In this document: positions 1-40,713 of the stretch, in pieces
Layout of the letters: each line of letters starts with the position of its first letter
Numbering within the stretch: the stretch's first letter is position 1
Assembly: GCA_012512455.1 (NCBI GenBank)
Contig: JAAZEF010000050.1
Coordinates: 1-40,713, forward strand
Source of the DNA: Erysipelothrix sp.
GTDB taxonomy: Bacteria; Bacillota_I; Bacilli_A; Erysipelotrichales; Erysipelotrichaceae
Direction: 5' to 3'
Length of the DNA: 40,713 bases
Notes under the pieces: generated by a model
Told to the model about the DNA's origin: nothing
The model's database searches: none
The model's input: only the letters and a program-made list of their open reading frames with translations
Made by a program: the position numbers and the translations under genes

Positions 1-1
1 A

Positions 2-352
2 CCTATTATGTCATATAATATAGAAACAATTTTATCTGAAAAGTTTGAGACTATTATTTCGCGAGGTACTCTGAATACTAGAATGAGGGATTACTACGAT
101 GTCTATATTTTACTAACAATAAATGGGTCTATCAGTAATGACAAATTGAAGAATGCGATTGTCAAAACAGCCACCCATAGAGGGAGTGAAAAACTTCTTT
201 CAAAAGCTAATGATATTATTGAAGAAGTAAGTGATAATGAAACTATGAAATCACATTGGGAACAATATCAAATAAAATTTGATTATGCAAAATCTATATC
301 TTGGGATGGGGTTATTAAGAAATTATTATTGGTTTCGAAAATCAATCATTAA
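2..352 (+). CDS. AbiEii/AbiGii-type nucleotidyltransferase toxin, C-terminal part
   Basis: This is the 3' end of a gene whose beginning lies left of the window; the frame is open to the edge and ends in TAA at 350-352. The stretch around residues 3-35 (YNIETILSEKFETI, then RGTLNTRMRDYYDVYIL) is characteristic of the AbiEii/AbiGii toxin family, the nucleotidyltransferase half of type IV abortive-infection toxin-antitoxin systems. The catalytic N-terminal nucleotidyltransferase motif is not in view, so activity cannot be judged. The partner antitoxin (AbiEi-like) would be expected upstream and is not visible. The ATG at 8 is internal to the family alignment and is not taken as the start. Confidence 0.8.
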   Translation, partial: PIMSYNIETILSEKFETIISRGTLNTRMRDYYDVYILLTINGSISNDKLKNAIVKTATHRGSEKLLSKANDIIEEVSDNETMKSHWEQYQIKFDYAKSISWDGVIKKLLLVSKINH

Positions 353-403
353 ATTTGAGGATATGCTTGAAAGTGCGATGCTTTTAGCTATATTCTGGAT
401 TGA

Positions 404-802
404 TTAATCATTGGAATCATCATCGATATCATCCAATTGAATGTTAATCGCTTGAATAGAGACATGGAGTTCCAAGATAAGAAGCAATAAAGAAATTAAA
501 AGAAAAAGTAAGCTAAGAATGAAGATGATAAAAGAATAGTCTCTATTAAGTGGATACACAAACATCGCAATAATCGCTACAGCAAAAGAAAGAGCCCCAA
601 AGATTTGTAACAGACGAGTAATCTTTAATCTAAGTCTAAAGTTTTCCACCTGAGCAAAATCACCAGGATGTTTCGATTCCTTCGCTCGATCATAGAGTTC
701 CCTAACTAACTGGGATAATGTAAGAAAGCGATTGGTATAAGCTAACATTAATAATGAGGTAGCTGGAAACAATAAAGCTGGTGTCGAAAATGAATAGTCC
801 AC
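404..802 (-). CDS. DUF2721 family membrane protein
   Basis: A 132-residue protein of unknown function. The stretch TPALLFPATSLLMLAYTNRF followed by a charged helix and two hydrophobic segments (about residues 65-85 and 88-110) matches the DUF2721 layout: an N-terminal membrane segment, a cytoplasmic RLRLKITR-type helix, then a helical hairpin, with an acidic tail (LDDIDDDSND). The frame is open to an ATG at 862, but the GTG at 802 is preferred: it has an AGAAGGAG ribosome-binding site 10 nt upstream, and the longer form would add an Arg-run leader overlapping the divergent neighbour. It is transcribed away from the small acetyltransferase gene, probably from the overlapping promoter at 834-862. 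Confidence 0.75.
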   Translation of the reverse strand: MDYSFSTPALLFPATSLLMLAYTNRFLTLSQLVRELYDRAKESKHPGDFAQVENFRLRLKITRLLQIFGALSFAVAIIAMFVYPLNRDYSFIIFILSLLFLLISLLLLILELHVSIQAINIQLDDIDDDSND

Positions 803-833
803 TGTGCATCTTCTCCTTCTAATCAATAGACTA

Positions 834-862
834 ATGATACAATGTAAGCGAGGTGAAGACAA
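834..862 (-). promoter_or_regulatory. Promoter of the DUF2721 gene, overlapping a divergent promoter
   Basis: Read on the minus strand, TTGTCT (857-862) and TATCAT (834-839) are separated by 17 bp, followed 31 nt later by the GTG start at 802. On the plus strand the same DNA carries an extended -10 (TGATACAAT, 835-843) for the GNAT gene, so the two -10 elements overlap. Inferred from consensus only. Confidence 0.5.
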
Positions 863-1143
863 TGAAAATAATTGAAGAACAAAACAGATTTGTGATCTAT
901 AATGACCAAAAAGAAATGATCGCTGAGATTACATGGAAGGAAAAAGACAATGTACTACGTGTCAATCATACCTTCACAGATCCCAGTCTAAGAGGACAAG
1001 GTATCGCAGGGAAACTGGTCGACGCTGTAGTCGAAAAAGCAACACGCGACCAACAACTCATTATGCCAGTCTGTCCCTATGTCGTAGACAAGTTTAATGA
1101 TCATCGTGATAAATACGGGAGTGTAGACGCTCGTTCTAAGTAA
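862..1143 (+). CDS. Small GNAT-fold N-acetyltransferase (YjdJ/COG2388 type)
   Basis: A 93-residue protein of the short GNAT group. The core reads FTDPSLRGQGIAGKLVDAVV, the acetyl-CoA pyrophosphate-binding loop (R/Q-x-x-G-x-G/A) of GNAT enzymes, preceded by beta strands (EITWKEKDNVLRVNHTF) and followed by the PVCPYVVDKF segment typical of this family. Its acceptor substrate is unknown. ATG 862 is chosen over an in-frame GTG at 853 because AGGTG lies 6 nt before the ATG. Its probable extended -10 (835-843) puts the transcript start almost on the ribosome-binding site, so the leader would be very short. A terminator follows at once. Confidence 0.82.
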   Translation: MKIIEEQNRFVIYNDQKEMIAEITWKEKDNVLRVNHTFTDPSLRGQGIAGKLVDAVVEKATRDQQLIMPVCPYVVDKFNDHRDKYGSVDARSK

Positions 1144-1145
1144 CA

Positions 1146-1170
1146 AACCGGATAATATCCGGTTTTCTTT
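1146..1170 (+). terminator. Intrinsic terminator after the GNAT gene
   Basis: The stem AACCGGAT/ATCCGGTT is followed by TTTCTTT immediately after the stop codon. It isolates the GNAT gene from the regulator gene downstream. Confidence 0.8.
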
Positions 1171-1183
1171 ATGTAAAGTCTAT

Positions 1184-1212
1184 TTGACATTGAGAATGAG
1201 TTAAACTACAAT
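1184..1212 (+). promoter_or_regulatory. Promoter of the XRE regulator operon
   Basis: TTGACA (1184-1189) and TACAAT (1207-1212) with a 17-bp spacer, a near-consensus housekeeping promoter. The predicted start near 1219 lies next to the ribosome-binding site, giving a minimal leader. Confidence 0.75.
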
Positions 1213-1231
1213 ATAAATGAGGAGACACAAG

Positions 1232-1444
1232 ATGATTGAAAATAAAATAAGACATTATCGAGAGCTCAAAAAAATAAGTCAAGAGACCATATCCAAAAAA
1301 GTAGGTGTCTCACGACAAACCATCATCTCAATGGAAAAAGGTAGCTATAATCCATCGCTTTACTTAGCCATGAAGTTATCGAAAGTCCTTGAGGTAACTA
1401 TCGAAGAATTATTTCAACTGGAGGAAGACGATGAAACAAATTAG
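1232..1444 (+). CDS. XRE-family HTH transcriptional regulator (YozG-like)
   Basis: A 70-residue protein that is almost entirely one helix-turn-helix domain: IRHYRELKKISQETISKKVG, then VSRQTIISMEKGSYNPSLYL, then AMKLSKVLEVTIEELFQLEE. The recognition helix sits around residues 26-37. Such small Cro/CI-like proteins act as DNA-binding regulators, often of their own operon. ATG 1232 is used rather than the in-frame ATG at 1217 because the GAGGAG ribosome-binding site lies between them. The stop overlaps the start of the next gene by 14 nt, so the two proteins are made together. Confidence 0.88.
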   Translation: MIENKIRHYRELKKISQETISKKVGVSRQTIISMEKGSYNPSLYLAMKLSKVLEVTIEELFQLEEDDETN

Positions 1445-1859
1445 AAAAGATGTCCTACTACGCTTATTATTCACCTGGACTTTTGTATTAACAGGAGTAA
1501 GCTATATCAACTTAAGAATAAACACTACGGATATAAATCTAATTATTCTCATCTGTTTTGGATTAGTTGGCTTAGGTTTAATAGGATACTATATGGTTAA
1601 TAAAAATAAGGATGTTTCAGGTAGCGATCCCTTTCTTGTTTTTGACGAAGATGAAAGAGCTCTATTATTAGATAATAAAGCACGACAAGAAGCCAACGGA
1701 TTAGGTGTGATTTGTTATGTGGTCGCGTTATTTGGGATTTCTTTTTTAGGTATCTTTCAAATGGAAGTAAAAACAATCATGATAACTATCGGTCTCATTG
1801 AAACTATTAAGGAATTACGATATGCATTCTATCTTAATAATCACTACGATAAGATATAA
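1431..1859 (+). CDS. Small membrane protein paired with the XRE regulator (DUF2178/DUF3796-like)
   Basis: A 142-residue integral membrane protein with about four hydrophobic segments (residues 10-28, 36-54, 90-108, 112-124). Between the second and third is the cytoplasmic motif DEDERALLLDNKARQEA, resembling the DERxxxIxxKA signature of small membrane proteins commonly encoded directly after XRE regulators. A GGAGG site lies 7-8 nt upstream of the ATG inside the regulator gene. Its function is unknown. The conserved pairing suggests the membrane protein modulates or is controlled by the regulator, which is inference. Confidence 0.65.
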   Translation: MKQIRKDVLLRLLFTWTFVLTGVSYINLRINTTDINLIILICFGLVGLGLIGYYMVNKNKDVSGSDPFLVFDEDERALLLDNKARQEANGLGVICYVVALFGISFLGIFQMEVKTIMITIGLIETIKELRYAFYLNNHYDKI

Positions 1860-1879
1860 TGTTTGTGAGGTGATAATTT

Positions 1880-2311
1880 ATGAAAGTTAAAGTTAAAAAA
1901 ATAAAAGAGAAAGCCATCTTGCCAACTAAAGGAAGTGAATTCTCAGCAGGCTCTGATCTATATGCTTGTCTAGATGAAACAATTCATATTAAAAGCAATG
2001 AAACAAAAATGATACCCACAGGCTTATCAATAGAATTACCTGTCGGAACAGTTGGTTTGATTTATGCCCGTTCTGGATTAGCCACCAAAAGAGATTTAGC
2101 TCCCGCCAATAAAGTGGGGGTTATAGACAGTGATTATCGAGGAGAAGTTATGATAGCTCTTCATAATCATGGTAAAGAAGAACAAAGTGTACATGACGGT
2201 GAGCGTATCGCGCAAATGGTAGTGAGTGCTTATTATGATGTAACATATGAAGAAAGTGATAAATTAGAGCCATCCCAAAGAGGAAAAGGTGGCTTTGGAA
2301 GCACTGGTTAA
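1880..2311 (+). CDS. dut: dUTP diphosphatase (dUTPase)
   Basis: Hydrolyses dUTP to dUMP and pyrophosphate, keeping uracil out of DNA and supplying dUMP for thymidylate synthesis; a cytosolic homotrimer. All five trimeric dUTPase motifs are visible in the 143 residues: AGSDLYA (23-29), ARSGLA (63-68), GVIDSDYRGEV (80-90, with the catalytic Asp), GERIAQMVV (107-115) and the C-terminal RGKGGFGSTG (134-143), which closes over the substrate. The length is normal. The gene follows the membrane protein after 20 nt and is probably co-transcribed with it. A terminator then separates it from the ribosomal superoperon. Confidence 0.96.
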   Translation: MKVKVKKIKEKAILPTKGSEFSAGSDLYACLDETIHIKSNETKMIPTGLSIELPVGTVGLIYARSGLATKRDLAPANKVGVIDSDYRGEVMIALHNHGKEEQSVHDGERIAQMVVSAYYDVTYEESDKLEPSQRGKGGFGSTG

Positions 2312-2334
2312 GCAGGTTTTAGGACCTGTTTTTG
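2311..2334 (+). terminator. Intrinsic terminator after dut
   Basis: The stem AGCAGGT/ACCTGTT (one G-T pair) with a 6-nt loop is followed by TTTTT. The stem is short, so termination may be partial. Confidence 0.6.
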
Positions 2335-2361
2335 CTTTTTGTAAGAAAAGTTTAATATTCC

Positions 2362-2390
2362 TTGCAATGAGTAGATAAATAAGATAGAAT
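2362..2390 (+). promoter_or_regulatory. Promoter of the S10-spc-alpha superoperon
   Basis: TTGCAA (2362-2367) and TAGAAT (2385-2390) with exactly 17 bp between them, about 130 nt upstream of rpsJ. The predicted start is near 2397. It is the only strong candidate upstream of the operon. Confidence 0.7.
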
Positions 2391-2396
2391 AATTAA

Positions 2397-2505
2397 GCGC
2401 CGCATTGAAGTGCGAGGTTGCCGGCACACTGAGAGACGTTGGCATGGTCAGTGAGAAGTTCGGGGAATTTGCATGGAGCGGGTCTATTGGAAATAGACAA
2501 ATAAG
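2397..2505 (+). ncRNA. Structured S10-operon leader RNA
   Basis: The roughly 120-nt untranslated leader of rpsJ contains nested pairing. GTGC (2410-2413) can pair with GGCAC (2423-2427), and CACTGA (2427-2432) pairs perfectly with TCAGTG (2448-2453) around a GACGTTGGCATGG loop. The GCGAGGTTGCCGGCACAC stretch resembles the leaders found upstream of rpsJ in other low-GC Gram-positives. A role in feedback by a ribosomal protein is likely by analogy with other S10 leaders; the ligand cannot be read from the sequence. Confidence 0.6.
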
Positions 2506-2518
2506 AAGGAGGATTTCC

Positions 2519-2830
2519 ATGGCAAGAAATAGTATTCGCATACGACTTAAAGCGTATGAAAGTAGAACTATCGACAGTGCAGCACAAAAGATTGTTGAAA
2601 CAGCAAACAATCATGGTGTGCAAAAAGTAGTTGGACCAGTTCCACTACCTACCCAAAAAGAAATTATTACCGTTTTACGTGCGGTCCATAAATATAAGGA
2701 CTCACGTGAACAATTCGAAATCAGAACCCACAAGCGTTTAATTGAAATTATTGGGCCAACACCTGAAACAATTGACGCTATGAGTCGCTTAGATTTACCA
2801 AGCGGCGTCGACATTGAAATCAAACTTTAG
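2519..2830 (+). CDS. rpsJ: 30S ribosomal protein S10
   Basis: First gene of the superoperon; 103 residues, the normal length. S10 sits in the head of the small subunit and also pairs with NusB in transcription antitermination. Diagnostic stretches are [20 protein letters not shown] and [20 protein letters not shown], the latter being the loop that reaches into the 30S head. The ATG at 2519 follows a strong AAGGAGG site by 7 nt; the frame is open further upstream, but that part is the leader RNA. Confidence 0.97.
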
Positions 2831-2839
2831 GAGGATCAC

Positions 2840-3523
2840 ATGAAAGGTTTAATCGGAAGAAAACTAGGAATGACTCAAGTCTTCTTAACAGATGGCACCT
2901 TAGTCCCTGTGACAGTTGTGGAAGTACTTCCTAACGTTGTGCTTCAAAAGAAAACAGTTGAAACTGATGGTTATGAAGCAACTCAATTGGGCTATGAAGA
3001 TGTCAAAGCAAACAAAGTTAAAAAAGCTGAAAGCGGACACGCAAGTAAAGCAAACGCTACACCTAAGCGCTACCTTAAAGAATTTAGAGGTAATGGCTTC
3101 GAAGCTTACGAACTAGGACAAGAAGTCGCTGCTGATTTATTCGTCGCAGGAGACATTGTTGATGTCTCAGGACGTAGTCGCGGTAAAGGTTATATGGGAG
3201 CAGTCTATCGTAACAACCAAGCAATTGGTCCAAAATCACACGGTTCACGCTCACATCGCGTCCCAGGTTCCTTCGCGAACATGGGGGTAAACGTCTCAAG
3301 TATCAAACCTGGACTCACAAAAGCGGGTCAAGAAGGATACAAAATGAGAACAAACCAAGCATTAGAAGTAATTAAAGTAGATACAGAAAACAACTATCTC
3401 TTAATTAAAGGAAACGTTCCAGGACCTCGTAAAGGAATCGTCACCATTAAAGAGACAGTCAAAAGAATTAAGTCTGTCGAAGCTAAGGAGCTTGTCGACT
3501 TAACTGCAGATAAGGAGGATTAA
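2840..3523 (+). CDS. rplC: 50S ribosomal protein L3
   Basis: Early-assembly protein that reaches toward the peptidyl transferase centre. The 227 residues include the N-terminal GLIGRKLGMTQVF signature and the central loop KGYMGAVYRNNQAIGPKSHG then SRSHRVPGSFANMG, whose Gln and His region approaches 23S rRNA at the active site. The protein is about 15-20 residues longer than typical L3 because of an acidic tail (VEAKELVDLTADKED). It starts 9 nt after rpsJ with an AGGAGG site. Confidence 0.97.
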   Translation: MKGLIGRKLGMTQVFLTDGTLVPVTVVEVLPNVVLQKKTVETDGYEATQLGYEDVKANKVKKAESGHASKANATPKRYLKEFRGNGFEAYELGQEVAADLFVAGDIVDVSGRSRGKGYMGAVYRNNQAIGPKSHGSRSHRVPGSFANMGVNVSSIKPGLTKAGQEGYKMRTNQALEVIKVDTENNYLLIKGNVPGPRKGIVTIKETVKRIKSVEAKELVDLTADKED

Positions 3524-3527
3524 TCAA

Positions 3528-4160
3528 ATGCCTACATTACAAGTACAAAATCTTGAAGGTAAAGAACTTCGTGAAATTACACTTGCTGACACTGTGTTTG
3601 GTATTACTCCTAACACTCAAGCAATGTTCGATGCGGTCATGGTACAACGTGCCGCTCTACACCAAGGAACTCATAAGGTCAAAAACCGTTCGGAAGTTCG
3701 TGGTGGTGGACGCAAACCATGGCGTCAAAAAGGAACAGGACGTGCTCGTCAAGGTTCCATACGTTCTCCACAATGGAGAGGTGGTGGAGTTGTCTTTGGA
3801 CCAACACCACGTTCATATGACATTAAATTAAACCGTAAGGTTCGTCGTTTAGCACTCAGAAGTGCACTATCTCAAAAGGTAGTAGATGGTGAATTGAAAG
3901 TTGTAGAAAATTTAGTGTTAGAAGAAATTAAAACTAAAGGATTTATTCAAGCACTAGAAGCTCTAAACATCGCAGACAAGAAAGTAATCTTTGTTGTTGA
4001 TGCTAATGAGGACTTCGACAATGCATATCTATCCATGAGAAATCTAAGAAACGTTATGTTACTCAGTGTTGAAACACTTAATGTGTATGACATTATGAAC
4101 GCAGACGTATTAGTGCTCACAGAACAAGCAGCTAAGCACGCTGAGGGGGTCTGGGAATAA
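3528..4160 (+). CDS. rplD: 50S ribosomal protein L4
   Basis: 210 residues. L4 lines the nascent-peptide exit tunnel through its extended loop, seen here as GGGRKPWRQKGTGRARQGSI followed by RSPQWRGGGVVFGP. In enterobacteria L4 is the repressor of its own S10 operon; whether that holds here is unknown. Four bases separate it from rplC, and its TAA shares one base with the rplW ATG, so L4 and L23 are translationally coupled. Confidence 0.97.
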   Translation: MPTLQVQNLEGKELREITLADTVFGITPNTQAMFDAVMVQRAALHQGTHKVKNRSEVRGGGRKPWRQKGTGRARQGSIRSPQWRGGGVVFGPTPRSYDIKLNRKVRRLALRSALSQKVVDGELKVVENLVLEEIKTKGFIQALEALNIADKKVIFVVDANEDFDNAYLSMRNLRNVMLLSVETLNVYDIMNADVLVLTEQAAKHAEGVWE

Positions 4161-4444
4161 TGGCATACAATCCACGTGATATTATCTTGTATCCAATATA
4201 TACAGAAAAATCCGTCAACATTAGTGAAGACGGCAACCGTGTCACCTTCGCGGTCGCGAAAGGTGCCAACAAAACACAAGTAAAACAAGCTATTGAGTCA
4301 ATCTTTTCTGTAAAAGTAGAAAAAGTAAACATTCTCAATGTGCATCCTAAAAAGAAGCGTTTTGGACAATATATCGGCAAGAAGTCAGGATATCGTAAAG
4401 CGATCATCAAACTGGCTGAAGGCGACAAAATCGAATTTCTTTAA
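4160..4444 (+). CDS. rplW: 50S ribosomal protein L23
   Basis: 94 residues, usual length. L23 surrounds the tunnel exit and docks trigger factor and SRP. Seen are the N-terminal DIILYPIYTEKSVN, the helix ANKTQVKQAIESIFSVKVEKVN, and the basic KKKRFGQYIGKKSGYRKAIIKL loop that contacts 23S rRNA domain III. The start overlaps the rplD stop by one base. Unlike other junctions in the operon it is followed by a 67-nt gap with a hairpin. Confidence 0.96.
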   Translation: MAYNPRDIILYPIYTEKSVNISEDGNRVTFAVAKGANKTQVKQAIESIFSVKVEKVNILNVHPKKKRFGQYIGKKSGYRKAIIKLAEGDKIEFL

Positions 4445-4459
4445 TATTTAATAACAATT

Positions 4460-4486
4460 ATCGGTAGAAGTACGCTATTACCGGAT
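4460..4486 (+). repeat. Hairpin in the rplW-rplB gap
   Basis: ATCGGTA (4460-4466) pairs with TACCG-G-AT (4479-4486) with one bulged G and a 12-nt loop. There is no T run, so it is not an intrinsic terminator. It could be an mRNA processing or stability element. Confidence 0.4.
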
Positions 4487-4511
4487 AAATGCGTAAGGAG
4501 GAAGACATTCC

Positions 4512-5345
4512 ATGGCGATTAAAGCATATAAACCGACCACGCCAGGTCGCAGAGGAATGACAGGTTTAGATTATTCAGGACTATCTAAAGTAGCCCCAGA
4601 AAAATCACTGTTAGAACCCATTAAATCAAAAGGCGGCCGTAACAACTTAGGTCGCATCACAACTCGTCACCAAGGCGGCGGACACAAACGTCGTTACCGT
4701 GTGATCGATTTCAAAAGAAATAAAGATCAAGTACCAGCAAAAGTTGCGACAATCGAATACGATCCAAACCGCTCAGCAAACATTGCATTACTACACTATG
4801 TGGACGGAGAAAAACGTTATATCTTAGCACCTAAAGGTATTAAGGTAGGCGCAGAAGTTATCTCAGGACCAGAAGTAGACATTAAAGTAGGAAACGCATT
4901 AGAGCTTCGCAACATTCCAGAAGGTACTACTGTTCATAACATTGAATTAAAACCAGGAAAAGGCGGACAACTAGTACGTTCCGCTGGAGCAAGTGCTCAA
5001 ATCCTAGGTATCGAAGAACGCTATGTCACTGTCAGATTAACATCTGGTGAAGTACGTAAAATCTTAGGTACATGCCGTGCAACAATCGGTGAAGTTGGAA
5101 ATGAAGACCACTCACTAGTTACAATCGGTAAAGCTGGACGTTCACGTTGGTTAGGGATTCGTCCTACCGTCCGTGGTTCCGCAATGAACCCTGTCGATCA
5201 CCCTCATGGTGGTGGTGAAGGACGTACACCAATTGGTCGTGTCGCACCAGTTACACCTTGGGGTAAAAAAACTCTTGGTGTTAAGACTCGTAAAGCTAAG
5301 AACCAATCCAATCAGTACATTGTACGCCGTCGTAATGCGAAATAA
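4512..5345 (+). CDS. rplB: 50S ribosomal protein L2
   Basis: 277 residues, the usual size. L2 is a primary 23S rRNA binder needed for subunit association and peptidyl transfer. Visible are the N-terminal [12 protein letters not shown], the basic [20 protein letters not shown] segment, and the very conserved [19 protein letters not shown] that carries the functionally important His near the catalytic centre. An AAGGAGGAAG ribosome-binding site precedes the ATG after a 67-nt gap. Confidence 0.98.
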
Positions 5346-5362
5346 GCGAAAGGAGATTAGAA

Positions 5363-5644
5363 ATGGCTAGAAGTTTGAAAAAAGGACCCTTCGTCGACCA
5401 ACATTTGATGAAGAAGGTTGAAGCATTAAATGAAAACAATAAAAAAGAAGTGATCAAAACCTGGTCACGTCGTTCTACTATTTTCCCTCAGTTTATTGAA
5501 CATACGTTCGCTGTGTACAATGGTAAAGAACACGTTCCAGTATATGTGACTGAAGATATGGTTGGACACAAATTAGGTGAATTTGTACCAACACGTCGTT
5601 ACACAGGTCATACCGCAGAAGATAAGAAAGCAGGTCGTAAGTAA
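5363..5644 (+). CDS. rpsS: 30S ribosomal protein S19
   Basis: 93 residues. S19 forms a complex with S13 in the 30S head and touches the A-site tRNA region. Conserved stretches are [40 protein letters not shown] and [27 protein letters not shown] lies upstream, and its stop overlaps the rplV ATG by one base. Confidence 0.97.
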
Positions 5645-5988
5645 TGGAAACTCAAAGCGCAAAAGCAGTAGCTAAAACGATCAGAGTCTCTGCCGTTAAA
5701 GCCCGCTTAGTCTTAGATGAAATTCGCGGAAAAGACGTCGATGAAGCACGTGCTTTCTTACGTCATACACCTAATGCCGCAGCAACCATTATTGGTAAAG
5801 TGCTAAAATCAGCTGCTTCCAATGCTGTCAATAACCACGATCTAAACGAAGACACTCTTTATATTAAAGAATGTTATGCGGACGAAGGTATCACTCTTAA
5901 GAGATATCGTCCAAGAGCAAAAGGATCCGCATCTCAAATTCTAAAGAGAACAAGTCATATCACAGTCGTCGTGGCTGAAAGAGAGTAA
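5644..5988 (+). CDS. rplV: 50S ribosomal protein L22
   Basis: 114 residues. L22 spans the large subunit, and its beta-hairpin lines the exit tunnel at the constriction where macrolides act; the hairpin is seen as [20 protein letters not shown]. The N-terminal [20 protein letters not shown] is the rRNA-binding helix. Translation is coupled to rpsS (TAATG overlap) and no separate strong ribosome-binding site is needed. Confidence 0.97.
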
Positions 5989-5999
5989 AGGAGGTAAGT

Positions 6000-6785
6000 A
6001 TGGGACAAAAAGTTAATCCAATAGGAATGCGTATCGGAGTCATTCGTGATTGGGAATCACGTTGGTATGCCGAAAAAGATTACGCAAAATATCTTAAAGA
6101 AGACATTGATATTCGTGAATATTTATTTAAAGAATTGAAACCTGCTTACGTATCAAGAATCGAAATTGAACGTTCAAAGAACCGTGTCGAAATTATTATC
6201 CGTGCAGCCCGTCCAGGTGTTGTCATTGGAACTAACGGCGAGAACATCAATAAAATTAAAGCAGGAGTCGAAAAGATTTCTGAAGGTAATCAAATTCATA
6301 TTAAGGTCTTAGAAATTGCGAACCCAGATCTTGATGCGCACTTAGTCGCTCGTTCAATCGCAGAACAATTAGAGAACCGTGCATCTTTCAGAAGTACACA
6401 AAAGAAAACAATTCAAAAAACAATGCGTTCAGGAGCCAAAGGAATCAAAACCTTAGTCTCAGGACGTTTAGGTGGAGCTGAAATTGCTCGTTCAGAAGGA
6501 TACTCAGAAGGAATCGTGCCATTGCATACATTACGTTCTGATATCGACTATGCTCATTATGAAGCAGTCACAACTTATGGACAATTAGGGGTTAAAGTTT
6601 GGATTTGTCGTGGTGAAGTATTACCAGGTCAAATGGTCCAAGAACCAGAAGCTCCTAAAAACAACTTCAGAGGACAAGGTCGCCGTCGTCGTCGCCCTAA
6701 CCAAGGTGATAACCAAGGTGGACGTAACAGACAACAAAGTCAAGCTCCCGCAAAGACTGAAGCCTCAAAACAAGGGGGTAATTAA
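6000..6785 (+). CDS. rpsC: 30S ribosomal protein S3 with long basic C-terminal tail
   Basis: S3 guards the mRNA entry channel and has helicase-like activity on incoming mRNA. The KH domain is clear ([20 protein letters not shown], the GxxG loop in a type II KH fold), as is the C-terminal domain with [20 protein letters not shown]. At 261 residues it is about 40 longer than the Bacillus-type protein. The extra part (about 218-261) is rich in Arg, Gln, Asn and Gly, including [27 protein letters not shown] site precedes the ATG. Confidence 0.97.
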
Positions 6786-6787
6786 TC

Positions 6788-7207
6788 ATGTTAATGCCAA
6801 AACGTACTAAATATAGAAGACCTCACCGTCTGTCCTATGAAGGACGCGCAAAAGGTGGACGTAAAGTTGCCTTTGGTGAATATGGTTTAGTAGCAGTCAC
6901 TGGTTCATATGTAAGTAACCGTCAAATTGAAGCGGCTCGTGTAGCGATGACTCGTTATATGAAACGTGGAGGAAAAGTTTGGATTAAGATTTTCCCTCAC
7001 TTGGCAATTACTAAAAAACCACTAGAAGTTCGTATGGGATCCGGTAAAGGGGCTCCAGAAGGATGGGTAGCGGTCGTTAAACCAGGACGTGTAATGTTCG
7101 AAATCGCAGGGGTACCTGAATCTGTTGCTAAAGAAGCATTTAGATTAGCAGCACATAAGTTACCTGTAAAAACTCGTTTTGTTAAAAAAGGCGAAGAGGA
7201 GGAGTAA
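6788..7207 (+). CDS. rplP: 50S ribosomal protein L16
   Basis: 139 residues. L16 helps position A-site tRNA. Conserved stretches: [20 protein letters not shown], then [20 protein letters not shown], then [20 protein letters not shown]. It starts 2 nt after the rpsC stop; a second ATG (6794) is closer to the typical family N-terminus (MPKRTKYR), so the true start may be either. Confidence 0.96.
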
Positions 7208-7209
7208 GA

Positions 7210-7410
7210 ATGTCAATCAAAGAAATTCGTGAGAAGACTAATGTAGATCTTGAAAAAGAGATTGATGCTCTTAAAGCTGAACTCTTTGACTTAAGAATGC
7301 AAAAGGCTACAGGTCAATTAGAAAACCCACAAGCAATTCGTACCGTACGCAAAACTATTGCACGTATTAAAACGGTCATCACTGAGCGCGAGCTTAGTGA
7401 TCAACAATAG
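7210..7410 (+). CDS. rpmC: 50S ribosomal protein L29
   Basis: 66 residues, two long helices. L29 lies beside L23 at the tunnel exit. The motif [20 protein letters not shown] followed by [13 protein letters not shown] is diagnostic. It sits 2 nt after rplP, whose last codons (gaagaggaggag) double as its ribosome-binding site, so an acidic L16 tail and a Shine-Dalgarno sequence share the same bases. Confidence 0.96.
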
Positions 7411-7424
7411 GAGGTCACTAAGAA

Positions 7425-7688
7425 ATGGAAAATAGAACACCGCGTCGTACATACCGTGGTATCGTGGTTTCCGATGTAAACGACAAAACTATCACAGTTG
7501 AAGTCACTACATCTAAACAGCATCCACTGTACAAAAAGCGCGTTAAACATTCAAAGAAATTTGCTGCACATGATGAAAACAACGAAGCCAAAATCAACGA
7601 CGTCGTTGAAATTATGGAAACTCGTCCATTATCCGCTAGCAAAAGGTTTCGCTTAACCCGTATTATTGAAAAAGCAATTCAAATTTAG
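7425..7688 (+). CDS. rpsQ: 30S ribosomal protein S17
   Basis: 87 residues, OB-fold primary 16S rRNA binder. Seen are [19 protein letters not shown], the [19 protein letters not shown] loop, and the C-terminal [20 protein letters not shown]. An AATAGGAGG site overlaps the end of rpmC. Confidence 0.97.
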
Positions 7689-7699
7689 GAGGTGTTATT

Positions 7700-8068
7700 G
7701 TGATACATAATGAAACAAGATTACGTGTAGCAGATAACACCGGAGCCAGAGAAGTTCTCGTTATTCGTGGACTTGGAGGTTCCCGTCGTCGTTCATCAAA
7801 CATTGGTGATATCGTCGTCTGCACAGTAAAAGAATCAACCCCAAATGGAGCTGTAAAGAAGGGTGACGTCGTAAAGGCTGTTATCGTTCGCACTAAATAT
7901 GGACTCCGTCGTGATAACGGCACTTACATCAAATTTGATGATAACGCTGTCGTCATCCTCAAAGATGATATGACTCCACGCGGAACTCGTATCTTCGGAC
8001 CGGTAGCACGTGAGCTTCGTGAAAAAAACTTCATGAAGATTGTCTCACTAGCTCCTGAAGTGTTATAG
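7700..8068 (+). CDS. rplN: 50S ribosomal protein L14
   Basis: 122 residues, exactly the usual length when read from the GTG at 7700, which follows TTAGGAGG by 7 nt; there is no ATG nearby that would fit. L14 forms an intersubunit bridge and is the docking site for RsfS. Conserved parts are [40 protein letters not shown] and [20 protein letters not shown]. Confidence 0.96.
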
Positions 8069-8083
8069 AAGGAGAAGTCTTCA

Positions 8084-8392
8084 ATGAGAATTCAAAATGG
8101 TGATAAAGTAAAAGTTATTACTGGTTCTTTCAAGGGAACAGTTGGTGATGTCATTAAAGTCTCTCCAAAGAAAGAAAAAGTAATGATCGAAGGTGTCAAC
8201 TTGGTTAAAAAACATATTAAACCAAATGACATGAACCCAGAAGGCGGTATCATAGAGACTGAAAGCTGGATTCATGTATCCAATGTTCAAATCTATGATC
8301 CAAAAGCCAAAGAATCAAGTCGTATCGGTTATAAGACTGTTGACGGCAAGAAAGCACGCTACTTCAAAAAGAGCGGGCAATTAATTAAATAG
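8084..8392 (+). CDS. rplX: 50S ribosomal protein L24
   Basis: 102 residues. A KOW motif opens the protein ([20 protein letters not shown]) and the central [20 protein letters not shown] is typical. L24 is one of the two assembly-initiator proteins of the 50S subunit. AGAAGGAG lies upstream. Confidence 0.96.
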
Positions 8393-8403
8393 GAAGGTGC
8401 ACA

Positions 8404-8946
8404 ATGAGTCAATTAAAAGAAACATATAAAACAGACGTCGTTCCTGCCCTGACTAAACAATTTAACTACACATCCGTAATGGAAGTGCCTAAATTGGAAA
8501 AAATCGTTGTCAATATGGGAGTCGGTGATGCTATCAACACTCCTAAGGCACTCGAAGATGCGGTCGCAGAACTGACACAAATCACAGGACAAAAACCTGT
8601 CATTACCAAAGCTAAGAAATCAATCGCTAACTTTAAGTTACGTGAAGGTATGTCTATTGGCTGTAAAGTTACTTTACATGGTGAAAAGATGTACGATTTC
8701 TACTACAAATTAGTCAATCTAGCATTACCTAGAGTTAGAGACTTCCGCGGTGTTTCCAGCAAATCATTTGATGGACGCGGTAACTTCACTCTTGGTGTAA
8801 AAGAACAATTAATTTTCCCTGAAATCAATTATGACAAAGTCAACCGTTTACGTGGAATGGACATTGTTATTGTGACTTCAGCACAAACGGACGAAGAAGG
8901 CTATGCTCTTTTAGCAGAATTAGGCATGCCTTTCGAAAAGAAGTAA
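8404..8946 (+). CDS. rplE: 50S ribosomal protein L5
   Basis: 180 residues. L5 binds 5S rRNA in the central protuberance and bridges to S13. Seen: [20 protein letters not shown], then [20 protein letters not shown], then the C-terminal [20 protein letters not shown]. Ribosome-binding site GGAAGG. Confidence 0.97.
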
Positions 8947-8958
8947 GGAGGTAGTTTC

Positions 8959-9144
8959 ATGGCAAAGAAAGCAATGATCAATAAGCAACAAAGACCTCAA
9001 AAGTTTAAAGTACGTGAGTATTCACGTTGTTCACGTTGCGGACGTCCTCACTCCGTTCTAAGAAAATATGGAATATGCCGTATTTGTTTCCGCGAATTGG
9101 CCTATGAAGGTCAAATTCCAGGTGTCAAGAAGGCCAGCTGGTAA
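8959..9144 (+). CDS. rpsN: 30S ribosomal protein S14, zinc-binding type Z
   Basis: 61 residues, the short zinc form of S14 rather than the roughly 89-101-residue zinc-free form. The zinc ribbon is CSRC followed after 12 residues by CRIC, in [20 protein letters not shown] and then [21 protein letters not shown]14 is assembled late into the 30S head. The preserved four cysteines show it is the primary, zinc-dependent copy; any zinc-free paralogue would be elsewhere. Confidence 0.97.
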
Positions 9145-9167
9145 TATCTAAAGGAGGATAAAATTAC

Positions 9168-9563
9168 ATGAATATGACAGATCCAATTGCAGATATGCTG
9201 ACAAGAATTCGTAACGGCCTTCAAGCTCGTCACGAGACAGTCGACATTCCTGCGAGTAAGGAAAAAGAATCAATCGCAAATATTTTGAAAAAAGAAGGTT
9301 ACATTAACAATTACAAAGTAACAGGTGATGTTAAGAAAACCTTAACCGTTGAACTTCGCTACGGTCCTAACAATGAACGTATCATTTCAGGGCTTAAGAG
9401 AATTTCAAAACCAGGCCTACGTGTCTATGCATCAGTCGATCAATTGCCACGAGTCCTCAACGGGCTAGGTGTCGCAATCATTTCAACCTCCAATGGTGTT
9501 ATGAGTGACCGCGAAGCACGTAAACAACACGTCGGTGGCGAAGTTATCGCCTACGTGTGGTAA
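9168..9563 (+). CDS. rpsH: 30S ribosomal protein S8
   Basis: 131 residues, normal length. S8 organises the central domain of 16S rRNA and in enterobacteria represses the spc operon by binding near rplE. Conserved: [20 protein letters not shown] and [20 protein letters not shown], ending [11 protein letters not shown]. The first ATG (9168) is 10 nt from AAAGGAGG and is preferred to the ATG two codons later. Confidence 0.97.
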
Positions 9564-9578
9564 GAGAGGTAACTAACT

Positions 9579-10118
9579 ATGTCACGTATCGGTAATAAAC
9601 TGATTACCGTTCCTGCAGGAGTAGAAGTTACAAACTCAGGCAGTAACGAAGTGACAGTTAAAGGACCTAAAGGAACTTTAACTCGTCAATTTAATGAAAA
9701 CATGACCATCGAAATCAACGAAGGTATCATCACAGTTAAACGTCCTAATGACGCTAAATTGAACCGTCAAATCCATGGAACAACACGTTCACTCATTGCA
9801 AATATGATTGAAGGAGTCACACAAGGTTTTAGAAAAGATCTTGAAATTGTCGGGATTGGATATCGTGCAAGTTTAGCAGGTAAGACATTAACACTTAATG
9901 TTGGATTCTCACATCCAATTGAGTTTGAAGTTGAAGAAGGCTTAACTGTTAACGTAGAAAAAAATACCAAAATTTCAGTAGAAGGTATCGACAAACAACG
10001 TGTCGGTGAATTCGCTGCAGTTGTTCGCGCATCACGTAAACCTGAACCATATGGTGGTAAAGGGGTACGTTACAAAGGTGAACATGTCCGTCGTAAAGAA
10101 GGAAAGACGGCTAAATAA
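9579..10118 (+). CDS. rplF: 50S ribosomal protein L6
   Basis: 179 residues with the two repeated L6 domains. The C-terminal signature [20 protein letters not shown] is intact, as is the N-terminal [17 protein letters not shown]6 sits near the factor-binding site by the sarcin-ricin loop. The ribosome-binding site is GAGAGG, weaker than its neighbours. Confidence 0.97.
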
Positions 10119-10139
10119 GAAGGGAGATAGAAAGAATCT

Positions 10140-10496
10140 ATGCTTAAAAAGACCAATAGAAAATTGGAACGCGACCGTAGACACGCTCGTGTTCGTAAAA
10201 AGATATCTGGAACTTTCGATCGTCCTCGTCTTAGCGTGTACCGTTCGAATAGCCAGATTTACGCTCAAATCATCGACGATGTAAAAGGTGAAACACTTGT
10301 TTCAGCCAGCTCTCTAGATCTTAAACTAGAAAATGGTGGAAATGTGGAAGCAGCCAAACAAGTCGGTGCCGAAATTGCAAAACGTGCTCAAGACAAGAAA
10401 ATCTCTACCGTTGTCTTCGACCGTGGTGGATACATCTATCATGGAAGAGTCAAAGCATTAGCAGAAGCCGCTCGTGAAGCCGGCTTAGAGTTTTAG
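10140..10496 (+). CDS. rplR: 50S ribosomal protein L18
   Basis: 118 residues. L18 binds 5S rRNA together with L5. The basic N-terminus ([22 protein letters not shown]) leads into [18 protein letters not shown], and the C-terminus has [24 protein letters not shown]. All are family hallmarks. AAGGGAG lies 16 nt upstream, a longer spacing than usual. Confidence 0.96.
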
Positions 10497-10507
10497 GAGG
10501 AATGAGT

Positions 10508-11023
10508 ATGTCACAAGATCGTAGACCAAGAAGAAGACGCGAACCAAAAGAATTTGAAGAACGCGTTGTCACTATTAATCGTGTCACCAAAGTAGTTAAA
10601 GGTGGACGTCGCTTCCGTTTCTCCGCACTCGTAGTCATTGGGGACAAAAAAGGCCGTGTAGGTTTTGCGACCGGTAAGGCTAATGAAGTGCCTGATGCCA
10701 TCAGAAAAGGTGTCGAAGCAGCGAAGCAAAACTTGATTAATGTAAACTTAATCAACAATTCAACCATTCCTCATGATATTGTCGGACGATATGGTGCAGG
10801 TGAAGTACTCCTTCGTCCTGCCAGTGAAGGTACAGGAGTTATTGCCGGTGGAGCAATCCGTGTCGTGCTTGAATTAGCAGGTTACACAGATATTCTTACC
10901 AAGTGCCTTGGCTCAAGAACACCTATCAATATGGTCCGTGCTACATTTGCTGCACTTGAGGATCTAAAGACCGTTGAAGAAGTTGCGAAAGCTCGTGGCC
11001 TCAAAGTCAGCGAAGTTCGATAG
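10508..11023 (+). CDS. rpsE: 30S ribosomal protein S5
   Basis: 171 residues. S5 stands by the mRNA entry site and affects decoding accuracy. The double-stranded RNA-binding-like N-terminal domain includes [20 protein letters not shown], followed by [20 protein letters not shown] and the C-terminal [23 protein letters not shown] 10508 is used because AGGAGG ends at 10500; the in-frame ATG at 10502 would leave only one spacer base. In most Bacillota rpmD follows, but here rplO starts after 12 nt. Confidence 0.97.
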
Positions 11024-11035
11024 GGGGAATTACAA

Positions 11036-11476
11036 ATGAAACTACATGAATTAAAAGCAAACCCAGGAGCACGTACTAACCGCAAACGTATCGGCCGTGG
11101 ACACGGATCAGGTACAGGTAAAACTGCAGGTAAAGGTCACAAAGGACAATTAGCTCGTAGTGGCGGTGGTTCAGCACCAGGATTTGAAGGAGGTCAAACT
11201 CCAATCTATCGTCGTATTCCAAAACGAGGATTTACTAACTTCACACGTAAAGAATATGTAGCTGTCAATATCGAGACACTAAATCGTTTCGAAGATGGTA
11301 CAGAAGTGACTCCAGAATTGCTAGCACTCTCAGGAATTGCTAAGCAACAACAAGATGGAATCAAAATCTTAGGTGAAGGTAAATTAGAGAAAAAGTTAGT
11401 AGTCAGGGCTCATAAATTCTCCAAAACTGCTAAAGAAGCAATTGAACAAGCAGGTGGAAGCGTCGAGGTGATCTAA
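11036..11476 (+). CDS. rplO: 50S ribosomal protein L15
   Basis: 146 residues. The glycine- and arginine-rich N-terminal extension that threads into 23S rRNA is clear: [20 protein letters not shown] then [20 protein letters not shown], and the signature [17 protein letters not shown] follows. It directly follows rpsE, with no rpmD in between. GGGGGAA acts as the ribosome-binding site. Confidence 0.97.
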
Positions 11477-11477
11477 T

Positions 11478-12755
11478 ATGATCGCAACTTGGAAAAAAAT
11501 ATTTACAACTAAGGAAACTCGTAACAAAGTTTTCTACACCCTAGCGATGCTCTTAGTGTATCGCTTTGGTGCTGCTTTACCAGCACCAAATATTAATCAA
11601 GGTGCCCTTACATCTGTCAATCTAGGTTTTCTAGATATGATGAACTTATTAGGGGGTGGACAATTACAACAATTCTCCATCTTTGCCTTAGGGGTAGGAC
11701 CCTACATTACCGCTTCAATTGTTATCCAATTGTTAGCAATGGATGTCATTCCTTACCTCAGTGATCTTCAAAAAGAAGGTCAACAAGGGAAAATGAAACT
11801 AGACCGTATTACTCGCTACTTAGCAGTAATCCTGGCCTTTGTTCAATCCCTCTCAATGATTTACGTCTTTGATAATCAGTACAGCATTCTATTGAATGAC
11901 TCCACTGCCAATTACTTCTATACTTCTATCGTTATGACAGCCGGAACAATGTTTCTGTTGTGGATAGGAGACCGTATCTCAAAACACGGTATCGGTAATG
12001 GAACCTCAATGATTATCTTTGCGGGTATTGTCTCAGGATTACCAAATACTTTCGTAACAGCATTCGCTACTTTAGTTGGTGCTGGGTCAAGTTGGGTCGG
12101 TATTCTAGAGTTCATCGGCTTCATCTTAGTCTATGTCGCAATTATCTTGCTCGTAATCTATATGAACCAAGCTGAAAGAAGAATTCCTATACAATACACA
12201 TCCAGTTCATTGGTCCAACGTAAATCAGAAAAGAACTACTTACCACTTAAGATTAACTCAGCCTCAGTTATCCCTGTTATCTTCGCAAGTTCGATTATGA
12301 CAGCACCTGTAACAATTCTATCTTTTGTTAATCAAGGAGAATTCTTTCAGACACTTAGCAGAGTTTTAAGTCTTCAAAGTTGGAGTGGTTTACTTATTTA
12401 CTCAGTGTTAATTATTTTCTTTACCTTCTTCTATACGCATTTAACAGTCGATCCTGAAAAGATAGCGGACAATCTTTCTAAGAATGGAACCTATGTTACC
12501 AGTATTCGACCTGGAGAAGCGACAAAGAAATATATTTCAACAGTACTTAATCGTATTACAGTACTTGGTGCAGCATTCTTACTATTGGTAGCTTTATTAC
12601 CACACGTTATCCCATTGGTAACAGATCTTCCTGCCTCAATTTCAGTAGGTGGAACAGGTCTAATTATCGTTGTTGGTGTAGCGTTAGAAACTATGAAAAC
12701 ACTTGAATCTCAAGTGAATCAAAGGCAGTACCAAGGCTTTAAGAAGGCTAAATAA
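11478..12755 (+). CDS. secY: Preprotein translocase subunit SecY
   Basis: 425 residues, ten membrane helices expected and hydrophobic segments seen throughout. SecY is the channel of the Sec translocon and works with SecE, SecG and the SecA motor. Typical stretches are KVFYTLAMLLVYRFGAALPAP at the first helix, GVGPYITASIVIQLLAMDVIP, and the cytoplasmic QAERRIPIQYTSS loop that contacts ribosome and SecA, followed by LPLKINSASVIPVIFASSI. It starts one nt after rplO and is followed directly by adk. Confidence 0.97.
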   Translation: MIATWKKIFTTKETRNKVFYTLAMLLVYRFGAALPAPNINQGALTSVNLGFLDMMNLLGGGQLQQFSIFALGVGPYITASIVIQLLAMDVIPYLSDLQKEGQQGKMKLDRITRYLAVILAFVQSLSMIYVFDNQYSILLNDSTANYFYTSIVMTAGTMFLLWIGDRISKHGIGNGTSMIIFAGIVSGLPNTFVTAFATLVGAGSSWVGILEFIGFILVYVAIILLVIYMNQAERRIPIQYTSSSLVQRKSEKNYLPLKINSASVIPVIFASSIMTAPVTILSFVNQGEFFQTLSRVLSLQSWSGLLIYSVLIIFFTFFYTHLTVDPEKIADNLSKNGTYVTSIRPGEATKKYISTVLNRITVLGAAFLLLVALLPHVIPLVTDLPASISVGGTGLIIVVGVALETMKTLESQVNQRQYQGFKKAK

Positions 12756-13421
12756 ATGAATATCTTGATAACGGGCGCTCCCGGAAGCGGTAAAGGAACG
12801 ATGTCAAGACGTATCATGGATACCTTTGGTATCACTCATATCAGTAGTGGCGATTTATTTCGTCAATACATTAAAGAAGATACAGAAATAGGTGCCCTAG
12901 CTAGACACTACATTGACCAAGGATTATTAGTACCAGATGATGTCACCATTGAAATAGTTAAAGAGCGTATCTTATGTTTCAATGAGGACCAAGGAATATT
13001 GTTAGACGGATTTCCTAGAACTTCTATACAAGCTCATGCTTTTTATGAAATTGAAAAGAAAATCAATCGTCCAATCGATGTCGTCATCAACCTAGTGGTC
13101 GATAAGGAATTATTAATCAGAAGAATTACAGGAAGAAGAATGTGTCCAGAATGTTCAACCATCTATAACATATACCTCAACCCACCTCGTGTGCCAGGGG
13201 TCTGTGATAACGAAGGTAGAACACTGTTCCAACGTCCTGACGATACTTTAGATGCATTGTCAGTCCGTTTGAATCAATATGACATTCATACCGAACCGAT
13301 GCTTGAGTATTACCGCAAACGCGGTATAGTCAAAGACATTGATGGTTCACTTGGTGTAGAACCTGTATGGAAAGAAATTAAAGAACTGTTGGAGAAAATC
13401 GATGGCAACCCAAGAGATTAA
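12756..13421 (+). CDS. adk: Adenylate kinase, zinc-LID type
   Basis: Interconverts ATP + AMP and 2 ADP. The P-loop GAPGSGKGT is at residues 7-15, the AMP-binding DLFR region and DGFPRT (84-89) follow, and the long-form LID (about 127-165) carries C130, C133 and C150 with Glu153 in the fourth position. This is a C-C-C-acidic metal site like the C-C-C-D site of Bacillus subtilis, with Glu replacing Asp. 221 residues fits the long bacterial class. The ATG follows the secY stop directly, and the end overlaps map by 20 nt. Confidence 0.97.
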   Translation: MNILITGAPGSGKGTMSRRIMDTFGITHISSGDLFRQYIKEDTEIGALARHYIDQGLLVPDDVTIEIVKERILCFNEDQGILLDGFPRTSIQAHAFYEIEKKINRPIDVVINLVVDKELLIRRITGRRMCPECSTIYNIYLNPPRVPGVCDNEGRTLFQRPDDTLDALSVRLNQYDIHTEPMLEYYRKRGIVKDIDGSLGVEPVWKEIKELLEKIDGNPRD

Positions 13422-14181
13422 ATCAATCTCTGAGATTAAATTAATCTCATATGCCAGTTTGATAGTGGCTCAAGTCTTAGAAGAGATTGAGCCCTTCATC
13501 CAACCAGGTGTTTCCACCTTAGAGCTTGATTCACTTTGTGAAAAGATGATTATCGAAAAAGGGGCAACCCCAAGTTTTAAGGGATATGGAGGATTCAGTG
13601 GCTCTATCTGTACTTCGATCAATGAAGTGGTAGTCCATGGAATACCTAATGCACATTCGATCTTAAAAGAAGGTGACATTATTACCATTGATGTTGGAGC
13701 TAACTATAAAGGTTATCATGGAGATGGTGCCAAAACATATGGAGTAGGACAAATTTCAGATGAAGCACAACGCTTACTCGATGTGACATTAGAAGCTTTA
13801 CATCAAGGGATTGCTCAAGTGAAAGCTGGAGCATTTGTCGGGGATATTTCCCACGCTATTGGAACAACACTTAAGAAAGCAGGTTATGGAATTCCGCTAG
13901 AATATACAGGACATGGCATCGGAGAATCGTTACATGAGGAACCTGCGATACCTAACGATGGATTTCCAGGAAGTGGCCCACGACTACAAGAGGGAATGAC
14001 TCTTTGTATTGAACCCATTGTTCATATAGGGAAACCATTTACCAAAGTACTTCGTGACAACTGGACAGTCATCACTAAAGATGGCTCACTAAGTGCTCAC
14101 TTCGAACATACTGTTCTCGTAACAAAAAGTGGTTGTTCGATTCTAACCACCACTCAAACAAAGGAGGTTACACATGGCTAA
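13402..14181 (+). CDS. map: Methionine aminopeptidase, type I
   Basis: Removes the initiator Met from nascent proteins as they leave the ribosome; a cytosolic dinuclear metalloenzyme. The catalytic and metal-binding set is complete: H79 (VVHGIP), D97 and D108 ([18 protein letters not shown]), H171 (TGHGIG), E204 (CIEPIV) and E235 (FEHTVLV). 259 residues is the usual length. The ATG overlaps adk by 20 nt and has GGAG about 7 nt upstream; the end overlaps infA by 8 nt, so adk-map-infA are tightly coupled. Confidence 0.96.
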
Positions 14182-14392
14182 ACAAGACGTAATAGAAATG
14201 GATGGCATTGTAGAAGATACTCTACCTAATGCTCAATTCAAAGTTAAACTACCCAATGGACACGAAATCTTGGCTCACGTTTCTGGTAAAATCCGTATGC
14301 ACTACATTCGCATTTTACCAGGGGACCGTGTCACGGTAGAAATTTCACCTTATGACTTAACACGTGGGCGGATTACTTTTAGACATAAGTAA
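14174..14392 (+). CDS. infA: Translation initiation factor IF-1
   Basis: 72 residues, one S1/OB-fold domain. IF-1 covers the A site during initiation and supports IF-2 and IF-3. Sequence hallmarks: [20 protein letters not shown], then [20 protein letters not shown], then [28 protein letters not shown] lies inside the end of map. Confidence 0.98.
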
Positions 14393-14425
14393 TCTACTAA
14401 ATTAATACACAGGAGGTATTTGAAA

Positions 14426-14539
14426 ATGAAAGTACAACCATCAGTCAAACCAATTTGTGATAAATGTCGCGTCATCAAACGTAAAGGGCGTGTCATGGTA
14501 ATTTGTGAAAACCCTAAACACAAACAAAGACAAGGCTAG
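14426..14539 (+). CDS. rpmJ: 50S ribosomal protein L36, zinc type
   Basis: A 37-residue protein: [20 protein letters not shown] followed by [17 protein letters not shown]. It has the C-x2-C-x12-C-x4-H zinc site (C11, C14, C27, H32) of the common L36 form. L36 is a late-assembling 50S protein near the A-site finger. The canonical place between infA and rpsM and the AGGAGG site 10 nt before the ATG support it. Confidence 0.97.
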
Positions 14540-14550
14540 GAGGATAAGAA

Positions 14551-14916
14551 ATGGCTCGTATTGCAGGAATTGATATACCACGAGATAAACGCGTGGTCGT
14601 GTCACTAACATATATTTATGGTATTGGTTTACCAACATCTCAGAAAATTTTAGAAGAATGTAAAATCAGTGAAGATACTCGCGTCAAAGACTTAACCGAA
14701 AACCAAGTAAATGCTATTCGTAAAGAAGTAGAAGGCATTAAAGTCGAAGGTGATGTTCGTCGTGAAGAATCTCTTAATATCAAACGTTTAATGGAAATTG
14801 GATCCTATCGTGGCATTCGTCACCGTAGAGGATTGCCAGTTCGTGGACAACGTACCAAAACAAATGCCCGTACACGTAAGGGACCTCGTCGTACTATGGC
14901 AAATAAAAAGAAATAG
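14551..14916 (+). CDS. rpsM: 30S ribosomal protein S13
   Basis: 121 residues. S13 lies at the top of the 30S head, contacts P-site tRNA through its basic tail and bridges to L5. Seen: [20 protein letters not shown], then [20 protein letters not shown], then [16 protein letters not shown]. An AGGAGG site precedes the ATG. Confidence 0.97.
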
Positions 14917-14933
14917 GCGAGGAGGAAAATTAA

Positions 14934-15320
14934 ATGACTAGAAAAACTACACGTAAACGTCGTGCTCGTAAGAATATAGCCAAAGGTGTGGCACATATCC
15001 ATTCAACATTTAACAATACTATCGTCACTATTACAGATGAACAAGGTAATGTTGTTGCTTGGTCAAGTGCTGGCGCTTTAGGATTTAAAGGTTCACGTAA
15101 GTCGACTCCATTTGCTGCTCAATCAGCATCTGAAGCTGCAGCAATAGCTGCTGTCGAAAACGGAATGAAATCAGTTGAAGTATCAGTGAAAGGTCCTGGT
15201 CCAGGACGTGAAGCTGCAGTCCGTTCATTGCAAGCTGCAGGGCTTGAAATTAGCGTCATCAATGATAACACACCTATTCCCCACAATGGATGCCGTCCTC
15301 CAAAACGCCCACGTGGATAA
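14934..15320 (+). CDS. rpsK: 30S ribosomal protein S11
   Basis: 128 residues. S11 forms part of the platform and the mRNA exit site. Diagnostic stretches are [20 protein letters not shown], then [20 protein letters not shown], and the C-terminal [16 protein letters not shown]. The isolated N in the platform tail (HNGCRP) is the usual IsoAsp-prone position. GAGGAGG precedes the ATG. Confidence 0.97.
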
Positions 15321-15349
15321 TAGATCTTACCAATCGGAGGTAGTAGAAT

Positions 15350-16315
15350 ATGCAAAAATTTGAACGTGCACAGTTCGAAATCAAAGAATTTGATGAAACA
15401 AACAACTATGGAAAGTTCGTCATAGAACCACTTGAACGTGGCTTCGGAATAACCTTAGGGAATTCATTGCGTCGTGTCTTACTGTCCTCTTTACCTGGCG
15501 CAGCAATTTATTCAATTAAAATTGAGGGCGTACAACATGAGTTCACCGCAATGCCTGGTGTCTCAGAGGATGTTACAGCTATTCTTCTTAATCTAAAAGA
15601 ATTAATCATGACAATTGATTCAGACGAATCATATACCTTACGTATTTCTGAAAGTGGACCTAAAACAATCACCGCAGGCGACATTCAATGTCCAGCTGGC
15701 GTAGAAGTTCTTAATAAGGACCATGTGATTGCCACTTTAGCCGAAGGAGCAACCTTCGAAGCAGAAATGAAAGCACGTAATGGTCGTGGTTATGTTTCCC
15801 AAGATATTAACAAGGGACTTTATCAAAACGTATCCCAAGGGATTGGAACAATTTACACTGACTCCATCTATACACCAATAAATAGAGTTAGTTATGAAGT
15901 TGAACCTGCTCGTGTAGGAATGAATACGAAATATGATAAATTAACAATTGAAATTTCAACCGATGGCTCAGTCCAACCTCAAAAAGCACTTGCTTTAGGG
16001 GCTAAGATTTTGATGGATCACTATCAAGTCATCACTGAAATTAAGGACAGCGTCTTTGGTGAAGAATCAGTTATTAAACCAGATACTTCAGATAAAGAGA
16101 CTCCTTCTTCAACCATGATGATTGAAGACTTGGATCTCTCCGTACGTTCCTATAACTGCTTAAAGCGTGCAGGAATTCAAACGGTAGAAGAATTAACTCA
16201 AAAGAGTGAAGAAGATATGATGAAGGTCCGTAATCTGGGCAAGAAGTCATTGAAAGAAGTGAAAGATAAACTTCACGACTTAGGTCTTGGCTTTAAGACC
16301 ATCGATGGAAAGTAA
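15350..16315 (+). CDS. rpoA: RNA polymerase alpha subunit
   Basis: 321 residues. The N-terminal dimerisation domain (1 to about 230) shows ERGFGITLGNSLRRVLLSSL and the VEPARVGMNTKYDKLTIEI assembly region; alpha dimers scaffold beta and beta-prime. A linker (about 231-252) leads to the C-terminal domain (about 255-315; LDLSVRSYNCLKRAGIQTVE, then MKVRNLGKKSLKEVKDKL), which binds UP elements and activators. The ribosome-binding site is GGAGG. Its placement between rpsK and rplQ is universal. Confidence 0.98.
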   Translation: MQKFERAQFEIKEFDETNNYGKFVIEPLERGFGITLGNSLRRVLLSSLPGAAIYSIKIEGVQHEFTAMPGVSEDVTAILLNLKELIMTIDSDESYTLRISESGPKTITAGDIQCPAGVEVLNKDHVIATLAEGATFEAEMKARNGRGYVSQDINKGLYQNVSQGIGTIYTDSIYTPINRVSYEVEPARVGMNTKYDKLTIEISTDGSVQPQKALALGAKILMDHYQVITEIKDSVFGEESVIKPDTSDKETPSSTMMIEDLDLSVRSYNCLKRAGIQTVEELTQKSEEDMMKVRNLGKKSLKEVKDKLHDLGLGFKTIDGK

Positions 16316-16327
16316 GGAGACAACACA

Positions 16328-16687
16328 ATGAAAAATCGTAAATTAGGACGCACATCTGATCAACGTAAGGCGATGTTAAGAAACCTTGCGACATCACTTG
16401 TCATGCATCGTAAAATCACGACTACTAAACATCGTGCACTAGAATTAAGAAGTGTCGCAGACAAACTTGTTACCTGGGGTAAACAAGGCGATGTGGCAGC
16501 ACGTCGTGAAGCAGCAAAAGTTCTTTATAATGTAAAAGATCCAAAAACTGGTAAAACAGCTCTACAGATCTTATTTGAAGAAATCGCTCCAGAATATCAA
16601 GAGCGCAATGGTGGCTACACCCGCGTAACCAAAACTGTACAAAGAGTTGGTGACGCTGCGGAGATGGCTGAAATTGAATTTGTCTAA
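16328..16687 (+). CDS. rplQ: 50S ribosomal protein L17
   Basis: 119 residues, last gene of the superoperon. Conserved: [20 protein letters not shown], then [20 protein letters not shown], then [21 protein letters not shown]17 is near the tunnel exit. A strong terminator begins at its stop codon. Confidence 0.97.
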
Positions 16688-16711
16688 GAGCGGAATTTTC
16701 CGCTCTTTTTT
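16686..16711 (+). terminator. Intrinsic terminator ending the S10-spc-alpha superoperon
   Basis: AAGAGCGGAA pairs with TTCCGCTCTT, followed by a continuous T run to 16711. The stem starts within the rplQ stop codon. Only 3 nt separate the T run from the next ATG. Confidence 0.9.
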
Positions 16712-16714
16712 ATC

Positions 16715-17281
16715 ATGAAAAAATTGAAACAATACTGTCAACAACACCACTATCCCATCATGGCCGATGAATCCTTAGATTATATTAAAAGTTTCATCAA
16801 AGATGGAGATAAGGTATTAGAATTAGGATCCTGTGTCGGCTATTCAAGTATCTATCTAGCAATGGATAAAGATATCAAGATTATTAGTCTAGAAAGAGAC
16901 TTTCAAAGACATCTATTAGCAAAAGAACATGTAAAGAGTTATCAAAAAGAAGACTCTATTTCAATGGTCTATGATGATGCGATGGTCTATGAACCAGTCA
17001 GTAATTTTGATGTCATTATCTTCGATGCAGCAAAGGCTCAAAACCAAATATTCTTTGAACGTTATTTCAAAGTACTCAAAGAAGATGGAATTCTTTTTAT
17101 AGATAACATGGACTTTCATGGTCATGTACAAGCTGTTGATAAGATTAAGAATAGAAATTTGAAACGTATGGTACAAATGATTGGTGACTTTGAAAAAGAG
17201 ATAACCAAGCGACAAGATTTGAAAGTGACACATTTACCTTTAGGTGATGGACTTTTAATGATTACAAGATTTAAAACATAA
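16715..17281 (+). CDS. SAM-dependent O-methyltransferase (YrrM/TrmR-like)
   Basis: 188 residues, class I Rossmann methyltransferase. Motif I is VLELGSCVGYSSIYLA (residues 36-51), the acidic ribose-binding residue follows in IISLERDF, and the metal-binding FDVIIFDAAKAQNQIFFERY and ILFIDNMDFHG are typical of the COG4122 O-methyltransferase family, whose Bacillus member TrmR (YrrM) methylates 5-hydroxyuridine in tRNA. The tRNA substrate here is an inference. No ribosome-binding site is visible before the ATG: the preceding bases are the rplQ terminator. The N-terminal sequence aligns with family members, so the start seems right. Confidence 0.8.
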   Translation: MKKLKQYCQQHHYPIMADESLDYIKSFIKDGDKVLELGSCVGYSSIYLAMDKDIKIISLERDFQRHLLAKEHVKSYQKEDSISMVYDDAMVYEPVSNFDVIIFDAAKAQNQIFFERYFKVLKEDGILFIDNMDFHGHVQAVDKIKNRNLKRMVQMIGDFEKEITKRQDLKVTHLPLGDGLLMITRFKT

Positions 17282-17293
17282 GCCAATATGTGT

Positions 17294-17299
17294 TAGAAT
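17294..17299 (+). promoter_or_regulatory. Extended -10 promoter of the small coiled-coil protein gene
   Basis: TGTTAGAAT (17291-17299) is a TGn-extended -10 with no good -35. It lies 24 nt before the ATG at 17323. Confidence 0.4.
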
Positions 17300-17322
17300 G
17301 TGATTAGAATGGAGGGTATCTT

Positions 17323-17547
17323 ATGAAGAAAGTAATAGGATTGGCTGTCGCGGCAGCAACAGGTGTACTCTTATATCGTGAGTACAACCGTCGTAAATTA
17401 GAAGGCGATGCCTTTATCGTTAACCTCGATAATCAAGTTCATAATATAATTGATGAAGTTGGCGCAAGAATTGACTCGCTACTTGCGAACATCGAAGACA
17501 AACTCGATGAAGTAGAAGAAGAAGTCGAAAAAGTAATTAACGACTAA
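17323..17547 (+). CDS. Small membrane-anchored coiled-coil protein
   Basis: A 74-residue protein that I do not recognise as a named family. Residues 3-19 are a short hydrophobic segment (VIGLAVAAATGVLLY) followed by a basic cluster (REYNRRKLE), suggesting an N-terminal membrane anchor with the rest in the cytoplasm. Residues 32-74 form an amphipathic, very acidic helix with heptad character ending DEVEEEVEKVIND. The GGAGGG ribosome-binding site and codon use support translation. It is a single-gene unit between its own weak promoter and a terminator. Confidence 0.7.
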   Translation: MKKVIGLAVAAATGVLLYREYNRRKLEGDAFIVNLDNQVHNIIDEVGARIDSLLANIEDKLDEVEEEVEKVIND

Positions 17548-17558
17548 AGAAATTTAAT

Positions 17559-17593
17559 AAAGTGACAATCGGTAACGACTGATTGTCATTTTA
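17559..17593 (+). terminator. Terminator between the small protein gene and ecfA1
   Basis: A 12-bp stem (AAAGTGACAATC/GATTGTCATTTT, one G-T pair) with a 10-nt loop and a TTTT end. It lies only about 20 nt before ecfA1, with no clear promoter between, so it may act as an attenuator for the ecf operon rather than a full stop. Confidence 0.65.
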
Positions 17594-17613
17594 GTGATTG
17601 AAGGAGTGACAAG

Positions 17614-18441
17614 GTGCAATTAGAGGTCAAAAATTTATCTTTTAATTATGATCAAGGACGTGAAGACGCCTTAAAAGATATTAGTTTTAGTGTAGAAAAA
17701 GGATCTTATACAACCATTATAGGACACAACGGTAGCGGTAAATCAACCATCGCTAAGCTTTTAGTTGGCCTATTGGAGAAAAAAAGAGGCTCAATAAAAA
17801 TAGATGGCGTTGAGTTAGAAGAAGAAAATGTCTATGAAATACGTGATAAGATTGCGATAGTGTTTCAAAACCCAGACAATCAATTCATAGGTTCTACGGT
17901 ACGTGATGATATCGCTTTTGGTTTAGAGAATCACAATATAGAGCCCAGTGTTATGGATAATATCATTAATTATTTTGCTCAAGAAGTTAATATGAGCGAG
18001 TTTTTAGACCATGAACCCTCTAAATTATCAGGTGGACAAAAACAAAGAGTTGCCTTAGCAGGCGTCTTAGCTATCAATCCTGAAATTTTAATCATGGACG
18101 AATCGACCTCAATGTTAGACCCTAAGGGTAAAAAAGAAGTCAATGAATTAGTTGACCAAATCCATAAAAGACATGGAACCACCATTATTTCAATCACCCA
18201 TGATATTGAAGAAGTAAACCGAGCAGATCAAGTCATAGTCTTAAACGATGGTGAACTCATCTTTGATGGCTCCCCTAAAGATATTCTTTTACTACAAAAG
18301 GAACTTACTCAAATACAACTCGATGTACCTTTTAGTGTGAAGTTCGCAAGTCAACTTCAAGAAAAAGGTATCCCATTAGCAGATATCTTAGATGAAGAAA
18401 GGATAGTGGAACAGTTATGTCAATTAAATTCAAACAAGTAG
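17614..18441 (+). CDS. ecfA1: ECF transporter energy-coupling ATPase EcfA1
   Basis: One of two ATPases driving group II ECF vitamin and metal importers. Walker A GHNGSGKST (37-45), the Q-loop FQNPDNQFIGSTVRDDIAFG typical of EcfA1, signature LSGGQKQ (138-144), and Walker B ILIMDES with Asp162-Glu163 are all intact; 275 residues. GTG start with GAAGGAG 9 nt upstream. Its end overlaps ecfA2 by 25 nt. No substrate-binding S component lies nearby, as expected for shared ECF modules whose S components are encoded elsewhere. Confidence 0.95.
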   Translation: MQLEVKNLSFNYDQGREDALKDISFSVEKGSYTTIIGHNGSGKSTIAKLLVGLLEKKRGSIKIDGVELEEENVYEIRDKIAIVFQNPDNQFIGSTVRDDIAFGLENHNIEPSVMDNIINYFAQEVNMSEFLDHEPSKLSGGQKQRVALAGVLAINPEILIMDESTSMLDPKGKKEVNELVDQIHKRHGTTIISITHDIEEVNRADQVIVLNDGELIFDGSPKDILLLQKELTQIQLDVPFSVKFASQLQEKGIPLADILDEERIVEQLCQLNSNK

Positions 18442-19274
18442 CACATACTTATGGCCAAGACACTCCATTTTCTTTTCAAGCTCTCGAAGATGTCAATTTA
18501 GAAATAGAACCTCATAAAATCACGGCCATAATTGGTGCCACAGGCTCTGGTAAATCAACTTTAGTCCAACATTTAAATGCTTTATTATTACCCACCCATG
18601 GTGAAGTTACTATTGAAGATAAAGTCATTGTAGCCAATGAGAAACCTAAACAATTAAAGGCCTTAAGAGAAAAAGTAGGCTTAGTCTTTCAGTTCTCTGA
18701 AGCACAACTCTTTGAAGAAACTATTCTTAAAGATGTGATGTTTGGTCCTAAAAACTTTGGTAAAAGTGAAGAAGAAGCGACCATCCTCGCAAAAGAAGCC
18801 CTAACATTAGTTGGTATAGAAGAAGACTATTACGATCAATCACCACTAGAGTTATCAGGTGGTCAGAAACGTCGTGTCGCGATTGCGGGTGTTATTGCCT
18901 CCAATCCATCAATCTTAGTACTCGATGAACCAACAGCTGGACTAGATCCTCAAGGTACATTAGCTATGATGCAACTCTTTTTAGATTTAAATAAAGAGCG
19001 TTCAACCACTATTTTATTGGTAACTCACGATATGGATCATGTGTTACGTTATGCGGACAATGTTGTGGTCATGGATAAAGGGAAAATGATTTATCATAAT
19101 GATAAATATTCTTTATTTGAAAATGCTCAATTATTAAATGATTTAGGCTTAGTGGTTCCTAAAGTTATTGCGATGCGTGATGCTTTAATAGAAAAAGGAA
19201 TAAGACTCTCTAAACAAATTTATACACTAGAGGAATTAGTAGAAGCTGTCTTCAAGGAGGTCACCCATGGATAA
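18417..19274 (+). CDS. ecfA2: ECF transporter energy-coupling ATPase EcfA2
   Basis: Second ATPase of the ECF module, pairing with EcfA1 and EcfT at the inner face of the membrane. Walker A GATGSGKST (40-48), EcfA2-type Q-loop VFQFSEAQLFEETILKDVMF, LSGGQ (146-150) and VLDEPTAGLDP (168-178) are complete; 285 residues. It overlaps ecfA1 by 25 nt and ecfT by 8 nt, so the subunits are made in a coupled fashion. Confidence 0.95.
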   Translation: MSIKFKQVAHTYGQDTPFSFQALEDVNLEIEPHKITAIIGATGSGKSTLVQHLNALLLPTHGEVTIEDKVIVANEKPKQLKALREKVGLVFQFSEAQLFEETILKDVMFGPKNFGKSEEEATILAKEALTLVGIEEDYYDQSPLELSGGQKRRVAIAGVIASNPSILVLDEPTAGLDPQGTLAMMQLFLDLNKERSTTILLVTHDMDHVLRYADNVVVMDKGKMIYHNDKYSLFENAQLLNDLGLVVPKVIAMRDALIEKGIRLSKQIYTLEELVEAVFKEVTHG

Positions 19275-20064
19275 TATTGCGTTAGGTCGTTACTTACCAT
19301 TAGACTCTTGGATGCACAAAATTGATCCTCGCTTCAAGATTATTGGCATGATCATTATGTTAGTCGCTATCTTCATTCCATCAGGTTGGATAGGTTATGC
19401 CCTTTTGAGTCTTGTGGTTATAGGTGTACTAGTCATCTCTAAGATTCCATTTAAATTTATTATTACTTCATTTAAACCTATGCTATTTATGATGTTATTT
19501 TTATTAGTTATTAATATCTTTGTTTCCAAGACAGGTCGTCTTTTACTCGATTTAGGTTTTATTAAAATTTATAGTGATGCCTTAAGTAAAACAGCATATA
19601 TTGGAATTCGTTTAGTCTTGATGATAGTCGTAACGACAATCTTAACGACCACAACTAAACCTTTAGACATGACTTTAGGTATTGAGGACTTATTGAAACC
19701 ATTAAAGCGATTTGGGGTTCCAGCTCATGAAATCGCAATGATGATTTCAATTGCTTTACGTTTTATTCCAACTCTTATTGATGAAACTAACCGAATTATG
19801 AAGGCTCAGTCCTCACGAGGTGTTGATTTTCAAGAAGGTAGTCTAAAGGAACGTATAGTTGGTATTCTGTCATTAATTGTTCCTTTGTTTGTGTCAGCTT
19901 TTCAAAGAGCTGAAGATTTAGCGGATGCGATGGAAGCAAGAGGTTATTCACCAGGCAGAACTCGTACCCGTTATAAACAATTAGAAATTAAACAACATGA
20001 CTATGTCTTTTTAAGTGGCTGTACTATTGTTTTACTAGCAATTATTGTATTGGGGATTCTGTGA
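19267..20064 (+). CDS. ecfT: ECF transporter transmembrane subunit EcfT
   Basis: 265-residue membrane scaffold that couples the two ATPases to S components. It starts with RYLPLDSWMHKIDPRFKIIG, a hallmark of the CbiQ/EcfT family, and carries the two coupling-helix Ala/Ser-Arg-Gly motifs: SSRGVDF (about 185) and EARGYSPGRTRTRY (about 218-232). Hydrophobic segments are at about 23-62, 72-92, 105-127 and 243-264. An AAGGAGG site lies in the end of ecfA2. The TGA stop overlaps the truA GTG by 4 nt. Confidence 0.95.
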   Translation: MDNIALGRYLPLDSWMHKIDPRFKIIGMIIMLVAIFIPSGWIGYALLSLVVIGVLVISKIPFKFIITSFKPMLFMMLFLLVINIFVSKTGRLLLDLGFIKIYSDALSKTAYIGIRLVLMIVVTTILTTTTKPLDMTLGIEDLLKPLKRFGVPAHEIAMMISIALRFIPTLIDETNRIMKAQSSRGVDFQEGSLKERIVGILSLIVPLFVSAFQRAEDLADAMEARGYSPGRTRTRYKQLEIKQHDYVFLSGCTIVLLAIIVLGIL

Positions 20065-20795
20065 GTCGTTATAAAGCAATTGTGGCCTATGAAGGTTCTC
20101 TATTTAAGGGTTGGCAGACTCAAGTTGATGGAATAACGGTTCAAGATAGTATTGAACAGACACTATCGAGAATGGAAAAGAAGCCAGTATCAATTGTAGG
20201 CTCTGGTCGTACAGATCGCGGTGTTAATGCTTTGGGTCAGGTGTTTCACTTTGATAGTGAGCTCAATATTCCTATTGATAGATTTCCATTAGCGATAAAT
20301 AATCAGTTGGTGGATGGTATTCATATTAAGAGTATAGAGAAAGTGGATGATTCTTTTCATGCACGAAAAGATGCGAAGGCTAAGGTCTATCAGTATCATA
20401 TTGAAATGGGCGACTATCAACTATTTGAAAGAAACCATGTCTATCAACTTAATAAGAGTTTGGATGTAACTATGATGGAAAAGAGTGCTCAGGTCTTAAT
20501 AGGTACTCATGACTTTACATCGTTTAACACGACTCCTTTGGAAGTAATTAATAATCAAGTGCGTACAATATATTCGATACAATTTAAGATTGTAGGTAGT
20601 CAGCTTCATATTGAGTTTATCGGAAGTGGTTTTCTTAGATATATGATACGAATGATTGTGATGACTTTGATTAATGTGGGACTTCATAAATTAGATGAGA
20701 ATGTAATTGAAGAATTTTTATTGGCTAAGGAAAAAGGGTTAGTGATTTATAATGCGCCTCCGGAAGGCTTAACCTTGATGAAAGTAAAATATTAA
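20061..20795 (+). CDS. truA: tRNA pseudouridine(38-40) synthase TruA
   Basis: Converts uridines 38-40 of the tRNA anticodon stem to pseudouridine. The catalytic Asp52 is in GSGRTDRGVNALGQVFHF, preceded by the N-terminal YKAIVAYEGSLFKGWQ and followed by ARKDAKAKVYQYHI; 244 residues. The GTG start overlaps ecfT (GTGA). In relatives rplM and rpsI follow at once; here about 12 kb of other genes intervene. Confidence 0.96.
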   Translation: MSRYKAIVAYEGSLFKGWQTQVDGITVQDSIEQTLSRMEKKPVSIVGSGRTDRGVNALGQVFHFDSELNIPIDRFPLAINNQLVDGIHIKSIEKVDDSFHARKDAKAKVYQYHIEMGDYQLFERNHVYQLNKSLDVTMMEKSAQVLIGTHDFTSFNTTPLEVINNQVRTIYSIQFKIVGSQLHIEFIGSGFLRYMIRMIVMTLINVGLHKLDENVIEEFLLAKEKGLVIYNAPPEGLTLMKVKY

Positions 20796-20825
20796 AATAA
20801 AATAGTTTTAACGGAGGTGTTTCTT

Positions 20826-21542
20826 ATGGAAAAATTCTTTGTTCATCCTTCTTTAATGGAAAGCAGTGCGGGTTATGATTTATTTTCATTGACCCATTTT
20901 ATTTATTTGTTAGTCTGTACTTTAGTTATTGTGTTCTTTAGTGTGTGGTATGTTAAGAGTGATCAAAAACGACGTCAATCTATACGTTGGTTAGTCGCTT
21001 CGATTGTCCTGTTGTCACAAGTGATACGAATAAGTGCTTCTAATATTACGATTGGCTTTCACTTATCGGAGTTACCACTACATCTGTGTGGAATGTCTGT
21101 ATTCTTGGTGTCCTATCATGCATGGCGTCCTAACGCTAGATTGAGTGATGCGATTTATATGCTGTCTTTGCCTGGAGCGATTGTTTCCTTATTGTTTCTG
21201 GATTGGAGTCATCAATATCAGTGGAATATCTTTACTTTGCAGAGTTGGATTGTTCACTTGATGATGGCAGTCTATGTCATTATGTTATTAGCGGGTCATG
21301 ATTTACATCCTCAGCGTAAAAACATATTAGCGGTGGCGACGATCTTTGCACTCTATGCGTCAGGGATATATGTGTTTAATAAATTATGGAATACCAACTT
21401 TTTATTTCTTAATTATCCAGCACCAGGATTTCCGATGGAGACCTTCTCAAGTTGGTTAGGAAATCCGGGCTATATTTTGATTTTGTTAGGGATATTGTTG
21501 TCGCTTTGGACTATTATGTATGGCTTTAGGAAGACTTCTTGA
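20826..21542 (+). CDS. TIGR02206/YwaF family integral membrane protein
   Basis: 238 residues with about seven hydrophobic segments. The HLSELPLHLCGMSVFLVSYH stretch (with conserved LPLHLC) and the GNPGYILILLGILL end resemble the TIGR02206 (YwaF) family of multi-pass proteins of unknown function. ATG 20826 is preferred over the in-frame GTG at 20817 because GGAGG lies 8 nt before the ATG and would overlap the earlier start. It begins 30 nt after truA and may be co-transcribed with it; a terminator ends the unit. Confidence 0.82.
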   Translation: MEKFFVHPSLMESSAGYDLFSLTHFIYLLVCTLVIVFFSVWYVKSDQKRRQSIRWLVASIVLLSQVIRISASNITIGFHLSELPLHLCGMSVFLVSYHAWRPNARLSDAIYMLSLPGAIVSLLFLDWSHQYQWNIFTLQSWIVHLMMAVYVIMLLAGHDLHPQRKNILAVATIFALYASGIYVFNKLWNTNFLFLNYPAPGFPMETFSSWLGNPGYILILLGILLSLWTIMYGFRKTS

Positions 21543-21557
21543 TTGGAGTCTTTTTTT
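21531..21557 (+). terminator. Intrinsic terminator after the TIGR02206 gene
   Basis: AAGACT/AGTCTT stem followed by seven T. The 5' arm lies in the last codons of the gene. It closes the ecf-truA transcription unit. Confidence 0.75.
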
Positions 21558-21610
21558 AATGTAAATGTAAGAGAATGTAAGAAATCGTCATAATCACTCA
21601 TTAAATGTAA
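21558..21610 (+). repeat. Four AATGTAA direct repeats upstream of the peptide-transporter promoter
   Basis: AATGTAA occurs at 21558, 21564, 21574 and 21604, all on the same strand and ending 10 bp before the -35 element. The spacings of 10 and 30 between the last three put them on one face of the helix, as for direct-repeat binding regulators. Confidence 0.5.
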
Positions 21611-21619
21611 ATACTTTTA

Positions 21620-21648
21620 TTGACTTATGAAAATATTTGCAATATACT
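21620..21648 (+). promoter_or_regulatory. Promoter of the peptide ABC transporter
   Basis: TTGACT (21620-21625) and TATACT (21643-21648) with a 17-bp spacer, about 40 nt before the substrate-binding protein start. Confidence 0.75.
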
Positions 21649-21689
21649 TGGGTAAATATTCCAAAGAGGGATATACAAGGAGGATTTTT

Positions 21690-23216
21690 ATGAATAAAAG
21701 ACTAGTACGTATCTTTATGATAGCGCTAGCCTTGCTCCTATTTGTGAGTGCTTGCTCTACAGGTGATAATGGCAATGGCGATGTTAAAGATACTCTTACT
21801 GTCGGTATGGGTGGCGACGCTGTTAGCCTCGATCCCCATGCGACCAATGACCAACCGTCATCTCGAGTGACGAAACAGATTTATGATACATTGCTAGTTC
21901 AAACTGAAGAGCTTGAATTAGAACCAGGTCTTGCGACAGAATGGGAACAAGTTGATGACTTAACCTTTGAGTTTAAACTCCGTGAAGATGTTAAATTCAC
22001 GAATGGTGAAGCACTAACCGCAGATGATGTTAAATTTACTATTGAACGTGGTAAAGAATCTGCAAATATATCCCATATTGTTGGTGCGATTAGTAGTGTA
22101 GAAGTTGTTGATGAACATACTGTTCGTGTTAGCACTTCAGAACCTTTTGGTCCACTATTGACACACTTGGCTCACCCTGCCGCAGCGATTCTTAATGAAA
22201 AAGCGGTCACTGAAGGTGGCGAAGACTACGGTCTAAATCCTGTGGGAACTGGACCTTACAAGTTTGTATCTTGGACTACTGGCGATAGTATTACGCTAGT
22301 TGAGAATGAAGACTACTGGGGCGATGCTCCTAAGACTAAGAATGTTGTCTTTAAGGTTGTTACTGAAAACTCAGTTCGTACCGTCCAATTAGAGACTGGT
22401 GAACTGGATATTGCTTATGACATTCAACCTTCCGATGTGAAACGTGTTGAAGATGATGAGAATTTAGAACTACTTAGAGATGCGAACCTCTCTACAACAT
22501 ATATTGGTTTTAATACTCAAAAAGAACCATTTGATGATGTAAGAGTACGTCAAGCGATCAACTATGCTCTTGATATGAATGCTGTTGTTGAAACAGTTTA
22601 TCAAGGTGTTGGTTCACCGGCAAAGGGACCTTTAGGACCTAACGTATTTGGTGCTAACACTGATTTAGTTGAATATGAACAAGATATTGAAAAGGCGAAA
22701 GAATTATTGGCTGATGCTGGATTTGCGGATGGCTTTACTACTACGCTTTGGACAAATGAAAACCAACAACGTATTGATATTGCGACTATTGTACAAAGTC
22801 AACTTGCTGAAGTTGGTATTACAGTTGAAGTTGAAATCGTTGAGTGGGGTCAATACTTAGAAGATACAGCTGCAGGTAAACATGACATGTTTATTCTTGG
22901 TTGGTCTACTGTTACCGCAGATGCGGATTATGGACTCTACGCTCTGTTCCATAGCTCACAACATGGTGAGGCTGGAAACAGACAGTTCTATGACAACAGT
23001 GATGTTGACAGACTACTTGATCTAGGTCGTTCATCGGCTGATCAAGATGATCGATTAGCAGCTTATAAAGAAGCTCAAGAAATCATTCGTGATGATGCCC
23101 CATGGATCTTTACTTGGATTGGTGAGAACGTGTCAGGTATTCGTAACAATGTAGAAGGCTTCAAACAGCATCCTGCTGGTCACCACCGTCTCGATACGGT
23201 TAGCGTTACTAATTAA
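21690..23216 (+). CDS. Peptide/nickel-type ABC transporter substrate-binding lipoprotein (SBP family 5)
   Basis: 508 residues. An N-terminal lipoprotein signal (MNKRLVRIFMIALALLLFVS then AC, lipobox VSAC with Cys22) anchors it outside the membrane. The mature part shows the family 5 pattern: LTVGMGGDAVSLDPHATNDQ, LATEWEQVDDLTFEFKLRED with VKFTNGEALTADDVKFTIER, NPVGTGPYKFVSWTTGDSIT, and VRQAINYALDMNAVVETVYQ. Such proteins bind oligopeptides, dipeptides, nickel or sugars; the ligand cannot be told. The frame is open upstream, but AAGGAGG sets the start at 21690. It precedes two permease genes after a hairpin. Confidence 0.92.
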   Translation: MNKRLVRIFMIALALLLFVSACSTGDNGNGDVKDTLTVGMGGDAVSLDPHATNDQPSSRVTKQIYDTLLVQTEELELEPGLATEWEQVDDLTFEFKLREDVKFTNGEALTADDVKFTIERGKESANISHIVGAISSVEVVDEHTVRVSTSEPFGPLLTHLAHPAAAILNEKAVTEGGEDYGLNPVGTGPYKFVSWTTGDSITLVENEDYWGDAPKTKNVVFKVVTENSVRTVQLETGELDIAYDIQPSDVKRVEDDENLELLRDANLSTTYIGFNTQKEPFDDVRVRQAINYALDMNAVVETVYQGVGSPAKGPLGPNVFGANTDLVEYEQDIEKAKELLADAGFADGFTTTLWTNENQQRIDIATIVQSQLAEVGITVEVEIVEWGQYLEDTAAGKHDMFILGWSTVTADADYGLYALFHSSQHGEAGNRQFYDNSDVDRLLDLGRSSADQDDRLAAYKEAQEIIRDDAPWIFTWIGENVSGIRNNVEGFKQHPAGHHRLDTVSVTN

Positions 23217-23225
23217 TGTGTCTAG

Positions 23226-23260
23226 AGGGTCAATCTTGATGATTGACCCTTCTGTTTATT
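23226..23260 (+). terminator. Hairpin between binding protein and permease genes (partial terminator or processing site)
   Basis: A perfect 10-bp stem AGGGTCAATC/GATTGACCCT with a 5-nt loop, followed by TCTGTTTATT rather than a clean T run. Such elements commonly leave the binding-protein message more abundant than the permease message. Confidence 0.65.
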
Positions 23261-23277
23261 GAAAGGTTGTGGATGAT

Positions 23278-24207
23278 GTGATTCGCTATATTTTTAAAAG
23301 AATTATTTTGGTGATCCCAGTGTTATTTGCGGTCACATTTATTATTTTTTCTTTAATGCATTTTTCTTCAGGAGATCCTGCGCGAATGATTCTAGGAGAA
23401 CAAGCGACAGGTGAACAATTGGAACAATTACGTGAAGAAATGGGTCTTAATGATCCTTTTATGACTCAATATTTTCGTTATACAAAAGGTGTTTTCTTAG
23501 AAGGTGACTTAGGTCGTTCCTATTTAACTAATCGACCCGTCAACCAAGAGATTGAATCTCGATATCCCAATACCATTAAACTGGCAGTAACTAGTATTGT
23601 GGTGGCGGTAGGTATTGGAATTCCTTTAGGAGTAATTTCTGCTATTAAGCAAAATACTTGGGTTGATAATGTGTCGATGTTTGTGGCCTTATTGGGCGTC
23701 TCAATGCCGGTATTTTGGCAGGGGATGTTACTGATTCTATTGTTTTCACTGACTCTGGGGTGGTTACCATCCTCGGGTTATAACACATGGCAACAAATGA
23801 TACTGCCAGCTATTACCTTAGGGACAGGGTCTGCTGCTATTATTGCGCGGATGACTCGTTCTAGTATGTTGGAAGTACATCGACAAGACTTTATTCGGAC
23901 AGCACGTGCTAAAGGGTTACATGAATTGATTGTTGTAAATCGACATACGTTACGTAATGCTTTAATTCCTGTGGTCACTGTCATTGGTCTACAGTTTGGG
24001 GCACTATTAGGTGGAGCGGTCTTAACCGAATCTATCTTTGGTATTCCTGGTTTGGGTTCTATGATTGTACAGGGAATTAGGACTCGTGACATGATGGTCG
24101 TACAAGGTGGTGTTATCTTAATTGCGCTGACCTTCACGGTAATCAATTTAATAGTAGATATTGCGTATGGCTTCTTGGATCCTAAGATCCGTGGCCAATA
24201 CAATTAG
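23278..24207 (+). CDS. Peptide-type ABC transporter permease (DppB/OppB family)
   Basis: 309 residues from GTG 23278. It starts IRYIFKRIILVIPVLFAVTF, the usual N-terminus, and has the DppB-type ectodomain before the binding-protein-dependent permease domain. The ATPase-contact loop (EAA-like) is FIRTARAKGLHELIVVNRHT followed by LRNALIPVVT. Six hydrophobic segments are visible. An in-frame GTG at 23269 is only 2 nt from AAAGG and is less likely. It pairs with the DppC-type gene downstream. Confidence 0.9.
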   Translation: MIRYIFKRIILVIPVLFAVTFIIFSLMHFSSGDPARMILGEQATGEQLEQLREEMGLNDPFMTQYFRYTKGVFLEGDLGRSYLTNRPVNQEIESRYPNTIKLAVTSIVVAVGIGIPLGVISAIKQNTWVDNVSMFVALLGVSMPVFWQGMLLILLFSLTLGWLPSSGYNTWQQMILPAITLGTGSAAIIARMTRSSMLEVHRQDFIRTARAKGLHELIVVNRHTLRNALIPVVTVIGLQFGALLGGAVLTESIFGIPGLGSMIVQGIRTRDMMVVQGGVILIALTFTVINLIVDIAYGFLDPKIRGQYN

Positions 24208-24219
24208 GAGTGGGTGTTT

Positions 24220-25101
24220 ATGTTTAAGAGAAAAAACAAACAAACAAACATTTATGCGACTATTGGTCCTTGGGAAGAAATGTGGATTCGTCTACGTAAA
24301 AACAGACTTGCTGTGGTGGGATTGATAGTTATCGTAGTTTTAATTATCGTGGCAATATTTGCTGACTTTGTAGCTCCATTTCCATTTGCTCAACAAGATT
24401 TAAATAATACGTTTGCTAAACCTAGCAGTGTCCATTGGTTTGGAACTGATAACTTTGGACGAGATATCTTCTCTCGTGTGGTCTATGGTTCTCGTGTTTC
24501 CTTACGAGTGGGTCTTATTTCAGTTGGTATTGCCTTAATTGTTGGTGGTATTTTAGGAGCTTTAGCTGGATATATTGGTGGTCTCTTTGATGGTATAGTG
24601 ATGAGAATTGTCGATATCATGTTAGCGATTCCTAGTATGTTATTAGCGATTGCGATTGTATCATCACTTGGTGGTGGTTTGACTAATGTAATGATTGCGG
24701 TAGGGATAGGTTCGATTCCTCAGTTTGCTCGTATTATGAGAGCGAGTGTTTTATCGTTGAAAGAGGAACAGTTTATTGAAGCTTCTCGTGCTTTAGGTCT
24801 GCGTAATCATGCTATTATCATCAGACATATTTTACCTAATACTTTGGCACCGGTAATTGTTCAATCGACATTGGGTGTGGCTAGTGCGATTCTCTCGGCT
24901 GCTTCCCTTGGTTTCTTGGGACTTGGTCTTGAGCCTCCTCGACCTGAGTGGGGTGCAATGTTAAGTGATGGTCGTCCTTATTTAAGAGATTTTCCTCATT
25001 TAACGACCTTTCCAGGTATTGCGATAATGATTACTATCTTGGCCTTAAACTTATTAGGTGATGGGTTAAGGGATGCTTTAGATCCAAAAATGAAAGAATA
25101 A
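24220..25101 (+). CDS. Peptide-type ABC transporter permease (DppC/OppC family)
   Basis: 293 residues. Its N-terminal LRKNRLAVVGLIVIVVLIIV and the HWFGTDNFGRDIFSRVVYGS signature are typical of DppC/OppC, with an EAA-like loop FIEASRALGLRNHAIIIRHI and then LPNTLAPVIVQ. It ends LLGDGLRDALDPKMKE, the family C-terminus. ATG 24220 follows TTAGGAG by 9 nt. A terminator comes right after; the ATPase genes (DppD/DppF type) that normally follow are absent. Confidence 0.92.
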   Translation: MFKRKNKQTNIYATIGPWEEMWIRLRKNRLAVVGLIVIVVLIIVAIFADFVAPFPFAQQDLNNTFAKPSSVHWFGTDNFGRDIFSRVVYGSRVSLRVGLISVGIALIVGGILGALAGYIGGLFDGIVMRIVDIMLAIPSMLLAIAIVSSLGGGLTNVMIAVGIGSIPQFARIMRASVLSLKEEQFIEASRALGLRNHAIIIRHILPNTLAPVIVQSTLGVASAILSAASLGFLGLGLEPPRPEWGAMLSDGRPYLRDFPHLTTFPGIAIMITILALNLLGDGLRDALDPKMKE

Positions 25102-25107
25102 CTAGAA

Positions 25108-25135
25108 AAGATGATCGTGATGATCATCTTTTTTT
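25108..25135 (+). terminator. Intrinsic terminator after the permease genes
   Basis: AAGATGATC/GATCATCTT stem with a 5-nt loop and seven T. Confidence 0.9.
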
Positions 25136-25137
25136 GT

Positions 25138-25143
25138 TACAAT
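25138..25143 (+). promoter_or_regulatory. Extended -10 promoter of the acetyltransferase gene
   Basis: TGTTACAAT (25135-25143) directly behind the terminator, 21 nt before the ATG; no good -35. Confidence 0.5.
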
Positions 25144-25164
25144 GAAAACAAGGGAGTGAGAATT

Positions 25165-25656
25165 ATGATACGATATGCGACTAAAGAAGATCTTAAAGCG
25201 ATGACCCAAATCTATAATGATGCGATTAAAAATAGTAGCGCTACCTATGATATTGATCCTCAGAGTGTGAAACAAAGAAGGCAGTGGTATGAGTCTCATC
25301 TAGAGAATAATCCAATTCTTGTGTATGAAATTGATAATAAATTAGTGGGCTATGCGACCTTGTCACCTTTTGGAAGTGATGATGGTTATCTCTATAGTGT
25401 GAATCTGAGTATTTATTTAGATTGGAATAATAGGGGAGAGGGCTATGGCAGTGATTTGATGAGAGCAATAATTGATATTGCTAAAAAGCGTCAAGATGTT
25501 CATACCATAGTTTCAGAAATAACATCGACTAATGAGGCGAGTATTGCTATTCATGAACGTTTTGGTTTTGAGTTTAGGGGAATTGTTTATGAGGTTGGTT
25601 ATAAATTTGGGAAGTTTCATGATATGTGTTATTACCAGTTAATGGTGAATTCTTGA
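25165..25656 (+). CDS. GNAT N-acetyltransferase, phosphinothricin acetyltransferase-like
   Basis: 163 residues. MIRYATKEDLKAMTQIYNDA then IKNSSATYDIDP matches the opening of the Pat/Bar-like GNAT group. The acetyl-CoA site is NRGEGYGSDLMRAIIDIAKK, and SEITSTNEASIAIHERFGFE then FRGIVYEVGYKFGKFHDMCY is the characteristic C-terminal half. Members acetylate small amines such as methionine sulfoximine or phosphinothricin, but the acceptor is unproven here. ATG 25165 follows AGGGAG by 9 nt; the frame runs upstream into the terminator, so earlier starts are rejected. Confidence 0.87.
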   Translation: MIRYATKEDLKAMTQIYNDAIKNSSATYDIDPQSVKQRRQWYESHLENNPILVYEIDNKLVGYATLSPFGSDDGYLYSVNLSIYLDWNNRGEGYGSDLMRAIIDIAKKRQDVHTIVSEITSTNEASIAIHERFGFEFRGIVYEVGYKFGKFHDMCYYQLMVNS

Positions 25657-25689
25657 CGCATTCTTAATTTAAGTAGTGATTGTTTATGA

Positions 25690-25695
25690 TAGAAT
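25690..25695 (+). promoter_or_regulatory. Extended -10 promoter of the MFS-GDPD pair
   Basis: TGATAGAAT (25687-25695), 31 nt before the MFS start; the -35 is not recognisable. Confidence 0.4.
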
Positions 25696-25725
25696 GAAGT
25701 TGTTAGTAAATAACTGGAGGAAAGA

Positions 25726-26973
25726 ATGAAATTAAATGTAAAACGAACCATTTTGGTGGGTATTGCCTTTATGACTATTTCTAGTTTTTGGCAATTGTAT
25801 GATTTTGCGATTCCACTGATGTTAAAAAATGACTTAGGGGCTTCTGACACTTTTTCAGGTGTTATTATGTCATTAGATAACATTCTAGCATTATTTTTGT
25901 TACCTTTCTTTGGTGCTCTTTCTGATAAGACGATGACCAAAATTGGTAAAAGAATGCCCTTTATAATTGGTGGTACTATTACGACCGTTATTGGGATGTT
26001 GGCCTTACCGTTCTTTGCGGATCAAAAGAATTTAATTCTATTTATTGTGGCCTTAGGGGTAGTTCTAATCTGTGTGGCGACTTATCGTTCACCAGCAGTG
26101 GCATTGATGCCAGATGTGACCATGAAGCCTTTGCGTTCTAAAGGTAATGCGATTATTAACTTGATGGGTGCAATTGGTGGTGTGGTTGCTTTAGCGGGTC
26201 TGACATTATTGGATCCTACGGAAATTGGATATTATCCAGTCTTCTTATTGATTGCAGGCTTTATGACATTGGGCTTAGTAGTTATGATTGTGACTATTAA
26301 AGAGAATCAATGGGCAAAAGAGATGGCTGATGATACTAAATCATTTGGTGTTGAAGAAATTGAGGAAGATGAAACAACTCAAGAATTACCTAAAGAAGTG
26401 AAGCGTTCTTTGGCTTTTATTCTATTGTCTATTTCTTTATGGTTTATGGGTTATAATGCGGTTATTTCAGCGTTTTCACGTTATGCGACAATTCAGATTG
26501 GCTTGGAGGGTTCTCAGGCGTCAGCGATTTTGTTGGTAGCAAATGTGGGAGCAATAATAAGCTTTATTCCTGTGGGTCAAATTTCTTCGAAGATTGGTCG
26601 TAAGAAAACGATAATTGCGGGTGTTATTTTATTGGCAGTTGTGTTCTTTACAGCGGGTCTTTATTCATCGTTTAATCCTTTAATGTATGTTAACTTTGTA
26701 CTGGCCGGAACAGCATGGGCAGCTATTAATGTAAACTCTTTACCGATGGTCTTAGAGATGGCTAAAGCTGGTGATGTGGGTAAATATACGGGTCTTTATT
26801 ATACGTTTTCAATGTCTGCTCAAATAATAACACCGATTTTAAGTGGTGTCTTATTTGATTTAATTGGTTATGAAATATTGTTTCCTTATGCGACATTATT
26901 TGTGGCTTTGGCGATGGTGACGATGTCACAAGTTAAACATGGGGATACTACAGTTAGTCAGTACGAAAACTAA
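25726..26973 (+). CDS. MFS transporter (SLC45/sugar-like)
   Basis: 415 residues with about twelve membrane segments. The loop between segments 2 and 3 has the MFS motif A form GALSDKTMTKIGKRMPFIIG, repeated in the second half as GQISSKIGRKKTIIAG. The RSPAVALMPDVTMKPLRSKG NAIINLMGAIGG region resembles the SLC45-like or glycoside-cation symporter branch of the superfamily. The substrate is unknown. The central acidic linker (about 200-225; VEEIEEDETTQELPKEVKRS) joins the halves. The next gene begins on the base after its stop. Confidence 0.85.
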   Translation: MKLNVKRTILVGIAFMTISSFWQLYDFAIPLMLKNDLGASDTFSGVIMSLDNILALFLLPFFGALSDKTMTKIGKRMPFIIGGTITTVIGMLALPFFADQKNLILFIVALGVVLICVATYRSPAVALMPDVTMKPLRSKGNAIINLMGAIGGVVALAGLTLLDPTEIGYYPVFLLIAGFMTLGLVVMIVTIKENQWAKEMADDTKSFGVEEIEEDETTQELPKEVKRSLAFILLSISLWFMGYNAVISAFSRYATIQIGLEGSQASAILLVANVGAIISFIPVGQISSKIGRKKTIIAGVILLAVVFFTAGLYSSFNPLMYVNFVLAGTAWAAINVNSLPMVLEMAKAGDVGKYTGLYYTFSMSAQIITPILSGVLFDLIGYEILFPYATLFVALAMVTMSQVKHGDTTVSQYEN

Positions 26974-27726
26974 ATGATTTATATCTTAGTTATTCTTGTC
27001 ATTTATCTTTTCTTGATTGCGCCATCGTTTAGAAGAAAAGAGTTTGTTCAAAAAAAATATACACATCGCGGTCATCACAGTGAGGACCAAAGTGTGTTAG
27101 AGAATAGTGTTCAAGCTTTTGAGCTTGCGATTAAACAAGGTTATGGCATTGAACTCGATGTGAGATTGTCAAAAGATGACACTGTGGTTGTTTATCATGA
27201 TGATAACCTTGAAAGATTACATCATAGAGATATCAAAGTAAGTAATTTAAATAGCGAAGAATTAAAAGAATTTAATATAATGACCTTACAGGAAGTCTTA
27301 GAGTTAGTGGCTGGACGAGTTGATTTAATCGTTGAATTAAAATCTGGTTCACAGAATAAACTATTGGCTTCTAAAGTCTATGAGATTTTAAGTGACTATG
27401 AAGGTTCTTATTCTATTGAGTCTTTTGATCCTAGAATTGTATTTTGGTTTAGAAAAAACGCATCTGATGTGATGCGGGGTCAGTTGATTATGCCCATAAA
27501 ACAATATGATAATCTATTATTAGGATTTTTAATAAACTCGATGGTTTTTCATTGGTTAACCAGACCACATTTCATTGCATTGAATGTGAAGTCTTCACTT
27601 AAGAATCCTTCCCTGATCATTAATAAGCTATTGGGGGCTAAGATTTGTTGGTGGGTAGTTCATAAAGAACATCCAACGTATATGAAATGGTTGGATGCTT
27701 ACATCTTTGAGTATTTTAATGCCTAA
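26974..27726 (+). CDS. Glycerophosphodiester phosphodiesterase with N-terminal membrane anchor
   Basis: 250 residues. After a hydrophobic N-terminus (IYILVILVIYLFLIAPSF) comes the GDPD catalytic pattern: HRGHH at about 31-35, ENSVQAFELAIKQGYGIELD with the paired Glu-Asp metal ligands, VRLSKDDTVVVYHDDNLERL with the second His, and the later VDLIVELKSG and YSIESFDPRIV. GDPD releases glycerol-3-phosphate from glycerophosphodiesters, so it may recycle phospholipid head groups or lipoteichoic acid units. It is adjacent to the MFS gene with zero spacing, suggesting related substrates (inference). Confidence 0.9.
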   Translation: MIYILVILVIYLFLIAPSFRRKEFVQKKYTHRGHHSEDQSVLENSVQAFELAIKQGYGIELDVRLSKDDTVVVYHDDNLERLHHRDIKVSNLNSEELKEFNIMTLQEVLELVAGRVDLIVELKSGSQNKLLASKVYEILSDYEGSYSIESFDPRIVFWFRKNASDVMRGQLIMPIKQYDNLLLGFLINSMVFHWLTRPHFIALNVKSSLKNPSLIINKLLGAKICWWVVHKEHPTYMKWLDAYIFEYFNA

Positions 27727-27727
27727 A

Positions 27728-27750
27728 AAAAGACGAGAAATTCGTCTTTT
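27728..27750 (+). terminator. Bidirectional terminator between GDPD and citF
   Basis: AAAAGACGA/TCGTCTTTT stem with a 5-nt loop; T-rich on both strands (AAAAAAA upstream on plus reads as T run for the minus strand). It serves both converging operons. Confidence 0.85.
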
Positions 27751-27751
27751 C

Positions 27752-29260
27752 TTATGTTGTTTTGTATAGGACATCAATGATGGTACCATCTCGATATTGA
27801 CTAAGAGCTACTACTTCATCACTTAATTTTACACTTGCGGGTTGACCTGTGAGTGAGATGGCGATGTCATAGAGTTCTTCCATGGTTTTAATGGGCAATT
27901 GAGTGGTCTCTTTTAAGTGAGCTATTAACTCTTGATGTCGAGGATTGATAGCAATACCACGATCGGTAACGAGTACATCTATGGTTTCACCTGGTGTGGT
28001 GACGGTGGTAACTCTTTTGGTGAGGACAGAGATTCTTGAACTGACAAGTTTGGAGACAATAATTGATAATTTGGCTCCGGCAGCTGTATCTGAGTGTCCA
28101 CCACTTCCGCCTAAGATGGTCCCATCGGTTCCAGTACTGACATTGACATTGTAGTCTAAGTCGATTTCACTGGCCCCTAGAATAACAAAATCTAGTTTGT
28201 TAGCTACATTGTTTTCATTGAGGATATCGGCATAGTCATAGGCTGATATCTTTTTGTGATTGGGATTATTTCTGATGGATTCGACAGCGTCTAATTCAAA
28301 GCATTGGACATCATAAATGTTTTTAAAGAGTCCTTCTTGTAACATATTGGTCAGATAAGAAGTGGTTCCTCCACTAGCAAAGCCACCTTTAATGTTCTCT
28401 TGGACCATAATGTCTCTGACTTCTTTAGCGACTGCTAATGAGATGCCCCCTGCGCCTGTTTGAAATGAGAAGCCATCTTTGAGAAGTCCTGTGGCTTTCA
28501 TAAGCTGAGCGGTCATCTTAGCGATACGTAAGCCTACTGGATCTTTAGTGATTTTAGTAGTTCCACTAACAATTCCTTGAGGGTCACCGATACGGTCTAC
28601 TTTGACGACATAATCGACACATTCTTTTGGTATTTCGATATCTTTTGGTTCACAGATGTGATCAGTTATGGCGACGACTTTCTTTGCGAAATGGGCATCC
28701 GCCACCGCATATCCAAGGACACCACAACTGGAGGGTCCTTCACTTCCTGATAAATTACCTTCTTTAGACGAGCCTGGAGCAGCGATGAAAGCAACATCAA
28801 CTTTGACTTCACCAGTTTGTAACATGGTGGAGCGATAGCCATGACTGTGCATCACACAAACATCTTTTACTTTACCTTCACTGATGGCTAAAGCGACGGG
28901 TCCTGAGATATAGGCGGAATAGACTTTAGTGACTATTTCTTCTTCGAACATTTTAACTAATGGTTGATGGACAGGGAAGAGCGAGCTGGCACAGATGGTA
29001 ATATCTTTGATACCAAGTGCAGCAATTTTTTCCATGACCATGTTGAGGACAAAGTCACCATTTCTTAAGTGATGATGAAAGGAGAAGGTCATTCCATCGT
29101 GTAGATTTAATTCTTGTAGTAGTTTGTCTAAATCTTCACTATATTTATCATAATCGTATGTTTTATCTTTTTTAGGTGAGATAAAGGTGGTAGTTTTTAC
29201 TTTTTGAACTCCTTCATATGGATTGAAGGGGACAATTCTATCGAGACTATTTTTAATCAT
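27752..29260 (-). CDS. citF: Citrate lyase alpha subunit (citrate:ACP transferase)
   Basis: 502 residues. The alpha subunit swaps acetyl for citryl on the acyl carrier protein, the first half of citrate cleavage to acetate and oxaloacetate. The fold is that of CoA transferases, and conserved stretches include SFHHHLRNGDFVLNMVMEKI, ICEPKDIEIPKECVDYVVKV, FASGGTTSYLTNMLQEGLF and GTDGTILGGSGGHSDTAAGA. The ATG overlaps the citE TGA (ATGA). Last gene of the operon, ending at a bidirectional terminator. Confidence 0.95.
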   Translation of the reverse strand: MIKNSLDRIVPFNPYEGVQKVKTTTFISPKKDKTYDYDKYSEDLDKLLQELNLHDGMTFSFHHHLRNGDFVLNMVMEKIAALGIKDITICASSLFPVHQPLVKMFEEEIVTKVYSAYISGPVALAISEGKVKDVCVMHSHGYRSTMLQTGEVKVDVAFIAAPGSSKEGNLSGSEGPSSCGVLGYAVADAHFAKKVVAITDHICEPKDIEIPKECVDYVVKVDRIGDPQGIVSGTTKITKDPVGLRIAKMTAQLMKATGLLKDGFSFQTGAGGISLAVAKEVRDIMVQENIKGGFASGGTTSYLTNMLQEGLFKNIYDVQCFELDAVESIRNNPNHKKISAYDYADILNENNVANKLDFVILGASEIDLDYNVNVSTGTDGTILGGSGGHSDTAAGAKLSIIVSKLVSSRISVLTKRVTTVTTPGETIDVLVTDRGIAINPRHQELIAHLKETTQLPIKTMEELYDIAISLTGQPASVKLSDEVVALSQYRDGTIIDVLYKTT

Positions 29261-30120
29261 TCTAATCCCAGCTTTCTAGCTAATTGCATGGTTTTTTGGG
29301 CTCTGACAATAATGGGTTGGTCGACCATTTTACCCTTAAAGGAGAAGACTCCGAGTCCTTTGGAGAGAGCTTTTTCTTGTTCTAATAAAATGGCTTTGGC
29401 GTTATTGATTTCTTCTTCACTTGGTGAAAACACTTCGTGTACAACGTCTACTTGTCGTGGATTAATGAGTGCTTTGCTGGTGAAGCCTAAAGCTTTAGCA
29501 TGTTGAGTATCTTTTTTGAGTCCTTCAAAATCATTAACATCAGTGAAGGGTGTGTCGATGGCTTGAATATTGAATGCTTTGGCTGAGATAGCGATCTTGT
29601 TTCTAGCATATTCAATTTCTTGTCCTTCTTTAGTGCGCATGATTTCCATATCAGTGGTGAAATCTTCTGCGCCTAAAAGCACACCATCAATTCGTTGACT
29701 GGCTTTTAGTGTATCGACGATAGTTTCGACGCCATAGGCCGTTTCAGCGATGAGTACAAAGCGAACAGGCGTACTAAGTTGATGTTGTTGTTCTAGTTCT
29801 TTGACGAGTTTTTCAACGGCTATCACATCATCTTTGGTGGCTTTGGGTATCATGATGATATCAGGTTTAACGGGTATGATTTGTTGTAAGTCTTCTTTCC
29901 AATAAGGTGTGCCTACTGGATTGATGCGGACCATGACTTCGACATTAGAGAAATCGAGATTTTTGATGGCTTCGCGGACTAAAATTCGTGCGGAATCTTT
30001 TTGATTGAGTGCCACAGCATCTTCTAAATCAAGGATGACACTATCGGCACCTAAGACACTGGATGATAATAACATTGCCGGATTGTTTCCTGGCATAAAA
30101 AGTGTGGTTCTTCTTAACAT
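29257..30120 (-). CDS. citE: Citrate lyase beta subunit (citryl-ACP lyase)
   Basis: 287 residues of the HpcH/HpaI-CitE aldolase family. It splits citryl-ACP into oxaloacetate and acetyl-ACP with Mg. Characteristic stretches are RRTTLFMPGNNPAMLLSSSV, ADSVILDLEDAVALNQKDSA (acidic metal ligands), VMVRINPVGTPYW, and DGVLLGAEDFTTDM. It overlaps citD by 7 nt and citF by 4 nt; the ribosome-binding site is weak, so translation is probably coupled. Confidence 0.96.
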   Translation of the reverse strand: MLRRTTLFMPGNNPAMLLSSSVLGADSVILDLEDAVALNQKDSARILVREAIKNLDFSNVEVMVRINPVGTPYWKEDLQQIIPVKPDIIMIPKATKDDVIAVEKLVKELEQQHQLSTPVRFVLIAETAYGVETIVDTLKASQRIDGVLLGAEDFTTDMEIMRTKEGQEIEYARNKIAISAKAFNIQAIDTPFTDVNDFEGLKKDTQHAKALGFTSKALINPRQVDVVHEVFSPSEEEINNAKAILLEQEKALSKGLGVFSFKGKMVDQPIIVRAQKTMQLARKLGLE

Positions 30121-30380
30121 ATGCTTCTTTGTACTGCACTTTCTATTCTGGCTTTGATGGTAAAATCAAGAGCTCCTTTATCTTCTAGAAGTAGAATGCA
30201 AGATGTGATTCCTAAATCTAAAAGAGTATCTTGGGCAACTTGATAAATTTGTTGTCCAAATTGTTGGTAGACGATACTTTTGATTTGAATATCTATGGTA
30301 TCGTTTGGGTTTGCTAAAATAGTGACGTAAACATCACTGGATTCGAGAGTTCCGGCTTGTGCGTTGTTCTCAATTTTCAT
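30114..30380 (-). CDS. citD: Citrate lyase acyl carrier protein (gamma subunit)
   Basis: 88 residues. It carries the 2'-(5''-phosphoribosyl)-3'-dephospho-CoA prosthetic group, attached to Ser14 in QAGTLESSDVYVTI. The rest (LDFTIKARIESAVQRSIC end) fits the family. A strong AGGAGG lies 12 nt upstream. It sits between the fused maturation gene and citE, overlapping both. Confidence 0.94.
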   Translation of the reverse strand: MKIENNAQAGTLESSDVYVTILANPNDTIDIQIKSIVYQQFGQQIYQVAQDTLLDLGITSCILLLEDKGALDFTIKARIESAVQRSIC

Positions 30381-31645
30381 ATGGATCTTTCCTCCTTGTT
30401 TTTTAATATATCTAAATAAATCACGAGTGATAAAATATCGGCACTGCCACCAGGACTTAGGTTATTGTGTTGGCACTGTTGGTCTAGTTTTAATATTGAC
30501 AGTTGGTTATTGAGTACGTTATTGGCTTGTGTTTGGAGCCAGTGTAGTGTATTTAAGTCTTTGCGATGAATAATTGTGGTGTCTTCACAGTGACTCATGA
30601 TTTTTAGTAATGTTTTTAGTTGTGGATCATGTTCACATTGTTGATAGAAGGGAACATAGATTTCAAATAGTGAATCAAATCCATTAAGTGCGAATCCTTT
30701 GACTCCTTTGATTCCTAACTCTTGATAGATGATTTCACCGTGAGTTAGTTGATGCTTGTCTTTAATATCCTGGAAGTCTTGGGTGAGACTTTGTGATAAT
30801 CTTTGAATATTATCTTTAATATCAGGACCTAGGCGTAGTCCCATAATTAGGAGTAAAAATAAAAAAATGGCTCCTTTATGGGTATTTACTTGGTTGGTGC
30901 TATTGAACATAGCTTCTTCTATCTGAAGGCCTAACACTCTTAATTCTTGAAACATATGTTGGTAATCATCAACGATAGGTATGAGTGCTACCTTATCGAA
31001 ATAGGGACAGATTGTGAGGGCACTAGTGATAAAGAGTTCGAAATCCATATCGTCATGTGATCCATTGGTGTAGGGTGTGACGAGTCCAAATTTTGGATGA
31101 AGACATAGTTCGCTAATCAGAGAGAAATAAACCATAGTACTTATTTTGCTTTGACAAAACGTTTCTATCTTATTTTTAAAATAGGTTTGGATTTCATCTA
31201 TGGAGTGTTTTTGAGATCGACTACAGATGTGTGCATTGTCATTACATAGATAACACCTTCGTGGTGGTTGTTGACTATCGTGGCGACTCAATATTTTATC
31301 TTGAGTAATAATATCGATGTCGGAAAGTCTTCCAAGGGGATGATTCTCTTCAAGTTTTATCATTTGTTGTTTAATTTTATATGGGTCTTCATCAATTAAG
31401 AGATAGGTAATGAGTCCCTCTTCAGTACAACTTATTTCTTTATGAACAATGGAATAACGTTGTGTTATTTCATGAGCTAACAAGCTGACTACAATAGTGG
31501 TGTGGGCATTTAATTTGTGAGTTCCTGGATAATTGGCTCGTATGACGACTAGTGGTATTCCTTGTTTTAAAAGAGTTTTCTGTTTTATAGCACGTTGTTC
31601 TCTTGTTTCTAAAAGAGTTAGTGCGTCTTTAATGTTGCTTGTCAT
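30377..31645 (-). CDS. citXG: Fused CitX-CitG: apo-citrate lyase phosphoribosyl-dephospho-CoA transferase and triphosphoribosyl-dephospho-CoA synthase
   Basis: 422 residues combining the two enzymes that make and attach the citrate lyase prosthetic group. The N-terminal part (1 to about 165) is CitX: REQRAIKQKTLLKQGIPLVV, HPLGRLSDIDII and the PPRRCYLCNDNAHICSRSQK signature. The C-terminal part (about 168-422) is CitG: LCLHPKFGLVTPYTNGSHDD M, TNQVNTHKGAIFLFLLLIMG and LSPGGSADILSLVIYL. Domain order X then G is known in some bacteria. It overlaps citC by 17 nt and citD by 4 nt, with no clear ribosome-binding site. Confidence 0.92.
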   Translation of the reverse strand: MTSNIKDALTLLETREQRAIKQKTLLKQGIPLVVIRANYPGTHKLNAHTTIVVSLLAHEITQRYSIVHKEISCTEEGLITYLLIDEDPYKIKQQMIKLEENHPLGRLSDIDIITQDKILSRHDSQQPPRRCYLCNDNAHICSRSQKHSIDEIQTYFKNKIETFCQSKISTMVYFSLISELCLHPKFGLVTPYTNGSHDDMDFELFITSALTICPYFDKVALIPIVDDYQHMFQELRVLGLQIEEAMFNSTNQVNTHKGAIFLFLLLIMGLRLGPDIKDNIQRLSQSLTQDFQDIKDKHQLTHGEIIYQELGIKGVKGFALNGFDSLFEIYVPFYQQCEHDPQLKTLLKIMSHCEDTTIIHRKDLNTLHWLQTQANNVLNNQLSILKLDQQCQHNNLSPGGSADILSLVIYLDILKNKEERSI

Positions 31646-32654
31646 AATTTTGTAATTGTTGAATTAGTTGTGGATTATTCTTTAAGTAATTAAAGGTGGT
31701 TAAGGGTACAAGTTGTTGTATTTCTTCCCATCGCTGCTCTTTGAGTAAAAGTCGTACCTTAGAGGCACTGATGACTCCTGTTTCATTTGATTTTCTTGGT
31801 ATTATATGTAAATTTATCCCATGTTCTTCTAGTAAATGACTCATCATTGTATTGTATTGATTAGTCATGATATCAAGTGGTTCTTCACCGACAAAACGTT
31901 GTGTTATATTGAATTTTTTGGCGATATATTTTGCGAAGATAGTGATATCGATTGAGGCATAAAGTTCAAAGGCTTTTTTGGGTTCTCTTAAGAAATAATT
32001 GGGGAAGGTTGCTTGTGATATGACATAATGACTGGAGGGTAATAGTGTAACATTTGTAAGATGATTAGTACCTTCTTTAATTAATTGATAGCGATCTTTG
32101 TAGTTAAAGAAAGAGATGTCTTCGGAGACGACAAAGATTAAGAGATGTGAACATTGTTGAGAAGCTTGTTCTATTAAATATTGGTGTCCTAGTGTGAAGG
32201 GATTAGCGTTGATGACGATAGCTCCATATTCCTTATTGAAAAGATGATATTGTTGTTGGGTGGTTTCTAAATAAGCATGAAGGTTAATATGTCCTTTTTC
32301 TAAAAATGATACATCATTAATTGTGACAATTTCTTCATAGCCTAATGATTTAAATATATTTAAGTTGTTAGCTTTAGTGTAAATAAAGGTATGGAGATAT
32401 CCTTCGTTGAATGCTTGATAAGTTACTTGGGTGAGAAGTTGGTTGGTTAGTGATTCTCCTTGGTGTTGGGTTGAGATGGCGAAACATTTTAGAACATTTT
32501 TTAGTTTACAACATGATCCAATAATTTGGGTATCCTTTTCGATAATGACTCCATAGTCGATATCGTCTAATTGAAGATTAAAACCTAAGAGAAAATCGCT
32601 TAGGTTTTGGACATCTTGGGGGTTATTTAGATTAAGTTCTCTTAAATGTGTCAT
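31629..32654 (-). CDS. citC: Citrate [pro-3S]-lyase ligase (acetate:ACP ligase)
   Basis: 341 residues. It acetylates the thiol of the lyase prosthetic group with ATP and acetate, switching the lyase on. The N-terminal third is GNAT-like (CCKLKNVLKCFAISTQHQGE SLTNQLLTQV). The nucleotidyl-transferase half begins GAIVINANPFTLGHQYLIEQ with the TLGH phosphate-binding motif, followed by the SNETGVISASKVRLLLKEQR signature that holds the ISASxVR element. First gene of the operon, with AGAGG 7 nt before the ATG. Confidence 0.94.
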   Translation of the reverse strand: MTHLRELNLNNPQDVQNLSDFLLGFNLQLDDIDYGVIIEKDTQIIGSCCKLKNVLKCFAISTQHQGESLTNQLLTQVTYQAFNEGYLHTFIYTKANNLNIFKSLGYEEIVTINDVSFLEKGHINLHAYLETTQQQYHLFNKEYGAIVINANPFTLGHQYLIEQASQQCSHLLIFVVSEDISFFNYKDRYQLIKEGTNHLTNVTLLPSSHYVISQATFPNYFLREPKKAFELYASIDITIFAKYIAKKFNITQRFVGEEPLDIMTNQYNTMMSHLLEEHGINLHIIPRKSNETGVISASKVRLLLKEQRWEEIQQLVPLTTFNYLKNNPQLIQQLQNYDKQH

Positions 32655-32665
32655 GTTTTACCTCT

Positions 32666-32691
32666 GGATACTGTATCCTTTATACATTATA
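32666..32691 (-). promoter_or_regulatory. citC promoter (extended -10) with downstream perfect dyad
   Basis: On the minus strand TGCTATAAT (-10 at 32686-32691) precedes the 13-bp dyad GGATACAGTATCC (32666-32678), which covers the predicted start region and ends about 11 nt before the citC ATG. It could be an operator for a citrate-responsive repressor or a small hairpin over the leader. No -35 match at proper spacing was found. Confidence 0.55.
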
Positions 32692-32766
32692 GCATGGTTT
32701 ATGTTAATTGCTAGGTCAAAATGGAATTGAAACTAACAATTTTATTGCAGTCAAAAGCGATTTTAC

Positions 32767-32795
32767 TTGACTATGAGCGCTTTAAAACGTATTAT
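32767..32795 (+). promoter_or_regulatory. rplM-rpsI promoter
   Basis: TTGACT (32767-32772) and TATTAT (32790-32795) with a 17-bp spacer; the overlapping TATAAT at 32793-32798 would give a 20-bp spacer. The start falls at about 32802, the first base of the leader hairpin. Confidence 0.75.
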
Positions 32796-32800
32796 AATAC

Positions 32801-32845
32801 ATGGCACTTATGCCAATTGTAGCCCCGGAAACTACATTTGGTTAG
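32801..32845 (+). ncRNA. Ribosomal protein L13 leader RNA
   Basis: Two stacked hairpins fill the short leader of rplM: TGGCA/TGCCA (32802-32815) and CCAA-T-TGTAG/CTACA-T-TTGG (32813-32841) around CCCCGGAAA, ending next to the AGGAGG site. This matches the compact L13 leader known from Bacillus and relatives, through which L13 is thought to repress its own operon. The family match is from memory. Confidence 0.75.
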
Positions 32846-32856
32846 GAGGAAATAAC

Positions 32857-33294
32857 ATGCGCCAAACAACAATGGCCAAACCAAGTACTGTCACTCGTCA
32901 ATGGTATATTGTCGATGCAGAAGGTCAAACTCTAGGTCGTCTAGCTTCAGAGGTGGCAACAATTCTTCGTGGTAAACATAAGGTGACTTATACACCTCAT
33001 GTGGACTCAGGAGATTATGTCATTATCGTGAATGCTGAAAAAGCGGTCGTTAGTGGTGACCAAGAATTTAAGAAAATGTATTATCGTCATACTGGATATC
33101 CAGGCGGTCTTAAGACACGTTCTACTCGTACAATGCGTGAAAGATATCCTATTCAATGGGTCGAAAAGGCTGTGTTAGGTATGTTGCCTCACACAAAACT
33201 TGGAGACAAACAACGTAAACATTTATTTGTTTATGAGGGTTCAGATCACCCACACCAAGCTCAACAACCTGTTGAGTTGAAGATTAAGGGCTAA
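32857..33294 (+). CDS. rplM: 50S ribosomal protein L13
   Basis: 145 residues, normal length from ATG 32857 (TTAGGAGG 8 nt upstream); the open frame further upstream is promoter and leader. L13 is an early 50S assembly protein. Conserved: [40 protein letters not shown] and [20 protein letters not shown] then [19 protein letters not shown]. Confidence 0.98.
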
Positions 33295-33304
33295 GGAGGA
33301 TTGA

Positions 33305-33709
33305 ATGGCTAAGAAAACTAAAACAGTTACTTATCAAGGAACTGGTCGTCGTAAAACATCCGTAGCTCGTGTCTACTTGACTCCTGGTACTGGTGTGATT
33401 ACTATCAATGGTAGAGATATTGATCAATACTTACCGTTGGAAACATTAAAAATGGTTGTCCGCTCACCTTTTGAGGTTACGGATACTATTAATGCATTTG
33501 ATGTCATGGTTAATGTCTATGGCGGAGGCTTTACAGGTCAGGCTGGAGCTATGCGTCATGGAATTTCTAGAGCACTACTTGAGGCAAGTGATGATTATCG
33601 TTCATTACTTAAATCAGAAGGCTTCTTGACTCGTGATGCTCGTGCTAAAGAGCGTTACAAATATGGTCTTAAGAAGGCTAGAAGAGCTCCACAGTTCTCA
33701 AAACGTTAA
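33305..33709 (+). CDS. rpsI: 30S ribosomal protein S9
   Basis: 134 residues. The C-terminal tail ends RAPQFSKR, the Ser-Lys-Arg that contacts P-site tRNA, and the N-terminal [20 protein letters not shown], the [20 protein letters not shown] core and [20 protein letters not shown] are all typical. It follows rplM with AAGGAGG. Confidence 0.98.
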
Positions 33710-33732
33710 TCATAACGATTATCAACTTATTA

Positions 33733-33760
33733 AACTCTCACTTATGTGGGAGTTTTTTCT
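33733..33760 (+). terminator. Intrinsic terminator after rpsI
   Basis: AACTCTCAC/GTGGGAGTT stem (one T-G pair) with loop TTAT and six T. Confidence 0.9.
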
Positions 33761-33810
33761 TTATGTTGGGTACATTATAGTTATGGAGTGAAAGTCTGAT
33801 CAGAGTGAAG

Positions 33811-33864
33811 GAGTCGTATTTATTAATGAAAATTGTTTCAGAGTCATATTGAATTAATTTTCAT
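33811..33864 (+). repeat. Direct and inverted repeats upstream of the secreted-protein/ABC operon
   Basis: GAGTCRTATT occurs at 33811 and 33841, exactly 30 nt apart. ATGAAAATT (33826-33834) and AATTTTCAT (33856-33864) form an inverted repeat interleaved with it. They lie upstream of a TATAAT (33899-33904) that is probably the -10 for the 114-residue protein gene, so they may be regulator sites. Confidence 0.45.
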
Positions 33865-33898
33865 ATAAATTTGCTTTAATACACTACTGAATATACAA

Positions 33899-33904
33899 TA
33901 TAAT
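33899..33904 (+). promoter_or_regulatory. Probable -10 of the secreted-protein/ABC operon
   Basis: A consensus TATAAT 64 nt before the ATG at 33968; the best -35 candidates (TTTAAT at 33875, TTGCTT at 33871) are poor or badly spaced, which would fit activation by a bound factor. Confidence 0.45.
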
Positions 33905-33967
33905 CAGAGGAAGATAAATAGAAGTTGTAAGTTTTAGGACAAAATAAAACGAAAGGAGTATAATTAC

Positions 33968-34312
33968 ATGAGGAATAAAAAGACTTTAACTTTACTAACT
34001 CTATTTATTCTTGTTGTGGGTGTCTTTGTCTCAAGTCCAATAGTGGCACAATTTGAACAGTTAGAGCACGAGAATAGTGTGGTTTTGAATGATAAAATTT
34101 TTGTTACTGAAGTGAAATATTACACTAACATGAACATGGAAGATGTACCAAAAATTACAACAGCAGTAAGATATCAAAATGGTAAAGTTTATAAGGGTAA
34201 TATCTCTAGGACCAATCTAGTCTGGAATAGTTTAATGAAGTATTGGGTTGCAACCTATGAAGGTTATATTCACTATGATCCTAGTATAGATCCTATGGGA
34301 AATGATTATTAG
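33968..34312 (+). CDS. Small secreted or membrane-anchored protein of unknown function
   Basis: 114 residues. A signal-peptide-like N-terminus (MRNKKTLTLLTLFILVVGVF then VSSPIVAQ, cleavage possible after VAQ or at VA-Q) precedes an 85-residue mature part with no recognised domain: FEQLEHENSVVLNDKIFVTE, then TTAVRYQNGKVYKGNISRTN, then YWVATYEGYIHYDPSIDP. The mature part is rich in aromatic residues (Tyr, Trp) and has no cysteine. AAAGGAG lies 10 nt upstream. It is the first gene before an ABC ATPase and a large permease; it could be their substrate or an accessory protein, both speculative. It lacks the WxxYY-like patterns I would expect for lactococcin 972. Confidence 0.7.
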   Translation: MRNKKTLTLLTLFILVVGVFVSSPIVAQFEQLEHENSVVLNDKIFVTEVKYYTNMNMEDVPKITTAVRYQNGKVYKGNISRTNLVWNSLMKYWVATYEGYIHYDPSIDPMGNDY

Positions 34313-34340
34313 ATATTAATTATTAATTCAACATCTTCCT

Positions 34341-34368
34341 CTGCTATTAAATAGCCTTTTAATAACAG
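34341..34368 (+). repeat. Hairpin between the secreted-protein gene and the ABC ATPase gene
   Basis: CTGCTATTAAA/TTTAATAACAG form an 11-position stem with one C-A mismatch and a 6-nt loop; no T run. It may shield the 3' end of the first gene's message and so unbalance expression. Confidence 0.45.
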
Positions 34369-34389
34369 AACGAAAGTGAGGTATTCAAC

Positions 34390-35274
34390 ATGAGCCTATT
34401 GAAAGTTGACAACATAGTTAAATCCTATGGTAATCATAAAGTATTGAAGGGGATTACATTTGAAATTAATGAACCAAATATTTTAGCATTAGTAGGACCA
34501 AATGGAAGTGGTAAAACTACCCTTCTAAATGTTATGACAAATTTATTGAAGGCAGATTCAGGAACCGTTGAACTCTTAGGGATGAAAAACAGTGATCCTA
34601 ATGTGTTTAAGAAAGTAGCTTACTTAAAGGATAATACAGTCTTATATCCATATCTTAGTGGTTATGATCATTTAAAATACATTCAGAGTATGCAGAAGTT
34701 ACCAAAAGAGCGAATTGATGAAGTGGTGAATCAAATTGGTATCAGTGAGTATGTAAGAAATAAAACCTCCACCTATTCATTGGGAATGAAACAACACCTT
34801 TTAATTGCGATGTCGATTATGAATCATCCTGAGGTTTTATTACTTGATGAACCATTGACTGGTCTTGATCCAACAAGTGTCATGGATGTTCGTCTTCTAT
34901 TGAACACTTTATCAAAAAAAGGAGTGACAATTCTTTTATCATCGCATAGCTTAAGTGAGATTGATTTTATCACATCGAATATTTTATTTTTAAAAGATGG
35001 TGAAGTCATTGAGGAAGACATTAGTGAATATCAAAAAACTCGTTATCAATTAAAGGTTGCTACTAATGATTTAGAGAGGGTAATACCTCTTACTAATACC
35101 CATAAACATTTACTTATGGAAGAAAATTACTTAATATATACATCCTCTGAGCCTAATTTACAGTGGTTAATAAATACACTTCAAGAACATAATATTGTTG
35201 TAGAGGATATGTCCAAGCGTGTGGTAGGTGCCCAAGAGCGCTACGAAGCTATTTTCAAAGAAATAGAGGTCTAG
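34390..35274 (+). CDS. ABC transporter ATP-binding protein (ABC-2 exporter class)
   Basis: 294 residues. Walker A GPNGSGKTT (36-44), signature YSLGMKQ (129-135, the variant common in drug and bacteriocin exporters), Walker B VLLLDEPLTGLDP (149-161) and H-loop His186 in LLSSHSLSE are intact. The C-terminal 90 residues form an extra domain (LKVATNDLERVIPLTNTHKH onward) as in many CcmA-type ATPases. It is 3 nt upstream of the giant permease gene, so they form one transporter. Confidence 0.93.
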   Translation: MSLLKVDNIVKSYGNHKVLKGITFEINEPNILALVGPNGSGKTTLLNVMTNLLKADSGTVELLGMKNSDPNVFKKVAYLKDNTVLYPYLSGYDHLKYIQSMQKLPKERIDEVVNQIGISEYVRNKTSTYSLGMKQHLLIAMSIMNHPEVLLLDEPLTGLDPTSVMDVRLLLNTLSKKGVTILLSSHSLSEIDFITSNILFLKDGEVIEEDISEYQKTRYQLKVATNDLERVIPLTNTHKHLLMEENYLIYTSSEPNLQWLINTLQEHNIVVEDMSKRVVGAQERYEAIFKEIEV

Positions 35275-35277
35275 GAC

Positions 35278-37848
35278 ATGAGACAAATTACTTTTGAAAT
35301 CAAAAAACTTTTTAAACAAAAGGCCTTTTTACTCATCTCTTTGTTAGCCATTATTATGGGTGTTTGGAGTGTCCAAACAGTAGACAATCCCTATTTCTTT
35401 ACACCCTTAAAGGAGTATAAAACAGGAGCCATGGATGTTCTTTATAATGACATAATCCTTCCTTTGTACTCTCAAAGTATGTATCTTGATCCAGATGAAA
35501 CAAGAACCGAAATGTTTAATGAGTATTACGAATTATCCGATAGAATGCGAGAAGATGAGGACTACAATCCAGAGTGGATTGTTGGTGACATCCAACAAAG
35601 ACACAATCACGTCCTAGCAAAACAAAAGTATCTTGATGAAATGCAGTCATTTATAAAGAAGTTTGACTTATCATTTAATGAAGAATCATTGCCGGGAATT
35701 AATTGGGAGATAAAAGAAACTGAATATATTTTAGAACATGATGTTGTTTTTGAAGAAGGAAGCATGTTTAAAAATACTGGAACAACCGCTGCGATGGTTC
35801 TTCGTTATAATTTGGAGGAGTTATTAGGCATTATTCCACTGATAGTGTTATTAGTGTTAGTTACTCAATCTTTGCCTCAAGAAATTTTGAGCTCAACGGT
35901 AGTTAATCACTATCTTCAACCAAAGAAAAAGACAAGTTTAATTTTTAGTAAGTTAATCTCCTTTGGTTTACTAGCGATAAGTTATGTCGTTATAGCGATA
36001 TTAACCGTATTGATTTATAGTATCTTCTTTAAAGATGGTATAGGAAGTTTTGATTTTCCAATAAGAACTGTTGGATTTGAAAATATCATTACTCCAACAT
36101 GGTTGTATTTGATTTATGGTGTTATTACATTCTTAGTATTAAGTTTATTCGTGTTTTCAATTGCGCTATTAATTGGTGGTTTCACAAAGCGTCCCATTTT
36201 GAGTACTTTGATGACATTATTTGTAATTATTGTATTAAGTATACTTACTCAGGGCAGTGACTCCTTACAACAATGGTATAATCCATTATATGCACTCAAC
36301 TATCGAACACTGATTATGGGAACACGGTCAATTCATCATTCAGGTATGGCAATTCATGTTGAAACTATAGCTCAACGGTATAAAATTTTAATAGTTCCCC
36401 TATGCTTGAGTCTAGTATTCTTAGTAATTACCTTATATGTTTTCAGACAAGAAGGATATGTAAAATCAAAGCTATTTTCTAAAGAGTTTGAATGGAAATT
36501 CATTAAAAATGAAGCCCTTAGATTTGAAGTTAAAAAAACAGCTTCTGCTTTTCCACTCAAGATTGCGCTCTTAACCATTAGTGTCATTCTTAGTTTGATA
36601 TTTATTCAGGTCATCGTTGATGATCAAAAGCTTGTAGATGAATATTTAGGTGATAATGGACTTATTCAACTCTTAGAAGAAGAAGTTGTCAATTATGAAG
36701 AAGAGCTTAAAGAAGTTGATGAACTTCTTAATAGTGGTAGTTTATCTGAGGAAGAAGCACGGATGTATTCTAACCAAAGACAGAGTGTTTCTGACTTTCT
36801 AACCTCCTCTGAAAATACATTGAAAACCTACACTAACTTTAAACGATATTATGATGAACAAAACTCAACTTCCTTTTATAGGACAATTACTCCAGAAATT
36901 AGAAGAGCATTTAATCAAGGAGTTGAAACAGGTGATGGGTCACCTGTTGTATCACCTCAATATGTCGCAGGAAAACCAAGTGATTTTTCATTTAATGCGA
37001 CCATGGATTTTAATCAATTATTACGTGACAGAGAAATTCGTCCAATCGTAGGTACTTATAAAATCAACACAGTCTATGATGAGTTTGTTGATATTCAATC
37101 TAAAATGGAAATGGAATATTCATTCACTCCAGCAATTATCACAGGACTCAATGGATGGCATCGCTTCTCTATGAGCTATTACTTTGATATTGTGCTCATT
37201 ATGTTAGCTGTTCTATTCTTTGGTAGTGGCTTCTCATTAGAAAAGGAACAAGGTGATCATTTATCTTTCTTACTAACCCAACCTCAATCTAAAGCGACGA
37301 TTACTAAAAATAAGATTTTAGCTTCAATTCTTGTAGGTTCACTATTTGTAGGAAGCATCTTTATCTTTCTCTTTGTGTTATCAACGATTGTCGGAGGTAT
37401 TGGAAACTATGATTATCCAATTCTTGAGTATCTAAGATTTATACCTGATGCGATCAATGGACGATTTAAGCTTGGGGTCGACTATGACTTTATGAATCTT
37501 ACTACCTATTGGTTTAAGAGTATACCTTTGTTTATCACAGGACTTCTATTCTCCTTAAGTTTTACTGTCATGTGTTCTGTGATTATTAAGAACCGACTCG
37601 CATTATTGTCCTTTGTATTAATTATCTTAGCTGGTGGTTGCACACTAGCAATGAATGGTACTCTAGGAAGCTTCACTTATCTTTTACCAACTTCATATCT
37701 TCATGCGGGAGCTGTGGTTGATGGTAGTTTAAGCATTATTGCGCAGACTTCACAGTTAACCCTATGGTCTGGTTTGATAGTACTGATTGTGAGTAGTGCA
37801 CTTTGTATCTTTATAACCATTAGGTTGTCTGATAAAGTTTTAGTTTAA
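35278..37848 (+). CDS. Large ABC-2 type permease, apparent tandem fusion of two permease modules
   Basis: 856 residues. Two halves show the same plan. Half 1: a first membrane segment (about 15-33), an extracellular region (40-170), then five segments (about 177-195, 222-250, 277-304, 308-326, 370-391). Half 2 restarts with a basic patch and a segment at 424-446, has an extracellular region with an acidic coiled coil (455-520) running to about 630, then five segments (635-655, 682-710, 745-767, 770-790, 828-851). FSLEKEQGDHLSFLLTQPQS then KATITKNKILA is a clear ABC-2/NatB-like motif. The plan suggests one chain supplies both permease halves for the ATPase upstream. The transported substrate is unknown. 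The ATG has only a weak AGAGG site, overlapping the end of the ATPase gene. Confidence 0.85.
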   Translation: MRQITFEIKKLFKQKAFLLISLLAIIMGVWSVQTVDNPYFFTPLKEYKTGAMDVLYNDIILPLYSQSMYLDPDETRTEMFNEYYELSDRMREDEDYNPEWIVGDIQQRHNHVLAKQKYLDEMQSFIKKFDLSFNEESLPGINWEIKETEYILEHDVVFEEGSMFKNTGTTAAMVLRYNLEELLGIIPLIVLLVLVTQSLPQEILSSTVVNHYLQPKKKTSLIFSKLISFGLLAISYVVIAILTVLIYSIFFKDGIGSFDFPIRTVGFENIITPTWLYLIYGVITFLVLSLFVFSIALLIGGFTKRPILSTLMTLFVIIVLSILTQGSDSLQQWYNPLYALNYRTLIMGTRSIHHSGMAIHVETIAQRYKILIVPLCLSLVFLVITLYVFRQEGYVKSKLFSKEFEWKFIKNEALRFEVKKTASAFPLKIALLTISVILSLIFIQVIVDDQKLVDEYLGDNGLIQLLEEEVVNYEEELKEVDELLNSGSLSEEEARMYSNQRQSVSDFLTSSENTLKTYTNFKRYYDEQNSTSFYRTITPEIRRAFNQGVETGDGSPVVSPQYVAGKPSDFSFNATMDFNQLLRDREIRPIVGTYKINTVYDEFVDIQSKMEMEYSFTPAIITGLNGWHRFSMSYYFDIVLIMLAVLFFGSGFSLEKEQGDHLSFLLTQPQSKATITKNKILASILVGSLFVGSIFIFLFVLSTIVGGIGNYDYPILEYLRFIPDAINGRFKLGVDYDFMNLTTYWFKSIPLFITGLLFSLSFTVMCSVIIKNRLALLSFVLIILAGGCTLAMNGTLGSFTYLLPTSYLHAGAVVDGSLSIIAQTSQLTLWSGLIVLIVSSALCIFITIRLSDKVLV

Positions 37849-37861
37849 GTGACATTTTTAT

Positions 37862-39451
37862 TCAATTCAATAAGGGACTCATTGTAATGGTGAAGTCCCT
37901 TTTATTAAGGTCAATTATAAATTGTTCATTGATTAAGAGTATTCTATCCTCTAAATGGATGCTTTTGAAATTGAGATGATCGACTTCAATATCTGTCTTT
38001 AATGTTTCAATTTCTCCAGTTGGATAGACTTTAACAATGGATATTAAACTGTTATTGACTCCTAGACCATAACTGTCTCCATTTTCTTCTATGCCAATTA
38101 CTTCAACTTGAGCATAATCACGAAGATTTTCTCTTAAAATATTTTGAGATCCTTGATTAAAGAGAATGTATTTTACCATTATAGTGAGTGTGGGAGATAT
38201 TTCATCATAACCTTCTGTGAAGTGAAGACCAGTTTGAGCACTACTATGGTTGAATGTTTGAGAGTTATCGTTGAGGGTTTCAACTAAAAATTGTTGGTAA
38301 TCTTCAAGAGACTTCATTGATAGTAATAATTCAATTGTGGAGCTCTGTTTTGATGGTGTTAATAGCTGCCAATCTGAGCTAGAGATAATTGTAGAGACTA
38401 ATTTTTGTGGGATTTCCTGAGTTGTGTTTGTTTTAAGATTAAGAACTTGACTTGTTGTACTCATATGATCATCTTCAAAGAGATAATTGTTTAAGAGGTA
38501 GGGTTGTCTTTTGGTATTAAATTCAGTTAGTTGTGTTTTTGTATTGGTTTCTAAATCATGAATAATCACTAGATCATCTGTTGAATCATAAGAATAATAT
38601 TGATTGTCAAAGACTCCTAGATGATAATCAAAGACATCTGTAGGATGGATGATGTTTAATTCTTTTGTATCCAATGAGAGATTAAATAGTGCGTTTGTGA
38701 CAAAATTACCTCGGTCTCTATACCTTGCTTCTATGAAGAGTGATGTTTCATTAGGATTACTTTGTAGGGACTTAATAGTATCAAATGAGGACACCATAGA
38801 TAGACCACCCTCTAATATTTGTTGGTTTTCTTTTTCTTCTATTTCATCTTCAAGTTCTTGTATTTGATTTTCTAATGTATCTAATTCTTGTTGATATTGT
38901 ATGTTATTAGGGTCGAATTCAATTTTATTCTGTAGTTCTGACCTCTCTTGGATGAGCTTTGTAAGTTTGTGTTGTGTCTCATCACGAATGATAATAAATT
39001 CAGAAGGAAGACTTTTCATATAGCGTAGAGTGAAGGTTTCTTTTGAACCAGGGTAGCGGACACAATTAGTGATGGGATTAACATTGAAGTCACTAGTTCT
39101 AAAGGATGTTTCAATTGTCTTGCCATCGATATCATAAAAAATAACGTTATGTTTGTAGACGGGTTGCTCATTATAGCGAGATGAGGTTCTATCGACTGAG
39201 ACGACCAATCCATTGGTTTCTTCGCCAAAGAAATAGATAAGGGGAATGGTCACATAGCGTCCTAGGAAAAGGAAGAGTAGTGATGTGATAAAGAATATGG
39301 GGATAATATAATAGGGAAAAGTTATCTTGATTTTTGGCTTTTTTATCTTGTTGTAGAGTGTGATTAAGATAATTGATGTGATGACTAGAATGATGGCTCC
39401 TAACCAGAAATTATTTAGAAACCATATTAAGTAGGATAATAAAAGATTCAA
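37862..39451 (-). CDS. Membrane protein with coiled coil and large C-terminal domain, unknown function
   Basis: 529 residues; I do not recognise the family. Two membrane segments (about residues 9-31 and 47-65) are followed by a DUF3592-like beta region (TNGLVVSVDRTSSRYNEQPV then YKHNVIFYDIDGKTIETSFR T), a coiled coil at about 163-212 (ELDTLENQIQELEDEIEEKE), and about 300 residues of beta-rich, Asn/Ser/Thr-rich sequence that may be a propeller (DDLVIIHDLETNTKTQLTEF style repeats). It probably faces outward. It starts with TTG at 39451, supported by GAGGAGG 8 nt upstream. It converges on the ABC permease with only 13 nt between stops. Confidence 0.65.
   Translation of the reverse strand: MNLLLSYLIWFLNNFWLGAIILVITSIILITLYNKIKKPKIKITFPYYIIPIFFITSLLFLFLGRYVTIPLIYFFGEETNGLVVSVDRTSSRYNEQPVYKHNVIFYDIDGKTIETSFRTSDFNVNPITNCVRYPGSKETFTLRYMKSLPSEFIIIRDETQHKLTKLIQERSELQNKIEFDPNNIQYQQELDTLENQIQELEDEIEEKENQQILEGGLSMVSSFDTIKSLQSNPNETSLFIEARYRDRGNFVTNALFNLSLDTKELNIIHPTDVFDYHLGVFDNQYYSYDSTDDLVIIHDLETNTKTQLTEFNTKRQPYLLNNYLFEDDHMSTTSQVLNLKTNTTQEIPQKLVSTIISSSDWQLLTPSKQSSTIELLLSMKSLEDYQQFLVETLNDNSQTFNHSSAQTGLHFTEGYDEISPTLTIMVKYILFNQGSQNILRENLRDYAQVEVIGIEENGDSYGLGVNNSLISIVKVYPTGEIETLKTDIEVDHLNFKSIHLEDRILLINEQFIIDLNKRDFTITMSPLLN
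37872..37904 (+). terminator. Terminator of the ABC operon lying inside the convergent gene
   Basis: AAGGGACT/AGTCCCTT with a 14-nt loop and TTTTATT. It terminates plus-strand transcription but occupies the last codons of the minus-strand gene. The stem also works as a hairpin near the 3' end of the minus-strand message. Confidence 0.6.
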
Positions 39452-39497
39452 AATGATCCCTCCTCAATATAATTATAACTAATAATGTGGGTGGATA

Positions 39498-39556
39498 TTG
39501 TTAAGAATCGTTAACAATTAACTAATTTTAACAAGTTGTTCAAATATTCTTATAAA
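39498..39556 (+). promoter_or_regulatory. Promoter with two strong dyads upstream of the RIC-like gene
   Basis: A candidate promoter is TTAACA (39528-39533) and TATAAA (39551-39556), spacer 17. Dyad 1, TTGTTAA-N6-TTAACAA (39498-39517), lies just upstream of the -35. Dyad 2, TTTTAACAAGTTGTTCAAA (39526-39544), covers the -35. The spacing and half-sites resemble CRP/FNR-family boxes in form. Regulator identity is not shown by the sequence. Confidence 0.55.
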
Positions 39557-39630
39557 TTTGATGACGGTCAATTTCTTTTAGACTAATTTGAGTTAGACTA
39601 TAGTCATCAGATGAAAAGGAGATATTGAAT

Positions 39631-39891
39631 ATGACAAAAACAGTTAGTAAAAAAGAATTAATGGAAAAGTTAGAAATGTTTGTTCCGGTGGTGGCACGTG
39701 TCCATGGGCCAACACATCCTGAGTTTTATGAGGTTCAAAAAGAGTTTGAGAATATTAAGAATGAAGGTAATGTAGATCAAGCTTTTGAGAATTTAAGAGA
39801 GATCACAGATCACTATAAGGTTCCAGGTGATGTGTGTGAGAGTTATGAAGCAGTATATACCATGTTAGAACAACTCGATAAGAGTAGATAA
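39631..39891 (+). CDS. Short protein resembling part of RIC/ScdA iron-sulfur repair proteins
   Basis: 86 residues, mostly helical. The stretch EMFVPVVARVHGPTHPEFYE then VQKEFENI recalls a conserved segment of hemerythrin-like RIC/ScdA di-iron proteins, which repair iron-sulfur clusters after nitric oxide or peroxide stress. The protein is far shorter than those (over 200 residues), so it is either a stand-alone relative or a domain fragment; two His in VHGPTHPE could bind metal. ATG 39631 follows AAAAGGAG by 9 nt; an in-frame TTG at 39625 is less likely. A metal-ATPase gene starts 1 nt after its stop. Confidence 0.45.
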   Translation: MTKTVSKKELMEKLEMFVPVVARVHGPTHPEFYEVQKEFENIKNEGNVDQAFENLREITDHYKVPGDVCESYEAVYTMLEQLDKSR

Positions 39892-39892
39892 T

Positions 39893-40713
39893 ATGCAGAA
39901 ATTTATTTTAGGCCAAAAGAAAACAATCACGATTATCAGTGGTATCTTAATCGTACTAGCCTTTAGTGCCCACTTTCTCTTTGAACAAGAAAGAATTGCG
40001 GAGCTAGCCTTAATTATGGCTTCTATCTTGGGAGTGGCACCGATTGCGATTCAAGCTTATCAAGCGTTGCGAGTGAAAGTGGTGAGTATTGATGTTCTGG
40101 TGACGATTGCGGTTATTGGAGCCTTTCTTATTTGAAACTATGAAGAGTCGGCGATTGTTTCATTCTTATTTCTATTTGGTGCTTATTTAGAGTTGAGAAC
40201 ACTTAATAAAACTCGAGAGGCTATTAAACAATTAGTTGAAATGGCTCCTGAGAGTGCTTTTAAACAAATGGAAAATGGTGAGTTTGAAGAAGTAGATATT
40301 GATGATGTTGAAGTAGGAGATATTCTTCAGGTTCGTACGGGTGCGAAAGTTCCTGTGGATGGTGAAGTTATCTTTGGGACTGGCTATATTAATGAGGCGA
40401 GTATTACTGGTGAGTCAGAACTATCTACTAAAGAAATAACATCAGAAGTGTTTGCGGGTACGATTTTGGAGAATGGAACCTTACATATTGAGGCTTTGAA
40501 AGTGGGAGAGGATACTACTTTTGGTAAAATTATTGAATTGGTTGAGGAGGCACAAGATTCTAAATCTGAGGCAGAACGTTTCATTGATCGCTTCTCTCAA
40601 TACTATACTCCTGCGGTCTTAGTTTTATCCTTAATTGTTTGGTTTGTTTCTAAGAACGTGGAACTTGCTATTACTATCTTAGTTCTTGGTTGTCCTGGTG
40701 CCCTGGTGATTGG
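39893..40713 (+). pseudogene. Heavy-metal (CPx-type) P-type ATPase, interrupted by an in-frame TGA and cut by the window end
   Basis: The first 80 codons (no N-terminal metal-binding domain; membrane segments at about 12-30, 35-57, 66-80) end in TGA at 40133-40135. The same frame then continues without a stop to the window edge with clear ATPase features: SFLFLFGAYLELRTLNKTRE, the actuator VPVDGEVIFGTGYINEASIT then GES (TGES motif), and ILVLGCPGALVIG, the CPx metal-passage motif in its CPG form. Related proteins usually have Gly-Glu where this one has stop-Asn, so one G to T change (GGA to TGA) would explain it. The enzyme would export or import a metal such as zinc or cadmium. It may be inactivated or reflect a sequence error. 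The catalytic DKTG lies beyond the window. Confidence 0.8.

Follow-up and report, generated by a model that had tools for sequence, protein, structure and literature searches.

The Erysipelothrix sp. window (the whole stretch analysed, 40,713 nucleotides, which is contig C18 of a 1.37-Mb assembly with 124 contigs and 6.6% contamination) encodes a small secreted protein that very probably forms one module with the ABC ATPase and permease encoded downstream of it. Computation shows a family of such small proteins, its linkage to pumps of this kind, and divergence of the small proteins in step with the pump ATPases. We infer that the small protein acts as an antimicrobial and that the pump protects its producer, a mechanism which, taken in full, has only just under an even chance of being correct.

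A sequence-only reading had placed four genes here, and the ORF listing confirms all four at their coordinates, in the order small signal-peptide gene, ATPase and fused permease, with a convergent gene of 529 codons. The module directly follows rplM-rpsI, from which it is separated by a terminator-like hairpin (33732..33755, + strand, 10-pair stem and T tail; one found versus 0.1 expected in shuffled sequences) that marks its left border. The small gene (33968..34312, + strand, 114 aa) encodes a member of the family in alignment A6 (HMM E-value 2.7e-24, the same protein being part of the seed), the ATPase gene (34390..35274, + strand) a protein of 294 aa whose C-terminal extension, some 80 residues long, is conserved, and the permease gene (35278..37848, + strand) a protein of 856 aa in two halves. 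The gaps between them are 77 bp and 3 bp, respectively, and no terminator was found in the 77-bp gap. Promoter-like sites upstream of the module are at chance level (4 found, 4.4 expected). The convergent gene (37862..39451, - strand) encodes a membrane-anchored protein from a TTG start with an AGGAGG-type site immediately 5' of it, and probably lies outside the module.

By eye, the N-terminus of the small protein shows the residues RNKK ahead of a hydrophobic core, with a plausible cleavage site for signal peptidase behind residue 27 (IVA), so that residues 1-27 (33968..34048, + strand) would be a Sec-type signal peptide and about 87 residues (34049..34309, + strand) would be exported as the mature protein. 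That it belongs to no known family was borne out: nothing named was matched above cut-off in Pfam, NCBIfam, PDB or PADLOC (the last scanned with the window protein and two family members). AlphaFold2 run on three rows of the alignment gave a mean pLDDT of 72, and about 88-93 for residues 41-100, with strands at residues 43-53, 63-70, 73-87 and 92-103 of the precursor; the mature protein is confidently modelled as a compact four-stranded beta sheet. Among solved structures, neither Foldseek at E<=0.001 nor VIA-align at Z >=5 gives a match to the model, and the likeness to coronavirus M proteins that gives the best VIA-align score (Z 4.0) is taken as a common arrangement. The 114-residue protein was matched only in its own genome among 145 genomes of its own family and not at all among plasmids, and no publication in the open-access literature was traceable to the small-protein family, although unnamed sequence families escape text search.

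Relatives of the module were reached through the pump. A tblastn search with the permease found Cytobacillus plasmids that encode a permease matching over its full length adjacent to an ATPase 47% identical to that of the window, with a 116-residue secreted protein nearby. A scan of genome contigs with both ATPases confirmed 110 candidates, of which 80 loci were kept; four of these encode ATPases 46-51% identical over their full length, the next best being 37% identical, and at a Sporosarcina locus a 106-residue secreted protein precedes the permease. In a motif scan of 100 loci and the window, the pattern occurs only at the window's own, the Sporosarcina and the Cytobacillus loci, and since it was drawn from these three, the scan serves as a clean background. 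In the family to which Sporosarcina belongs (Planococcaceae), a five-row ATPase profile matched 38 of 250 genomes, from which 60 stretches covering the ATPase places were taken, with 20 more stretches added later; an iterated small-protein profile gathered 28 sequences, then 50 with the added stretches. The relatives of the small protein thus number about 50, nearly all of them in Planococcaceae, and their core patterns include 'NGKTYSGYIYNRG...FSGY' in those associated with fused permeases and 'GGWxGTL...YSGTVTCSGNC' in those associated with split permeases.

The sequence-only reading had left it to be seen whether the small gene travels with the ABC pair, and in many genomes it does. A gene of the small family lies within 1.5 kb of the ATPase gene at 22 of 69 places of the ATPase subfamily (the window, the four loci at 46-51% identity and 64 places from L131-L190, two duplicate loci having been dropped; one small gene in L139 serves two ATPase places), comprising 16 of 34 with fused permeases, 6 of 31 with split permeases and 0 of 4 with truncated or other permeases, versus none of 76 control ABC loci (964 kb, from other taxa and with other ABC types). 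Conversely, the small-protein profile has 46 matches at E<=2.1e-8 in the 250 Planococcaceae-family genomes, and of the 44 small genes inspected 32 have a related ATPase or permease encoded within 5 kb, most of these 32 being just upstream of the permease, although the seed of the profile came from ABC-linked genes and may favour linked matches. Thirty genomes have a strong small-protein match and 38 have the ATPase; 22 have both, versus 4.56 expected (hypergeometric P 4e-15, with kinship ignored). In the Cytobacillus family the small-protein profile alone matched 2 of 193 genomes, one the known plasmid and the other new (L216), and in both the small gene adjoins the pump; L216 has the gene order of the window, with a permease of 849 residues. 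No small gene was recognised at the other 47 ATPase places, and 12 of the 44 small genes have no related ABC gene nearby (one of them, in L199, being at a contig end), both of which count against the antimicrobial reading.

The small proteins and the ATPases have diverged together. Over 28 pairs their distances are correlated (Spearman 0.72), and none of 5000 permutations was as high, the best being 0.43. Mature small proteins have a mean identity of 0.49-0.51 where the ATPases are 55-75% identical, so the small proteins change faster than the ATPases; no other member of the paired set shares more than 27% identity with the small protein of the window. A quick tree of 75 ATPases has the loci with small genes in several parts, with 12 state changes, and the branch of the window is long and its placement unsure. 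The module of the window looks acquired, because among 145 genomes of the family to which the window belongs the ATPase profile matches just two at 1e-70, namely the window's own and one weak match that has no small gene. A two-row permease profile found only the window's own genome among 395 genomes of the class, which is no evidence of rarity given its thin seed and strict threshold. Weaker permease matches (L005-L007 and L215) were rejected as other ABC systems that have no recognised small-family gene, or as no ABC system, L006 being by eye within competence-pilus-like genes.

RpoA of the window genome is 66% identical to those of two Erysipelotrichaceae assemblies and 47-57% identical to the others matched that are named, and the assembly is evidently a mixture, since it has three different rpsI genes (on C18, C59 and C87; L217, L224 and L225) and, on C9, a second copy of the stretch with the 529-codon gene, an 88-codon gene and a P-type ATPase gene. 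The sole other genome of the genus examined (G008) has no match to the small protein, the 529-residue protein or the permease, and the stretch after its rpsI gene differs from that of the window (C121, L226). By eye this stretch encodes a 111-aa protein and a transposase-like gene, as at a variable site.

The ATPase is a member of ABC_tran (98.1 bits, Pfam cut-off 25). ABC2_membrane_2 matches the permease above its cut-off (43.8 versus 27.2 bits) in two stretches, so the permease is correctly described as fused; the other Pfam matches listed for it are ABC-2 membrane families and a chance coiled-coil match. PADLOC matches of the ATPase are those of a generic P-loop, and a defence system was rejected. 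The best NCBIfam matches of the ATPase are TIGR03740 (lantibiotic protection, 178.5 bits, cut-off 309.75), TIGR01188 and PmtC (export of phenol-soluble modulins by PmtABCD, 158.2 bits, cut-off 375), all below their curated cut-offs. The ATPase falls in the same broad branch as those of the LanFEG, PmtABCD and BcrAB-type ABC-2 pumps, whereas the permease differs from theirs in having its halves fused and large loops between the membrane helices. ABC-2 pumps of such build are, as textbook knowledge, common in peptide and antibiotic resistance, and most mature small proteins of the family are neutral or slightly acidic rather than cationic, unlike many membrane-active bacteriocins. Together with the lantibiotic-protection subunit as the best sub-threshold model, this would suit a small protein that serves a detoxification pump as its secreted accessory or sensor, capturing an antibiotic or lipid of foreign origin outside the cell, for resistance and not for warfare. 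We consider this unlikely, as tandem, fast-diverging small genes, lipoproteins and TPR/Rgg-like regulators at related loci fit a weapon and its immunity better.

Tandem small genes occur in L133 (three) and in L196, L207 and L209 (two each). In L133 (8450-12903), beside a split-permease module, the three small genes alternate with convergent genes for lipoprotein-like proteins of about 190 aa, and in L133, L136 and L139 a distance of 68 bp separates convergent lipoprotein genes from small genes (all assigned by eye from a signal and a cysteine). A lipoprotein beside a small gene would suggest a pairing of the immunity type. Regulators of the HTH-TPR or Rgg_C-like type are encoded within 1 kb of small genes in 8 loci (one member scanned from each of two clusters; Rgg_C at 19.0 bits, below its cut-off of 27). 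Lipoprotein and regulator neighbours are found in relatives only and are absent from the window. These RNPP/Rgg-like regulators, and a sub-threshold similarity of the signal sequence to the Phr type (17.3 bits, cut-off 25), might instead point to a secreted signal, or to a surface or matrix structural protein, with the pump exporting a second, unlinked product under common regulation. That reading is distinctly improbable, because the mature part is predicted to be a folded beta domain and not a short processed pheromone, and because divergence in step with the ATPase suggests direct contact or a target in common.

Two further observations concern the surroundings of related modules. A membrane protein of 180-200 aa recurs beside fused-permease modules (L216 9098-9697, L183 2916-3449, L173 2933-3487, and P0001, which is L013 1692-2234; P0001 and the L216 protein were likened to the cluster by eye), with a C-terminal domain that is PH-like by eye, and the P0001 and L173 proteins have no Pfam match. 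Genes for an LXG-domain protein and an HNH nuclease are downstream of the Cytobacillus plasmid module (L013 7493-9218).

Layouts in tandem, paired with lipoproteins or adjacent to regulators are common for bacteriocin and immunity genes. Traits of the family that were counted as bacteriocin-like are the Sec-type signals, tandem copies, convergent lipoproteins and regulators, along with carriage on a plasmid in Cytobacillus, patchy spread and the faster change of the small protein. Against the antimicrobial reading, beyond the unlinked genes, the charge of the mature proteins, the absence of lipoprotein and regulator neighbours from the window and the low identity of its small protein to the others, no activity is known for any member of the family and no known bacteriocin family matches it.

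The best functional parallel, and the nearest worked example, is mediterrocin, described as a 114-residue Sec-type beta protein whose gene cluster also encodes an ABC protein and a protein of putative immunity function (PMC12345188). Lactococcin 972 and mediterrocin are described as having a Sec-type precursor of about 110 residues, a beta-rich mature protein and, encoded next to it, a permease and an ATPase to which immunity is ascribed (PMC12345188, PMC8538875), and the window module appears similar in its precursor of about 110 residues, its predicted beta-rich protein and its adjoining permease and ATPase. It differs in that its permease is of the ABC-2 type and that of lactococcin 972 is of the DUF1430 type with seven transmembrane segments. 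No lactococcin-type model of Pfam or NCBIfam is listed at E<=1 for 23 members of the small family, and the fold of lactococcin 972 (2LGN) is not among the matches listed by Foldseek or VIA-align. The LCI antimicrobial peptide of Bacillus (2b9k) is, like the modelled small protein, a small antiparallel beta sheet (Foldseek rank 44, E 1.5, TM 0.57 on the target, rmsd 5.5); its Pfam family (PF12197) is not listed for the same 23 members, and kinship was rejected at the level of sequence (hhalign probability 0.7%). LCI is not known to have a dedicated pump. The JUQZ-1/BLB8 bacteriocin of Brevibacillus is described as small, secreted and made with a signal peptide (PMC11747845), as the members of the small family are predicted to be. 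Its model (NF053514) reached E<=1 for 5 of the 23 members, the lowest E being 0.0037, with at best 13.5 bits among 8 members scanned (cut-off 40), and kinship was rejected because the similarity is below cut-off and falls mostly on the signal peptide.

The preferred reading is an antimicrobial protein accompanied by a pump for self-protection, on account of the bacteriocin- and immunity-like arrangement of genes in relatives and the example of mediterrocin. The small protein would leave the cell via Sec and act outside it, where its most likely role is that of a bacteriocin-like antimicrobial aimed at related bacteria. The ATPase and fused permease would together make up an ABC-2 pump for the protection of the producer, clearing its membrane or envelope of the small protein or of the damage done by it. 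The locus had been read as possibly one of secretion or immunity. For the pump, immunity is a reasonable guess; since the small protein carries a Sec-type signal of its own and would not need the pump to leave the cell, a secretory role of the pump is less likely. More broadly, and with somewhat less than an even chance of being right, the family may be a new one of Sec-secreted beta-sheet antimicrobials, each with a co-evolving ABC-2 self-protection pump whose permease is fused or split, and under TPR/Rgg-like control. Some of its lineages would have paired lipoproteins, and from a centre in Planococcaceae it would have reached distant Bacillota such as the organism of the window. If so, it adds a secreted antimicrobial family that sequence libraries have missed and a pump conferring immunity on the producer, and the search profile and gene order would then help to find further members. 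Should the antimicrobial reading fail, a small secreted protein that diverges along with one ABC subfamily would still offer a clear test case for what pumps of this kind act on outside the cell.

The 529-residue protein is probably not part of the module. It begins with two long hydrophobic helices and has, in a low-confidence model (mean pLDDT 40), a coiled coil at about 158-221 and then a C-terminal domain; the beta-rich domain and outward orientation that were first described are tentative. It has no Pfam or NCBIfam match above cut-off, and the idea that its N-terminus is DUF3592 was dropped for want of a Pfam match. Residues 71-158 resemble part of a protein of a Polymorphobacter plasmid (37.5% identity, E 2e-9); the latter (L012 1985-2923) is an alphaproteobacterial hypothetical protein that shares this 88-residue stretch and belongs to no Pfam family.

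That all four genes make up one system, with the 529-residue protein as surface partner, might be suggested by the convergent position of its gene 13 bp from the permease gene and by its conservation under selection between two copies. The second copy, on C9, is 76% identical over residues 1-235, and the differences by codon position (43/17/80 over 235 codons) indicate a real gene under selection. Such a system is very unlikely: apart from a partial match in the unrelated Polymorphobacter protein, the 529-residue protein is absent from 168 other loci (tblastn, E<=1), so it is not near the module in any of these, and it has no match in the genome-contig collection or in the 144 other genomes of its own family. 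The C9 copy, moreover, keeps the same right-hand neighbours (an 88-residue protein and a P-type ATPase), its left side being off the contig, which ends before the place where the ABC genes would come. Of the link once proposed for the four genes, the part that joins the small protein to the ABC pair is real and recurs across many genomes, and the part that joins the 529-residue protein to them is not supported.

The 88-aa protein (39625-39891 in the window), which is kept beside the 529-codon gene and the P-type ATPase gene in both copies (C18 and C9), has a sub-threshold similarity to the FeS-repair protein RIC/ScdA. The frame of the P-type metal ATPase, which starts at 39893 in the window, is interrupted by an in-frame TGA (40133-40135); the copy on C9 (L008 1147-3000, 617 aa) is open at this position, and the TGA is either a mutation or an assembly error.
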